Positions 1 through 54,177 of a DNA stretch of 54,177 nt are shown here, piece after piece. The stretch spans positions 1 to 54,177 of the forward strand of contig JACPIQ010000124.1 of NCBI GenBank assembly GCA_016188005.1. The letters are read 5' to 3'. Positions within the stretch are counted from its first letter, which is position 1, and every line of letters begins with the position of its first letter. The position numbers and the translations under genes were made by a program. The stretch is from Candidatus Rokuibacteriota bacterium. Lineage in GTDB: Bacteria; Methylomirabilota; Methylomirabilia; Rokubacteriales; CSP1-6. The notes under the pieces are model-generated. The model saw nothing but the letters and a program-made list of their open reading frames with translations. It did no database searches and was not told the DNA's origin.

Positions 1-2037
1 CCCGGGCTCCGCGCGTGCCGCCGCGAGTCCGGCCGCGGCGCCGAACACCTGCGTCTCGCTCAGCGCGTTCCCGGCCAGGCGGTTCACGCCGTGCACGTTG
101 CCGGTGACCTCGCCCGCCGCGAACAGGCCAGACACCGAGGTGCGGCACTCGGGGTCGATCTCCACCCCGCCGAGGCAGTAGTGGACGCCCGGGTAGACCT
201 CGAGCGGCGTCGTGCGGGGGTCGATCCCGAGCCGGAGCTGGCGCTTGAACTCCCCCGGCATCCACTGCTGGAGGAGCCGCCCGAGCTCCTCCGGGCTCCG
301 GGGCGAGCAGCGGAGGTCGGTCCAGACGCCGCCGTGCGGCGTCCCGCGCCCTTCGGCGACCTCGGCGGCGATGGCGCGAGAGAGCCGGTCACGGACGGGG
401 AACCCACCCAAGAATTCGTCGCCGCGTCCGTTCAGGAGACGGCCGCCGGCGAGCGCCTCCGAGAGCACGAACTCGTAGTAGAAGGCCATGCCCCGGAGCG
501 CGCGGGGATGGCAGACCACGCTGGGATAGAAGAGAACCATCTCCAGGTCGGTGAGCCGCGCCCCCGCCTCCCACGCCGCCACCGTCCCCTCGCCGGTCGC
601 ATCGGAGGAGGCGTCGGTGAACGACCAGATTGCCTCGTACCCTCCCGTGGCCAGCACGACCGCCCGCGCGCGCACCCCGCTGACGCGGCCGGTGAGGAGG
701 TCGACCAGGACTGCACCCGTCACGCGCTGCCCATCGGTTACGAGTTCCACAAGCATCGCGTCTTCCAGCACGTCGACGCCGCGCCGGCCGAGCTGTCGAT
801 CGAGCGCCGAGACCAGTCCCCACCCGCCGCCCCGCACGTACGCGTTCCGCGGGCGAGAGAAGCCCGGCATGCTGAACAAGCGCAGCGACGCGTCGGGCAT
901 TCGCTGGAAGAGCACCCCGTAGCGCTCGAGGTCTCTGAGGCGGGCGGGGGCCTCCTCGACCAGGCGCCGGGCCAGCGCGGGGGAACCGAGGCCGCCGGCC
1001 TCGCGAAGGGTGTCTCTCAAGTGGAGCTCGATCGTGTCGGTCGGGTCGAGGACTGCCTGCACGCCCCCGCCCGCCATCGGCGTGTTGCCCGACTTGCCGA
1101 TGGGCCCCTTGCTCACCAGCAGGGTCCGGGCTCCCGCCGATTGGCTCTCGATGGCGGCCCGCACCGCAGCCGCCCCTCCCCCCACCACCAGCACGTCGGT
1201 CTCGATGACGGCGCGCCGCACCTCGGGCCGGGCCCGGCCACCCGGCCGCCTCCGGGTGCGGGTCCCCTCGCCGAGCGCGCTGCCAAGGTACACGCGGCGT
1301 ACGCGCTCGTCGGTCTGCGCCTGGGCGGGCGTCCCGTCCAGGATCAGCCGGCCCGAGTCCAGGACGACGACGCGCTCGGAGACGTCCATCACGAGCGCCA
1401 TGACATGCTCGACGAGGAGGATCGTGAGGTCCAGCTCGCTCCGGAGACGGCGGAGAAGGGTCTTGAGCTCCTGGATCTTCGGCCGGCTCAGCCCGGCCGC
1501 CGGCTCGTCGAGGAGCAGGAGGCGCGGCCGGGCCGCGAGCGCGCGCACCACTTCCAGGAGCCGTTGGTCACCGAACGAGAGGTCCGCCGCCGGTGTGTCA
1601 CGCACCGGGTCAAGCCCGACCAGTGCGAGCAACGCCCGCGCCTCCTCCACCGCGCTGGCCTCAGCCCTCACCGCCGACGGCAGCCGGAGCCCCGAGCCGA
1701 ACAACCCGTGTCGCACCCGGAGATGGCTGCCCACCAGCACGTTGTCGAGCACGCTCAGGCGGCGGAAGATCTCGAGGTTCTGGAACGTGCGCCGGACCCC
1801 CAGCGCCGCGATCTGGTTGGGCCGGAGGCCGAGAAGCGAGCGACCGTCAAGCCGGATGTCGCCCCGGGTCGGTCGGACGATCCCGGTCACGGCGTTGAGG
1901 AGCGTGGTCTTGCCGGACCCGTTGGGGCCGATCAACCCGCAGATCTCGCGGGGCCCCACCGAGAAGCTCACCTCGCCCAGCGCGTCGAGGCCGCCGAAGC
2001 GAACCGTCAGGCGATCGACCTCGAGGAGGGGGGGCAC
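1..2037 (-). CDS. LivG-type ABC ATPase fused in frame to a fumarate reductase-like FAD flavoprotein (partial, runs off left edge)
   Basis: One open minus-strand frame with a GTG start 3 bp after the livM stop. Residues about 1-250 are a LivG-type ATPase of a branched-chain amino acid/amide importer: Walker A GPNGSGKTT, signature LSFGDQR, Walker B LLLLDEPAAGL, H-loop LLVEH. Without any stop the frame continues through an Arg/Gly-rich linker into a dinucleotide fold (VLVVGGGAAAVRAA, about residue 283) and a flavoprotein of the succinate dehydrogenase/fumarate reductase/aspartate oxidase superfamily, ending at the edge after AAGEVTGNVHG. The His used for covalent FAD in SdhA is not seen in the corresponding SGNTPMAGGG stretch, so FAD is probably non-covalent. 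A GTG at 1221 could start the flavoprotein separately, but livG has no stop of its own. A LivF ATPase is not present. Domain calls are secure; a true fusion polypeptide is an inference. Confidence 0.8.
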   Translation of the reverse strand, partial: MPPLLEVDRLTVRFGGLDALGEVSFSVGPREICGLIGPNGSGKTTLLNAVTGIVRPTRGDIRLDGRSLLGLRPNQIAALGVRRTFQNLEIFRRLSVLDNVLVGSHLRVRHGLFGSGLRLPSAVRAEASAVEEARALLALVGLDPVRDTPAADLSFGDQRLLEVVRALAARPRLLLLDEPAAGLSRPKIQELKTLLRRLRSELDLTILLVEHVMALVMDVSERVVVLDSGRLILDGTPAQAQTDERVRRVYLGSALGEGTRTRRRPGGRARPEVRRAVIETDVLVVGGGAAAVRAAIESQSAGARTLLVSKGPIGKSGNTPMAGGGVQAVLDPTDTIELHLRDTLREAGGLGSPALARRLVEEAPARLRDLERYGVLFQRMPDASLRLFSMPGFSRPRNAYVRGGGWGLVSALDRQLGRRGVDVLEDAMLVELVTDGQRVTGAVLVDLLTGRVSGVRARAVVLATGGYEAIWSFTDASSDATGEGTVAAWEAGARLTDLEMVLFYPSVVCHPRALRGMAFYYEFVLSEALAGGRLLNGRGDEFLGGFPVRDRLSRAIAAEVAEGRGTPHGGVWTDLRCSPRSPEELGRLLQQWMPGEFKRQLRLGIDPRTTPLEVYPGVHYCLGGVEIDPECRTSVSGLFAAGEVTGNVHGVNRLAGNALSETQVFGAAAGLAAARAEPG

Positions 2038-2040
2038 GCC

Positions 2041-2997
2041 TCAGCCTCCCGCCCGGGCACCCGCGAGCGGTCCGCGACACCAGAGGGCGGCCGCGCGAGC
2101 GAGTCCCCACACGCCCCGCGGCATGAAGAGCACCGAGCCGCCCAGGATGAGACCGAACGCCATGAACTGGAGGTCCTTCGTGGTCCGCAAGAACTCGGGC
2201 AAGAGCGTGATGATGACGGCGCCGACAATGGCGCCGCCGAAGGTGCCGCGGCCGCCCACCACGATCATCATCACGAACATCAGCGAGGTGATGATCGTGA
2301 ACGACGCCGGGTCGATGAACCCGATGAGCGGACCGAAGAGGGCTCCGGCGACGCCCGCATAGAAGGTCGAGAGCCCGAAGGCGACCAGTTTCCAGGTGAC
2401 CACGCTCACCCCCGAGCACGCCACCCCGATCTCGGAGTCGCCGAGCGCCAGGAGCGCCCGTCCGGGGCGGGTGCGCAGGAGGTTCTGCATGAACCAGGCG
2501 AGGACGGCGACGACGACGAGGATCAGGTAGAAGTACCCGAGCTCCGGTCGGATTCCGGGGGGGAGCGCGGGCCGTGAGACGGGCAGCCCCGAAGCGCCGC
2601 CGGTCAGGGACTCCCAGTGGAGGAAGACCAGGCGGGCGACCTCGCCGAAGGCGAGCGTCATCAGCGCCAGGTAGTGGCCGCTGACGCGCAGGGCCGGGAG
2701 CCCGACGACGACGCCCACCGCCGCGGCGATTATCCCCGCGACGGGGAGCGACAGCCAGAAGGGCACGCTCTTGGCCGAGAGGAGTGCGCCGGTATAGGCG
2801 CCGATCCCATAGAAGGCGGCGTGGCCCAGGCTGATCTGACCCGCCACGCCCATGAGGACGTCCATGCCCAGCGAGACGATCACCGCGACGCCGGCGAGGC
2901 TCATGAGGTAGAGCGCGTAGACGCCGACGACGGGGGCAGAGCCGGCGGCGCCGACGAGCGCCAGGACCCACCAGAGACCGCCGAGCCGCCCGGACAT
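2041..2997 (-). CDS. livM: Branched-chain amino acid-type ABC transporter permease LivM
   Basis: Inner-membrane permease of 318 residues, the usual LivM size, with about nine hydrophobic segments. The family signature region GQISLGHAAFYGIGAY (about residues 53-68) and the cytoplasmic loop GRALLALGDSEIGVACSGV that contacts the ATPase are visible. Its ATG overlaps the livH stop as ATGA, and livG starts 3 bp after its own stop, so the permeases and ATPase are translationally linked. With LivH it should form the translocation pore for the ligand caught by LivK. The family transports amino acids, amides, urea and aromatic acids; the ligand cannot be read from this sequence. Confidence 0.93.
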   Translation of the reverse strand: MSGRLGGLWWVLALVGAAGSAPVVGVYALYLMSLAGVAVIVSLGMDVLMGVAGQISLGHAAFYGIGAYTGALLSAKSVPFWLSLPVAGIIAAAVGVVVGLPALRVSGHYLALMTLAFGEVARLVFLHWESLTGGASGLPVSRPALPPGIRPELGYFYLILVVVAVLAWFMQNLLRTRPGRALLALGDSEIGVACSGVSVVTWKLVAFGLSTFYAGVAGALFGPLIGFIDPASFTIITSLMFVMMIVVGGRGTFGGAIVGAVIITLLPEFLRTTKDLQFMAFGLILGGSVLFMPRGVWGLARAAALWCRGPLAGARAGG

Positions 2998-3881
2998 CAG
3001 ACGCGCCGGACGGCCTGGCGCTCGAAGAAGCCCGTGGGCTTCACCAGGAGGATCGCGCCCAGCACCAGGTAGGCGATCCCGTCCTTGAACGCCATCGAGA
3101 GGTAGCCGCCGGCGAGGTTCTCGAGAATACCCAGCAAGAGCCCCCCCACGATCGCGCCAGGCAGGCTCGTGAACCCCCCGATGATGGCCGCAGCGAAGGC
3201 TTTCACCGCGACGATCCCCATGGAGGGCTCAGCGTGAATCAGAGGGGCCAGGAGCACGCCGCCCAGCGCCCCCAGCACGCTGCCGAGCGTCCACGACAGC
3301 GCGAACATCCGCCCCACGTCGATGCCCATGAGGCTCGCCGCGTCGCGGTTCTGGGCCGTCGCCCGCATGGCCTTGCCCACCCAGGTGTAGCGGAAGAAGG
3401 CGAAGAGCGCGGCCATGACGACGGCCGAGAAGGCGATGATCATCAGGCTGAGCGGCGTGATCCGGATCCCGCCGAAGATGACCGGCTCCTTGCCGAACGA
3501 GGTGGGCAGCGGATAGGGGTTCGGCCCGAAGATCAGCATGGCCAGGCTGTTCAGCACGATGCCGATGGACAGCGTGAGGATGATGGTGTTGACCAGCGAC
3601 GACTTGAAGCGGACCAGCATCGTCGACACCGTGCCCCCGACGGCGAGGCCGAGGATCGTGCCCACCGCCACGGCGGCGGCCAGCGCCACCCCGAACGGCA
3701 GACCGAGCAGGCTATAGGCGACGATGCCGCTGTAGGCGCCCGCCATCATCAGGTCGCCCTGGGCGAAGTTCACCACGTCGGTGGCCTTGTAGATGATCAC
3801 GTAGCCCAGCGCGATCAAGGCGTAGATGGACCCAGACACCACCCCGCTCGCCACTTGCTGGAGAAACAGCTCCATGGCCAC
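2997..3881 (-). CDS. livH: Branched-chain amino acid-type ABC transporter permease LivH
   Basis: Inner-membrane permease of 294 residues with LivH hallmarks: N-terminal SGSIYALIALGYVIIYKAT, then VVNFAQGDLMMAGAY (about residues 37-51), and the ATPase-contact loop GKAMRATAQNRDAASLMGID. The start used is GTG at 3881, 9 bp after the livK stop; an in-frame ATG two codons later (3875) is an equally plausible start and neither has a strong Shine-Dalgarno. Partner of LivM in the pore. Part of the livK-H-M-G operon that follows a PreA-like enzyme and a GntR regulator. Confidence 0.93.
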   Translation of the reverse strand: MAMELFLQQVASGVVSGSIYALIALGYVIIYKATDVVNFAQGDLMMAGAYSGIVAYSLLGLPFGVALAAAVAVGTILGLAVGGTVSTMLVRFKSSLVNTIILTLSIGIVLNSLAMLIFGPNPYPLPTSFGKEPVIFGGIRITPLSLMIIAFSAVVMAALFAFFRYTWVGKAMRATAQNRDAASLMGIDVGRMFALSWTLGSVLGALGGVLLAPLIHAEPSMGIVAVKAFAAAIIGGFTSLPGAIVGGLLLGILENLAGGYLSMAFKDGIAYLVLGAILLVKPTGFFERQAVRRV

Positions 3882-3890
3882 CGAACCGAC

Positions 3891-5123
3891 CTACGGCTTC
3901 ATGTTGACGATCTCGTCCAGGACCTTGCGCCCCCCCACGACCACGTTCATCAGCTGGCGCTTCTTGCCGGTGATCTGGAAGAACGTGGCCTCGCTCATAC
4001 CGTCGTGGTTGGTGGGGGTGAAGCTGATGGACATCATGAGTCCGTCGTGCGAGAACCCGCGGGTCTTCTCCAGCGCGGCGACCAGCCCCTCGCGCGTGAG
4101 GTCGGGCCCCGCCGCCTCGATCGCCTTCACGAACAGCCGCGTGGCCACGTACCCGATGATGTCGGGCAGGCCAGGACGCCCGGGATCGATCACGTTCGGG
4201 TAGGCTGCCTTCCACTTCTTGGTGAAGGCCACCATCCGCGGGTCGTCGGACTCCTCGATGACGGGGATGTAGGTCAGGAACATGGCCCCCTCGGCGTACT
4301 CGCCCGCCAGGCTCACCGTCACGCGCTGGCCGGAGGCCACCGAGCCCACCGTCTTGGCGCTCAGGCCGAGCTCCTTCGCCTGCCGGAGGTAGATGGCCCC
4401 GGGGCGGAGGTACGTGTAGAGGATCACCACGTCCGGCTTTGCTTCCCTCAGCTTCAGCACCTGGGCCGAGAGATCGGTGGCGTCGCGGTCGTGCTCGACC
4501 ACCGCCACCGGCGTCACCTTGTGCTGGGCCTGCAAGCGCTCGATGACGTACTGCGCGCCGACCTTGCCGTAGTCGTCGGACTGGTTGAGGATCCCCACCC
4601 GCGCGGGCTTGAGGTGCTGCATCACGAAGTCGGCCAGGAGCCAGCCCTGGAGCTGGTCGTTGAAGGACGCGGCGCGGAAGATCGTCTTGTGGAACGGCCG
4701 GGTCACCTTCGGGGAGGACGGGATCTGGACGAACACGGGGACGTTGGACTCCTTGAGGATCGGGAGCGTGGCAACGAAGGGATTGGATCCGCCCTGGTTG
4801 ATCAGGGCGAAGACCTTGTCGTTGTGGAGGAGCTTGCGGGCGGCAGCGATGGAGCCCGCCGGCGTGCTCCGGTCATCCTCGACGATGACCTTGACGGTGC
4901 GCCCGTGAACGCCACCCGCCGCGTTGACCTCGTTGATCACCATCATGGCGCCGTCCCGGGCGCCGGTCCCGTAGAAGGAGCCCGCGCCCGTGTAGAAGCC
5001 GAACATCCCGACGGTGATCGTGTCCCTGGTCACCCCGGTGCGGTCCCCCGCCCCGAGCGCCAGACCGGGCACCATTAGCAGCGTCAGCGCGACCGACACG
5101 ACGAAACTCCGCGTGGCTCTCAT
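3891..5123 (-). CDS. livK: Periplasmic substrate-binding protein of the Liv-type ABC transporter
   Basis: A 410-residue periplasmic binding protein of the Leu/Ile/Val-binding (Peripla_BP_6) type. The ATG at 5123 was chosen because it follows AGGAGGG by 7 nt and opens a clear signal peptide (MRATRSFVVSVALTLLMVPG, cleavage near ALALGA); a longer reading to 5252 would bury the signal. Family features are the opening RDTITVGMFGFYTGAG, the AAGGVHGRTVKVIVEDD segment and the repeated Rossmann-like lobes. The C-terminal ITGKKRQLMNVV and ILDE-like end are normal for the family. It should deliver the ligand to LivHM. The ligand is unknown; the PreA-like and flavoprotein neighbours point to a catabolic substrate rather than simple amino-acid uptake. 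Confidence 0.92.
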   Translation of the reverse strand: MRATRSFVVSVALTLLMVPGLALGAGDRTGVTRDTITVGMFGFYTGAGSFYGTGARDGAMMVINEVNAAGGVHGRTVKVIVEDDRSTPAGSIAAARKLLHNDKVFALINQGGSNPFVATLPILKESNVPVFVQIPSSPKVTRPFHKTIFRAASFNDQLQGWLLADFVMQHLKPARVGILNQSDDYGKVGAQYVIERLQAQHKVTPVAVVEHDRDATDLSAQVLKLREAKPDVVILYTYLRPGAIYLRQAKELGLSAKTVGSVASGQRVTVSLAGEYAEGAMFLTYIPVIEESDDPRMVAFTKKWKAAYPNVIDPGRPGLPDIIGYVATRLFVKAIEAAGPDLTREGLVAALEKTRGFSHDGLMMSISFTPTNHDGMSEATFFQITGKKRQLMNVVVGGRKVLDEIVNMKP

Positions 5124-5163
5124 TTCGATCCCTCCTCGGCGCTGTGCGTTGCGCGAGCGGCCG

Positions 5164-6399
5164 CTACGAATCGAGGCCCATGTAGACGGGGACGCTCCCC
5201 CGCATCTCGAAGGCGTCCTGCGGGCAGAGGGCCAGGCAGAGCCCGCAGCCATCGCACTTCTCCTTGTCGACGATCGCGATGCGATCGGATCCGAAGGTGA
5301 TCGCGTCGTAGTAGCACCAGTGCGAACAGTAGCCGCAGCCGTCGCACAGGTCGCGGATCACATCCATGTAGATCTCGCCCTTCGGGGTGCGCTCCAGCGT
5401 GTCGAAGGTCCTGAGTTGGGGCAGCGAGATCCCTCGGAGATCGTTCACCGAGGCGTAGCCGTTCTGGACGAGATAGCGGTCCAGGCCACCGACGAGATCG
5501 CGGATGATGCCGTAGCCCTTCTTCGAGTACATGATCGCCGTGCAGACCTGGACGGTCGTCGAGCCGACCATGAGTACTTTCACCACATCCTCCCAAGTCC
5601 AGATCCCGCCGCTGAACGCGATGGGCAGACCCACCTCCTGGGCCACGCGGACCACGAACTTCTGGACAATGGGGCGCATCCACGGACCACCGCAGCCCGA
5701 GAAGCCGCCGGCGAGCAGCGGCCGTCCTGTCTTGAGATCGACCTCCAGCGCCGACGTCCGGTCGCCCACCGTCACCCCTGCCGCCCCGCCCTTCTTCGCC
5801 GCATGGGCGCCGCCGAGGATCGAATGGATCCCGAACTCCGAGCCGACCTTGACGAAGATGGGGATGCGGACGCTCTGCACGGCCGTCCCGATCATGTCCA
5901 CCCACTGGTCGAATGCGAGAGACAGACCGCCCGAGCTCGAGATCGACGATCCGGAGAGGTTCGGGCACGCGAACATCCAGGCCTCGAGCATGTCGCAACC
6001 GGCATCCTCGTGAGCGCGCGCGAGGTTCCGCCAGTTCTCGAGCGAGATGGCGCCCATGCTTCCGATCAGCCGGGCATCGTTCTCCTCAGCGTACTTCTTC
6101 GCCTGCTTGAGCTCGTTCATCCACTCCTCCGGCCGGTACTCGCAGGCGAACTCGCTGGAGTAGTGGGTGAAGGAGTGAGGGTAGGCCTTCCTGTTCAGAA
6201 TCGTGAACCGCGGCCGCACGTAGGTGCGCATCGGCTGGCCGCCCATCTCGTCGGGAATCACGGTCTTCGCCACCGCCGCCGCCGCCCCGCTCTCGAACGA
6301 CCGCCGGAAGAACTCGGCGTTCTTCGTGGGAGTCGCCGAGGCGACGACAAGGGGGTTCTTGAGCTTCACTCCGCAGACGTCTATCTCCAACCGGCTCAT
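5164..6399 (-). CDS. PreA-like dihydropyrimidine dehydrogenase subunit (DHOD-like TIM barrel plus two [4Fe-4S] clusters)
   Basis: 411 residues, the size of the catalytic subunit PreA of NAD-dependent dihydropyrimidine dehydrogenase. Residues about 1-320 form a dihydroorotate dehydrogenase-like FMN barrel (MSRLEIDVCGVKLKNPLVVA start, ACPNLSG near residue 145, SGGIWTWEDVVKVLMVG near the phosphate site). The C-terminus has two ferredoxin motifs, Cys352/355/358/362 and Cys382/385/388/392; the first has Tyr where Pro usually follows the fourth Cys. No PreT-like partner is in the window, although the flavoprotein fused to LivG lies in the same operon. It starts 16 bp after the GntR gene and 40 bp before livK. 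Activity on pyrimidines is possible, but uncharacterised relatives of this family act in other pathways. Confidence 0.85.
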   Translation of the reverse strand: MSRLEIDVCGVKLKNPLVVASATPTKNAEFFRRSFESGAAAAVAKTVIPDEMGGQPMRTYVRPRFTILNRKAYPHSFTHYSSEFACEYRPEEWMNELKQAKKYAEENDARLIGSMGAISLENWRNLARAHEDAGCDMLEAWMFACPNLSGSSISSSGGLSLAFDQWVDMIGTAVQSVRIPIFVKVGSEFGIHSILGGAHAAKKGGAAGVTVGDRTSALEVDLKTGRPLLAGGFSGCGGPWMRPIVQKFVVRVAQEVGLPIAFSGGIWTWEDVVKVLMVGSTTVQVCTAIMYSKKGYGIIRDLVGGLDRYLVQNGYASVNDLRGISLPQLRTFDTLERTPKGEIYMDVIRDLCDGCGYCSHWCYYDAITFGSDRIAIVDKEKCDGCGLCLALCPQDAFEMRGSVPVYMGLDS

Positions 6400-6415
6400 C
6401 TCGCTGGCTCCTTTC

Positions 6416-7054
6416 TCACACGCTCCTCAGCAAGTGCTCCCTGCAGAGGGCGATGTGCCGCTGCATCGCCCTCTCGGCCTCATCGGGCTTCCCGTCGCGG
6501 ATGGCGTCGATGATCTCCTGATACTGTCCATACGCCTCCTGGGCGACGGTCTGGTTAGCGACGAAGATCGCGAAGATGCGGGTCATGTGGCCGTGCAGCG
6601 TCTCGAGGATGCCGGCGAGCGTCGCATTGTTGGAAGCCCTGCCAATCCACTCGTGGATCTTCAGCCCCACAGCGATGAGGTCCTGGTACCGCCCGCTCTT
6701 GCGCGCCAGCCCCAGCTCTTCCTCGAAGGCGTCCAGCGCCTGCTTGTCCGGGTTCTGGCACGCCAGCCGCGCGGCGAAGCCTTCTAGCATCTCGCGGACT
6801 TGGAAGACCTCGTGGAGCTCCTTGAGCGACACGCCGGTGGCGAACACGCCCCGCCGGGGGTGTATGTTCGCGAACCCCTCCTGAGCCAACCGGATGAGGG
6901 CTTCCCTGATGGGGGTCCGGCTCGCACGGTAACGCCGGGCGAGGAGCCTGACGGGGATCGGGTCGCCTGGCTTCAGGGCCCCGGAGAGGATGTCGCGCCG
7001 AAGCGCCCGGTAGACGCGCTCGGTGAGGCTCGGGGTCACCGGCTGTGCTGACAT
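6416..7054 (-). CDS. GntR family transcriptional regulator, FCD subfamily
   Basis: 212 residues. The N-terminal winged helix (residues about 10-75) has the GntR signature SGALKPGDPIPVRLLARRY followed by RTPIREALIRLAQEG. The C-terminal all-helical FCD ligand domain includes FQVREMLEGFAARLAC, a conserved His near residue 133 (LKIHEW) and HGHM plus QRHIALCREHL histidines typical of the metal/carboxylate pocket. It is the first gene of the PreA/Liv operon, so it most likely controls that operon in response to its substrate or a breakdown product. A short palindrome sits 22 bp upstream of its start (separate entry). Confidence 0.9.
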   Translation of the reverse strand: MSAQPVTPSLTERVYRALRRDILSGALKPGDPIPVRLLARRYRASRTPIREALIRLAQEGFANIHPRRGVFATGVSLKELHEVFQVREMLEGFAARLACQNPDKQALDAFEEELGLARKSGRYQDLIAVGLKIHEWIGRASNNATLAGILETLHGHMTRIFAIFVANQTVAQEAYGQYQEIIDAIRDGKPDEAERAMQRHIALCREHLLRSV

Positions 7055-7369
7055 GGCTCACGGTGCTGACATATCTCTGGCATACCAGCTCTGCTCAGGT
7101 TGCACTCTCGTCGCTCAGCCGCGCCGACGTCAATGAGGCGTCTGTCTCAGTCTCGTAGTTCGTCCGGCCTCGGCGAGGGTCGCCGATCGTGCATGCGCCG
7201 GTTGGGGCGGGCGTGATCGGCGGGAAGCGACGCGGGCCGAGGAGGGACCCTTTGGCATGAGTCGGCAGGCCTTGTGACCGAGGAGGCCTCCCTCATCCCC
7301 GTCGAGGCCGTGCGGACCTGCAGAGAAGTCAGCGAGGTGGAGCGGGCCTGCGCCAACCTCAAGGGTGGG
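7055..7369. other. Intergenic region upstream of the GntR operon
   Basis: About 315 bp without a convincing gene. Open frames here (for example 7147-7362 minus and the plus-strand frame beginning at 7274) lack recognisable protein features and look like GC-rich shadows. The region should hold the promoter of the GntR operon, including the CTGGCATACCAG palindrome at 7077-7088, and the 3' end of the enoyl-CoA hydratase transcript. A small hairpin, CGGCGA-GGG-TCGCCG, lies at 7171-7185 and could act in termination, but no T-run follows it on either strand. Confidence 0.5.
7077..7088. promoter_or_regulatory. Candidate GntR-family operator palindrome
   Basis: CTGGCATACCAG is an imperfect palindrome (CTGG/CCAG arms, YATR centre) 22 bp upstream of the GntR start. 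FCD-type GntR proteins commonly bind short GG/TT...CC/AA-type palindromes near their own promoters, so autoregulation is plausible. The site is short and the call rests on position and symmetry only. Confidence 0.35.
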
Positions 7370-8200
7370 CTAGATTGGCTCGCCGCTGTCCCTTTCGCGG
7401 ACGGCTTGCTTGAAGCCCACCTGCTCGCAGCGGGTCTTGAAGGCGAAGCCCTCGGGGGTGTGGCGGGTGATGCCGTCGAACAGGGTGGCGATCATCTGCG
7501 TGGCGGCGAGCCCCATGTTCTCGTAGGCCTGGTTGACCATGAGCTTCTGCATCATGAGCTGGTTCCGCGGCACCCCGGCCATCCGGGCGGCCAGCCGCTC
7601 CACGGCGAGGTCGAGCTCCAGCGCCGGCACAGCCTCGGAGACGAGCCCGATGCGCGCCGCCTCGCTGCCCGTGATCAGGTCCCCCGTGAGGAGCAGGCGC
7701 TTCGCGCGCTCGGCGCCGACCCGATACACCCACATGGCTGTGGTGGGACAGCCCCACACCCGCGCCGGCGGATAGCCGATCCGCGCCTCATCGGCCATGA
7801 CGACCAGATCCGCGCAGAGGGCGATGTCGCTGCCCCCCGCGACGGCGTAGCCATGCACCTTGCAGATCACTGGCTTGAAGCTCCGCCAGAGGCTCATGAA
7901 GCAGGCGGTGTTCTCGCTCATCCCCTGGTAGTCGAGCATCGGGTCCCACGGAAGGTCCTGGCTGTACTCCTGGGGCCGGGGCCGCTCGGCGTAGCGCTCG
8001 AGGTCGTAGCCGGCGCAGAAGGCCCGCCCGGTGCCCGACAGCAGGATCACGTGGACGGCGTCGTCTCGGCCGGCCTCCTCCACAGCCTGGCGCAGCGCCC
8101 GCGGCATCTCGCCGTCGATGGCGTTGAGCTTCTCGGGCCGGTTCAGCGTGATGCGGGCAATGCGTCCGTCTCGGGCGTAGAGCACCGGGGCAGCGGGCAT
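7370..8200 (-). CDS. Enoyl-CoA hydratase/isomerase (crotonase) family protein
   Basis: 276 residues, crotonase fold. The ATG at 8200 has a GGGAGGT ribosome-binding site 5 nt upstream; the frame is open further to 8341 but the extra residues are the reverse side of the DprE2-like gene. Visible motifs are ITLNRPEKLNAID near the N-terminus, the oxyanion loop SGTGRAFCAGYDLE, and HGYAVAGGSDIALCADLVV with the second oxyanion Gly. The region usually holding the catalytic Glu pair reads EARIGYPPARVWG, so hydratase activity is uncertain and an isomerase or hydrolase role is possible. It follows dprE2 by 40 bp and may belong to the end of that operon or be independent. Confidence 0.87.
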   Translation of the reverse strand: MPAAPVLYARDGRIARITLNRPEKLNAIDGEMPRALRQAVEEAGRDDAVHVILLSGTGRAFCAGYDLERYAERPRPQEYSQDLPWDPMLDYQGMSENTACFMSLWRSFKPVICKVHGYAVAGGSDIALCADLVVMADEARIGYPPARVWGCPTTAMWVYRVGAERAKRLLLTGDLITGSEAARIGLVSEAVPALELDLAVERLAARMAGVPRNQLMMQKLMVNQAYENMGLAATQMIATLFDGITRHTPEGFAFKTRCEQVGFKQAVRERDSGEPI

Positions 8201-8240
8201 GGCGACCTCCCTGGTTCCGGCATGGGTTGGCGCGGCGGCC

Positions 8241-8978
8241 TCAGAAGCGGATGCGGCGCATCGCGGCGTGAGGCAGCAAGCGGATGACGAGCATGATCCA
8301 CCGCCACACCGGCGGGGCATAGACCACGCGCCGGCCAGCATCGAGCGCCTTCAGCACCGTCCGGGCCACGGGCTCCGGCTCCCCGGCGAAGGGCGGCACC
8401 GGCAGCCCTTCCGTGAGGCCGGTCCGGACGAAGCCCGGCTTCACGCAGAGCACGCTCACGCCGCGCTCGGCATAGGCATGGCCCAGTCCCTCGAGGAAGG
8501 CCGACAGCCCGGCCTTGGAGGCGCCGTAGAGGTAGTTGCTGCGTCGCGGGCGGTCGCCGGCCACGCTGCTGAAGACGCAGAGCCGCCCGCCGCCGCGGGC
8601 CGCCAGCCGCTCGGCGGCCAGCTGGCAGAGCACCACGGTCCCCGTGAAGTTCACGTGGAGCAGCTGCTCGAGCCGAGCCATGTCCCGCTGGAGCGCCTCG
8701 GACGGATCCAGCAGGCCCCCCGTCACCACCAGCGTGTCGATGCCGCCGAGGGCCTCGTCCGCCGCGGCCAGGGCCGCCTCGAAGCCGGCCGGACGAGCCA
8801 GATCCAGAGGTGCCGTCTGCACGGGCCCCGCCGCCCCGCGGGCCTCGAGGTCCCGCGCCGAGGCGGCCAGCTCGGCCGCGTCGCGGCCGAGGAGGCACAG
8901 GGCCTCCCCACGCTCGGCCATGAGCCGGCTGAGCGCCCGGCCCATCCCGCGGGTCGCGCCGACGAAGGCGACTCTCAT
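8241..8978 (-). CDS. dprE2: DprE2-like short-chain dehydrogenase (polyprenyl-phospho-2-keto-ribose reductase)
   Basis: 245-residue SDR. The NAD(P) loop is GATRGMGRAL, the catalytic triad region reads SSVAGDRPRRSNYLYGASKA with Ser, Tyr and Lys in place. The C-terminal tail RWIMLVIRLLPHAAMRRIRF resembles the tail of mycobacterial DprE2, which ends in a similar membrane-associating RR-x-F sequence. DprE2 reduces the 2-keto intermediate made by DprE1, finishing epimerisation of polyprenyl-phospho-ribose to polyprenyl-phospho-arabinose. It lies 135 bp downstream of dprE1 in the same direction; the gap holds a tandem repeat. The identity rests on the tail, the SAxGxRxRRxNxxYG-type motif and the neighbours; a generic SDR is the alternative. 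Confidence 0.82.
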   Translation of the reverse strand: MRVAFVGATRGMGRALSRLMAERGEALCLLGRDAAELAASARDLEARGAAGPVQTAPLDLARPAGFEAALAAADEALGGIDTLVVTGGLLDPSEALQRDMARLEQLLHVNFTGTVVLCQLAAERLAARGGGRLCVFSSVAGDRPRRSNYLYGASKAGLSAFLEGLGHAYAERGVSVLCVKPGFVRTGLTEGLPVPPFAGEPEPVARTVLKALDAGRRVVYAPPVWRWIMLVIRLLPHAAMRRIRF

Positions 8979-8986
8979 GGGGCTCC

Positions 8987-9102
8987 CTCACGCTCGCCCG
9001 TTCCCATGTCGGCTCGCCTCGCCTCCGGCTGCGGCTCGCCCGGCTCGCTCACGCTCGCCCCCCTCCCATATCCGCTCGCCTCGCCTCCGGCTGCGGCTCG
9101 CC
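8987..9102. repeat. Two-copy tandem repeat (about 61 bp unit) between dprE1 and dprE2
   Basis: The block CTCACGCTCGCCC starts at 8987 and again at 9048, and a 29-bp block opening GCTCGCCTCGCCTCCGGC is at 9012-9040 and 9074-9102. The two units are near-identical in these blocks with small changes between them. It fills most of the 135-bp gap between dprE1 and dprE2. It has no open frame of note and may be a noncoding repeat that expanded by slippage. Confidence 0.75.
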
Positions 9103-9113
9103 AGACAATGTCG

Positions 9114-10463
9114 TCATTCCGGGTCTCCCAGGAGGCGGACGGACTGGGCCGAGCGGAAGCGCCGCTCGGGGTCCCAGCGGTCGCGCACGGCTTGCCACTC
9201 CTTGAGGCGCGGCATCATCTTCTCGAAATCCGCCGCCCGCGTCACGGCGTCCTTGGCCAGGTAGATCCGGCCGCCGGCCTCGATCACCGCGGCGTTCAGG
9301 TCGTGGACGAGCGCCTCCGTGGCGGGGCCGCGATACGGCAAATCGAGGGCGAGGGTCATGCCCTCCAGGGGGAAGGAGAGATAGGCCTCGCCCGCCGGGC
9401 CGCAGTCCTTGATCACGGCGAGGAAGGAGGCCGCACCCGCGGCCGCGAGGCGCTCGAGCAGGCGGCTGAGCGCGCCGGGCCCCGCGGCCCGGGGCACCAC
9501 GCACTGATACTGGAGGAAGCCGCGCCGCCCGTACATCCGGTTCCAGTCGCCCACCGCATCCAGCGGGTAGAAGAACGACTCGTGGGGTACCAGCCGCTGG
9601 CGCGGGCGGCCGCCGTGGGTCCAGTGGTACATGCGGTTGAAGCCGCGCATCAGCAGCGGGCTCAGGAGCCACTCCGGGGCGTCGGCCGGCACGCGCCAGG
9701 GGCGGCGCGGCGCGGGCGCGCGGGTGCCGGCCTCGGCGCAGGTGGCGTGGCGGCCGCGCATGAGCACGCCGCGCCCGAGCGCCCGGCCCCGCGCCAGGCA
9801 GTCGATCCAGCCCACCGTGTAGGGCCACTGCCTGGCCGAGGCCGCGAGTCCCGCCACCATGGCCGCCAGATCGGGGACGCCCTCGGTCTCGACCGCCATC
9901 CACGGGCTCTCGACGGGGCGCAGCCGGAGCGTGGCCTCCACGATGAGCCCCGTGAGCCCCATGCCGCCCACCGTGGCGAGGAAGAGCTCGCGCTCGAGGT
10001 CGGGCCCGCAGTCCACGAGCCGCCCGTCCGCCACCAGAACTGTCAGGCGCTCGACGAAGCGGCCGAAGGAGCCGTCCCGGTGGTGGTTCTTGCCGTGCAC
10101 GTCGCAGGCCACGCAACCGCCCACGGTCACGTGCCGCGTCCCCGGCGTCACCGGCGGGAACCAGCCCCGCGGGAGGAAGAGGCGCAGCATCTCGCCGACG
10201 CTGAGCCCCGCCTCGCAGCGAAGCCGCCCGGTGTGCGGATCCCACCCCAGGATGCGGTCGGCCCGCGTCGTCTCCAGCACCAGCGCCGCCTCGCTGGAGG
10301 GTACTGCCGCGTCGCCATAGGCGCGGCCGAGCCCCCGGGCCAGGAGGCACCGCTCCGCGGGGGGCGGCGCGCCCAGGCGCTCCGGCCGTGCCACGCGGCC
10401 GCGGCGCCCCAGCCGGCGGCCCCAGCCGGCGACGGGCTCGAGGCGCGGGCTCAGCCTGTCCAC
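9114..10463 (-). CDS. dprE1: DprE1-like FAD-dependent polyprenylphosphoryl-ribose 2'-oxidase
   Basis: 449 residues against 461 in Mycobacterium. The GTG start at 10463 overlaps the ubiA stop by 13 bp and gives the expected N-terminus (a GWGR motif soon after the start). VAO/PCMH-type FAD domain: ARGLGRAYGD, then TVGGCVACDVHGKNHH with the active-site His; further family blocks are FFYPLDAVGDWNRMYG and GFLQYQCVVP. The catalytic Lys is Lys404 (YLAKDAVT). At the position of mycobacterial Cys387 this protein has Ala372 (MTLALDLP against WNICVDFP from memory). It oxidises the 2'-hydroxyl of polyprenylphosphoryl-ribose, feeding DprE2. Order ubiA-dprE1-dprE2 supports the assignment over a generic FAD-linked oxidase. 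Confidence 0.9.
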   Translation of the reverse strand: MDRLSPRLEPVAGWGRRLGRRGRVARPERLGAPPPAERCLLARGLGRAYGDAAVPSSEAALVLETTRADRILGWDPHTGRLRCEAGLSVGEMLRLFLPRGWFPPVTPGTRHVTVGGCVACDVHGKNHHRDGSFGRFVERLTVLVADGRLVDCGPDLERELFLATVGGMGLTGLIVEATLRLRPVESPWMAVETEGVPDLAAMVAGLAASARQWPYTVGWIDCLARGRALGRGVLMRGRHATCAEAGTRAPAPRRPWRVPADAPEWLLSPLLMRGFNRMYHWTHGGRPRQRLVPHESFFYPLDAVGDWNRMYGRRGFLQYQCVVPRAAGPGALSRLLERLAAAGAASFLAVIKDCGPAGEAYLSFPLEGMTLALDLPYRGPATEALVHDLNAAVIEAGGRIYLAKDAVTRAADFEKMMPRLKEWQAVRDRWDPERRFRSAQSVRLLGDPE

Positions 10464-11335
10464 GGGGCGTAGATCAGCACCAGGAGCGCGAGCATCCAGA
10501 GCGCCGTGTTCACGAGCAGCGCGCGGTCGTTGAGCAGGAGGTCGGAAGGGTTGCCGCCGAGCTGTCGGCGGTAGAGCAGGTAGAGGTAGCGGAAGATGCC
10601 GTAGAGCACGAAGGGCAGGGTGAGCGGCAGGAGGCGGGTGTGAAACTTGGCCACCGTCTCGGGGGACATCGTGTAGAGCGCGTAGGCCGTGACGGTGGAG
10701 GCGGTGACCACGGCGATCATCTGGTCGAGGAAACCCTCGCTGTACTCCGCCAGGATCGGCCGGTGGGCCGCGGCCTCGCCGTGCAGTGTGAGGTACTCGT
10801 GGCGCCGCTTGCCCAGGGCCAGGAAGAGCGCGATGAGGACGGTGCAGATCAGGAGCCACCCGGAGATCTCCACCTCCACGGCGACGGCGCCGGCCACGGC
10901 TCGGAGCACGAAGCCCACCGCCACCGTGAGCACGTCCAGGATCACCAGGTGCTTGAGCCACAGCGAGTAGGCGGTGAGCAGCGCGCCGTAGCCCGCCGCC
11001 ACGAGGCCGAAGCGCCAGGAGAGCGCGAAGGCCCCGGCCAGGCTCGCCCCGAGGAGCCCCGCGCCGAACACCAGGGCGCCCCCGCGCGGCAGCGCCCCCA
11101 CCGCCACCGGACGGTGGCGCTTGACGGGGTGCAAGCGGTCCTTCTCGGCGTCCGCCACGTCGTTGAGGAGGTACATGGCGCCCGAGAGCGCGCAGAAGAG
11201 CACGAAGGCCGCCAGCGCAGGCCAGATGAGCGGCGTGAAGAGCTGCTGGGAGAAGATCACCCCGGCGAAGACGAAGAGGTTCTTCACCCACTGCTTCGGC
11301 CTGAGCGAGGCCACCGTCGCCGCGATCACGCGCAC
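10451..11335 (-). CDS. ubiA: UbiA-family prenyltransferase, probable polyprenyl-phosphate 5-phosphoribosyltransferase
   Basis: 294 residues with about eight or nine membrane segments. The N-terminal LRPKQWVKNLFVFAG and the Mg-binding motif NDVADAEKDRLHPVKRHRP match the DPPR-synthase branch (mycobacterial Rv3806c type) of the UbiA superfamily. The second conserved segment is VLRAVAGAVAVEVEISGWLL. It should transfer phosphoribose from PRPP to a polyprenyl phosphate, the first membrane step to polyprenyl-phospho-arabinose. Its start overlaps the 3' end of the broken dehydrogenase frame, and its stop overlaps the dprE1 start. Other UbiA enzymes act on quinones or heme, but the motif and dprE1/dprE2 neighbours argue against those. 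Confidence 0.88.
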   Translation of the reverse strand: MRVIAATVASLRPKQWVKNLFVFAGVIFSQQLFTPLIWPALAAFVLFCALSGAMYLLNDVADAEKDRLHPVKRHRPVAVGALPRGGALVFGAGLLGASLAGAFALSWRFGLVAAGYGALLTAYSLWLKHLVILDVLTVAVGFVLRAVAGAVAVEVEISGWLLICTVLIALFLALGKRRHEYLTLHGEAAAHRPILAEYSEGFLDQMIAVVTASTVTAYALYTMSPETVAKFHTRLLPLTLPFVLYGIFRYLYLLYRRQLGGNPSDLLLNDRALLVNTALWMLALLVLIYAPWTG

Positions 11336-11661
11336 GCCACGCCCCCATCAGGGGAGCCCGAGAGCGGTGGGGCCGGGGCGACGTGTCGGATTGCAAGACC
11401 TGACCCCCTGGGCTTGGTCGCCGCCGCCGCGACGATCCCCCACACCGAGAGCCCCAGGTGGCGGCACATGACGGCCAGCTCGTTGTCGCCGCGGGCCAGC
11501 TGCTCCACCCGCCGACGGTCGGCGTCCACGCCGATCACGGCGAAGCCGGCCCGGGCGAATGCCACCGCCAGAGGCAGGCCCACGTAACCGAGCCCCACGA
11601 CTGCGACGGTCGCCGACCGCGACTGGAGTCGCCCCTTCAGCGCGCGGGCAAGCGCGTTCAT
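11326..11661 (-). pseudogene. Remnant of a UDP-sugar 6-dehydrogenase with internal deletion and a REP-encoded tail
   Basis: A 111-codon frame. Residues about 1-60 are the NAD-binding start of a nucleotide-sugar dehydrogenase (VAVVGLGYVGLPLAVAFA, then VIGVDADRRRVEQLARGDN). It then jumps directly to the family's central helix, ELAVMCRHLGLSVWGIVAAA followed by TKP, which in intact proteins lies some 150 or more residues later. After ATKP the frame enters the REP arm at 11384-11407 (SGLAIRHVAP) instead of the expected FGFMPF-type active-site stretch. The catalytic Cys region and UDP-binding domain are gone, so it cannot be functional as a dehydrogenase. It sits 11 bp after the DegT gene, a common partner of such dehydrogenases, and its stop overlaps ubiA. 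Confidence 0.85.
11384..11407. repeat. REP-like palindromic arm (single copy)
   Basis: A 24-bp arm, TGTCGGATTGCAAGAC followed by CTGACCCC, identical to 17276-17299 and to the reverse complement of 47249-47272. The identity extends outward to GGGGCGACG on the left, shared with the 17.27-kb copy. Only one arm is seen here, lying within the 3' part of the broken dehydrogenase frame. Confidence 0.9.
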
Positions 11662-11672
11662 CTGGGCGGCGC

Positions 11673-12776
11673 TCAGGAGAGGCGCGAGAGCACCGTCCGG
11701 ACGGCGGCCGCCACGGTCCGCACCTCCTCGTCGGCGAGCTCCGGAAAGCAGGGCAGTGACAGGACCTCGCGCGCGGCCCGGGCGGCCACGGGGAAGGCGG
11801 CCTCGCCGCCCGCCTCCCGGAACAGCGGCTGGGCGGGGAGGATGGTCGGGTAGTGGACCGCCGTCCCGACCCCGAGATCCTCGAGCCCTTTCACGAGGGC
11901 GTCCCGCTGCGTCGAGCGCACCGTGAACTGGTGGTAGATGTGCTGCGCCGGCGGCCGCTCCACCGGCAGGGTAAGCGGCAGCCCGTCGAGCAGGGCGCGG
12001 TAGCGGGCAGCCAGGCGACGGCGCGCCTCGTTCCACTGGGGCAACCGCGGGAGCTTGACGCGGAGGAAGGCGGCCTGCAGCTCGTCGAGCCGGCTCGAGT
12101 GCCCCAGCTCCGGGTGCTCGTACTTGCGGAGCGCGCCGTGGTCGCGGAGCCTGCGCACCCGCTGGGCCACGTCCTCTCGGTTGGTGAGCACCATGCCGCC
12201 GTCGCCACAGGCGCCCAGGTTCTTCGTCGGGTAGAAGGAGAGGCACGCGGCGTCCCCCCAGGCGCCCACGCCGCGGCCGGCGTAGGTCGCTCCCACGGCC
12301 TGGGCGGCATCGGCGATCACGGCGAGCCCCCGGGCGCGGGCCAGGGCGATGAGGGCATCCATGGCGGCGACCTGGCCGTAGAGGTGGACCGGCACCACGG
12401 CGCGCGTGCGGGGGGTGATGGCCCGCTCCACCAGCGCCGGGTCCAGGTTGAGGGTGACGGGATCCACGTCCACGAACACGGGCCTGGCCCCGCACAGCGC
12501 GATGGTGCTCCCCGAGGCCACGAAGGAGAAGGCGGAGGTGATCACCTCGTCGCCCGGCTGGACGCCCAGCGCCTTGAGGGCGAACAGGAGCGCGTCCGTG
12601 CCCGAGTTGACGCCGACCCCGTGGCCGGCCTGGCAGAGGGCGGCCAGCTCGGCCTCGAGCGCCCGTCCCTCGGGACCCAGGATGAACCAGCCCGAGGTGA
12701 GGACGCGGGAGGCCGCGTCGAGGAGCTCGGCCCGCATCGCCTCGTGCTGGCGCTTGAGGTCGATCTGCGGGATCAC
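11673..12776 (-). CDS. DegT/DnrJ/EryC1 family sugar aminotransferase
   Basis: 367 residues, normal length. PLP-dependent fold type I enzyme with NSGTDALLFALKALG at the cofactor site, ADAAQAVGATYAGRGVG, and the Schiff-base Lys185 in FYPTKNLGACGDGG. The family transaminates keto-sugar nucleotides for LPS, capsule or antibiotic sugars. Its ATG overlaps the lptD stop (ATGA). Downstream lies the relic of a UDP-sugar dehydrogenase, suggesting this was once part of a UDP-aminouronate type pathway (for example Wbp/WlbC-like) that has since been broken. The exact substrate is not deducible. Confidence 0.9.
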   Translation of the reverse strand: MIPQIDLKRQHEAMRAELLDAASRVLTSGWFILGPEGRALEAELAALCQAGHGVGVNSGTDALLFALKALGVQPGDEVITSAFSFVASGSTIALCGARPVFVDVDPVTLNLDPALVERAITPRTRAVVPVHLYGQVAAMDALIALARARGLAVIADAAQAVGATYAGRGVGAWGDAACLSFYPTKNLGACGDGGMVLTNREDVAQRVRRLRDHGALRKYEHPELGHSSRLDELQAAFLRVKLPRLPQWNEARRRLAARYRALLDGLPLTLPVERPPAQHIYHQFTVRSTQRDALVKGLEDLGVGTAVHYPTILPAQPLFREAGGEAAFPVAARAAREVLSLPCFPELADEEVRTVAAAVRTVLSRLS

Positions 12777-14938
12777 CGGAGGCTCGTGCCGGCGCGCGCG
12801 CCGACCTGGCCCAGCCCCAGGAGGTTCACGGAGAAGCGCAGCTCATCCTCGTTCTGGTGGCGCGCCACGTACTCGAGCGCGATAGCCCAGCACTGCCAGC
12901 TGAGGTCGAGGCCGAAGCGGTGCTCCACGGCGACGCCCTGGTTTACGTCCCAGCTGGTGGCGGCGCGCGCGGCCAGGTGGCGCGTGAGCCGGCCCGCGAC
13001 GCCGCCGTCCACCGTGTGGTAGCCGGTGATCTCGTCGAAGCGCGTCCCCACCTCGGCGCTGACGTCCCGGTAGCTGCCCGTGGCGCCGACTCCGGCCGTC
13101 CGCATGCCGAGACCGTACACGTTCCAGGCCGCCTCACCCCGCAGGCCGAAGTGCTCGCTGGGCTTGAGCAGCACGTCGGCCCGGAGGTCCTTGAAGGGCT
13201 CCGCGGCGCCGGGCAGGAGGTTGTAGGTCTGGCTCACGACGAGCCGCGCCATCTCCCAGCGCACGGCCTCCTGGTTGGGGCCGGCGACGGTCTTGCCGTT
13301 CACGCGGTTGGTGAGCGAGTAGGTGACCTGGCTCACCTTGCCGACCCGGTCGATGTCCGTATCGTACAGGGGCAGGGCCTTCTGGTCCTCGCCGCGGATC
13401 TCGAGCCACGTTGCGCGGGGCTCGACGAGGTGCTGGACGGCGGCGAGCCCGCCGGCGCCGCCGAGGGCGTAGACGCGCGAGGCGCGGGTCTCGGCCTCCA
13501 CGCCGCCCTCGACCTGCCGCCTCACCCGGTCCTCGCGCACGGCCTCCTCCACCGGGAACCCGCCGACCCGCGCGTTCCGCTGGCCGATGACGCGCTGGTC
13601 GTAATAGGTCGCGCGGCCCCCGGCGAAAGGCGTCAGGGTCAGGAGCCCCGCCACGGGGACGGGCAGGAAGAGGCGCGGGTGGAGATCGAGCCGCGGGCCC
13701 TCGGGACCCACGACGCGGACGAACTCGGTGAACGAGGACTCCACCTCGTAGAGGAGGCCGGGCACGCCAGGGACGGGTTGCCGGTGCCCCCGCAGCCGGA
13801 CCTCCGGCACCCGCTGCAGCTCCACGGGCCGCGTGGTCGTGAGGTCCTGGTACCACAGGACGGCCCCCACGAGGCTCCACGCCTCCCAGCGCTGCGAGAG
13901 CGAGACGGTGGTCTCGGTGCGCTGGCTCGTGCGCTCGTGGAGCCGGTCCCCGTACTCCCGGAGGACGAAGTCGTCGGAGACGACGTTCGCGTCGACCTTG
14001 AGCGCCATCCGCGGCGCGATCTGCCAGTCGTGCCTCAGGGAGAAGGACTCCCGGTCCTCCCCGTTGCGGGTGTCCTTGCGGCCCTGGGTGTCTCTCAGTG
14101 CCTCGTGGATGTAGAAGGCGCGCGCGACTCCGCGCGCCTGCTCCGAGAGGAGGTAGCGGTACTCGCCCTCCAGGCCGACGCCGCGCTTGGCATAGGCGTC
14201 GAGCGTCAGGGTGGCGTCCTGGCTGTCGCCGATGGCCCAGAAATAGGGGATCTTGGCGAAGACCCCCTTGGTGCTCGAGATGCCGAGTCGCGGGAACAGG
14301 AAGCCCGACTGCCGCTCGCGGCGGATGGCGGCGGCGAAGTAGGGGATCCACGGGATCAGCGGCACCTTGCCGACCCAGAACGAGGCGTCGCGCCCGGAGA
14401 TGAAGTCGTTGAGGTCGGCGGTGGCCGAGCCGACCCTCACCGACCAGGCGGGCTCGTCGCCCTCGCACGTGGTGAAGACCCCCTGCCGGACCTCGTAGAC
14501 GCCCTCGCCGACACGATCCAGGCGCTCGCCGGAGAGCGAGTAGTAGGGTGCCGAGAAGGCCGAGCCGTGGTAGACGACGCCGGTTCCCGTCCGCAGGTTG
14601 TAGTCGATGCGCTCGCCCACGAGCCGGTCCTCGCCATCGTAGAAGACGACCTTGCCCTGGGCGACTGCCTCGCCCGTGTCGCGGTCAAGCTCCACGCGAT
14701 CGGCCAGGAGCCGGGTGGCGCCGCGCGTGATCTCCACGTTGCCGACGGCGATCAGGAGGTTCGTCGTCCCACCCACCTGCTGAATGCTGTCGGCCAGGAT
14801 GCTGATCTCGCCGCCATCCCCGGCGAGGGTCAACGGGGACTGCTGGGCCAGGAGCGGCCCGGGAGCGGTCAAGAGCAGGGCAGCGGCCAGCGTGAGGAGG
14901 GTGCTGGCGAGCGGCAGACGCAGGCGCATAGGCTGCAT
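12773..14938 (-). CDS. lptD: LPS-assembly outer-membrane protein LptD
   Basis: 721 residues with a signal peptide (MRLRLPLASTLLTLAAALLL, cleavage near LLAQQ). Residues about 40-140 are an OstA/LptA-like beta-jellyroll (ADSIQQVGGTTNLLIAVGNV, then RLLADRVELDRDTGEAVAQG). The conserved FTTCEGDEPAWSV segment follows, and the rest is a beta-barrel ending in Arg rather than Phe. It inserts lipopolysaccharide into the outer leaflet together with LptE, showing that the organism has an LPS-type outer membrane. Starts at 14938 or at the second Met 14929. Located 45 bp after folC and overlapping the DegT gene. Confidence 0.93.
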   Translation of the reverse strand: MQPMRLRLPLASTLLTLAAALLLTAPGPLLAQQSPLTLAGDGGEISILADSIQQVGGTTNLLIAVGNVEITRGATRLLADRVELDRDTGEAVAQGKVVFYDGEDRLVGERIDYNLRTGTGVVYHGSAFSAPYYSLSGERLDRVGEGVYEVRQGVFTTCEGDEPAWSVRVGSATADLNDFISGRDASFWVGKVPLIPWIPYFAAAIRRERQSGFLFPRLGISSTKGVFAKIPYFWAIGDSQDATLTLDAYAKRGVGLEGEYRYLLSEQARGVARAFYIHEALRDTQGRKDTRNGEDRESFSLRHDWQIAPRMALKVDANVVSDDFVLREYGDRLHERTSQRTETTVSLSQRWEAWSLVGAVLWYQDLTTTRPVELQRVPEVRLRGHRQPVPGVPGLLYEVESSFTEFVRVVGPEGPRLDLHPRLFLPVPVAGLLTLTPFAGGRATYYDQRVIGQRNARVGGFPVEEAVREDRVRRQVEGGVEAETRASRVYALGGAGGLAAVQHLVEPRATWLEIRGEDQKALPLYDTDIDRVGKVSQVTYSLTNRVNGKTVAGPNQEAVRWEMARLVVSQTYNLLPGAAEPFKDLRADVLLKPSEHFGLRGEAAWNVYGLGMRTAGVGATGSYRDVSAEVGTRFDEITGYHTVDGGVAGRLTRHLAARAATSWDVNQGVAVEHRFGLDLSWQCWAIALEYVARHQNEDELRFSVNLLGLGQVGARAGTSLR

Positions 14939-14983
14939 GGGGTCGTCTCGGAGAGGCCCAAACCGGGCCGGGCCCCTATGCTA

Positions 14984-16291
14984 TCAGCCACGCTCAAGAC
15001 CGCAAAGAATATCGGGAGTTTCGGGGCGCTGGGCCAGGACCTCGCCGATGAGGAAGAGCGAGCCTGCGACACAAACTGTGGGGGTCCGGGGAGCGGACAG
15101 GGCCAGGGCTAGGGCTTCGGCCGCCGAGGCCGCCGTCTGGATCGTCGAGCCCGGGGGGCGATTGAGGCCGGCCGCCACCCGGGCCAGCGCCTCCGGGGAG
15201 GCCGCCCGAGGGTGAGCGGACGCGGTGACGATGAGCCGCGAGGCGAGGCCTGCCAGCGGCTCGAGGATTCCCACCTGGTCTTTGTCCGCCGAGATCCCGA
15301 TGACGAGGGTGAGGGGCTGCGCGGGGAAGTGGGCGCGCAGCGAGGCGGCCAGCGCCCGCGCGCCGCCGGGATTGTGGGCGCCGTCGAGCACCAGCGTGGG
15401 GTCGCGGCCAAGGACCTGGAAGCGCCCGGGCCAACGGACGGCGGCGAGCCCCGCGCGGATGGCCCGCTCCCCCGCCCCGAGGGCACGGGCGGCAGCCGCG
15501 GCGACCAGCGCATTGCCCGGCTGAAAGACACCCAGGAGGGCGCAGCGCACGTCGTCGAGGCGCCAGCCTGGACCGCTCAGGTCGAGGCGCTGTCCCTCGA
15601 GGGTGGCCGGTGCCGCCGCCGAGACCCGAAGCTCCCGGCCCTCGAAGGCGAGCGGGACGGCCATGGCCGCGGCGCGCCGGACCAGAACCTGCTCGACCTC
15701 CGGCTCCTGACGGGCCGACAACGCGATCCCGCTCCTGATGATGTGGGCCTTCTCGGCGGCGATCTCGGCGAGGGTGTGGCCGAGCTGCGCCTGGTGGTCG
15801 TGGTCGATCCGCGCGATGATCTCGACCTCGGGCGACCCCACCGTGGTCGCGTCCAGCCGGCCGCCGAGGCCCACCTCCAGCACCGCGATCTCCACCGCCC
15901 GGCGCGCGAAGTGGTCCAGCGCCAGCGCCGTGGCGGCCTCGAACATGGTCGCATCCAGCCGCGCGACGAGGGTGCCGAGCGCCTCCACCCCGTCGGCCAC
16001 GTCCGCCTCGGCGAGGGGCCGTCCGTCCACGCGGATGCGCTCGCGGAACGAGCAGAGGTGTGGCGAGGTGTAGAGTCCCGTGCGGTGTCCCGCCGCAGTG
16101 AGGATCGCCGCGAGCATGGCGGCGATCGAGCCCTTGCCGTTGGTGCCCCCGACCTGCACGATCCGGAACTGGCGCTCCGGCTGGCCGAGGGCGTCGAGCA
16201 GCGCGCGGATGCGCGCCAGCCCGGGCCGCATGCCCGCGACCTCCCCACCCCTGAGGCCGAGGAGGCGCGCCACGGCCTCCCCGTACGTCAT
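14984..16291 (-). CDS. folC: Bifunctional dihydrofolate/folylpolyglutamate synthase FolC
   Basis: 435 residues, typical for FolC. The ATP loop is VGGTNGKGSIAAM near residue 45, followed by TGLYTSPHLCSFRERI, the Mur-ligase-like central VGLGGRLDATTVG and C-terminal LVLDGAHNPGGARAL. The ATG at 16291 overlaps the accD stop as ATGA, so translation is coupled to accD; the accD-folC order is widespread in proteobacteria. It adds glutamate to dihydropteroate and extends the polyglutamate tail of folates. Confidence 0.95.
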   Translation of the reverse strand: MTYGEAVARLLGLRGGEVAGMRPGLARIRALLDALGQPERQFRIVQVGGTNGKGSIAAMLAAILTAAGHRTGLYTSPHLCSFRERIRVDGRPLAEADVADGVEALGTLVARLDATMFEAATALALDHFARRAVEIAVLEVGLGGRLDATTVGSPEVEIIARIDHDHQAQLGHTLAEIAAEKAHIIRSGIALSARQEPEVEQVLVRRAAAMAVPLAFEGRELRVSAAAPATLEGQRLDLSGPGWRLDDVRCALLGVFQPGNALVAAAAARALGAGERAIRAGLAAVRWPGRFQVLGRDPTLVLDGAHNPGGARALAASLRAHFPAQPLTLVIGISADKDQVGILEPLAGLASRLIVTASAHPRAASPEALARVAAGLNRPPGSTIQTAASAAEALALALSAPRTPTVCVAGSLFLIGEVLAQRPETPDILCGLERG

Positions 16292-17148
16292 GGAGCAGGT
16301 TGCTGCGGCGGTCCCCCGAAGAAGGCGAGGATGCGCCGGAGCGTCTCCCTCAGCTCGCGCCGCTCGACGACGAGGTCGAGCTGCCCGTGCTGCAGGAGGA
16401 ACTCGGAGCGCTGGAAGCCCTCCGGGAGGGGCTGGCGGATGGTCTCGGCGATCACGCGTGGGCCGGCGAAGCCGATCAGGGCCCGCGGCTCGGCCATGAC
16501 GATGTCGCCGAGCATGGCGAAGGAGGCCGTCACCCCGCCGGTGGTGGGATCGGTGAGGAGCGAGATGTACGGCACGCGCTCCTCGCCGAGCCGATGGAGC
16601 GCGGCGGCAGTCTTCGCCATCTGCATGAGGGAGAGGATCCCCTCCTGCATCCGGGCCCCCCCGGAGGCGGACACGATCAGGAGCGGGATGCGCTTCTGGA
16701 GGGCCAGCTCGATGGCCCGTGTCAGCTTCTCGCCGACCACGGACGCCATGCTGCCTCCCATGAAGCCGAACTCGAAGACGGCGAGGACTACCGGGTGCCC
16801 CCCGATGCGCGCGGTGCCGGCGAGCACCGCCTCCTCGAGCCCCGTGGCCTTCTTCGCCGCCTTGATCCGCTCCGTGTACTTCTTGGTATCCTTGAACTCC
16901 AGCGGGTCCCGCGAGGCAAGCCCCGCATCGCGCTCCTCGAAGGAGCCCTGATCCACGAGCGAGCCGATGCGCTCCCGGGCCGAGATCCGCAACGGATACC
17001 CGCAGCGCGGGCAGACGCGGCCGGCCCGCTCCACCTCGGCGCGGTAGACGATCTCCTTGCACGAGTCGCACTTGAGCCACAGGCCCTCGGCGATCTGGAC
17101 CTTCTTGGCCCGCTCCTCCCCTTCCTTCTTCTTCCAGAACCACGCCAT
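16288..17148 (-). CDS. accD: Acetyl-CoA carboxylase carboxyltransferase subunit beta
   Basis: 286 residues. N-terminal zinc ribbon with two CxxC pairs (CDSCKEIV and CPRCGYPL), then the crotonase-like carboxyltransferase core with SASGGARMQEGILSLMQMAK and DPTTGGVTASFAMLGD. It pairs with AccA to make malonyl-CoA for fatty acid synthesis. The start at 17148 has no Shine-Dalgarno: the upstream sequence is a REP arm ending 6 bp before the ATG, and a six-codon micro-ORF inside that arm (MQDLTP, TAG) ends 2 nt before the ATG. Downstream it overlaps folC. Confidence 0.95.
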   Translation of the reverse strand: MAWFWKKKEGEERAKKVQIAEGLWLKCDSCKEIVYRAEVERAGRVCPRCGYPLRISARERIGSLVDQGSFEERDAGLASRDPLEFKDTKKYTERIKAAKKATGLEEAVLAGTARIGGHPVVLAVFEFGFMGGSMASVVGEKLTRAIELALQKRIPLLIVSASGGARMQEGILSLMQMAKTAAALHRLGEERVPYISLLTDPTTGGVTASFAMLGDIVMAEPRALIGFAGPRVIAETIRQPLPEGFQRSEFLLQHGQLDLVVERRELRETLRRILAFFGGPPQQPAP

Positions 17149-17150
17149 CG

Positions 17151-17171
17151 CTATGGGGTCAGGTCTTGCAT
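17151..17171 (-). CDS. REP-encoded micro-ORF MQDLTP ahead of accD
   Basis: ATG at 17171 inside the REP arm, six codons, TAG at 17153-17151, two bases before the accD ATG. It starts 7 nt after the trpA stop. The same peptide is encoded ahead of the epimerase gene at 52097. Whether it is translated is not known; it may simply be a by-product of the repeat sequence, but its position would allow termination-reinitiation into accD, which lacks its own ribosome-binding site. Confidence 0.35.
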   Translation of the reverse strand: MQDLTP

Positions 17172-17299
17172 TACGACATCATCGGCAATGGGGGCGGTCA
17201 TGTCTTGCGAGATGGGTCAGGGTACGGGTGACCGTGTACCGCCTGGAGCGGAGCCGCGGTGCAGCTGGGGCGACGTGTCGGATTGCAAGACCTGACCCC
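17155..17299. repeat. REP-like inverted pair between trpA and accD
   Basis: Left arm 17155-17178 (GGGGTCAGGTCTTGCA then TTACGACA) and right arm 17276-17299 (TGTCGGATTGCAAGAC then CTGACCCC) are inverted copies separated by 97 bp. The right arm matches 11384-11407 exactly. The spacer encodes the abnormal tail of TrpA. The pair could fold into a long hairpin in the trpA-accD transcript. The layout resembles paired REP sequences mobilised by REP-associated tyrosine transposases; no such transposase is in this window. Confidence 0.92.
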
Positions 17300-18090
17300 A
17301 TCCTTGCATCCTTGAGGGCGGCGATGAAACGGCCGACCTCGGGGACGAGCACGGGGGAGCCCGCATGCTCCTCGACCACGCGCACGATGGCCGAGCCCAC
17401 GATGACTCCGTCGGCGAGCCGGCCGACGGCGGCGGCCTGCTCCGGCGTGCCGATGCCGAACCCGACGCACACGGGCTTGGTGGTGATGCCGCGAAGCCGT
17501 CGCAGGCGCTGGAGGAGGTCGGGCGGCAGCTCCGTCCGCGCGCCGGTGACTCCCGTGAGGGAGATCATGTAGATGAAACCGCTGCTGGCGCGCGCGATCT
17601 TCCGCATGCGCGCAGTCGGCGAGGTGGGCGCCACCAGGTGGATCAGATCAAGCCCAGCCGGGCGGGCCTCGGCCTGGAGGGGGCCGGCCTCCTCGGGCGG
17701 CAGGTCGGCCACGATCACGCCGTCCACGCCGACCTCCACGGCCGTCTGGCAGAAAGGCTTGAGCCCGAAGGCGAGAAGGGGGTTGTAGTAGGTGAGGAAG
17801 ACGAGCGGCACCGAGACCTCGGCCCGGAGTTCCCGCACCAGCTCGAGCACCCGCGGCAGCGTCACCCCGGCTCGGAGCGCCCGCTGCGTCGCGCGCTGGA
17901 TCACCGGTCCGTCGGCCAGCGGGTCCGAGAAGGGAATGCCCAGCTCGATGACGTCGGCTCCCTGGCGCGCGGCCTCGGCCACGAGCTCGGCCGTGAGCGC
18001 CAGCGATGGGTCGCCCGCGGTGAAGTACGGGATCAGGGCGGGCTCGCCGCGCGAACGGAGCCTCTCGAAGGTGGCCTGCAGTCTGCTCAT
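17179..18090 (-). CDS. trpA: Tryptophan synthase alpha subunit with a REP-encoded C-terminal tail
   Basis: 303 residues against about 265 in most TrpA proteins. Catalytic Glu and Asp are in ELGIPFSDPLADGP (near residues 49-62), and the phosphate-binding VGFGIGTPEQ and IVGSAIV are present. The native-looking end is FIAALKDA near residue 263; from 17299 the frame enters a REP arm (SGLAIRHVAP), crosses the 97-bp spacer and stops at 17179, right beside the other arm, adding about 39 residues. TrpA cleaves indole-3-glycerol phosphate and channels indole to TrpB. Fourth gene of trpC-F-B-A, 61 bp after trpB. The catalytic part is intact, so activity is expected. Confidence 0.93.
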   Translation of the reverse strand: MSRLQATFERLRSRGEPALIPYFTAGDPSLALTAELVAEAARQGADVIELGIPFSDPLADGPVIQRATQRALRAGVTLPRVLELVRELRAEVSVPLVFLTYYNPLLAFGLKPFCQTAVEVGVDGVIVADLPPEEAGPLQAEARPAGLDLIHLVAPTSPTARMRKIARASSGFIYMISLTGVTGARTELPPDLLQRLRRLRGITTKPVCVGFGIGTPEQAAAVGRLADGVIVGSAIVRVVEEHAGSPVLVPEVGRFIAALKDARMGSGLAIRHVAPAAPRLRSRRYTVTRTLTHLARHDRPHCR

Positions 18091-18151
18091 CTATCTCGCT
18101 TGAACGTGGATGACATCGCGCTGCGGTTGGGCCTCTTCGCGCCTGCGGCGC

Positions 18152-19378
18152 TCATCGGGATGCCGGGTCCGTCCCGTCGCTGCGCGTGCTGCCGAGCGCG
18201 GTGGAGACGGTGTGGACGTCCTTGTCCCCGCGTCCCGACAGCCCGACCACGATCGTCTCGCGCTTCTTCATCTCCCGGGCGGCGCGCATGGCGTAGGCCA
18301 CGGCGTGCGCCGACTCCAGCGCGGGCATGAGCCCTTCCAGCCTTGCCAGGGTCCGGAAGGCGTCGAGGGCTTCCTCGTCGGTGACGGAAGCGTACCGGAA
18401 GCGGCCGAGGTCCCGGTAATAGGCGTGCTCGGGTCCCACCCCGGGGTAGTCGAGCCCCGCCGAGATCGAGTGGGCCTCGGCCACCTGCCCGTCGTCGTTC
18501 TGGAGGACGTAGCTCATGCTTCCGTGGAGCACCCCCACGGCGCCGGCGCCGAGGGAAGCCCCGTGCTTGCCACTCGCCAGGCCGTGGCCGCCCGCCTCCA
18601 CGCCAACGATCCGGACGTCGCGATCGGTGATGAACGGCCAGAACAGCCCGATGGCGTTGGAGCCGCCGCCCACGCAGGCGACCACCAGGTCCGGGAGCCG
18701 CCCCGTGAGCCGGCGCGCCTGGGCGCGCGCCTCCTCGCCGATCACCCTGTGGAAATCGCGCACCATCATCGGGTACGGGTGCGGGCCCATGGCCGAGCCG
18801 AGGAGATAGTAGGTGGTCCGGACATTGGTCACCCAGTCCCGGAGCGCCTCGTTCACGGCATCCTTGAGCGTGCGGGAGCCCGACTCCACGGGGATCACCG
18901 TCGCCCCGAGCAGCCGCATGCGGAAGACGTTGAGCGCCTGGCGCTCCACGTCCACGCTGCCCATGTAGACCTCGCAGGGGAGCCCGAAGAGCGCGGCCGC
19001 TGTGGCCGAGGCCACGCCATGCTGACCGGCGCCGGTTTCGGCGATGATCCGCTTCTTCCGCATCCGGGTGGCCAGGAGCGCCTGCCCCAGCACGTTGTTG
19101 ATCTTGTGGGCGCCGGTGTGGCAGAGGTCCTCGCGCTTGAGAAAGATGCGCGCCCCCCCGCAGCTCCGTGTCAGCCGCTCGGCGAAGTAGAGCGGCGTGG
19201 GGCGGCCCGCGTAGTGGGTGAGCAGGTCCCGGAGCCGGCGCAGGAAGCTGGCATCGGCGCGGGCGGCCCCGTATGCCCGCTCGAGATCCATGAGCGGCGC
19301 CATGAGCGTCTCCGGCACGAAGCGCCCGCCGAAGCGGCCGAAGTGGCCGGTGGCGTCCGGAAGCGCGGAGGGGTTCAC
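18152..19378 (-). CDS. trpB: Tryptophan synthase beta subunit
   Basis: 408 residues from a GTG that overlaps the trpF stop (GTGA). The N-terminus [16 protein letters not shown] is diagnostic; the PLP Lys is Lys92 in [15 protein letters not shown], and the phosphate cradle [14 protein letters not shown] and C-terminal [10 protein letters not shown] are present. It condenses indole with serine. It is of the standard TrpB1 type, not the TrpB2 type. Confidence 0.96.
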
Positions 19379-19992
19379 GCGGCGGACCTGGCGGCGGCGA
19401 TGAAGCGGCGCACCTTGTCGGGGTCCTTCAGGCCCGGCCGCGCCTCGACGCCGGAGTTCACGTCCACGGCATACGGGGCAGCGACGCGCACGGCCTCGCC
19501 GACATTGTCGGCCGTGAGCCCGCCCGAGAGGATGATGCGCCAGCCGGCCTCGCGCGACTGCCGCGCCAGCGCCCACGAGATCGGGGCGCGCGCCGCCCCC
19601 TCGCTCCAGCGCGCCGGCGAGTCCAGGAGGAAGGCCGAGACGCGGTAGCGCGCCATCCGCCCGAGGGCCTCCGGGCCCTCCACCTTGATGGTCTTGATGG
19701 TCGGCAGCCGGTAGCCGCCGAGGTCCTCGGGGGCCTCGTCGCCATGGAACTGCAGCGCCCGGAGCCCGCACTCCTCGGCCACCGCCTTGACCTGGCCGGG
19801 GGCGTGGTCCCAGAAGACGCCCACCGGCGTGACGAAGGGCGGGAGCCCGGCGATGACGGCGGCGGCCTGCGCCGGGGTGACCTGGCGCGGCGTCCCTTCC
19901 ACGAAGATGAAGCCGAGGGCGTCGGCCCCGGCCTCCCAGCAGAGCCGGGCGTCCTCAGCGGTCGTGATCCCGCAGATCTTGACCCGGACCAT
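19375..19992 (-). CDS. trpF: Phosphoribosylanthranilate isomerase
   Basis: 205 residues. Opens with [15 protein letters not shown], carries the catalytic Cys in KICG and Asp in LLDSPARW, and ends in the phosphate-binding [11 protein letters not shown] and [15 protein letters not shown] at 19992 is 5 bp after the trpC stop; the frame is open further upstream but that would overlap trpC. Third step of tryptophan synthesis after TrpD. Confidence 0.95.
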
Positions 19993-19997
19993 GGCGC

Positions 19998-20789
19998 TCA
20001 CGAGCCCCGGAGCGTCAGCTCGCGAACCTTCGTCGGGATGTCCCCGGCCGTCACGAGCGCCTCGCCCACGAGCACCGCCTGCGCCCCGGCGGCCACCACG
20101 CGCTGGACGTCCTCGCCGGTGACGATCCCGCTCTCGCTGACGGCGATACAACCCGGAGGCACCATTGCCAGGAGCGCGAGCGAGGGCGCGAGGCTCGTCT
20201 CCAGCGTCTGCAGATCCCGGTTGTTGACGCCGACGACCCGCGCGCCCACGGCCAGCGCCTCCTCGACCTCCGTTGCCGTGTGGGCCTCCACGAGCGTGCC
20301 GAGCCCGACGCCCTTGGCCGCCTGGAACAGCTCCCGGAGAGCGCCGCCTCCCAGGGCGGCCACGATCAGGAGTACGGCGTCGGCGCCGGCCGCTCGCGAC
20401 TCCCAGAGCTGGTACTCGTCCACGATGAACTCCTTGCGGAGCACGGGCAACGCGACCGCGCCGCGGACCGCGGCGAGATCGCCGAGCGTTCCGTGAAAGT
20501 ACTTCTCGTCGGTGAGGACCGAGAGCGCTGCGGCCCCAGCCGCGGCATAGGCCCGCGCCTGGGCGGCGGGATCGAGGGCGGCGCGGAGCAGTCCCCGGGA
20601 CGGGGAGGCCCGCTTCACCTCCGCGATGAGCCTGACCCGCTCGCCCGCTGCCGGGCGGAGCGCCCCCTCGAAGTCCGCGGCGGCGGGGAGCGCGCGGCTG
20701 GCCGCCTCCAGCGCGCTCAGGGGGCGGGCGGCGCGGCGCCCGGCCACTTCGGCGCGCTTGTGGGAGAGGATCTCATCCAGGATGCCCAT
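19998..20789 (-). CDS. trpC: Indole-3-glycerol phosphate synthase
   Basis: 263 residues from the ATG at 20789 (MGILDEILSHKRAEV), the normal N-terminus; an 18-residue longer reading lacks family similarity. Key segments are RLIAEVKRASPSRGLL, SVLTDEKYFHGTL, PVLRKEFIVDEYQLWE, VVGVNNRDLQTLE and AVSESGIVTGEDV. Monofunctional enzyme, not fused with TrpF. It heads trpC-F-B-A; trpE, trpG and trpD are not in the window. It starts 16 bp after the nicotinate phosphoribosyltransferase gene. Confidence 0.95.
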   Translation of the reverse strand: MGILDEILSHKRAEVAGRRAARPLSALEAASRALPAAADFEGALRPAAGERVRLIAEVKRASPSRGLLRAALDPAAQARAYAAAGAAALSVLTDEKYFHGTLGDLAAVRGAVALPVLRKEFIVDEYQLWESRAAGADAVLLIVAALGGGALRELFQAAKGVGLGTLVEAHTATEVEEALAVGARVVGVNNRDLQTLETSLAPSLALLAMVPPGCIAVSESGIVTGEDVQRVVAAGAQAVLVGEALVTAGDIPTKVRELTLRGS

Positions 20790-20805
20790 GCGGCGGGCCC
20801 CGCTC

Positions 20806-22023
20806 TCAGTAGTCCCCGCGCAGGCCCCGCTCCCGGGAGGCATTGAGGTCGATGCGGGCCATCTGCTCCAGCACGTACTCGCGGATGGTCCGGGGCGCCG
20901 GCAGGTCGCGCACGAGGCGGCCGGCAGTGATGAGGGGCTTGAGCAGGGCCTCGGCTTGGCCGCCGTCGGCGGCCACCGGCGCAGGCTTGTGGGCGGGGAG
21001 GACGACGTTGTCGACGGCGCCGGGCAGGCGCCACACCTGCTTGGCGCCCGAGCGCTTGCCGCGCTTGGCCATGGGCCGGCCCTCGATCTCCATGATGTCG
21101 AGCGCGAACGAGAGCACGGGGGCGTTGGCGATGGCGGTGCCGACCCCGTAGCCGTCCACCAGCGGGTTGAGCCTGAGGATCTCGTACTCGTCGATCCCGC
21201 CAGAGGCGAGGATCCTGACGTGCTCGAAGCCGCGGAAGTCCAGCTCCCAGCGCACCTCCTCGAGGATCCGGTAGAAGTCCCCGCGCCGCGAGGACGGGGT
21301 GTCGAGCCTCACGGCGTAGAGGTCCCGGCCCAGGGCCTCGGCGACGCGGATGGCCTCGAACTTCTCGTCCTGCAGCGTGTCGATGAGGGCGACGCGGCGC
21401 ACCTTGGGGTCCACCACCTCGTGGAAGGCCCGGAGCGCCTCCACGGTGTCGCCGAACATCAGCACGAGGGCATGCGGGATGGTCCCCATGGGATCGGCGT
21501 CGATCAGCTCGGCGGCCCGGGTGACGGCGACGCCGTCGCAGCCGCCGACGAAGGCGTTGCGCTCGATCATGGGAGCCAGCGCCGGGTGCATGCGCCGGGC
21601 GCCGAAGGAGATCACCTGGCGCTCCCCGGCGGCGCGCTTGCAGCGGGCGGCCTTGGTCGCGATGCCCGAGGCCTGGCAGAGGAAGCCCAGCAGCGCCGTC
21701 TCATACTCGGCCCAGCCGGTGTAGGTCCCCTCGACGACGAGGACCGGCTCGTAGGGGGTGAAGATGGTCCCCTCGTCCATGGCCCACACGTTCACGGGGA
21801 GGCCCTCGAGCAGCGTGGCCGCCTCCTCGATCCCGGCGAGGATGCCAAAGGCCCAGTCGGCCTGGGGGAAGCTCTTCAGCCGGACCTCGGCCTTGACCCG
21901 CTTGTTGAGGTCCTTGGACTTCAGGATCTGCACCGTCCTCGCGAAGTAGACGTCCGAGATATGCCCGGTCTTGATGTCGGCTTCGGAGGCGACGTGAAAG
22001 GCCCGATTGGGGTGGTTTGGCAT
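20806..22023 (-). CDS. pncB: Nicotinate phosphoribosyltransferase
   Basis: 405 residues from ATG 22023. Family segments include DVYFARTVQIL near the N-terminus, SFGARRMHPALAPMIERNAF around residue 150, and the C-terminal phosphate site RILASGGIDEYEI then VDGYGVGTAI. It converts nicotinate and PRPP to nicotinate mononucleotide in NAD salvage. The start has no strong ribosome-binding site and an ATG nine codons upstream (22050) cannot be excluded. Co-oriented with galU upstream and trpC downstream. Confidence 0.9.
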   Translation of the reverse strand: MPNHPNRAFHVASEADIKTGHISDVYFARTVQILKSKDLNKRVKAEVRLKSFPQADWAFGILAGIEEAATLLEGLPVNVWAMDEGTIFTPYEPVLVVEGTYTGWAEYETALLGFLCQASGIATKAARCKRAAGERQVISFGARRMHPALAPMIERNAFVGGCDGVAVTRAAELIDADPMGTIPHALVLMFGDTVEALRAFHEVVDPKVRRVALIDTLQDEKFEAIRVAEALGRDLYAVRLDTPSSRRGDFYRILEEVRWELDFRGFEHVRILASGGIDEYEILRLNPLVDGYGVGTAIANAPVLSFALDIMEIEGRPMAKRGKRSGAKQVWRLPGAVDNVVLPAHKPAPVAADGGQAEALLKPLITAGRLVRDLPAPRTIREYVLEQMARIDLNASRERGLRGDY

Positions 22024-22193
22024 ATGTGCCCGAAGCCCGCTTGGCGGCAAGCCGTTCAGGTGCGCGGATTCTCCCAGAATCCCCCCGGGAAGTCAATCGA
22101 GCGGCGGGTCATCCCGGCCGCAAGTCCCCGTCACAGCGCCAGAATCCGCCGGGCCACGGGCCTCGCCGGCCGGATGCGGAGCAACTCCACAGG

Positions 22194-23072
22194 TTAGAGG
22201 TCGAGGCCCTTGAGGTACCCCCGGAAGGCATCCGCCAGGTCCGGCCTCGACAGGGCGAACTCCACCGTCGCCTTGAGGAAGCCGAGCCTCTCGCCGATGT
22301 CGTAGCGCTTGCCCTCGAACTCGACGGCGTAGATGGGGCGCCGGGCCCGGAGCGTCCGCAGGCCGTTGGTGAGCTGGATCTCGCCCCGGCTGTCAGCGGG
22401 GGTCTCGGCCAGGATGGCGAACAGGTCCGGGGTGAGGACGTACCGGCCGATGATGGCGAGGTCGGAGGGGGCCTCCGCCGGGGCGGGCTTCTCGACCAGG
22501 TCCTGCACTTCGAAGACGTTGCCGCCGAGAGCCCGGGGGGCGATGACTCCGTAGCGGCCGATCTCCTCGCGGGGCACTCGCATGACGGCCAGCACGGGGC
22601 CGTCGTGCACCTCGTAGACGTCCAGGAGCTGGCGCATGCAGGGCACCGCGGCCACGATGATGTCGTCCCCCAGAAAGACGCCGAAGGGCTCCTGGCCCAC
22701 CAGCGGCTGCGCGCACAGGATGGCGTGGCCGAGTCCCAGCGGCTCCTTCTGGCGAACGTAGGAGACGGTCGCCAGCTCCGAGATGCTCCGGATCTGCGCC
22801 AGCTCGTCCAGCTTGCCACGGTCCTGAAGGTAGTACTCGAGCTCGAAGGCGGCGTCGAAGTGATCCTCGATGGCGCGCTTGTTCCGGCCGGTGATGAGGA
22901 TGATGTCCGCGAGCCCGGAGGCCACCGCCTCCTCGACCACGTACTGGATGGTGGGCTTGTCCACGAGCGGCAGCATCTCCTTGGGCTGCGCCTTGGTGAC
23001 CGGCAGGAAGCGGGTGCCGAGCCCCGCAGCCGGGAACACCGCCTTGCGAACCTTGATCGGGCTCGTCGCCAT
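22194..23072 (-). CDS. galU: UTP-glucose-1-phosphate uridylyltransferase
   Basis: 292 residues, standard GalU length. N-terminal nucleotide-binding VFPAAGLGTRFLPVTKAQPK, then EMLPLVDKPTIQYVVEEAV, LGLGHAILCAQPLVG, EKPAPAEAPS and NGLRTL are characteristic. It makes UDP-glucose for LPS, exopolysaccharide and sugar-nucleotide pathways, fitting the surface-sugar genes on both sides. A 34-bp gap separates it from the upstream mscS gene; the 170-bp gap downstream to pncB is the longest in this stretch. Confidence 0.95.
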   Translation of the reverse strand: MATSPIKVRKAVFPAAGLGTRFLPVTKAQPKEMLPLVDKPTIQYVVEEAVASGLADIILITGRNKRAIEDHFDAAFELEYYLQDRGKLDELAQIRSISELATVSYVRQKEPLGLGHAILCAQPLVGQEPFGVFLGDDIIVAAVPCMRQLLDVYEVHDGPVLAVMRVPREEIGRYGVIAPRALGGNVFEVQDLVEKPAPAEAPSDLAIIGRYVLTPDLFAILAETPADSRGEIQLTNGLRTLRARRPIYAVEFEGKRYDIGERLGFLKATVEFALSRPDLADAFRGYLKGLDL

Positions 23073-23106
23073 GAGTCTCTCCCGGAAAGGATCGTCGCCG
23101 GCCGCG

Positions 23107-23985
23107 TCAGGCGCCGGGCTTGTCCGCTCGAAGGTACACGACTCGCTGGGCGGACGGCACCGGGATGCCTTCGAGGTCGAAGGTCTCCTTGATGCGGCGC
23201 CGCAGCTCCATCTCGGCGTCCGCGCGCTTGTCCGCCCGCACCTTGACCATCAGCCGCAGGCCCAGCTCCCCGTCACCGAAGCGGACGATGCCCTGTGCCT
23301 GCGGCGCCTCGAGCGCGAGCCCGGTCTCCTCCCCCCACTGCCGGGCCGTGCGCTCGAGTACGTCCAGCGCGCGCCTCACGTCGACGTCGTAGGCCACGCT
23401 GACGTCCAGCACCGCGCGCGCCCACCCCCGGTTGTAGTTGGCGAACTGGGTGAGCTCGCCATTGGGGATCACGCGCTCGGCGCCGTTGAGCATGCGGAGC
23501 TTGGTGACGCGCAGCCCGATGGACTCCACCGTCCCCACATGCGGGCCCACCTCGATGACGTCCCCCACGCCGATGAGCCCTTCGAAGAGGATGAAGAAAC
23601 CCGTGATCACGTCCTTGATGAGACTCTGTGCCCCGAGCCCCACCGCCAGCCCGAGCACGCCGGCCGAGACCAGGAGCGCGCGGACGTCCACGCCGATCTC
23701 CCGGAGCGTGATCATGAGGGCCACGAAGGTCAGCACGTAGCGGATCACGCTCTTCATGAGCGGTCCCAGGGTCCGCGCGCGCTGCACCTTGGCGGGATAG
23801 TCGGAGGCGCCCTCGAACGGCCTGAGCAGCCGGTCGACGAGCCGGGAGCCTGCCCGGTACCCCGCGAGCGCCAGCCCGATGGTGGCGAGGACGACGAGGA
23901 TCCGGGAGACGACCACCACGAGAGGCCACTCGATGCTCGCGAGGCGGCCGAGGAGGGCCGCCAGGGCCTCGGCGAAGGTGTCCAT
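23107..23985 (-). CDS. MscS family mechanosensitive ion channel
   Basis: 292 residues. Three N-terminal membrane segments; the pore helix reads VSAGVLGLAVGLGAQSLIKDVITGFFIL, followed by the beta domain (GDVIEVGPHVGTVESIGLR then RVIPNGEL) and a C-terminal alpha-beta domain. Small MscS type, acting in the inner membrane to release solutes on hypo-osmotic shock. Starts 20 bp after the sigma54-dependent regulator gene. Confidence 0.93.
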   Translation of the reverse strand: MDTFAEALAALLGRLASIEWPLVVVVSRILVVLATIGLALAGYRAGSRLVDRLLRPFEGASDYPAKVQRARTLGPLMKSVIRYVLTFVALMITLREIGVDVRALLVSAGVLGLAVGLGAQSLIKDVITGFFILFEGLIGVGDVIEVGPHVGTVESIGLRVTKLRMLNGAERVIPNGELTQFANYNRGWARAVLDVSVAYDVDVRRALDVLERTARQWGEETGLALEAPQAQGIVRFGDGELGLRLMVKVRADKRADAEMELRRRIKETFDLEGIPVPSAQRVVYLRADKPGA

Positions 23986-24005
23986 GGGCGTCGTGGCTGG
24001 CGGGA

Positions 24006-25406
24006 TCAGGAGACCTCGCCCGGAGGCCTCATTCGGGGGGGGGTCCGCACCTGGATGCCGAGCTTCTTGACCCGGTACCAGAGGCTGCGCTCGGAGATGT
24101 TGAGGAGCTTGGCGGCGCGGGCCTGGACGCCGCCTGACTGGCGCAGCGCGTCGAGGATCATGCGGCGCTCCCACTCCGCGAGCACCTCGTCGAGCGAGCC
24201 GGAGAGCGACGGGACGGCCGCGGCATCGGGGGGCGCGGTCACGCTCTGCTGGATGGCCGGTGGCAGATGCTCCGGGAGGATGACGCCGTCGGAGAGCACC
24301 ATGGCGCCTTCCAGCACGTGCTGTAGCTCGCGGACATTGCCGGGCCAGTGGTAGGTCCAGAGACACCGGAGCGCCTCGGTGGAGACGGTGGCCGGCAGCC
24401 GCGCCAGCCGGCGCGCCGCGCGCTGCAGGAGATGGGTGACCAGGTCCGGCAGGTCGTCGATCCGCTCGCGCAACGCGGGGATGTGCAGGCGGACGCCCTG
24501 CAGACGGTAGAAGAGGTCGGCGCGGAACTTCCCCTCCGCGACCAGGCTGTCGAGGTTCTGGTGGGTGGCGGCGATGACCCGAACATCCACGCTGATGGGC
24601 CTGGTGCCGCCCACGCGCTCGATCTCCCGCTCCTGCAGCGCCCGGAGGATCTTCACCTGCATGGCGGGGGGCATGTCGCCGATCTCGTCGAGGAAGAGCT
24701 TGCCCGAGCGGGCCAGCTCGAAGCGGCCGGGCTTGGAGCGCACGGCGCCCGTGAAGGCGCCCCGCTCGTGGCCGAACAGCTCGGACTCGAGCAGCCCCTC
24801 CGGGATCGCCGCGCAGTTCACCGGGATGAGCGGCCCCTCCTTCCGGGTGCTCAGCCGGTGGATGGCGCGGGCCAGCACCTCCTTGCCCGTCCCGCTCTCG
24901 CCCTCGACAAGGATGGTGACGTCGGTGGGCGCCACCCGCTGCGCCATCTCGATCACCCGCCGCAGCGCCTGGCTGCGCCCGATCAGCTCCTCGAAGCCGC
25001 TCCCCTGCGCCGCCTGCAGCGCCCTGACCTGCTGCTGGAGACGCCGCCGCTCCAGCGCGCGGGCGACCACCACCTGGAACTCCACCATCTTGAGGGGCTT
25101 GGTGAAGAAGTCGTAGGCGCCGCGCGTGATGGCCTCGGTGGCGATCTCCCGTGTGCCGTGCGCGGTCATCACGATGATGGGAGTGTCCGGGGCCAGGTCC
25201 CGGCATCGCGGGATGGCGTCGAGCCCGTCCATGTCCGGGAGCTTCACGTCAAGGAGGATCAAGTCCCACGCCGAGGCCTTGAGCTTGTCGAGGAGGGCGC
25301 CCGCCGTGGCCGCCACCTCGACCTCGTAGTCCTTCCGGATCAAGGCCTCGCGCAGGACGAAGCCCAGGTCCTCGTCGTCCTCGGCGATCAGGATTCGCTC
25401 GGCCAT
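24006..25406 (-). CDS. NtrC-family sigma54-dependent response regulator
   Basis: 466 residues: receiver domain (phospho-acceptor Asp53 in LILLDVKLPDMDG, Lys in FFTKPL), AAA+ domain with Walker A EGESGTGKE (169-176) and the sigma54-contacting GAFTGA loop (216-221), and a C-terminal Fis-type helix-turn-helix (about 425-455, RAAKLLNISERSLWYRVKKL). It is 7 bp after the histidine kinase gene and directly downstream of the pilus assembly operon, so it is the best candidate for a PilR-like activator of the sigma54 promoter at 36912. AlgB/NtrC-like roles elsewhere are possible. Confidence 0.93.
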   Translation of the reverse strand: MAERILIAEDDEDLGFVLREALIRKDYEVEVAATAGALLDKLKASAWDLILLDVKLPDMDGLDAIPRCRDLAPDTPIIVMTAHGTREIATEAITRGAYDFFTKPLKMVEFQVVVARALERRRLQQQVRALQAAQGSGFEELIGRSQALRRVIEMAQRVAPTDVTILVEGESGTGKEVLARAIHRLSTRKEGPLIPVNCAAIPEGLLESELFGHERGAFTGAVRSKPGRFELARSGKLFLDEIGDMPPAMQVKILRALQEREIERVGGTRPISVDVRVIAATHQNLDSLVAEGKFRADLFYRLQGVRLHIPALRERIDDLPDLVTHLLQRAARRLARLPATVSTEALRCLWTYHWPGNVRELQHVLEGAMVLSDGVILPEHLPPAIQQSVTAPPDAAAVPSLSGSLDEVLAEWERRMILDALRQSGGVQARAAKLLNISERSLWYRVKKLGIQVRTPPRMRPPGEVS

Positions 25407-25413
25407 CTCTCGC

Positions 25414-26850
25414 TCAGCCTCGCGCGGCCGCCACCACCGGGGCGGTGGTGGACAGCTCGACGATGAACGTGGTCTCCGACACGCCGTCACTCTCCACTCT
25501 GAGGCTCCCCCGGTGGGCGTCCACGATCTGCCTGGCGATGGCCAGCCCGAGACCCGTCCCCCGGGACTTCGTCGTGAAGAAGGGCTGGAAGATGCGCTCC
25601 CGGACCTCGGCCGGGATGCCCGACCCTGTGTTCCGCACCGAGACGCGGACGCGGTCACGGCTACCGGGTCCCACCGTGACCTCCACGGTACCATCCCGCG
25701 GCGTGGCCTCGAGCGCATTCTTGATCAGGTTGGCGAACACCTCGCTGAGACGGAAGGCGTCCCCCACGGCGGCGGGCACGGAGCCCGGCGGCCGCGCCAG
25801 GCGAAGGCGCGGATCGCCGGGCAGCATGCCGACGACATCGTCCAGCAGCTCGGGCAGAGGCACGGGCTGCCAGTCCTCCGGTTCCGGATGGCTCAGGGTC
25901 AGGAGGTTCTCGACCAGGTGGTTCTGCCGGTCCACGGCCTGGAGCAGCCGCTCCATGTACTCGCGCCGCGAGTCCGAGGGGGGCAGGTCGGCCTGCAGGA
26001 GCTCGACGAGGCCGCGGATGGTCGCCAGGGGGGTGCGGATCTCGTGCGCCACGCGCGCGGCCATCCCCCCGAGGAAGGCGAGCTGGTCCGCCCGCCGGAT
26101 CTCCTCCCGGATCCGCTGCTTCTCCGTGGCGTCCCGGAAGAGCAGGACCAGCGCCGTCGAGTCGCGCCCCCACTCGCGGTGCTGCGCCGTGATCTCGAGC
26201 AGGAGCTCGCGCCCCTTCGCCGTCGTGGCCGTCACCTCGCTCATGTGCACCGAGCGCTCGCCGACCGTGGCGTCGTCGAGGAGCCGCGCCAGGGGATCAT
26301 TGCCCTTGAGGGCCGGCAAGGGACCCTGGCTGGACAGCAGGGGCAGTCCGCGGAACGACTCGAGCGACAGCTCCAGCAGCACCTCGGCGGCGGTGTTGAA
26401 CGACAGCAGCTCGCCCGCGGGCCCCAGGAGGAGCATGCCCTCGGGCAGCCGGGTGAGGATGTCGCTGTCCCGGACGAAGCGATCCATGGACAGCGTGAGC
26501 CGGCCCACCGCCTCGTCCAGCGCGCCGATCTCGTCGGTGGCGCGCGACGGGGCGGCCCCGGCCGTCTGCGGGGAGAGCGCCTCTGCCTTCCGGGCGATGC
26601 CGCGGATGCGGCCGGCCACCCGCAGGCCGACCACGAGCCCGGCCACGGCCGCGGCAGCCCCCGCCAGCGCCGCGCCCGAGAAGAGAAGCACGGTCGCGCG
26701 GGCCGCCTCCTGTCCGCCCAGCTCGGTGATGAACGGCCGGGCGAGGTAGAGGAGGACGAGACCGCTCGCCGTGGCCGCGACGGCCATGAGGAGCGAGAAG
26801 ACGACGTAGAGCCTGACCGATACGCGGTAGGGCGGAACCCGCTGGGGCAT
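25414..26850 (-). CDS. Membrane sensor histidine kinase (HAMP-PAS-HisKA-HATPase), partner of the NtrC-type regulator
   Basis: 478 residues. Two membrane segments (about 12-35 and 53-77) bracket a very short periplasmic loop, then a HAMP-like region, a PAS domain (about 125-240), the phospho-acceptor His269 in ARVAHEIRTPLATIRG, and a C-terminal ATPase with NLIKNALEATP and GTGLGLAIA. Unlike PilS of Pseudomonas, which has six membrane segments, this one has two, so it is closer in form to NtrB/AtoS-like kinases although its place suggests a pilus role. Start ATG at 26850, 17 bp after pilC. Confidence 0.92.
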   Translation of the reverse strand: MPQRVPPYRVSVRLYVVFSLLMAVAATASGLVLLYLARPFITELGGQEAARATVLLFSGAALAGAAAAVAGLVVGLRVAGRIRGIARKAEALSPQTAGAAPSRATDEIGALDEAVGRLTLSMDRFVRDSDILTRLPEGMLLLGPAGELLSFNTAAEVLLELSLESFRGLPLLSSQGPLPALKGNDPLARLLDDATVGERSVHMSEVTATTAKGRELLLEITAQHREWGRDSTALVLLFRDATEKQRIREEIRRADQLAFLGGMAARVAHEIRTPLATIRGLVELLQADLPPSDSRREYMERLLQAVDRQNHLVENLLTLSHPEPEDWQPVPLPELLDDVVGMLPGDPRLRLARPPGSVPAAVGDAFRLSEVFANLIKNALEATPRDGTVEVTVGPGSRDRVRVSVRNTGSGIPAEVRERIFQPFFTTKSRGTGLGLAIARQIVDAHRGSLRVESDGVSETTFIVELSTTAPVVAAARG

Positions 26851-26867
26851 CGCGGCGGCGCTGCGGG

Positions 26868-28154
26868 TTACTTGATGCTGCCCTTGAGCGCCTGACCCAG
26901 AGTGAAGATCGGGAGGTAGAGCGCGAAAATGATGCTCCCGGCGATGGCCCCCATGATCACGATCATGATGGGCTCGATGAGCGTGGACAGGGTGGCCACG
27001 GCACTGTCCACCTGCTGCTCGTAGTAGAGCGCGGCCTTGGCCAGCATGGCCGGCAGCGTGCCGCTCTCCTCGCCGGTGGCCACGAGCTGGGTGACCATGC
27101 TCGGGAACTCGCCCGTCTGGCGCAGCGTCTCGGCGATGGTGCCGCCGTCCCGCATCCGCTGGGTGGCCGCCGCCATGGCCTCCTCGACGACCTGGTTGCC
27201 CGCGACGTGCGACACCGTCTCCATGGCCTCGATGAGCGGGATGCCGCTGTTGAGCAGCCCGCTGCGCGTGCGGCAGACCCGCGCCATGATCGCCTTGCGG
27301 ATGAGCGAGCCGAAGAGCGGCATCTTGAGCTTGAGGCGGTCGAAGGTCCGGCGCCCGACCTCCGTCTGCAGGGCCGCGAAGACACCGATCACCACGAGCA
27401 GGAGGGCCACCAGGACCGTCAGCGTCGAGTCGCGCACCGCGTTGCTGAACGTGATGAGCAGGCGGGTCGGCGCCGGCAGCGTGGCGTTGGCGCGCGCGTA
27501 GACCCCCTGGAAGATCGGCACGATCTTCACGACCATGACGAAGACGACGAGGAGGGCGACGGTCAGGATCACGATCGGATAGGCGATGGCGCCCTTGACC
27601 TTGCGGCGGAGGTTGGCCGTCTTCTCCAGGTAGACGGTGAGCGTGTCGAGCACCGTCGGCAGGGAGCCCGAGAGCTCCCCGGCCCGGATCACGGCGACGT
27701 AGAGCCGGTCGAAGACGTGCGGGTGCGCCCGCAGCGCGTCGGCGAACCCGGTGCCGCCCGTGATGGCGTCGCGGACCTCCTCCAGCACCTTCCGGAAGTT
27801 CTTGTTCGTCGTCTCGGCCGCCAGGGCGGTGAGGACCCGGACCAGGTGAAGCCCGCCGGAGAGCATGGCCGCCAGCTGGCCGGTGAACAGCACCATCGTG
27901 GCCAGGTTCACGCCGCCCGACACGCGTCGCCACAGCTGTCGCGCCGCGTCCACGGATGGCTGGAGCGTCAGGCCGGCGCCGAGGCCCGTAAGGCCGAGCC
28001 CGCCGCCGAGCCGCGCGCCGGTCGGCCGGACCCCCACCACCAGCTGCCCCTGCTCCTTCAGGCGGGCGATCACGTCGCCCTGGGTGTCGGCCTCGGCCCG
28101 CCCCCGCGTCACGCCCCCCCGGCGATCCGCGACCTCGTACTCGAAGAACGGCAC
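26868..28154 (-). CDS. pilC: Type IV pilus inner-membrane platform protein PilC
   Basis: 428 residues with the two GspF/PilC domains (about 75-200 and 280-405) and three or four membrane segments. Starts MPFFEYEVADRRGGVTRG; FTGQLAAMLSGGLHLVRVLT opens the first domain and the second repeats the pattern near RTRSGLLNSGIPLIEAME. It connects the PilB motor to the growing pilus. It starts 4 bp after the pilB stop. Confidence 0.95.
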   Translation of the reverse strand: MPFFEYEVADRRGGVTRGRAEADTQGDVIARLKEQGQLVVGVRPTGARLGGGLGLTGLGAGLTLQPSVDAARQLWRRVSGGVNLATMVLFTGQLAAMLSGGLHLVRVLTALAAETTNKNFRKVLEEVRDAITGGTGFADALRAHPHVFDRLYVAVIRAGELSGSLPTVLDTLTVYLEKTANLRRKVKGAIAYPIVILTVALLVVFVMVVKIVPIFQGVYARANATLPAPTRLLITFSNAVRDSTLTVLVALLLVVIGVFAALQTEVGRRTFDRLKLKMPLFGSLIRKAIMARVCRTRSGLLNSGIPLIEAMETVSHVAGNQVVEEAMAAATQRMRDGGTIAETLRQTGEFPSMVTQLVATGEESGTLPAMLAKAALYYEQQVDSAVATLSTLIEPIMIVIMGAIAGSIIFALYLPIFTLGQALKGSIK

Positions 28155-28158
28155 GGGC

Positions 28159-29889
28159 TCAGTCCTGGTCGGCGACGACGGCCATGACTTCCTCCAGGGT
28201 CGTCATCCCCTCGACCGCGCGCCGGAACCCGGCCTGCCTGAGCGTCACCATGCCGTTGTCGACGGCGTACTTCCGGATCATGTCCCCGTCGGCGCCGTCG
28301 ATCACCATCCGGCGCACGTTTGCGTTGACCCAGAAGACCTCGTAGAGCGCCAGGCGGCCCCGGTAGCCCAGGTTCCGGCACTCCTTGCATCCCCGGCCCC
28401 GGTACAGCATCTCGGGCGCCGGCTCGGGGGCGAACAGGCTGACCTCCTCGGGCGTGGGCCGGTAGGCCTCCTTGCAGTGCTTGCAGATCTTCCTCACGAG
28501 CCGCTGCGCGGCCGCCACGTTGACGGCGGTGGCGACCAGGAACGGCTCGACGCCGATGTTGATCAGCCGCACGAGCGTGGACACGGAGTCGTTGGTGTGC
28601 AGCGTCGAGAGGACGAGGTGGCCCGTGAGCGCGGCGCGGACGGCGATCTGCCCCGTCTCGGCGTCCCGGATCTCGCCGACCATGATGATGTCGGGGTCCT
28701 GGCGGAGGATGGACCGGAGCGCGCGCGCGAAGTCGAAGCCGATCTCGGACTTGACCTGCACCTGCTGGATGCCCGGCTGGCGGTACTCGACGGGGTCCTC
28801 GACGGTGACGATGTTCTTCCGCGGCGACTTGATCGCCTTGATCGCCGTGTGCAGCGTCGTGGACTTGCCGCTGCCGGTGGGCCCCGTCAGGAGCACCATG
28901 CCCCACGGCCGGAGGATGCCCTTCATGAACGACTCGAGCTGGTCGGGGGCGAAGCCCAGGCTCTCCAGCGTGTAGCTGGTGACGACGGCTTCCTTCTCGA
29001 GGAGCCGCAGCACCACCTTCTCGCCCCAGATCGTCGGCAGCGTGGAGACGCGGAAGTCGATCTCCTTGCCGTGGATGCGCGAGGCGAAGCTGCCGTCCTG
29101 CGGGAGCCGGCGCTCGGCGATGTCCAGCCGGGAGATGATCTTCAGCCGCGAGACCACGGCCAGGTGCAGCGAGCGCGGCACCTCGAGGAGATCGAAGAGC
29201 AGGCCGTCGATGCGGTAACGGACCCGCGTACGGTCCTCGTGGGGCTCCACGTGGATGTCGGAGGCGTGGTCCTCGGCCGCCCGGCCCAGGAGGTAGTTCA
29301 CGACCTTGACGACGGGGGGATCGTCGGCCTGGGTCCGCAGCTGCTTGACGTCCACCGCCTCCTCGGCGGTGGGAGCCAGGCCGACGCTCAAGCCCAGGTC
29401 CTGGCGGAGGGCCTCGTCGATGCCCTCCGTGGAGATCACCTTTCGGTAGCACTTGTCGATGGCTTCCTGGATGGCGCCGCCGGGGCCGATGCGGAAGTCC
29501 ACGTCGAGCCCCGTGGCGCGCCGGAGGTCGTCGAGAGCGACGACGTTCAGCGGGTCCGCGGTGGCGACGATGAGCCGCCGGCCATGCCGCTCGGCGGCGA
29601 TGATGCGGTGCTGGCGCGCCACCTCTTCCGGCACGAGCTTGACCACGTCGAGGTCCAGCGCGGCCAGCTCCTGGCGGGTGATGGGCTCCTTCCGGAACTG
29701 CGCGCCCAGGTACTTGAGCAGGACCTCCTCATCGATGAGCTTCATCTCGATGAGGACCTGGCCCAGGCGGTCCTTCACCTTGCGCTGGCGATCCAGGGCG
29801 GAGGCGAGCTGCTCGTCGGTCAGGATGCCGTCCTGGACGAGCATCTGGCCCAGCGGCACCCAGCCCCAGCGCTCTGTCGGCTGGGTCAT
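28159..29889 (-). CDS. pilB: Type IV pilus assembly ATPase PilB
   Basis: 576 residues. N-terminal GspE/MshEN domain (about 15-130), then the motor ATPase with Walker A LTGPTGSGKSTTLH, the Asp box EDPVEYRQPGIQQVQV, Walker B ILRQDPDIIMVGEIRD and the His box VLSTLHTND. A C-terminal zinc motif, CKHC...CKEC, is of the kind seen in PilB/GspE extension motors. Its ATG overlaps the stop of the upstream TPR gene. PilT, the retraction motor, is not in the window. Confidence 0.95.
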   Translation of the reverse strand: MTQPTERWGWVPLGQMLVQDGILTDEQLASALDRQRKVKDRLGQVLIEMKLIDEEVLLKYLGAQFRKEPITRQELAALDLDVVKLVPEEVARQHRIIAAERHGRRLIVATADPLNVVALDDLRRATGLDVDFRIGPGGAIQEAIDKCYRKVISTEGIDEALRQDLGLSVGLAPTAEEAVDVKQLRTQADDPPVVKVVNYLLGRAAEDHASDIHVEPHEDRTRVRYRIDGLLFDLLEVPRSLHLAVVSRLKIISRLDIAERRLPQDGSFASRIHGKEIDFRVSTLPTIWGEKVVLRLLEKEAVVTSYTLESLGFAPDQLESFMKGILRPWGMVLLTGPTGSGKSTTLHTAIKAIKSPRKNIVTVEDPVEYRQPGIQQVQVKSEIGFDFARALRSILRQDPDIIMVGEIRDAETGQIAVRAALTGHLVLSTLHTNDSVSTLVRLINIGVEPFLVATAVNVAAAQRLVRKICKHCKEAYRPTPEEVSLFAPEPAPEMLYRGRGCKECRNLGYRGRLALYEVFWVNANVRRMVIDGADGDMIRKYAVDNGMVTLRQAGFRRAVEGMTTLEEVMAVVADQD

Positions 29890-30527
29890 TCGCGACCCTT
29901 CCGGCTGCTGATCTCCACGAGCCGCCGGCGCACGTCGGCACGGGCGGGATGGTCTTCGGTGCTGAGCGCGAGGAAGACCCTGTAGTGGTCCGCCGCCTCC
30001 CGGGGCTTCCCCTGTCGGTCGAGGGCGACGCCGAGGTTCCGCTCGGCCTCGGCATGGGTGGGCTGCAGCCGCACGGCGCGACGGAAGGCCTCCACGCCGG
30101 CCGCCACCTCTCCGGTACGGACCAGCGCCACCCCGAGGCCGTTCCAGGCGTCGGGATCGGCCGGCGCCAGCTTGGTGGCCTGCCTCAGGAGCCCCGCGGC
30201 CTCGCCGAAGGCGCCGCGCTCCGCGGCTTCGGTCCCCCGGGTCAGCAAGGCTCGCAACCGCTCATCCGCCTCGGAGCGAGAGGATTCCGCCTGGACAACC
30301 GGCTGTGGGGAGGGCGCCCGAGCGGCGACCGGCGCCGGGGCTGGGCGGGGTCGCGCGTAAATGGCCAACCCGATGGCTGTCATCCCTCCTAGGATAACCA
30401 AAGGGGCGCCCATCCGCCACTTCCGTCGGCGGGCGGTCGGAGGGGCCAGGTTCGGGATCCCGCCGAGGCCGCGGGGCCGGGAGCGGCCGCGATCCAGCCC
30501 CGACAGGATGTCCGCCAGCCTGCTCAC
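29886..30527 (-). CDS. TPR protein with single membrane anchor in the pilus operon
   Basis: 213 residues from a GTG overlapping the gspA-like stop (GTGA). A short basic cytoplasmic stretch, one membrane helix (about residues 40-57, LVILGGMTAIGLAIY), a proline/alanine-rich spacer, then about three TPRs (ADPDAWNGLGVALVRTGEV; HAEAERNLGVALDRQGKP). The layout of N-terminal anchor plus Pro-rich linker recalls GspB, which partners GspA, but the TPR tail is more like PilF/PilW-type pilotins. A scaffold role in pilus assembly is inferred from position only. Confidence 0.8.
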   Translation of the reverse strand: MSRLADILSGLDRGRSRPRGLGGIPNLAPPTARRRKWRMGAPLVILGGMTAIGLAIYARPRPAPAPVAARAPSPQPVVQAESSRSEADERLRALLTRGTEAAERGAFGEAAGLLRQATKLAPADPDAWNGLGVALVRTGEVAAGVEAFRRAVRLQPTHAEAERNLGVALDRQGKPREAADHYRVFLALSTEDHPARADVRRRLVEISSRKGRE

Positions 30528-32230
30528 GGACGCGGGGTTTCGGTGATGGTGGGGCTGAAGCGGCCGGCGATGACCCGGGAGAGGGCCAGCGTGGTCCGCG
30601 GCCCGACGATCCCGTCCTCCTTCAGGCCGGTGGCGCGCTGGAAGCGGCGTACCGCCAGCTGGAACCGGTCGCTGTTCCCGGCGGGCAGGGGGGGGCTCAG
30701 GTGGCCGAGCTTCTGCAAGCGCAGCGCCAGCGTGGCCACCACCGTCGGCGTCAGCTCCTGGTTCGGGTCGGTCGGGAGCAGGTCGATATTCCTCCAGATG
30801 ATCCATGCCTCGTGGTTCCAGGCCGCCTCGAGGCTGTCGAGCGCCAGGCGCGCCTCGTCGCCCCGCGGCGTGGCCAGGACAGCCGCGTCTCCCTCGATGC
30901 GCCGCAGGAGCAGCGGGCGCGCGCCCTCACCAGAGCCGACCCGCACGAGCGCGGGCAACCCGATCGCGCGCAGCTCGGCAAGTGTCGTCTCGGACAGGAG
31001 TGTCACCGAGAGCTGGTAGCGCGCGGCGATGGCAGCCATGTCCGGGATACGGGCGGCGTCCATGGGCCAGGCGGCCACGACGCCGTCGGACAGATCCTCG
31101 TTGACGCCCCAGAGCCTCAGCGCCTGCACGAGCAGGCTCGTCATCCCGTCCAGCCGAAAGGCGCCGCGCTCGCCGCGCGCCGCCGGCGGCGGCTGGGCGG
31201 CGGGGGGCGCTGTGGGAGGCAGCGGCGCCGCCACTGGCGGGCGCCAGGCGGCCGCCGGGAGATCGGACCGCCCAGGGAACTGGAGGAGCGGAGGCGCCCA
31301 GCCCGTCCAGTACCCGACGGCCGCGCCGCCGAGCAGCACGGCCGCCAGCACGCCGGCGGCCACGGCGGCGCGACCCCAGCCCCATGAGGCCCTCGCCGCC
31401 CTCGCGCCGCGCCGCCGGCCCCGGCTCTCGCCCTCCAGGTTCTTGACGGCGGCCCTGACGAGCGCTGGCGTGATCTCGCGCGCGCGCGCGCTGTAGGCGG
31501 CCATGAGCGCCCGGTCGCAGACCATGTTGATCACGCGGGGAATGCCCCGGCTGTGGGCGTAGATCCGCGCCATGGCGGACCGCGTGAAGGGCAGGGCGCC
31601 GGGCAGGCCGGCGATGCGCATCCGGTGCTCGACGTAGCGGAACGTGTCCTTCCTGGACAGGGGCTTGAGGTAGCAGCGGATGCCGATGCGCTGATCGAGC
31701 TGGCGCAGCTCCCGTTGCTTGAGCTTCTCCTCGAGCTCGGGCTGCCCCGAGAGCACGATCTGCAGCAGCTTCCGGGTGGCGGTTTCCAGCGTGGAGAGGA
31801 TCCGGATCTGCTCGAGGGCCTCGACGCTCATCTGCTGGGCCTCGTCGAGGATGACGACCACGGTCTTGCCCTCGCCCCCCGCGGCGAGCAGGTACTGGGA
31901 GAGCGCCGTCATCAGCTCGCCCTTCGTGCTGCCGCGGCGCTCGATCCCCAGGTCGTCCAGGATGGTCCCGACCAGCTCGATGTCGGAGAGGTGCGGGTTG
32001 AGGACCAGCGCGCTCTGGACGTCCCTGGGGATCTCCTTGAGGAGGGCGCGGCAGAGCGTGGTCTTGCCCGTTCCCACCTCCCCGATGAGCGCCATGAGGC
32101 CCTTCTGGCTCGTGATCCCGTAGAGCAGCGTCCCCAGGATCTCGTGGTGCCCCTTGGAGCGGAGCAGGAAGCGGGGATCGGGCGTGAGGACGAACGGGGC
32201 GTCCTCGAGACTGAAGAACGCCTCGTACAC
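30524..32230 (-). CDS. GspA/ExeA-like AAA ATPase with C-terminal peptidoglycan-binding domain
   Basis: 568 residues. AAA ATPase (about 1-270) with Walker A GEVGTGKTTL and Walker B VVVILDEAQQ, a membrane helix near residue 285-307, a Pro-rich linker, a C39-peptidase-like fold without obvious catalytic residues, and a peptidoglycan-binding PG_binding_1 domain near the C-terminus (FQRATGLKEDGIVGPRTTLA). ExeA/GspA proteins bind peptidoglycan and help the secretin assemble through the wall. Here it lies between pilQ (6 bp) and the TPR gene, so it probably serves PilQ. Confidence 0.9.
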   Translation of the reverse strand: MYEAFFSLEDAPFVLTPDPRFLLRSKGHHEILGTLLYGITSQKGLMALIGEVGTGKTTLCRALLKEIPRDVQSALVLNPHLSDIELVGTILDDLGIERRGSTKGELMTALSQYLLAAGGEGKTVVVILDEAQQMSVEALEQIRILSTLETATRKLLQIVLSGQPELEEKLKQRELRQLDQRIGIRCYLKPLSRKDTFRYVEHRMRIAGLPGALPFTRSAMARIYAHSRGIPRVINMVCDRALMAAYSARAREITPALVRAAVKNLEGESRGRRRGARAARASWGWGRAAVAAGVLAAVLLGGAAVGYWTGWAPPLLQFPGRSDLPAAAWRPPVAAPLPPTAPPAAQPPPAARGERGAFRLDGMTSLLVQALRLWGVNEDLSDGVVAAWPMDAARIPDMAAIAARYQLSVTLLSETTLAELRAIGLPALVRVGSGEGARPLLLRRIEGDAAVLATPRGDEARLALDSLEAAWNHEAWIIWRNIDLLPTDPNQELTPTVVATLALRLQKLGHLSPPLPAGNSDRFQLAVRRFQRATGLKEDGIVGPRTTLALSRVIAGRFSPTITETPRP

Positions 32231-32236
32231 GCGGGG

Positions 32237-33943
32237 TTACCTCTTCGCGGCGCCGTCTGGTCTCTTGACGACGGTGGGCGTGAGGATCACGATCAGCTCC
32301 TCGCCGTCCGTGCTGGTCTCGCGCTTCTTGAAGAGCCAGCCCAGGATGGGGATATTCCCCAGCAGCGGCACCCCGCGGAGCGTCTTCTCCGCGTTCTCCT
32401 TCACGACGCCGCCGATCACGAGCCGCTCGCCCTCGGTCACGACCACCTCCGTGATCGCCTTGCGCTTGAAGATGGCCGGGTTGTCCGCCGTGGCCCGGAC
32501 CGCCGAGGCCGAGAAGCTCGGCTCGTCGTTCTGGACGATGACCTTCATCCGGATCTTGGTCACGCTGCCCTCGTAGATGACGTTCGGAGTCACCGTCAGC
32601 TCGAGGAGGGCGTCCTTGAACTGCACCTGGGTGCCCTGCTGCGAGGTGCTCGTGAAGGGCACCTCGAAGCCGCGCGACATCACGGCCTTGGCGTTCTCGA
32701 CGGTCACGATCTTCGGCTCGGAGAGCGAGCGCGCCTTGCCCTGGGTCTCCAGCGCCTGGATGGCGAGGTTCAGGTTGAAATCGCTGGCGACGATGCCGAA
32801 GAGGAGCCCCAGCGCCGGGTTGGCCGCCGTGATGGGCAGGTTGATCAGATTGCCCCCCACGGGGAAGCCCGTCGTGGGCGAGATGGGCAGGAGGGTGTTG
32901 CCGGGACCGAGGAAGTTCGGGTTCTGGCTATAGGTCCCGAGCACGGCCGTGCCGCCGGTGGGGGGCGTGGGGATCTGGCTGCTGCTCCCCTGGGTCACGT
33001 TCGACTGGGAGTACCCCTGGCCGATCAGCGCCGGGTCCCTCGGGTGCCGCGGCTGGCCGATCGCCGCCCCGCCCCACGCGATGCCGATCTGCTCGAGGGC
33101 ACTCTGGGTGGTGATCACCATCTGCGCGGCGATCTGCACCTGGGGCAGCGGGATGTCGAGGGACTCCTTGATCAGCTTCACGATCCGGTTGAGGTCGTTC
33201 TCGTAGAAACGGATGAAGATCGTGTTGGTCGGCTTGTAGGCCCTGACGGTGAGCCCCTTGGCGAGCGCCTCGGGGGGTGGCAGGGGGGCCTGGGCGGGCA
33301 TCGTCGGCGGGGCGGCGGGCTGCGCCGGGATGTTCACGGGTGGGGGCGGCGCGTAGATCTGCGGCTGGAGCGTCGGGACCAGCTCACCCCCGGGTGGTAG
33401 CCCCAGGATCCCCGAGATGGTCCTGGCCACCTCCTCGGCGTCCGCGTAGGAGAGCCGGATCGTCATCTCCTTGACGGGCCCCCGCGCCCTGAGCTGCTCG
33501 AACTCCTCTTCCTTCTGCCTGGCCTCGAGGATCTTCTGCCGGGTCTCGGCCTCGAGCCGGGTGCGGTCGTCCTGCGCCTTCTGCCGCTCCTCGGCCTCCT
33601 GCTTGAGCCGGGTGACGGTGCTCACCCGCAGCACGCCCTGCGCCGCCACGCACTGCAGGTTGGCGGAGTCGATGATGACCTGGAAGACGTCGCGCGCCGG
33701 GACCTGGTAGAAGTCGAGCGTCACCGTCCCCTTGACCTCGTCGGTGACCACCAGGTTGACCCGGTACTGCTGCGACAGCAGGCGGAGCGTCGTCTGCACG
33801 TTGGCGTCGCGCAGGTTCAGCGTGATGGGCTCGGCGGGGAGCCTGTCGTGACAGCTCTCCTGGGCCGGCGCCGGCCCCGACAGGGACAGGACGAAGACTG
33901 CCAAGCCGAGCAGCGCGCACGGGACCCGCATCCAGGACACCAT
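32237..33943 (-). CDS. pilQ: Type IV pilus secretin PilQ
   Basis: 568 residues with a signal peptide (ATG 33943; cleavage near APAQ). A secretin/TonB short N-terminal domain (PITLNLRDANVQTTLRLLSQ) is followed by about 45 highly charged residues rich in Glu, Lys and Arg that should form a coiled coil, then another N-domain, a Pro-rich loop, and the secretin core (SLSEPKIVTVENAKA, VPLLGNIPILGWLFK near the end). It lacks the AMIN domain found in many PilQ. An AGGAGG overlapping the stop of the upstream gene lies 11 nt before the start, a long spacing; an inner ATG at 33931 is also possible. Forms the outer-membrane gate for the pilus. Confidence 0.93.
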   Translation of the reverse strand: MVSWMRVPCALLGLAVFVLSLSGPAPAQESCHDRLPAEPITLNLRDANVQTTLRLLSQQYRVNLVVTDEVKGTVTLDFYQVPARDVFQVIIDSANLQCVAAQGVLRVSTVTRLKQEAEERQKAQDDRTRLEAETRQKILEARQKEEEFEQLRARGPVKEMTIRLSYADAEEVARTISGILGLPPGGELVPTLQPQIYAPPPPVNIPAQPAAPPTMPAQAPLPPPEALAKGLTVRAYKPTNTIFIRFYENDLNRIVKLIKESLDIPLPQVQIAAQMVITTQSALEQIGIAWGGAAIGQPRHPRDPALIGQGYSQSNVTQGSSSQIPTPPTGGTAVLGTYSQNPNFLGPGNTLLPISPTTGFPVGGNLINLPITAANPALGLLFGIVASDFNLNLAIQALETQGKARSLSEPKIVTVENAKAVMSRGFEVPFTSTSQQGTQVQFKDALLELTVTPNVIYEGSVTKIRMKVIVQNDEPSFSASAVRATADNPAIFKRKAITEVVVTEGERLVIGGVVKENAEKTLRGVPLLGNIPILGWLFKKRETSTDGEELIVILTPTVVKRPDGAAKR

Positions 33944-33951
33944 GTTCTCTC

Positions 33952-34950
33952 TCACCTCCTGAGCCCCGCCGGCGGGGCCTGAGCCAGCCCCGGCAGGGAG
34001 ATGGTCCGTGTTCCCCCGGCGGGCTCCCGGAGTACCACCGTCTCCTCCGTGATCCGCTCCACGCGGTGCCCGGCGATGCCGTCGCCGACCTTGACGATCT
34101 GGTTGTTGACGATGGCGAGAAAGCCGCCTGGGAAGCCCACGATCCCCTTGAGCTCCATCACGACCTTGGGCGTCTCGGCACGCGGAGCGGCGGGCGCACC
34201 AGGCGCGGTGCCGGCCGGGGTCCGGCCTGCGGCGACGGGCCGGCGACTGGCCACCGGCGGCGCCGGGGCCCCTGGGGCCGCCGCCGTGGCGCCGAAGGTG
34301 AACGGATCGCGGGACTGCGCGACGCCGGCCGCCGGGGTCGGCAAGGGCAATGCCAGCGCGGGCCCGGGGGGGGCCTGGCCGGCCCCGCTGGCCGCCAGGG
34401 CTCGCTCGAGGACCCGCTTGGCCTCCGTGGTGAGCTCGAGCGCCGTCATCCTGAACTTGGCCTCGACCTCGTCGGAGCGGCCGGTGCCAGGAAGCACGTT
34501 CTTCGGGACGCTGATCGACATGTCCTCGAGGATGCCCCTCTGGGCCTCCACGCGAGCGGCCAGATCGCGCAGCTCCCGGTAGGGCGCCACCAGCTGGATG
34601 GGGTGCCACGACTTGTTGAACTGGGCCGTGGCCTGACGCTCCAGGTTGCCGATGCCGACCACCTTCATGCGCTTCTCGCTCGCCAGCTCGGCGAGCCGGG
34701 TGAGGAACGCCGAGGGGTCGCCACCGGCCGAGCTCCACTGCATCTCCTGCAGGAGCCCGGCGCTGGCGCGCATCTCCCGCACGATCTCCTCCTCCCTGGA
34801 CCGGATCTCGCCGCTGAGGCGCACCCGCTCCCCGGCCGCGCGGACGCCCTCGGTGGAGAGCGAGCGCCACTTGCCCAGCTCGTAGAACAGGACGAGGGCG
34901 AAGACGAGGGCGACGACGACCCAGGCCACCGTCATCGCGCGGTCCTTCAC
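33952..34950 (-). CDS. Fused PilO-PilP pilus alignment protein
   Basis: 332 residues from a GTG overlapping the pilN stop (GTGA); ATG 34935 is an alternative. Residues about 1-190 look like PilO: one membrane helix (WVVVALVFALVLFYEL), a coiled coil and a ferredoxin-like fold. A Pro/Ala-rich linker (about 190-260) leads to a PilP-like beta domain (VVMELKGIVGFPGGFLAIV, then VKVGDGIAGHRVERI). In Pseudomonas and Neisseria these are two proteins, PilP being a separate lipoprotein that contacts PilQ. Here one polypeptide would link the inner-membrane PilN/O pair to the secretin. Confidence 0.85.
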   Translation of the reverse strand: MKDRAMTVAWVVVALVFALVLFYELGKWRSLSTEGVRAAGERVRLSGEIRSREEEIVREMRASAGLLQEMQWSSAGGDPSAFLTRLAELASEKRMKVVGIGNLERQATAQFNKSWHPIQLVAPYRELRDLAARVEAQRGILEDMSISVPKNVLPGTGRSDEVEAKFRMTALELTTEAKRVLERALAASGAGQAPPGPALALPLPTPAAGVAQSRDPFTFGATAAAPGAPAPPVASRRPVAAGRTPAGTAPGAPAAPRAETPKVVMELKGIVGFPGGFLAIVNNQIVKVGDGIAGHRVERITEETVVLREPAGGTRTISLPGLAQAPPAGLRR

Positions 34951-35579
34951 GACGGACGCTCCGCCAGCACGATGCTGATGCTGAGGAACTGGAGCGGGTC
35001 GGTCGCCCCGCCGCCGGGAGGCTTGATCTCCCAGCTCCTCAGCTGGAAGCGCCGGCTCACGACCGGGTCGCGCATGAGGCCGGCCATGAACTGGGCGACC
35101 TCGAGCAAGGGCGGGCTGCCCGGGCGCAGCGGCGTGATGGCCTCGATGCGGAGCAGGCTCTCGGAGCGCACCTCCTGGGCCGGCTGGCCCGCAGCCGGTG
35201 GCGGAGCGACCCGGGCCGACTCGAGGGACTGGATCTTGAGCGTCGGTGGCGTCTGCTGGCTGAAGGCCGTCATGAGCTCGGCCCACCGCACCTGGCGCCT
35301 GGCCTCCGCGGCGAGAGCCTGCAGGTTGGTCCGGAGGAGTCCGAGATCCGCGTCGGCGGCCGCCAGGTCCTTCTGGAGCCGGGGGATTGCGGTGAGGTCG
35401 GCCGAGAGCCGCCAGTAGGTCGGCAGGATGCCGCCGACCAGGACGAGGAGCAGCACGCCGGCGGCGCCGAGGATGAAGAAGCCGAGTCGTCGCCGCCCCT
35501 GCACGCCGACGAACCACTCCTGCCAGGTGACGGCGACCCGGCCGGGGTGCAGAAGATCGACGGCGAACCGTCCGGTCAC
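34947..35579 (-). CDS. pilN: Pilus assembly protein PilN
   Basis: 210 residues from a GTG overlapping the pilM stop. A short cytoplasmic N-terminus (FAVDLLHPGR, in the place of the INLLP-type peptide that binds PilM), one membrane helix (about 33-53), a coiled coil and a periplasmic ferredoxin-like fold. It forms the inner-membrane alignment complex with PilO/P and binds PilM in the cytoplasm. Sequence alone is weakly conserved in this family; the order M-N-OP-Q makes the call firm. Confidence 0.88.
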   Translation of the reverse strand: MTGRFAVDLLHPGRVAVTWQEWFVGVQGRRRLGFFILGAAGVLLLVLVGGILPTYWRLSADLTAIPRLQKDLAAADADLGLLRTNLQALAAEARRQVRWAELMTAFSQQTPPTLKIQSLESARVAPPPAAGQPAQEVRSESLLRIEAITPLRPGSPPLLEVAQFMAGLMRDPVVSRRFQLRSWEIKPPGGGATDPLQFLSISIVLAERPS

Positions 35580-36604
35580 AGCCCCCTCAGCGCCAGGCCG
35601 AAGGCCTGCAGGAACTGAGGCCCGGCCGCCGCCAGGTCGGGGCTCAGGCTTGGGGTCTTCACCTCCACCGCCTTGAAGGGGTCCATCACCTCGAGCGGCG
35701 CGCCGAGCCCGAGCCGGTCGGCGACCCAGCGGCCCACATAGGGCAGGTCGACCCAGCCGCCGATCGCGTAGCGGGGGAGACTCTCCCGGTCGTACTCGGT
35801 CCGGTAGAATGTGAGCGAGAGCCGGATGTCCTCGGCCATGCGCTCGACGAGCTCACGACACGCCGCTTCCGCGCGGGGCACCTCGGTGACGGGCAGGCTC
35901 TGCACGAAGGGCTGGGTCGAGTAGGGCGAGACCTCGAAGGTGACGCGGAGCTGCTCGGTGAACGCTTCGGCGCCCACGTCGAGATAGCGGGCCACCACCG
36001 GCCCCTGCTCGCTGAACAGACACAGCACCGAGGTCTGCCGGCCCACGGTGAGCAGCACCAGGAGCTCACCCGGATCGAGTCCTGACAGATGCAGGGCTCC
36101 GTTGAGAAGCGCCAGGGGCTCCACGTCGAGGATCCGGACGGTCACAGTGGCCTGCTGAAGCAGCTTCAGCCGGTCGTCGATGAGAGACTTGGGGGCGCTG
36201 ACGGAGAGGATCTCGCTGGAGGTCCCGTCCTTGGAGCGCCGGAGCACCTGGGCGTCCATGACGGCCTCTCCCGGGGGCAGGAGCCCCAACTCGCGGTGCT
36301 GGATCTCGAGCGCCGGGAGGATCTTGGCCGGGGGCAGCGGAGGCAGCGACACCTGGCGGATCACGACCTCGGGGCCGCCGATGGCCGCCACGACGGGTTC
36401 GCCGTCGGCCCCGGCCTCCGCGAGGGCAGCGTGGATCGCCCCACTGATCTGCTGGGAGTCGCTCCTGGCCTCCAGCGCGGTCACGCCACGGCCCACCACC
36501 ACGATCTCCGAGCCCCGGCGCTCGGCCGTGAGAGCCTTGATGGAGCCGCTGCCGACGTCAAGGCCCACCGACCGCTGCTTGCGAAAGAGACTCTTGAGGC
36601 TCAT
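35576..36604 (-). CDS. pilM: Actin-like pilus assembly protein PilM
   Basis: 342 residues of the FtsA/PilM actin-like ATPase fold. VGLDVGSGSIKALTAER gives the phosphate-1 loop, LDVEPLALLNGALHL is the mid-domain, and RYAIGGWVDLPYVGRWVADR the adenosine region. It sits at the membrane face and binds PilN. First gene of the large leftward pilus operon; a candidate sigma70-type promoter lies 83-110 bp upstream. Confidence 0.93.
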   Translation of the reverse strand: MSLKSLFRKQRSVGLDVGSGSIKALTAERRGSEIVVVGRGVTALEARSDSQQISGAIHAALAEAGADGEPVVAAIGGPEVVIRQVSLPPLPPAKILPALEIQHRELGLLPPGEAVMDAQVLRRSKDGTSSEILSVSAPKSLIDDRLKLLQQATVTVRILDVEPLALLNGALHLSGLDPGELLVLLTVGRQTSVLCLFSEQGPVVARYLDVGAEAFTEQLRVTFEVSPYSTQPFVQSLPVTEVPRAEAACRELVERMAEDIRLSLTFYRTEYDRESLPRYAIGGWVDLPYVGRWVADRLGLGAPLEVMDPFKAVEVKTPSLSPDLAAAGPQFLQAFGLALRGL

Positions 36605-36686
36605 TGACCCCTGACGTCACATACGTCACGCATGACCGCCCGAAGTCCGCTCCAACGCACGGACCTCATAACATTCGGGGGCTCTG

Positions 36687-36714
36687 AATATAGCAACGAA
36701 CTGCGCTGTAGCAA
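36687..36714 (-). promoter_or_regulatory. Candidate sigma70-type promoter of the pilM operon
   Basis: On the minus strand, TTGCTA (36714-36709) and TATATT (36692-36687) are separated by 16 bp, and would start transcription near 36680, about 75 nt before pilM. The surrounding DNA is unusually AT-rich for this genome. The match is moderate (4/6 and 5/6). Confidence 0.45.
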
Positions 36715-36911
36715 ACGGAAAACTCGGATGCATCGAGCACGATCCTCGCTCCGCCGTCGCTGCGGCGTCGCCGGGAGGAATGGCTCGACGGCGCGAACCG
36801 GGCCCCTGCGCCGTCGGGGGTCTACCCTTGGTCCCGGCGCTCGTGGGCTCTGGCGACCGGCAACGGCGGACAGGCCCCGGGAATGGTCCTCCCGGAAATC
36901 GCCTCAGTCCT

Positions 36912-36927
36912 GGCACCGTGCTTGCTA
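36912..36927 (+). promoter_or_regulatory. Sigma54 (RpoN) promoter of the pseudopilin operon
   Basis: TGGCAC at 36912-36917, five bases, TTGCT at 36923-36927: the -24/-12 elements with exact consensus spacing, pointing toward the pseudopilin genes. Transcription would begin near 36938. A sigma54-dependent activator with an intact GAFTGA loop is encoded at 24006-25406 beside the pilus operon. The consensus match in both boxes makes chance unlikely in a short intergenic region. Confidence 0.8.
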
Positions 36928-37201
36928 GGATGTGGACTCGGATGCCGCCCCGCCCGGGGGCGGAGGCAGACAGGGCTTGCCCGCGGGTCATGCGGGTGAT
37001 AATCAAGGCGCGGAACACGTCGACCGACCCCCGATCTCGGGGCGGTGCAGAGGCGCCGGAGGGAAAGGCGGAGTGCAGGGAGTGCTTGGGGGCCTTCGGG
37101 CCAGTGTTACCTGGACTTGCCATGCGGATCGGGCCCTGCCTCGGGATGCTCCAATTCCTGGAGGAGCCCCCTCATTTCGAGGCCCCAGGGGCAGTCAGGC
37201 G

Positions 37202-37855
37202 ATGGCCCTGACGCGCGGTCAGGCGGGGTTCGCCCTGCTCGAGATCATCGTGACGGCCTTCGTGGTCGGCATCGCCCTGGTCGGCATCGCCCTCATGTTC
37301 AGCTTCGGGAATACCTGGGTCGTCGCCAAGGGGGACAACCGGGTGGGGCTGAGCCTGGCCCAGCAGAAGATCGAGCAGCTGAAGGCGATGCCCTTCCAGT
37401 GCGTTCCCGTCCCTCCGTTCCCCGCCAGTGGCGCGGGGGGGCCCGGGACCGCGGGCCAGACGTTCTCCCTCAACGGGGTCGTGGTGCCCCTGCCCCAGCA
37501 GCCGTGCCCGGCCACGCCCACCTACGTCCAGGTCTACAACGAGCCGACGTGGACCACCGTCACCGCGACCAACGCCCCGGCGCCCTCCGATCGGAACTTC
37601 ATCCGGCTGACCTGCGTGCAGTTCGTCAGCGAGACGGACTTCTCGCTGCCAGCCTTCGCTGGAAACGCCCTGACGGGGCTGCCCTGCGATCCCTACGTCG
37701 ACACCTCGACCTCCGCCTCGTGCACGACGCTCGGAGGCAGCTGCGTCACGACGAACGTCAAGCGCATCACGGTCATCGTGCGGCCCACCCAGCAGAGCCA
37801 GGCCGATGACCCAGTGGTGCTCCAGGCATGGATCACCCCGTACGGTCGGCTATGA
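37202..37855 (+). CDS. Type IV prepilin-like protein (PilV/GspI-like minor pilin)
   Basis: 217 residues. Short leader MALTRGQAG then prepilin peptidase site G/FALLE (Phe+1, Glu+5) and a hydrophobic helix (IIVTAFVVGIALVGIALMF). The mature part has many Cys, with C-terminal beta-rich sequence (KRITVIVRPTQQ near the end). The ATG at 37202 was chosen because it puts the cleavage site nine residues in; no strong ribosome-binding site precedes it. First gene after the sigma54 promoter, overlapping the next by ATGA. It is probably a minor pilin priming or capping the pilus; the major pilin PilA is not in the window. Confidence 0.87.
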   Translation: MALTRGQAGFALLEIIVTAFVVGIALVGIALMFSFGNTWVVAKGDNRVGLSLAQQKIEQLKAMPFQCVPVPPFPASGAGGPGTAGQTFSLNGVVVPLPQQPCPATPTYVQVYNEPTWTTVTATNAPAPSDRNFIRLTCVQFVSETDFSLPAFAGNALTGLPCDPYVDTSTSASCTTLGGSCVTTNVKRITVIVRPTQQSQADDPVVLQAWITPYGRL

Positions 37856-38535
37856 ACAACCAGCGCGGCTTCTCGCTCATCGAGTTGACGCTGGCCTCCG
37901 TCATCGGGGTGGTTGTCCTGCTAGGGGTGTTCTCCCTGTACCTGGCCACCACCTCCGCCTTCAACCAGTCCAGCTCCCACGCTTATCTCCAGCGCCAGGG
38001 CACCCTCGCCGTGGACGCCATCGCCCGCCGGGTGCGGGGGGCCTCGGCGATCGCCCGGAGCTGCACGCCGGCGGCGCCTGGCGGCACCACGGGCCGCGTC
38101 GTGGAGATCACGCTCAGCGCCCCGAACCCGGAAGCCGGCGCCTACTGCTACTACGCCGGAAACGGGCTGAACGGTGCCGAGGCGGGGGTCCTCTGCGAGC
38201 GCTTCACCCCCTCCGGAGGCGCCACCGGCCTGTGTCGGAACCTCCTCGCCGGTCCCCAGGCGAGCCTCCTTCGCCAGACAGGACAGACCGGGATCACGCT
38301 CATCCAGCAGACGACGCCCGCGGACACGCGCTGCCCGCGGAACACGCGGTACACGACGGGCGTGGAGGCAGTCCCGGGAGGCGAGGCCATCGCGGCGGGC
38401 GAGTACTGTCTGGCCCTCTCCGTGGGCCCGCCGGCGCCCGTGACTCCCGCCGACACCAACGCCGACATCGCGTTCTTCATCACCGACGGCGTCGACGGCA
38501 TGGCGTTCAGCGTCAGCCTGACGCGGCGGAACTGA
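37852..38535 (+). CDS. PilW-like minor type IV pilin
   Basis: 227 residues starting MNNQRG/FSLIELTLAS, a textbook prepilin site with Glu+5, followed by the hydrophobic helix VIGVVVLLGVFSLYLATTS. PilW/GspJ family proteins have this N-terminus and a similar size. The start overlaps the previous stop as ATGA. Several Cys pairs in the C-terminal half may form disulfides. Confidence 0.9.
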   Translation: MNNQRGFSLIELTLASVIGVVVLLGVFSLYLATTSAFNQSSSHAYLQRQGTLAVDAIARRVRGASAIARSCTPAAPGGTTGRVVEITLSAPNPEAGAYCYYAGNGLNGAEAGVLCERFTPSGGATGLCRNLLAGPQASLLRQTGQTGITLIQQTTPADTRCPRNTRYTTGVEAVPGGEAIAAGEYCLALSVGPPAPVTPADTNADIAFFITDGVDGMAFSVSLTRRN

Positions 38536-38546
38536 GGAGACCGGTC

Positions 38547-40439
38547 ATGCGACGATCCTGGCATCTCACGTTCGGGAACGAGCGGGGCAGCGTCTTCCTC
38601 GCCGGGCTCGTCCTCGTGACGATCCTGACCTTCCTCGGGCTGGCACTGTTCGACCTAGCCCGCATCGAGGGGGCGCTGGTCATCCAGGACACCGCCTCGA
38701 CCCAGGCGCTCTATCAGGCCGAGGCCGCGCTCAGCTACAAGATCGTCGAGATCAACGATCCGCTCCGGCGCGTCGCGCTGATCGCGTCGATCACGGGGGC
38801 GCCCGCGGGCACCACGGTCACGCTGACCTCCGACACGGTCACCGTCGGAGGTGCCGCGTACGCGAGGACCGTGGTCTCCAGCGACGGGCCCACCGGCGGG
38901 GAGAAGTACATGACCGCCGCCATCTCTCCCCCCACGGCCGGCGACACGGAGCGCGTGCTCCGCGTGACGCTGGGCTTCCTGGACCCCACCTTCCAGTACG
39001 CGGCCGTGGCCAACAACGGCGACCTGATCCTCAGGGGGACGGGGGGCGTTCCGGGATCCGGACCCGGCGGCGCGGACCTCGTGAACGGGGACCTCTTCAT
39101 CCGGGGAAACGTCTTCCTGGGGACCCCGGGGTCTGCCACCCCGGACGTGAAGGTGACCTGCCTGACCGTCCTCTCCGACTGCACCGATAGCCGGCCCACG
39201 ATCTCCCAGCCCGTGGGGACGAGCTTCATCGTGAACAACCCCCAGGGGGATGCCGCCTTCCCACAGAACGAGGCGCTCAAGACGGGGCTCCAGCCCGACA
39301 TGCCCATCCCCGATGTCCCCGGTTACGTGTCGGCGCTGAAGACGGCCGTCGGCGTCGCCGGGAGCGACCCCATGTCCGGGGGCAGCATGACCGGAACCTA
39401 CCGGGGAAGCCCGGTCTACAACCTGGCCGCGATCTTCAGCACTCTCGGCACCAACGGGGACGGGAGCCTCCGCTCGCCCTCCGGCTGCGGCTGCGGCGGC
39501 TCTCCCACGGGCAGCTGCGCGCTCTACTGCACGCTCCAGCCCCTGGGGCTCAAGAAGAACCCCACCGACCGCCTCGTGGAGGCCGTGAGCACCCCCGGAG
39601 ACGACTACTACTTCGACGGGGTCAGGCCGGGAGGGGAGCTCATCTCGGGCAAGACCGGCCAGCGGGGGGCGCAGCGGCGGGTCGACTTCAACATCTCCAG
39701 CCAGCCGCCGATCTTCGTGGCCGACGGCAACGTGCGCTTCAGCGCCTACGACTCCTACGGCTTCGCCATCAACGCCCGGGCCACCATGGTCGCCACGCGG
39801 GACCTGATCCTGTCCGACAACATGATCTATCAGGGGGGCAACACCGACACCAACCCGCTCACGGCCGACCTGATCGCGCTCGTGGCCCAGCGCGACGTCT
39901 GGTTCGGCGACCCGGAGTTCGGGACCTTCTATGAGGGCTCCGGGGTCATGCTGGCCGGCCGCGACTTCAACTACGTCTTCTACGACAACCTGGGCAATTC
40001 CAAGACGCCGGAGAACGCGGTGACGCTGAACGGCACGATGCTGGCCAACCGCCAGATCGCGGTGTTCCGCGACTTCGCGAACCCGACCAACGCCAACGGG
40101 ACCTGCCCCGCCGGGACCACCGGCTGCCGGCCGGCCGTCTTCTACAGGAGCGACACGAGCTGCGGTTCGGTGGACGGCTGCTGGCGGTTCATCACCCGGG
40201 ACAGCGACGGCAACATCCTCCCCGACACCTCGATCCCCGCCTTCCAGGACTGCGGGGCCGGGTCGGGCGGCTGCGCGGGCGCCACTCGCAAGATCACCCA
40301 CTACCAGATGACGCTCAGCTACGAGACGCGGCTGCGGACGAACTCGAGCCTGGTCCCGCCCGGGCTGCCCACGGGCGCCAGCCAGGCCTTCAGCAGCTTC
40401 TACAGCTGGATCGAGTGCCGGAACCCAACGTGTAGCTAG
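38547..40439 (+). CDS. Large PilX-like pilus assembly protein
   Basis: 630 residues, far longer than the 150-200 of classical PilX. The N-terminus NERGSVFLAGLVLVTILTFLG is PilX-like: Gly then a hydrophobic helix but without the Phe-Glu5 prepilin consensus. The remainder is a repetitive beta-rich region (NNGDLILRGTGG, DLFIRGNVFLG, GNVRFSAYDSYGF, RDLILSDNMIYQG) that suggests a beta-helix, as in the DUF4900-type pilus proteins, and ends with a Cys-rich stretch. GAGGAG precedes the ATG. It may decorate the pilus tip or act as an adhesin. Its TAG stop overlaps the stop of the convergent gene inside CTAG. Confidence 0.82.
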   Translation: MRRSWHLTFGNERGSVFLAGLVLVTILTFLGLALFDLARIEGALVIQDTASTQALYQAEAALSYKIVEINDPLRRVALIASITGAPAGTTVTLTSDTVTVGGAAYARTVVSSDGPTGGEKYMTAAISPPTAGDTERVLRVTLGFLDPTFQYAAVANNGDLILRGTGGVPGSGPGGADLVNGDLFIRGNVFLGTPGSATPDVKVTCLTVLSDCTDSRPTISQPVGTSFIVNNPQGDAAFPQNEALKTGLQPDMPIPDVPGYVSALKTAVGVAGSDPMSGGSMTGTYRGSPVYNLAAIFSTLGTNGDGSLRSPSGCGCGGSPTGSCALYCTLQPLGLKKNPTDRLVEAVSTPGDDYYFDGVRPGGELISGKTGQRGAQRRVDFNISSQPPIFVADGNVRFSAYDSYGFAINARATMVATRDLILSDNMIYQGGNTDTNPLTADLIALVAQRDVWFGDPEFGTFYEGSGVMLAGRDFNYVFYDNLGNSKTPENAVTLNGTMLANRQIAVFRDFANPTNANGTCPAGTTGCRPAVFYRSDTSCGSVDGCWRFITRDSDGNILPDTSIPAFQDCGAGSGGCAGATRKITHYQMTLSYETRLRTNSSLVPPGLPTGASQAFSSFYSWIECRNPTCS

Positions 40440-40822
40440 GGGGTGGGCAGAGAGCGCTCGAGGGACATCGGGATGACCAGGATCGGGTCTCCACGATAGG
40501 CGATGGCGGGGTGCGACCACTTGAGCCTGACGGTCAAGCCCCCGGCGGCGGGCAGGACGTTGACGCTTCGTTCGTCGAGGAGAAGGCCGTAGCGGCGGGC
40601 CCGGAGCACGACGTCGGTCCGGACGTCGGCCACGAGATCGTCAAGCTGTGGCTGGCTCCCCGAGGCGGCACCGGCCTTCACCCGGGAGGCCGCCTCCTGC
40701 AGCACCTGGTCCACCATGCTCTGCGTCGCGAAGTAGCTCGATGACGCGGTGACCGCCGAATACCCCAGCCAGGCCAGGACTAGCAGTCCGACCACCCACC
40801 GGACGAAGGTCCGAAGTCTCAT
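40436..40822 (-). CDS. Small membrane-anchored protein of unknown function
   Basis: 128 residues: Arg-rich start, one membrane helix (about 10-28, VVGLLVLAWLGYSAVTASS), then a soluble periplasmic domain of about 100 residues with a mixed alpha-beta pattern and no Cys. No family is recognised. Convergent with the PilX-like gene, the two sharing the CTAG of their stop codons, and divergent from the cyclase gene. GGGAGAG precedes the ATG at a usable distance. Possibly related to pilus or cell-envelope function by position only. Confidence 0.7.
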   Translation of the reverse strand: MRLRTFVRWVVGLLVLAWLGYSAVTASSSYFATQSMVDQVLQEAASRVKAGAASGSQPQLDDLVADVRTDVVLRARRYGLLLDERSVNVLPAAGGLTVRLKWSHPAIAYRGDPILVIPMSLERSLPTP

Positions 40823-40969
40823 GGGCTCTCTCCCAACGCGAGGCTTCCGCGTGCGCCCACTGTACCGCCCCTGGGCCCCGGGAGCCAAGTTCGCCGAGCT
40901 CCGGCCCCGAGGGTCGCGGGGCCGAGTGCCCCCTGGGCTGCCTCTCGGCGGCGTGCTAGGCTGGCGCAG

Positions 40970-42805
40970 GTGAGATTCCTCGGTCCGTCCGCGCGACTCC
41001 TGCTGGCCGGTGCCCTCGTCGGGCTCGGCGTGGCGCTCGCCTCCTGGGTGGATCCCTCCGGCTTCTTCGAGGTCGCCGAGCTGAAGGCCCTCGACGGCCA
41101 CTTCGCCCTCCGTGGAGCCCGCCCGCCCGCCTCGCCCATCGTGATCGTCAGCATCGACGAGGATTCCTTCGACGAATTGAACCTGGCCTGGCCGTGGCCG
41201 CGCGCGCTGCACGGCCAGCTCCTGGATCGGCTGAGCGCGGCACGCCCCGCCGCGGTGGGGCTCGACATCGTGTTCGCGGAGCCCTCTTCACGGGGTCCCG
41301 AGGACGACGCGGCGCTGGCGCAAGCCATCGCGCGGGCCGGCAACGTGGTGCTCGGGGCGGCGCTCACCACCGTCCAGGAAACGGGCTTCGTGAAGGAGGA
41401 CCTGAACCCGCCAATCCGCCCGATCCGCGATGGCGCGGGATTCGGCTTCGTGAACTTCGATAGCGACGCCGACGCCTTCGTGCGCCGGGGCTCGCTCACG
41501 CGCCCCTTCCAGGACCGGCAGCTCGAGAGCTTCGACCTCCTGCTCTTCCGCCTGGCCGAGCAGGCCGGGATCGGCTCGAGGCGACTGCCCCGCCGGAGTC
41601 CGGTGCTCATCAACTTCCGCGGCGCCCCGCGGACCTTCCCCACCATCCCGTATCACCGGGTCGTCGCCGGCGAGGTTTCCCCCGAGGCCTTTGCCGGCAA
41701 GATCGTGCTCGTCGGCGCCACCTCGATCATCCAGCACGACGTCTTCCCCACGCCGTTCGCCACCGCGGGCAACATGTCCGGCGTGGAGATCCACGCCAAC
41801 ATGCTCGAGACGCTGCTCGAGGGGATCCCCATCCGCCGCGCGCTCCCCGGGATCGCCGGCACCGTGGCGGTGCTGGCCGGGGCGCTGGCGGTGTGGGCGG
41901 CGGGAACGATGCGCCCGCTGGCGGCAGCGGCCGTCGTGGGCGGCACGCTCGCCGGCTACCTGGCCACCTGCCACGGGGCCTTCGTGCTCGAGCGCTACTG
42001 GGCGGACGTGGTCCCGGTGCCGCTGGCGCTGGCGCTGGGCTACCTCGGCACCGAGGCGCGCAACTTCGTCCGGGAGCAGCGCGAGAAGCGCCGCCTGTCG
42101 CGCTTCTTCTCGCCGGCCGTGGTGCGCGAGATCGTGAGGTCCCAGGACGGAGACGACGCGCTGGGCTCGGCCCGGCGGCTCGTGACCGTGCTCTTCTCCG
42201 ACATCCGCGGCTTCACCGCGCTCTCCGAGCGGCTGCCGCCTGAGGAGGTGGTGACCTTCCTCCGCGAGTACCTGACCGTCATGACCGACGCCGTGTTCCT
42301 GTATGGCGGCACCGTGGACAAGTACATCGGCGACGCCATCATGGCGCTCTACAACGTGCCCTTCGAGGCCCCGGACCACGCCGCCCAGGCCGTGCGCACG
42401 GGGCTCGAGTTCCAGCGGCGCCTGGGCCCGCTCGCCGAGGCCTTCACCGCCAGGCACGGCGGCAGTCTCCGCTGCGGCGTCGGCATCAACACCGGCGAGG
42501 CGGTGGTCGGCACGCTGGGCTCCAAGCAGCGGCTGGAGTACACGGCCATCGGCGACACCATCAACCTGGGCTCGCGGCTCGAGGGCGTGACCAAGGACTT
42601 CGACGTGCCCATCATCATCAGCGAGGCGACCTACCGCGAGGTGAAGGACCTCTTCGACACGCGCTACCTCGGGGAGGTCACGGTGAAGGGCAAGGAGGTG
42701 GCCGTGAGGATCTACACGGTGCTGGGGGAGCGCGAGCCTTCCGGCTACTCGAGCGGGGGCTTGCCGGCCACCGTGACGTCCGCGAGCCGGTCGCCGTCGA
42801 AGTAG
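40970..42805 (+). CDS. CHASE2-domain class III adenylate/guanylate cyclase
   Basis: 611 residues from GTG. N-terminal membrane helix, an extracytoplasmic CHASE2 domain (about 35-300: SIDEDSFDELNLAWPWPRAL, VGLDIVFAEP, FRGAPRTFPTIPY), three or four membrane helices (about 300-370), and a cytoplasmic class III cyclase domain with both metal Asp residues (FSDIRGFTALSE and VDKYIGDAIMALY) and YTAIGDTINLGSRLE. It should make cAMP (or cGMP) in response to an outside signal; cAMP controls type IV pili in Pseudomonas through a homologous but separate system, so a link to the neighbouring pilus genes is a reasonable guess. Confidence 0.92.
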   Translation: MRFLGPSARLLLAGALVGLGVALASWVDPSGFFEVAELKALDGHFALRGARPPASPIVIVSIDEDSFDELNLAWPWPRALHGQLLDRLSAARPAAVGLDIVFAEPSSRGPEDDAALAQAIARAGNVVLGAALTTVQETGFVKEDLNPPIRPIRDGAGFGFVNFDSDADAFVRRGSLTRPFQDRQLESFDLLLFRLAEQAGIGSRRLPRRSPVLINFRGAPRTFPTIPYHRVVAGEVSPEAFAGKIVLVGATSIIQHDVFPTPFATAGNMSGVEIHANMLETLLEGIPIRRALPGIAGTVAVLAGALAVWAAGTMRPLAAAAVVGGTLAGYLATCHGAFVLERYWADVVPVPLALALGYLGTEARNFVREQREKRRLSRFFSPAVVREIVRSQDGDDALGSARRLVTVLFSDIRGFTALSERLPPEEVVTFLREYLTVMTDAVFLYGGTVDKYIGDAIMALYNVPFEAPDHAAQAVRTGLEFQRRLGPLAEAFTARHGGSLRCGVGINTGEAVVGTLGSKQRLEYTAIGDTINLGSRLEGVTKDFDVPIIISEATYREVKDLFDTRYLGEVTVKGKEVAVRIYTVLGEREPSGYSSGGLPATVTSASRSPSK

Positions 42806-43239
42806 AGCCCCCAGCCCCCAGGGTAGATCCACATCTCCTGCGCGCGGGGCTGGATGGCGGGCCAGAACTCCTTGGCCGCAGCCTTCATGACAGGCTCGTC
42901 CCGGGTGGTGCCGTCGGGCGGCCCCGCCAGCAGCGTGACCTCGTCCTTCGTCATGCCCACCGCGACGCGCCGGTGGAAGCGGAACTGGCTGGCGCGCGGG
43001 GAGGTGCCCAGCTCGGGGTGCCGGTTCAGGTAGTCGGCCACCCGATCGTCCAGCTCGCGGCGGAACTTCTCCGACTCGTCGAAGGTCGGCAGCCGCCCGT
43101 AGCCCCGGGCGAACCGGACCATGTAGATCTCTTCGGCCGTCGGGCCGTCGGTGGCGCGCTGGACCTGGCTCCCGAGGCCGCCGAGACAGCCGGCCATGGC
43201 AAGCCCGGCGAGGAGAACGAAACAGGGGAGACGGAGCAC
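42745..43239 (-). CDS. Small lipoprotein (SmpA/OmlA-like region)
   Basis: 164 residues with a lipobox LAMAGC after a hydrophobic signal, so a lipoprotein. The C-terminal half has VAVGMTKDEVTLLAGPPDG, the helix-turn pattern seen in SmpA/OmlA/BamE-like domains, then a YPGGWGLYFDGDRL beta segment. Its 3' end overlaps the cyclase gene by 61 bp in antisense, and a 7-bp gap separates it from the upstream receiver gene. BamE identity is not supported; the rest of the sequence is unfamiliar. Confidence 0.82.
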   Translation of the reverse strand: MLRLPCFVLLAGLAMAGCLGGLGSQVQRATDGPTAEEIYMVRFARGYGRLPTFDESEKFRRELDDRVADYLNRHPELGTSPRASQFRFHRRVAVGMTKDEVTLLAGPPDGTTRDEPVMKAAAKEFWPAIQPRAQEMWIYPGGWGLYFDGDRLADVTVAGKPPLE

Positions 43240-43246
43240 CGAGGGG

Positions 43247-43624
43247 CTAGGAGTCCCGGGATGCGGAGACCTGGATGGTCACCGCCTGGTCGAGGTACTC
43301 GAGATCGAAGGGCTTCGGGATGTAGTCGGCGGCGCCGAGCGCGAGGAGCTTGGAGGTGACGCCGACATCGGCGTTGGCAGTGACCATGATCACCGGCAGC
43401 CTCGGGCTGAGCGCGACGAGCCGCTTGAGCGTCTCCACTCCGTCCATCTCCGGCATGGACACGTCGAGGAGCACGACGTCCGGCTTGAAGGTGTCGAGCG
43501 CATTGAGCGCCTCGGGCCCGCTCTCCGCCGAGTACACCTCGTACCCCTTGGTCGCGAGGAACTCCTCGAGCACCTGCCGGACCTCCAGCTCGTCGTCCAC
43601 GACCAGCACTTTCCCCGCGCTCAT
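43247..43624 (-). CDS. Single-domain CheY-like response regulator
   Basis: 125 residues, receiver domain only: acidic pair Asp10-Asp11 in VVDDE, phospho-acceptor Asp54 in VVLLDVSMPEMDG, and Lys104 in YIPKPFDL. No DNA-binding or enzymatic output domain. Such stand-alone receivers act by protein contact, for example in chemotaxis or pilus polarity. Located 7 bp upstream of the lipoprotein gene in the same direction and divergent from the TMTC-like genes. Confidence 0.9.
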   Translation of the reverse strand: MSAGKVLVVDDELEVRQVLEEFLATKGYEVYSAESGPEALNALDTFKPDVVLLDVSMPEMDGVETLKRLVALSPRLPVIMVTANADVGVTSKLLALGAADYIPKPFDLEYLDQAVTIQVSASRDS

Positions 43625-43717
43625 GACCGCTCCTCGCCGGGCCGAGCCGCCCGCCCGTCAGGTTCCTCGCATCCTAACGCCGGCCCGGGAGACGGTCAAC
43701 AAAAGTAATATGGGAAC

Positions 43718-45709
43718 ATGAGGGCGCGGCTCGCCTGGGCCCGCTGGCTGCCGGCTGGGCTGGTAGCGGCGCTGACGGTCCTGACCTTCCTCCCGTCGCT
43801 CCAGGGGGAGTTCGTCAACTGGGACGACGACGAGAACTTCCTCTTCAACCGGCATTACCGCGGGCTCGGCTGGACGCAGATCCGCTGGATGTTCACGGCG
43901 ACCCACTCGGGCCTGTACGTCCCCGTGACGTGGCTCACGCTGGGCCTGGACCACGCGCTGTGGGGGATGGACCCGCGCGGGTATCACCTCACCTCCCTCG
44001 TCCTGCACGCGCTGAACGCGACGCTCTTCTACCTGCTGGCGCGGCGGCTTCTCGCCACCGGCTTCGCCGCGCCCCCGGCGGCGGTGAGCTGGGGGGCAGT
44101 GGTCGCGGCGCTGTTCTTCTCGCTCCACCCGTTGCGCGTCGAGTCCGTGGCCTGGGTCACCGAGCGGCGCGACGTGGTGGTCGGGCTCCTGGTGCTCCTC
44201 ACGGTCTCCGCCTACCTCCGGGCGTGGCGGAAGGGGGCAGGAGGAAGGCTCCACCGCGGCTGGTACTGGGCGGCCGTCGGCTGCTTCGCGCTGGCCCTGC
44301 TCTCGAAGTCCATCGCGGTGGGGCTGCCGGTGGTGCTGCTGGCGCTGGATCTCTTCCCGCTCCGACGCGCCGCCGCGCTGCCCGGGGCCCCGGCGCGACG
44401 CCTCGCGGCTCTCGCGGTGGAGAAGCTCCCCTTCCTCGCTCTCGCCGCCGGGATCAGCGCGGTCACTCTCGGCGTCCTGGTGAACGAGCGCCTCCTGGTC
44501 TCACGGGAGGGTCTCGATCTCGGCCAGCGGCTGGCACTGGCGGGGCACGGGCTGGCCTTCTACCTCTGGAAGTCCCTCGTGCCGTGGCCGCTCTCGCCGA
44601 TCTACACGCTGTTCCATCCGGTGCTGCCCTGGAGCGCGCCCTACCTGGTTCCGGCGGGCGCGGTCATGCTCCTCACGGCTGCCGTCGTCCGCGCGCGCCG
44701 CCTCTGGCCCGCGGGATCGGTCGCGTGGGTCTCCTACGTGGCGCTGCTTCTGCCCGTCCTCGGCCTCTTCCACAGCGGCCCACAGCTCGCAGCCGATCGC
44801 TACACCTACCTGGCGAGCCTTCCCCTGGCCCTCCTGCTGGGCGCGGGCGTGACGTGGTGCTGGCAGTCAGGCCGCGCCGGGGCCCTCTCTCCGGCGCTGG
44901 CCCGCGCGGTGGCAGCCGCCGCCGCTCTTCTGCTGCTCGGACTCATCGCCCTCACGATGCGCCAGGTCACGGTGTGGCAGGACTCGGTGACACTCTGGCG
45001 CCACGCCGCCGCGGTGGACCCCGACAGCGACATCCCTATCTTCTATCTTGGCTGGGCGCTCCTCGAGAAGGGGCGGCTCGGGGAGGCGCGCGAGCACTGG
45101 AGCCGCTCGCTGGCGCGCGTTCCCGCCGACCTCCGGCCGCTCCGGGCGCGGCTCGTGACCGAGATCGGCGTCGTCGAGCAGCGCGCGGGCGATCACGGGG
45201 CGGCCGCGCGCCGCTTCCGCGAGGCGCTGACCCTCGATCCCGAGCAGGCGGTGGCGGCGCTACGGCTCGGTCTGGCGCTCTTCGCCCAGGGTGCCACCAA
45301 CGAGGCCGAGCGCGCCTTCGCCGCCGCCCTGCCGCTCGTGACTGGCCCGCGCCCCGCGATCTGGGAGCTGCGCGCCGCCGTCGCCGAGGTCCCGGCCGCG
45401 TTGCCGGAGGCCCGCGGCCGGCTCGCCTTTGCCCTCGCGTGGAGGCTCCAGCAGCGCGGCGCGCTGGAAGAGGCGGGCGAGCAGTACCGCGCCGCCGTCG
45501 CCCTCCTGCCGCGACACGCGCAGGCCTGGAACAACCTGGGCGTTACCTACGCGCTCCGCCGCCGCCTGGGCAGGGCGCTGGAGGCCTTCCTCCAGGCCCT
45601 GCGCGTGGAGCCGGGCCACGCCGAGGCGTGCCGGAACGGTCGGCGCGCCGCCCGGACCCTCGGCGTGGCGCCCCCCGAGCTTGGACAGTGCCCCCCGACG
45701 CGCGGGTGA
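43718..45709 (+). CDS. TMTC-like membrane glycosyltransferase with C-terminal TPRs (copy 1)
   Basis: 663 residues. Eight or more membrane segments (residues about 10-420) of the GT-C/TMTC kind: first luminal/periplasmic loop FVNWDDDENF (Asp36-38), HPLRVESVAWVTERRDVV, LLSKSIAVGLPVVLLALDLF, GPQLAADRYTYLASLPLALL. The tail (about 430-650) holds three or more TPRs, the last AWNNLGVTYALRRRLGRALE. Eukaryotic TMTC1-4 are protein O-mannosyltransferases with this architecture; bacterial members are uncharacterised. Start ATG 43718. Overlaps the second copy by GTGA. Confidence 0.85.
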   Translation: MRARLAWARWLPAGLVAALTVLTFLPSLQGEFVNWDDDENFLFNRHYRGLGWTQIRWMFTATHSGLYVPVTWLTLGLDHALWGMDPRGYHLTSLVLHALNATLFYLLARRLLATGFAAPPAAVSWGAVVAALFFSLHPLRVESVAWVTERRDVVVGLLVLLTVSAYLRAWRKGAGGRLHRGWYWAAVGCFALALLSKSIAVGLPVVLLALDLFPLRRAAALPGAPARRLAALAVEKLPFLALAAGISAVTLGVLVNERLLVSREGLDLGQRLALAGHGLAFYLWKSLVPWPLSPIYTLFHPVLPWSAPYLVPAGAVMLLTAAVVRARRLWPAGSVAWVSYVALLLPVLGLFHSGPQLAADRYTYLASLPLALLLGAGVTWCWQSGRAGALSPALARAVAAAAALLLLGLIALTMRQVTVWQDSVTLWRHAAAVDPDSDIPIFYLGWALLEKGRLGEAREHWSRSLARVPADLRPLRARLVTEIGVVEQRAGDHGAAARRFREALTLDPEQAVAALRLGLALFAQGATNEAERAFAAALPLVTGPRPAIWELRAAVAEVPAALPEARGRLAFALAWRLQQRGALEEAGEQYRAAVALLPRHAQAWNNLGVTYALRRRLGRALEAFLQALRVEPGHAEACRNGRRAARTLGVAPPELGQCPPTRG

Positions 45710-47277
45710 TCTCCCGCACTCCCGGCCCCGTCCGGTCCACCCGGTGGTGGATCCCCGCCCTGGTGGTGCTCGTCACCGTGGCCGCCTTCCTCCCGGTGCT
45801 GGACGGAGGCTTCGTCAACTGGGATGACGACGACAACTTCCTGCGCAACGCCCACTACCGGGGACTGGGACCGGGGCAACTCCGGTGGATGCTCACCGCG
45901 TATCACATGGGGCACTGGACGCCGCTCACCTGGCTCACCCTCGGCCTCGACTACGTGCTGTGGGGCATGGACGCCCGCGGCTATCACCTCACGAATCTCC
46001 TCCTCCACGCGGGGGCCTCGCTCCTCTTTTGTTTCCTGTCGCTCCGCTTGCTCCGCTTCGCCCTGCCCGCGACGACCGGCGAGATGGATCTGCGGGTCGG
46101 CGCCGCGGCGGCAGCGCTCCTCTTCGCCGTACATCCGCTCCGCGGCGAGTCGGTGGCGTGGGTGACCGAGCGCCGGGACGTGCTGTCGGGCCTGCTCGTC
46201 CTGTCCGCCGCCATCGCCTACCTGAGGGCTGTCGGGAACCAGGACAGGCGGCGAGCCGGCTGGTACTGGGGGGCGGTGGCGCTCTTCGGCGGAGCGCTCC
46301 TGGCGAAGGCCAGCACGCTGACGCTCCCCATCGTCCTCCTCGTGCTCGACGTCTATCCGCTCCGCCGACTGGGCGGCGCCCGCGGCTGGCTCCGCCGGGG
46401 CGTGTGGATCGAGAAGCTGCCGTTCCTGGCGCTGGCTGCAGCGGCCGCGCTCATCGCCTTCCAGGCCCTGGCGCCGCTCGGCAGTACGCCGTCTCTCAGG
46501 CAGTTCCCCGTCGCGCTCCGCGCGTTGATCGGTGTCTACGGGCTGGCGTTCTACCTGCTCAAGACCCTTCTGCCCTTCGACCTGTCACCGCTCTACCAGG
46601 TCCCCGAGGGCGTCACCTGGCTGCACTTCGGCATCGTCATCGGGGGCACCGTCGTGGCGGCCACCACGTGGCGGCGGTGGCCTGCCTTCACGGCGGCCTG
46701 GGGCCTCTACGTGGTCATGCTGCTCCCCGTGCTCCGCCTCGTACAGGGAGGCCCGCAGGTCGTCGCCGACCGCTACAGTTATCTGGCGTGTCTGGGCTGG
46801 GCGCTCCTCATCGGCGGCGCTGCAGCGCGCCCGTGGGCGGGGGCGCGCGTCCTCCGCGGGGTGCTGGCCGTGTGGATCGCCGCGCTCGCCGCGCTGACCT
46901 GGCAGCAGGCGCAGGTGTGGCACGACTCGGAGACCCTGTGGAGCCACGCCGTCGCCGTCAACCCGGAGAGCCGGGCCGCCCACGCCAATCTCGCCCGGGC
47001 CCACGCCGCCGAGGGACGCATCGCCGCCGCGGCCGCCCATTACGAGGAGACGCTCCGCCTCTCACTCCACCAGGCGCCCTACCATGCCATCATCGGCCAG
47101 CTCTACGAGCGGGTCGGGAGCGACCGCGGCGCCGCCGCGCGCTTCGCCGAGGCGCTCAGGCTCGCGCCGGGACTGCCCGAAGCCTGCGCGGGCCTCCGCC
47201 GCCTCGCCGCCCGCGGCGCGGCGCCCCCCGACGCCCTCTCCTCCTGCCGGGGTCAGGTCTTGCAATCCGACACGTAG
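45706..47277 (+). CDS. TMTC-like membrane glycosyltransferase with TPRs (copy 2, REP-encoded C-terminus)
   Basis: 523 residues from a GTG overlapping the first copy's stop. Shares block by block the same motifs (FVNWDDDDNF at Asp40-43, HPLRGESVAWVTERRDVL, GPQVVADRYSYLACLGWALL) and two C-terminal TPRs (AAHANLARAHAAEGRIAAAA), so the pair arose by tandem duplication. The last nine codons (RGQVLQSDT) and the TAG stop lie in a REP arm at 47249-47272, so the native C-terminus is lost or altered. The first Asp loop is preserved, so catalysis should be intact. Confidence 0.85.
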   Translation: MISRTPGPVRSTRWWIPALVVLVTVAAFLPVLDGGFVNWDDDDNFLRNAHYRGLGPGQLRWMLTAYHMGHWTPLTWLTLGLDYVLWGMDARGYHLTNLLLHAGASLLFCFLSLRLLRFALPATTGEMDLRVGAAAAALLFAVHPLRGESVAWVTERRDVLSGLLVLSAAIAYLRAVGNQDRRRAGWYWGAVALFGGALLAKASTLTLPIVLLVLDVYPLRRLGGARGWLRRGVWIEKLPFLALAAAAALIAFQALAPLGSTPSLRQFPVALRALIGVYGLAFYLLKTLLPFDLSPLYQVPEGVTWLHFGIVIGGTVVAATTWRRWPAFTAAWGLYVVMLLPVLRLVQGGPQVVADRYSYLACLGWALLIGGAAARPWAGARVLRGVLAVWIAALAALTWQQAQVWHDSETLWSHAVAVNPESRAAHANLARAHAAEGRIAAAAAHYEETLRLSLHQAPYHAIIGQLYERVGSDRGAAARFAEALRLAPGLPEACAGLRRLAARGAAPPDALSSCRGQVLQSDT

Positions 47278-47323
47278 CCCCGCCCCACACCCCTGCCGAT
47301 GTCGGAATGCAAGACCTGACCCC
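47249..47323. repeat. REP-like inverted pair between convergent genes
   Basis: Left arm 47249-47272 (GGGGTCAGGTCTTGCA then ATCCGACA) and right arm 47300-47323 (TGTCGGAATGCAAGAC then CTGACCCC), with a 27-bp loop. It fills the junction between the second TMTC-like gene and the convergent GMD-like gene: the first gene stops inside the left arm and the TAG of the other abuts the right arm. It could work as a bidirectional terminator-like hairpin, but there is no T-run. Confidence 0.9.
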
Positions 47324-48306
47324 TAAACAACCTCGGCCCGCGAGTGCTCGAGCAGCTGCGCCAGGCTCTCCTCGAAGCTGTGGCGCGGCTGCCAGCCCGT
47401 GGCCTTGACGAACTTGTCTACGTTCGGGATCTGCAGCGTCACATCCGCCGGCCGCAGCAGGCGCTCGTCGAGCCGCGTCGGGATCGGCACCCTGGCCAGC
47501 GCCACGAGCCGGTCCAGGACCTCCCCCACCGTCATGGTGGTCGTGCCACCGATGTTGTAGGCCTCGCCCGGCTCGCAGTGGCAGAGCGCCTCCCAGTACG
47601 CGCGCATGGCATCCCGCACGTCGAGCATGGTGCGGACGGAGTCCAGATTGCCGTGCCGGAGCTCCGCCTGGTGCCCCCGCTCGATGCGCACCACCTGGCG
47701 CGCGAAGGAGGTGGCGAAGAGGTCCGCGCGCCGCGGGTTCAGGTAGGTGAACATGCGCGTGCGGATGATGCGCATGCCGTAACTCCTGAAGTAGCTCCAG
47801 CCGAGCATGTCCTGCGCCGCCTTGGACACGGCATAGGGGCTCGCCGGGCGCATGGGTGTCTCCTCGTCGATGGGCACGCGCGAGGGATCCACCACCCCGT
47901 AGACCTCGGAGGTGCTGCAGAGCTGGATCGTCGGGTCGAGCCCCAGGAGGCGCACGGCCTCGAGGAGGTGATCCGTTCCCAGGATGTTGTCGGCGAGCAC
48001 AGCAGCCGGCGTGACGAAGGACGCCCGCACGTTGGCGTGGGCAGCCAGGTGGAAGACCGCGTCGGGCTTCACCTCGCGGAGCACGACGAGGGTGGAGCCG
48101 AAGTCCCGGAGGTCCGCCTCGTGCACGGTGACTCGCTCGATGATCCGGGCGAGGTTGTTCCGCGTGGTGCTGTGCCACCTGAGCAGCCCGTGGACCTCGA
48201 CCTCCGGGTGGCTGTCGACGATGTGCTCGGCGAGGTAGGAGCCGCCGGAGCCGCCGATGCCGGTGATGAGCACCCGCTGGAACGACCGCCCCGCCCGCCG
48301 CGCCAT
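47323..48306 (-). CDS. GDP-mannose 4,6-dehydratase-like sugar-nucleotide dehydratase
   Basis: 327-residue extended SDR. NAD loop LITGIGGSGGSYLAEHIV, active-site CSTSEVYG (Thr and Glu of 4,6-dehydratases), and Tyr-Lys in SPYAVSKAA; C-terminal YNIGGTTTMTVGEVLDRL and LRPADVTLQIPNVDKF match the GMD branch. It most likely makes a 4-keto-6-deoxy sugar nucleotide from GDP-mannose, or from GDP-heptose given the kinase beside it. Starts 6 bp after the kinase stop; stop codon touches the REP pair. Confidence 0.85.
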   Translation of the reverse strand: MARRAGRSFQRVLITGIGGSGGSYLAEHIVDSHPEVEVHGLLRWHSTTRNNLARIIERVTVHEADLRDFGSTLVVLREVKPDAVFHLAAHANVRASFVTPAAVLADNILGTDHLLEAVRLLGLDPTIQLCSTSEVYGVVDPSRVPIDEETPMRPASPYAVSKAAQDMLGWSYFRSYGMRIIRTRMFTYLNPRRADLFATSFARQVVRIERGHQAELRHGNLDSVRTMLDVRDAMRAYWEALCHCEPGEAYNIGGTTTMTVGEVLDRLVALARVPIPTRLDERLLRPADVTLQIPNVDKFVKATGWQPRHSFEESLAQLLEHSRAEVV

Positions 48307-48312
48307 GCCGCC

Positions 48313-49320
48313 CTACGTCCGGCCGGCCGGCAAGTCCGGCCGCTCGTAGAAGATCACGTGGCTGCCCACGGACTCGAATCGGAAGGGCACCCGGAGGAGC
48401 CCCGGGAGCGCCGCCGCGACCGCGGCCTGCGCCTCGGGCGGGGTGAAGAGCAGGAGGAACCCGCCGCCGCCGGCGCCGATGAGCTTGCCGCCGGTACAGC
48501 CGGCCCGCCGGGCCCGCGCGTAGAGGTCGTCGATGAAGGGCGTGGAGATCCGGTCGGTGAGGCTCCGCTTGAGCTGCCAGCTCTCGTCGAGGAGCCTGCC
48601 GAAGTCGTCGAGGCCCTGCGGGCTCTTCAGGATGTTGATGGCCTCGTCCACCATCTGGTGCATCACGCGCAGCTCGCGCGCCTTGTGCGGGGAGGCGCTC
48701 ACCTGCGTGGCGGCGATGTCGGAGGCGGTGCGCGAGAGCCCGGTGAAGAACAGCATCAGCCGGTCCTGGAGCTCGTTGAGCCGCTCCCAGGGGATCATGA
48801 TGGGCGAAGGGCGGAAGCCGGAGTCACCCCAGAAGTCGATGCGGTTGAAGCCGCCGTAGGCGGCGATGACCTGGTCCTGGCAGCCCACGTGCTCCTTCAG
48901 CCGCTCCTGCTCGATGAGGATGGCCTCGCGGGCCAGCTGCTCCTTGGCCGGCATGATGCCCCGCAGCCCGTAGAGGGCGTTGAGCACCCCCACCGTGAAG
49001 GCCGAGCTCGAGCCGAGGCCCGTGCGCGCCGGCAGGTCGCCCTGGTGGTGCAGCTCGATGCCCTCCGTGACGCCGAGGACGCCCAGCGCCTCCCGCACCA
49101 CGGGGTGCTGGATCTCCTCGCGCGCCTGGACCAGCTCGATCTGCGACCAGACCACGCGGCTCCTGTGGCTGAAGAAGGGCGGCAGGTAGCGGCAGGAGAT
49201 GTAGCAGTACTTGTTGATGGTCGTGGCCAGCACCGCCCCGCCGTGCTCGCGGAACCAGACCGGGTAGTCGGTGCCCCCGCCGAAGAACGAGACCCGGAAC
49301 GGCGTCCGGCTGATGATCAT
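48313..49320 (-). CDS. GHMP kinase, D-glycero-alpha-D-manno-heptose-7-phosphate kinase-like
   Basis: 335 residues from ATG 49320, which has GGAGGG 8 nt upstream (a start seven codons earlier is less likely). N-terminus MIISRTPFRVSFFGGGTDYP and ATP motif LPARTGLGSSSAFTVG, with C-terminal GGKLIGAGGGGFLLLF, are those of HddA-type heptose kinases. HddA phosphorylates heptose 7-phosphate at C1 toward GDP-heptose. The adjoining GMD-like dehydratase and ColD-like enzyme could then form a 6-deoxy or 3,6-dideoxy heptose; fucokinase-like or other sugar kinases of the family are alternatives. Confidence 0.84.
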   Translation of the reverse strand: MIISRTPFRVSFFGGGTDYPVWFREHGGAVLATTINKYCYISCRYLPPFFSHRSRVVWSQIELVQAREEIQHPVVREALGVLGVTEGIELHHQGDLPARTGLGSSSAFTVGVLNALYGLRGIMPAKEQLAREAILIEQERLKEHVGCQDQVIAAYGGFNRIDFWGDSGFRPSPIMIPWERLNELQDRLMLFFTGLSRTASDIAATQVSASPHKARELRVMHQMVDEAINILKSPQGLDDFGRLLDESWQLKRSLTDRISTPFIDDLYARARRAGCTGGKLIGAGGGGFLLLFTPPEAQAAVAAALPGLLRVPFRFESVGSHVIFYERPDLPAGRT

Positions 49321-49410
49321 CGCGCCTCCCTCCTCACCCATCTACCACCGAGTCCCTTGGAGGCTCGATGGCTACAGAACGTGTAGCGAAATCCTTTGAG
49401 GTGAATTGCC

Positions 49411-49671
49411 TCACCGATCCGGTTTCTTGCCTTCATAGGCCGCGAGCGGGACAAGCCGACCGGCCTTCCGGTCCGCCTCAGCCTCAGCGATGAGCTTTCG
49501 GATCTTCGGGCTGTGCTCGAGCACGAAATCCTCGAGATCGTCTTCCGAAAGTGCCGTGATCGACGCCGCCGGCTTCCCGCGGTACGTGATGATCACCGCC
49601 TCCCCCTTCATGACCTGGCGAAGCAGCTCGTTCGTCTTGTTCTTCAACTCCACGGCGCTGGCGACTTTCAT
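49411..49671 (-). CDS. Phd/YefM-type antitoxin without adjacent toxin
   Basis: 86 residues starting MKVASAVELKNKTNELLRQV, then GEAVIITYRGKPAASITAL, the DNA-binding part of Phd/YefM antitoxins; GAGGAG precedes the ATG. The C-terminal third (about 55-86) should wrap a toxin, but no RelE/ParE/PIN toxin is visible on either side: the downstream gap is under 100 bp and the next gene is a kinase. It may be a solitary antitoxin or act as a small repressor. A short 25-bp gap separates it from the radical SAM gene. Confidence 0.85.
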   Translation of the reverse strand: MKVASAVELKNKTNELLRQVMKGEAVIITYRGKPAASITALSEDDLEDFVLEHSPKIRKLIAEAEADRKAGRLVPLAAYEGKKPDR

Positions 49672-49696
49672 TCGGGCTCCTCGTGCCGCATGGGGT

Positions 49697-51178
49697 CTAA
49701 GCATGCCTGCGGTCGAGGCGGTGGCTGGCCATCTCGCGCACGTGTGCGGCCGTCTCCGGGCCGAACTTCCGCTCCACCATCTGCAGGTACTCGGGCCGGG
49801 TGAAGTAGATCTCGAAGGCGCGGTCCCGGAAGCGCAGGACCTCGGCGGCCGAGAGGAACCGGGTCGGCAGCGGGAGGGTGTCCACCGCGTGCTGCGAGTA
49901 GCCGCTCCAGGTCCCGGGCAGCGGCCACCCTTCCGCGAGCGCCATATCGTAGAGCCGCGAGCCCGGATAGGCCATGGCCGAGTAGAAGTTGGCGAACTCG
50001 CACTGGAGCTCGCAGGCCAGGTCCAGCGTGGCCTGCATCGTCTCGTGGTCGTCGTCGGGCAGCCCGAAGATGTAGTTGCCGATGACGTTGATCCCGGCGG
50101 CCTGGATGGCGCGCACCGTCGCGGCGATGTCGGCGCGGCCGAACGTCTTCTGCGCCCCATCGCGGACGTGCTGGCTGCCGGACTCGATCCCCAGCGCCAG
50201 CCAGCTGATCCCCGCGCGCCTGAGCCGGTCGAGGATGGACTCCTTGACGGTGTCCACCCGGGCATAGGCCCAGATGTTGAGATCGTGCCCCCGCTCGATG
50301 ATGCGGTCGCAGACGCTCTCCACGTGCCGGTAGTTGAGCACGAACATCTCGTCCAGGATCTTGATGTTCCGCACGCCGTGCTTCTGGACCAGCAGGTCGA
50401 TCTCCGCGATGACGCTCTCGGCGCTGCGGTAGCGGTAGCCGGGCTTGCCGAAGGGCGAGTTGATGCAGCAGAAGCTGCACCTGTAGGGGCAGCCGAGGCT
50501 CGTGTAGATCGAGGCGTAGGGCCGGCGGCGGTCGAGGAAGCCGAAGCAGTGCCAGTTGTGGGCCCGGTACTTCGGCACCGGCAGGAGGTCCCAGGCCATC
50601 TGCGGCAGGTCCCGGTCCAGGTTGTCCAGGAGCGGGGCCGGGGGCGTGGAGTGGATCGCCTCGCCCTCCCGATACCAGAGCCCGGGGACCTGGTCATAGC
50701 CGTTCCCGCCGGCGCGCAGCGCCTCCAGCAGCCCCACGATCGTGTGCGGCCCCTCGCCCTGGCAGACGAAGTCGCAGGCCTCCTCCCTGAGCGTGCGCTC
50801 GGGCAACGCCGACACGTGGCCGCCCACGAGGAGCGTCGGGATCCCGGGCGCGCGCGCCCTGAGCGCGGTGCAGATGGCGCCGGCCGCCGGCATGGTCTGG
50901 GTGGAGGCCGAGGGCTGGTGGCCGAAGACCACGACGGTGGCAAGCCGGGGCGCGAGGGTGGCGAGCCTTTCCGCCACCTCGGCGGGGGCCAGGTCCTCGG
51001 CCTCGGCATCCACGATCTCCACCGAGTAGCCGCGGGCGCGGGCGAAGGTTGCCATGAGGCCCGCCCAGACAGGCGGCTCGATGGCCGTCAGCGTCGAGCC
51101 CAGTCGCTGATAAACCTCCATCCGGCTGCCGGGCTGGACCAGCGCCAGGTCGAGACGCCCGCGCTCAGACATTGCCAT
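49697..51178 (-). CDS. B12-binding-domain type radical SAM protein
   Basis: 493 residues. N-terminal Rossmann-like domain (about 1-150) as in cobalamin-binding radical SAM enzymes, although no DxHxxG signature is seen, then the SAM cluster motif Cys230-x3-Cys234-x2-Cys237 (GCPYRCSFC) and the TIM barrel with GIESGSQHV and FGLPDDDHET. Such proteins methylate or rearrange diverse substrates; in sugar clusters they act on cell-surface glycans or lipids. Its start overlaps the epimerase 3' end by 14 bp. Confidence 0.88.
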   Translation of the reverse strand: MAMSERGRLDLALVQPGSRMEVYQRLGSTLTAIEPPVWAGLMATFARARGYSVEIVDAEAEDLAPAEVAERLATLAPRLATVVVFGHQPSASTQTMPAAGAICTALRARAPGIPTLLVGGHVSALPERTLREEACDFVCQGEGPHTIVGLLEALRAGGNGYDQVPGLWYREGEAIHSTPPAPLLDNLDRDLPQMAWDLLPVPKYRAHNWHCFGFLDRRRPYASIYTSLGCPYRCSFCCINSPFGKPGYRYRSAESVIAEIDLLVQKHGVRNIKILDEMFVLNYRHVESVCDRIIERGHDLNIWAYARVDTVKESILDRLRRAGISWLALGIESGSQHVRDGAQKTFGRADIAATVRAIQAAGINVIGNYIFGLPDDDHETMQATLDLACELQCEFANFYSAMAYPGSRLYDMALAEGWPLPGTWSGYSQHAVDTLPLPTRFLSAAEVLRFRDRAFEIYFTRPEYLQMVERKFGPETAAHVREMASHRLDRRHA

Positions 51179-52097
51179 AGCCCTGGCGGCGCACGACCTG
51201 GTAGCCCTTGATCAGCTCGGCGATGCCCGCGTCCAGCGACACCTCCGCCCGGAAGCCCGTGGCCTCGATCCTGGCGTTGCTCACGATGTAGTTGCGCTGG
51301 TCGGGGTCCCGGCCCACGGCGGCCTCGGCCCAGTGAAAGCGCGGCACCTGCTTCTGGATGGCCTCGCACAGTTCCCGCTTGGAGAGGTTCGCCTCGCTGA
51401 GCCCCAGGTTGTAGACCCGTCCGCGCATCTGCTCCCAGTGGCCGAGGCAGTGGCTGACGGCGCGGGCCACGTCCCGGACGTGGAGGAAGTTGCGCTTGAA
51501 GTCTCCCTCGAAGAGGACCACGAACCCGTCGGTGACGGCACGGTAGGCGAAGTCGTTCACCAGGAGATCCATCCGCATGCGTGGGCTCACCCCGAACACG
51601 GTGGCCAGCCGCAGGGCAACCGTGCTGGGCGCCGCCAGCACCGCCCGCTCGGCCTCGACCTTGAGCCGGCCATAGAGCGACACCGGCCGCAGCGGCGTCT
51701 CCTCGGTGCAGAAGACGTCCTTCTCCCCCACGCCATAGCCGCTGTTGGTGTTGGGGAAGATCAGCCGCTGCTCGGGGCGCTTGAGCTCGAGGAGCATCAG
51801 GACGGCATCCAGGTTCACCGTCCGCGCGCCCACCGGATCCCGGTCGCAGGCGGGCGCCCCCGTGAGACAGGCCAGCGGGAGAATGACCTCGGCCTCCCGC
51901 AGCTGCGCGGCCACGAGGTCCCGGTCCCTGGCGTCGCCCCGGACGATGGCGAGTGCCGGCTCGTGGCAGCAGTCGAGCAGCGAGGCCTGGCCGTACATGA
52001 AGCTGTCGATGACGGTGACCGTGTGCCCCTCGCGGAGCAGGTGCGGCACCAGCACCGCCCCGATGTACCCTCCGCCGCCGGTGACCAGGATCCTCAT
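51165..52097 (-). CDS. NAD-dependent epimerase/dehydratase (extended SDR)
   Basis: 310 residues. NAD loop MRILVTGGGGYIGAVLVPHL, conserved VILPLACLTGAPACDRDP, Tyr-x3-Lys in SLYGRLKVEAE, and C-terminal FNHVRD-like FLHVRDVARAVSHCL. Most similar in outline to nucleotide-sugar 4-epimerases or dehydratases. No Shine-Dalgarno: the ATG at 52097 follows a REP arm by 3 bp, and a REP-encoded seven-codon micro-ORF ends in an ATGA overlap with the start. A TTG at 52139 would add 14 REP-encoded residues, less likely. Confidence 0.85.
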   Translation of the reverse strand: MRILVTGGGGYIGAVLVPHLLREGHTVTVIDSFMYGQASLLDCCHEPALAIVRGDARDRDLVAAQLREAEVILPLACLTGAPACDRDPVGARTVNLDAVLMLLELKRPEQRLIFPNTNSGYGVGEKDVFCTEETPLRPVSLYGRLKVEAERAVLAAPSTVALRLATVFGVSPRMRMDLLVNDFAYRAVTDGFVVLFEGDFKRNFLHVRDVARAVSHCLGHWEQMRGRVYNLGLSEANLSKRELCEAIQKQVPRFHWAEAAVGRDPDQRNYIVSNARIEATGFRAEVSLDAGIAELIKGYQVVRRQGYGNV

Positions 52098-52119
52098 GCT
52101 GGGGTCAGGTCTTGCATTA
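52096..52119 (-). CDS. REP-encoded micro-ORF MQDLTPA ahead of the epimerase
   Basis: ATG at 52119 overlaps the TAA stop of the ColD-like gene (TAATG), and the seven-codon frame ends with TGA overlapping the epimerase ATG (ATGA). The first six residues repeat those ahead of accD. Ribosomes ending the upstream gene could pass through it to the epimerase; translation is unproven. Confidence 0.35.
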
Positions 52120-52150
52120 CGACAAGTGTTGAATTGCAAGACCTGATCCC
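52101..52150. repeat. REP-like compact hairpin
   Basis: A 50-bp near-perfect palindrome: GGGGTCAGGTCTTGCA at 52101-52116 and TTGCAAGACCTGATCCC at 52134-52150, with a short loop. One mismatch distinguishes the arms (GGGGTC against GATCCC). It overlaps the 3' end of the ColD-like gene and the leader of the epimerase. Confidence 0.92.
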
Positions 52151-53331
52151 GGTGAGGGCTCCGGGGGCACCGACAGGACGACGTCCGCGATGCGGTGGAT
52201 GTCGTCGACGCTGAGCCCCGGGTGGTTCGGCAGCATGAAGCTCCGCTCGTGGATCAGGTCGGCCACCGGGAAGGACTGGGCCCCGTAGCGCTCCACCCAG
52301 AAGGGCTGGCGCGACATGTTCCCGCCGCCCAGCGGGCGCGTCTCGATGCCGTGGGCCCCGAGCGCCCGTCCCACCCGGTCCCGGTGCTCGAGCGAGGCGG
52401 CCAGCGCCACGAAGGAGATGCTGCAGATGGTCGCCCGCGGGTTCCGCTGGCACGTGAAGCCCGGCGCCGCGGCGAAGCGCGCCACGTAGGCCGCGTGATT
52501 CTCGATGCGGCGGGCGACGACCCGGTCCGCCCGGGCCAGCTGGCTGAGCCCGATGCGCGCGTTCAGGTCCGTGGAGCGGACGTTGAAGCCGGGGTAGTAG
52601 AAGGTGAAGCGCCGGTTGAACTCGAGGACCCCGTGCTCGCGCGCCTGCAGGGCCTCCTTCTCCGGGGCGAGGTTCTTGGGCCAGCCGTGGCTGCGGATCT
52701 GCAGCAGGATGTCGTGGAGGGCCTCGTCCGCGGTGCAGACCATGCCGCCCTCGATCGTGGAGAGGTGATGCCCGAAGTAGAACGAGAACGCGCTCATGTC
52801 GCCGAAGGTGCCCACGAGGCGCCCGTCGTAGCGGGAGCCCGTGGCGGCGCAGGCGTCCTCCATCAGGAGGAAGCCATGCCGCTCCCTGAGGCGCAGGACC
52901 GGCTCCAGGGCCACCGGCACGCCGAGGACGTGGACGAGGATCACCGCCGCGGGGTCGTGCTCGCGGCAGAGCGCGTCCAGGTGCGCCGCGTCGAGCCCGA
53001 ACGTCTCGCGGTCCGCCTCGCACATGATCGGCTCGAAGCCGAGCTGGAGCGCCGGCGCCACCGTCGTCGCCCACGAGACGGCCGGCACCACCACCCGACG
53101 GTTGCGCAGCCGGCCCGAGCAGAGGGCGGCGTAGTACATGAGGAGATTGGCCGAGGAGCCCGAGTTGACGAAGGCCGCGTGCGGCACGCCGAGCCAGCGC
53201 GTCCAGCGCGCCTCGAACTCCTCCGTGAGCGGCCCCATGGTGAGCCACGGGTCCGTCTCGAGCCACTCGATGAGCTGCCGGAGGTCGTGGCGGTCGATGG
53301 TGTCGTCCGCCAGCCGGTAGCGCAGCGCCAT
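52117..53331 (-). CDS. ColD-like PLP-dependent sugar 3-dehydratase (His in place of catalytic Lys)
   Basis: 404 residues of the DegT/AHBA fold from ATG 53331. Cofactor site VNSGSSANLLM and VVPAVSWATT, then FSFYFGHHLSTIEGG where the Lys of aminotransferases is replaced by His188. The sequence around (RSHGWPKNL; YYPGFNVRSTDLNARIGLSQL) strongly resembles GDP-4-keto-6-deoxymannose 3-dehydratase ColD, which uses PMP and a His at this position. It should remove the 3-OH of a 4-keto-6-deoxy sugar nucleotide. The last residues (SGLAIQHLS) and TAA stop lie in the REP hairpin. A DegT aminotransferase name would be misleading. Confidence 0.88.
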   Translation of the reverse strand: MALRYRLADDTIDRHDLRQLIEWLETDPWLTMGPLTEEFEARWTRWLGVPHAAFVNSGSSANLLMYYAALCSGRLRNRRVVVPAVSWATTVAPALQLGFEPIMCEADRETFGLDAAHLDALCREHDPAAVILVHVLGVPVALEPVLRLRERHGFLLMEDACAATGSRYDGRLVGTFGDMSAFSFYFGHHLSTIEGGMVCTADEALHDILLQIRSHGWPKNLAPEKEALQAREHGVLEFNRRFTFYYPGFNVRSTDLNARIGLSQLARADRVVARRIENHAAYVARFAAAPGFTCQRNPRATICSISFVALAASLEHRDRVGRALGAHGIETRPLGGGNMSRQPFWVERYGAQSFPVADLIHERSFMLPNHPGLSVDDIHRIADVVLSVPPEPSPGSGLAIQHLS

Positions 53332-53636
53332 CTCAGAGGGGTCCCCTGAAGCGGCAGATGCGCCGGAGCGAGCAGCAGAGCCGGGCCTGCGTCGCCGGAT
53401 CCACGAGGCCTGAGTGGTGCAAGCCGGGTTCCATGCGCCCGGCCGCTCAGCGACTTTTCGTACCTGGCATCGCCCCGGTATTGTACGATACGTGCGGTGC
53501 GCAATTTGCCAGACTTTTCGAGCGCATCTCGCGCAGTGACGCCTGCGCACCCCCTGGCCTCCCCGGCTCGGGAGGCGCGAGCCGGACGGCGCCCGGGACA
53601 CCCCCCGAGCCTCGATGTGCGGGGGACCCTGCAGGA
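53332..53636. other. Divergent promoter region between the ColD-like gene and the glycosyltransferase
   Basis: About 305 bp with no gene of note (the small minus frame at 53447-53701 lacks features). A relatively AT-rich stretch (53450-53520) holds GTATTGTACGATAC (53478-53491), an inverted repeat symmetric at 12 of 14 bases, and two GACTTTTCG direct repeats on its sides (about 53452 and 53512). It should contain divergent promoters for the sugar genes on both strands. Confidence 0.5.
53478..53491. promoter_or_regulatory. Candidate operator palindrome GTATTGTACGATAC
   Basis: A 14-bp inverted repeat (GTAT/ATAC arms, YGTACR centre) in the divergent region, of a size and symmetry suited to a dimeric repressor. 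No regulator is next to it. The call is based on symmetry and position alone. Confidence 0.35.
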
Positions 53637-54177
53637 ATGAGACCGTCGGCGACGCTGCTCGTGCCCACCTGGAACGAGATCGAGGGGATGCGCCAGATCA
53701 TGCCGAAGATCGAGCCGGGCTGGTGCGATCAGATCCTGGTCGTGGACGGCGGCTCCACGGACGGCACCCAGGAGTACGTCCGGGAGCACGGCTACGACCT
53801 GATCGTCCAGCAACGCCGGGGCATCCGGAACGCGTACGTGGAGGCCTTCCCGCACGTGCGCGGCGAGATCGTCGTCACCTTCAGCCCCGACGGCAACTCC
53901 CTGCCCTCGGCGGTCCCCGAGCTGATCCGCGCCGTCGCCGGGGGACAGGACATGGTCATCGCCTCGCGCTACCTCGGCGCCGCGCGAAGCCAGGACGACG
54001 ATGTCCTGACGGCGCTCGGCAACTGGGGCTTCACGAGGCTGATCAACCTCCTGCACGGCGGCCGCTACACCGACGCCTTCGTGATGTTCCGCGCCTACCG
54101 CACCAGGCTCTTCTGGGAGCTGGAGCTTCACCGGGACGAGGGCTATGCCCCGGAGAAGCTCCTCGGGACCGTGATCG
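53637..54177 (+). CDS. GT2 family glycosyltransferase (partial, runs off right edge)
   Basis: 180 codons in the window, truncated at its 3' end. Opens MRPSATLLVPTWNEIEGMR, then ILVVDGGSTDGTQEYV, the nucleotide-sugar site of GT-A fold GT2 enzymes, and FSPDGNSLPSAVPELI as the metal region, followed by a DPM1/ArnC-like MVIASRYLGAARSQDDD. Probably transfers a sugar to polyprenyl phosphate or a lipid-linked glycan. GCAGGA lies just before the ATG. It diverges from the ColD-like gene. Confidence 0.88.
   Translation, partial: MRPSATLLVPTWNEIEGMRQIMPKIEPGWCDQILVVDGGSTDGTQEYVREHGYDLIVQQRRGIRNAYVEAFPHVRGEIVVTFSPDGNSLPSAVPELIRAVAGGQDMVIASRYLGAARSQDDDVLTALGNWGFTRLINLLHGGRYTDAFVMFRAYRTRLFWELELHRDEGYAPEKLLGTVI

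Follow-up and report, generated by a model that had tools for sequence, protein, structure and literature searches.

Predicted in-frame fusion of a LivG-type ATPase and an FrdA/TfrA-type flavoprotein in an import-and-redox operon of a Candidatus Rokuibacteriota genome

LivG proteins (NCBIfam PRK11300; structure 1g6h) comprise a complete ABC ATPase followed by the BCA_ABC_TP_C tail, and their genes lie in operons with livK, livH, livM and livF. Flavoproteins of the FrdA/SdhA/NadB/TfrA superfamily (7d6v, 1chu) share an FAD fold and a set of active-site residues. PreA and dihydropyrimidine dehydrogenase (DPD) have a dihydroorotate dehydrogenase (DHOD)-type barrel and two [4Fe-4S] motifs. To our knowledge, no importer ATPase fused to a catabolic oxidoreductase has been described, and searching the literature for fusions of LivG to a flavoprotein, or of an ABC protein to an oxidoreductase, turned up no relevant record. 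The stretch of DNA analysed here (the window; 54,177 nucleotides) is contig C124, positions 1-54177, of a 140-contig genome (G000). Its features are collected in Table 1.

Table 1. Features of the fused frame, its operon and the flanking sequence. Coordinates are those of the window unless contig C95 is named.
Feature	Coordinates	Strand	Basis or remark
Flavoprotein, FrdA/SdhA/NadB/TfrA superfamily, residues 276-679	1..1212	-	FAD_binding_2; cut by contig end
Linker, about 20 residues, LGEGTRTRRRPGGRARPEVRR	1213..1275	-	Stop-free in fused frame; absent from homologues of both halves
In-frame GTG, codon 273, possible separate flavoprotein start, VRRAVIETDVLVVGGG	1219..1221	-	Position and frame
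LivG-type ATP-binding domain, fused-frame residues 1-254	1276..2037	-	GTG start 3 nt past livM stop
livM-like permease	2041..2997	-	BPD_transp_2 E 5e-39
livH-like permease	2997..3881	-	BPD_transp_2 E 5e-36
livK-like solute-binding protein, signal peptide-like N-terminus	3891..5123	-	Peripla_BP_6 E 5e-61
PreA-like oxidoreductase, dihydroorotate dehydrogenase-type barrel and two [4Fe-4S] motifs	5164..6399	-	DHO_dh E 5e-19, Fer4_21 E 4e-10
GntR/FCD regulator, head of operon	6416..7054	-	GntR E 2e-19, FCD E 1e-25
Island side of breakpoint, absent from same-genus G002	1..7372	.	blastn; other breakpoint C95:1410
Enoyl-CoA hydratase gene flanking operon	7370-8341
livF, LivF-type ATPase	C95:198-920		NCBIfam LivF E 6e-67, below equivalog cut-off

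On the minus strand, positions 2037 to 1 form a single stop-free, 679-codon frame, which is still open at the contig end. Pfam domains detected on its translation were ABC_tran (residues 21-180, E 3e-27), the Liv-specific tail BCA_ABC_TP_C (residues 230-254, E 1e-6) and FAD_binding_2 (residues 281-659, E 5e-64). The in-frame LivG-flavoprotein join reported in the initial annotation is thus present in the assembled DNA, and the linker of about 20 residues that it described was borne out, as residues 257-276 match no LivG or flavoprotein homologue. Alignments with 11 LivG-type proteins and 12 flavoproteins indicated that the LivG half is complete to its natural end and that the flavoprotein half begins at its natural N-terminus (IETDVLVVGGG). 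In 30 of the 31 LivG homologues checked, the YLG motif is followed by a stop 1-14 residues on, whereas the fused frame reads through. The AlphaFold model of the fused protein, moderate overall (mean pLDDT 77.9, pTM 0.56), has two folded parts, with residues 253-275 at pLDDT below 50. The closest solved folds to this model (Foldseek) are the flavoprotein chains of succinate dehydrogenase and fumarate reductase. These sequence comparisons lend good support to a fusion at the DNA level; at the protein level, a single predicted polypeptide is likely.

The LivG half has Walker A (GPNGSGKTT), signature (LSFGDQR), Walker B (LLLLDEP) and switch His (VEH) motifs, as read from the sequence, and is 49-54% identical to the LivGs of the phylum. 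Its ABC ATPase domain and BCA_ABC_TP_C tail both score above the Pfam cut-offs. It shares an operon with the LivK, LivH and LivM genes in the window and with a LivF gene on contig C95, assigned to the same island by synteny. Against NCBIfam LivG PRK11300 (E 3e-76) the domain scored 256 bits, under the curated cut-off of 362, and is therefore referred to as LivG-type and not as an E. coli-type LivG equivalog.

The fused frame is rather probably a true joining of two adjacent operon genes, livG and a gene for a cytosolic FrdA/TfrA-type flavoprotein, on an island gained between an enoyl-CoA hydratase gene and gltX. In favour of joining are the meeting of complete domains at their natural ends in an open frame with a disordered linker between them, tight operon spacing (-1 nt for livH/livM, 3 nt for livM/livG, and a livF start inside the stop of the preceding oxidoreductase gamma gene), the rarity of interior indels relative to the same-genus genome G002, livF and the tail of a 2-oxoacid oxidoreductase gene beside gltX on C95, and clustering of the flavoprotein with livHMGFK in two Clostridial relatives. 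Against it are the single known copy, the non-coding-like composition of the linker, the alternative start at codon 273 and the unseen C-terminus of the flavoprotein.

The two halves could also be separate proteins, the stop having been lost through assembly error or as a strain variant, or the flavoprotein being started mainly at the internal GTG (1221). This explanation is unlikely, though it carries appreciable weight. Initiation at codon 273 would yield the N-terminus of the stand-alone homologues, which begin within a few residues of this codon, and the genes are unfused in the Clostridial relatives; however, the sequence just upstream of the GTG holds no strong Shine-Dalgarno. The linker, with a GC content of 0.78 at codon position 2 (0.32-0.66 in other blocks), resembles non-coding high-GC DNA. 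Among single-base edits of the linker, 2 of 234 substitutions and 4 of 312 insertions would each create a stop, but none of the 78 deletions does (6 of 624 edits in total). Over about 14.6 kb of syntenic DNA, C124 and G002 are 92% identical, and one compensated indel pair was found within a gene body, the remaining indels sitting at gene ends. Since indels are so rare within these neighbouring genes, a sequencing slip exactly at the LivG-flavoprotein junction is unlikely, although the junction itself has no homologous DNA for comparison.

A search for the same fusion in related genomes, as had been suggested, gave no second copy: no match spanned both halves in 99 relatives (about 11 candidates scored per genome), and no plasmid record covered 80% of the fused-frame query. 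An orthologous locus was likewise not found among 95 phylum genomes. This last result, and the position of the fusion at a contig end, count in favour of a chimeric contig in which livG of one locus had been joined to the flavoprotein of another. Such a random join is, however, not expected to fall in frame and exactly between complete domains; moreover, related flavoproteins independently adjoin liv genes, and the facing contig has the expected livF. A chimera is thus very improbable. The fused gene, known from one instance, is an unusual new domain combination made of known parts.

Window base 1 is the end of contig C124, and the sequence to its left, to which the initial annotation had drawn attention, was approached by synteny with G002. 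There, the enoyl-CoA hydratase gene is followed by gltX within some 20 bases, an empty site. Blastn identity of the window to G002 ends at 7373 and that of C95 resumes at C95:1410, next to the gltX of the window's own genome (C95:1430). The ends of C124 and C95 would accordingly face each other across one insertion. C95 opens with the 66 C-terminal residues of a 2-oxoacid:ferredoxin oxidoreductase gamma-like protein (NCBIfam E 7e-7; Pfam POR E 9e-6, slightly under the gathering score), and the stop of this gene is overlapped by the start of livF. With the two contigs so placed, the gap must hold the C-terminus of the flavoprotein and the part of the oxidoreductase gene that is missing from C95. 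No end overlap joining another contig to window positions 1-150 was found, and a search of the same genome for the C-terminal domain of the flavoprotein returned just other full genes; the gap sequence therefore seems absent from the assembly.

The livF gene had been taken as absent, an assertion that does not hold in view of its presence on C95. A contig end can mimic a missing gene, as it did here. The title of the initial annotation also implied an importer lacking LivF, in which a LivG homodimer bears the redox domains. livF does not follow directly after livG, unlike in most relatives, but the livF in the same island contradicts this proposal and makes it extremely improbable.

Two further assignments were considered and rejected. 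C28, which has a truncated oxidoreductase gamma match, is not the neighbour of C95, as the match is internal to a 78-kb contig. Mis-binning of C124 was discounted on the basis of a phosphoribosyltransferase on the contig that is 93% and 89% identical to its same-genus homologues. As a separate observation, an intergenic sequence of about 66 bases recurs in the genus (window 18094-18159; L099:15154-15219; L101:3042-3107 and 2849-2953). It is 92% identical between C95 and the window and is perhaps an intergenic repeat family.

The GC content of the island is 68.7%, as compared with 71.2 ± 0.9% in the rest of the contig. The best homologue of the LivK-like protein among 95 phylum genomes is just 35% identical, and a search of 94 other phylum genomes gave no homologue of the PreA-like protein at E<=1e-60. 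Given these two proteins without close phylum relatives, a flavoprotein whose best match in the 95 phylum genomes is 44%, the lower GC and the empty site in G002, a horizontally gained catabolic island appears to be the simplest reading. The PreA-like protein scored 209 bits against the PreA equivalog (cut-off 335), and a Phe is aligned to the LACGQD Cys of pig DPD, the active-site Cys. From these comparisons it is probably not a dihydropyrimidine dehydrogenase.

The flavoprotein half has the FAD_binding_2 fold of the fumarate reductase/succinate dehydrogenase family. About 150 C-terminal residues, including the Succ_DH_flav_C domain found in its homologues, are cut off by the contig end. The best NCBIfam match is TfrA PRK06263 (E 2e-99, under cut-off). 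The truncated protein reaches none of the equivalog cut-offs, scoring 334 of 718 bits for TfrA, 227 of 567 for SdhA/FrdA and 218 of 453 for NadB; its PDB relatives are Sdh1 (7d6v) and NadB (1chu). Alignments indicated that the active-site Arg (RD motif), His (HY..GG) and Arg (HG.NRL) are kept. The FHP active-site His, which Sdh1, NadB and the majority of phylum paralogues possess, is missing: the window protein and L052-L054 read FYP. The sequence thus points to a member of the FrdA superfamily with an altered substrate pocket, for which fumarate or aspartate should not be assumed as the substrate.

Across 84,980 scanned genomes, the nearest outside relatives of the flavoprotein were three Clostridial proteins (40-42% identity), which have in common with it the NTPMA motif and the His to Tyr change in FHP. 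Two of the three, those of Petroclostridium sp. X23 (L052) and a Clostridiales MAG (L053), are encoded by separate genes clustered with livHMGF and a livK-type gene. Both clusters also include an arginase-family gene, and in the MAG a 2Fe-2S protein gene comes right after the flavoprotein. These loci (L052:4193-11656; L053:4252-12033) may each represent an uncharacterised import-and-catabolism operon. Relatives of the flavoprotein on plasmids (Paracoccus, Ilyobacter, Haladaptatus) have other gene contexts. In the window's own genome, further FAD_binding_2 genes lie near Liv ATPase pairs, unfused as judged from coordinates (C74:20333-23719; C121:36957-41780).

With C124 and C95 facing each other across one gap, the island would be ordered gntR, PreA-like Fe-S oxidoreductase, livK, livH, livM, livG-flavoprotein, assembly gap, 2-oxoacid:ferredoxin oxidoreductase (at least gamma) and livF. 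LivK would capture an amino-acid- or organic-acid-like solute, to be imported by LivHM together with LivF and the LivG domain. Oxidation or reduction of the solute or its products would then fall to the flavoprotein, the PreA-like protein and the ferredoxin-linked oxidoreductase. The disordered linker of about 20 residues may tether the flavoenzyme to the importer ATPase, holding this enzyme where the importer opens into the cytosol. The arrangement that demands least is an ordinary LivFG heterodimer carrying a passenger enzyme, because Walker A, signature and Walker B of LivG are kept and LivF is the likely partner. A more elaborate role, in which the importer ATPase carries the first redox enzyme of substrate catabolism and unites import and redox in one complex, possibly with substrate handover or a redox-gated ATPase, is distinctly doubtful.

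Transport and redox chemistry in one predicted protein is nonetheless possible, as the initial annotation had it. Translated as one chain, the fusion would link an ABC importer directly with the enzyme using its cargo, and would mark the substrate of the flavoprotein as the solute of the importer. The recurring association of FYP-type flavoproteins with Liv importers offers a handle for substrate assignment of orphan Liv systems. The LivG-flavoprotein is best read as the product of two genes fused within a catabolic operon for import and redox chemistry, any function specific to the fusion being putative.

Compared with known systems, the locus has the complete ABC ATPase, the BCA_ABC_TP_C tail and the livK, livH, livM and, beyond the gap, livF genes of LivG operons. 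It differs in that the LivG-type protein bears a C-terminal flavoprotein and that livF is set apart from livG by at least the flavoprotein and one oxidoreductase gene. The PreA-like protein resembles PreA and DPD in its DHOD-type barrel and two [4Fe-4S] motifs, but it is only about 30% identical to the PreA proteins of plasmid records, falls below the PreA cut-off and has Phe for Cys. The flavoprotein shares the FAD fold and three active-site residues with FrdA/SdhA/NadB/TfrA, but has Tyr for the FHP His and a 7-residue gap just ahead of the catalytic Arg; unlike SdhA, it has Asn at the position of a His that we take to be the covalent-FAD site. It is most like the L052 and L053 flavoproteins, in the NTPMA..G and FYP motifs, the 40-42% identity and the association with livHMGFK. 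In those two loci, by contrast, the flavoprotein is unfused, an arginase-family enzyme and, in L053, a 2Fe-2S protein are encoded beside it rather than a PreA-like protein, and livF comes directly after livG.
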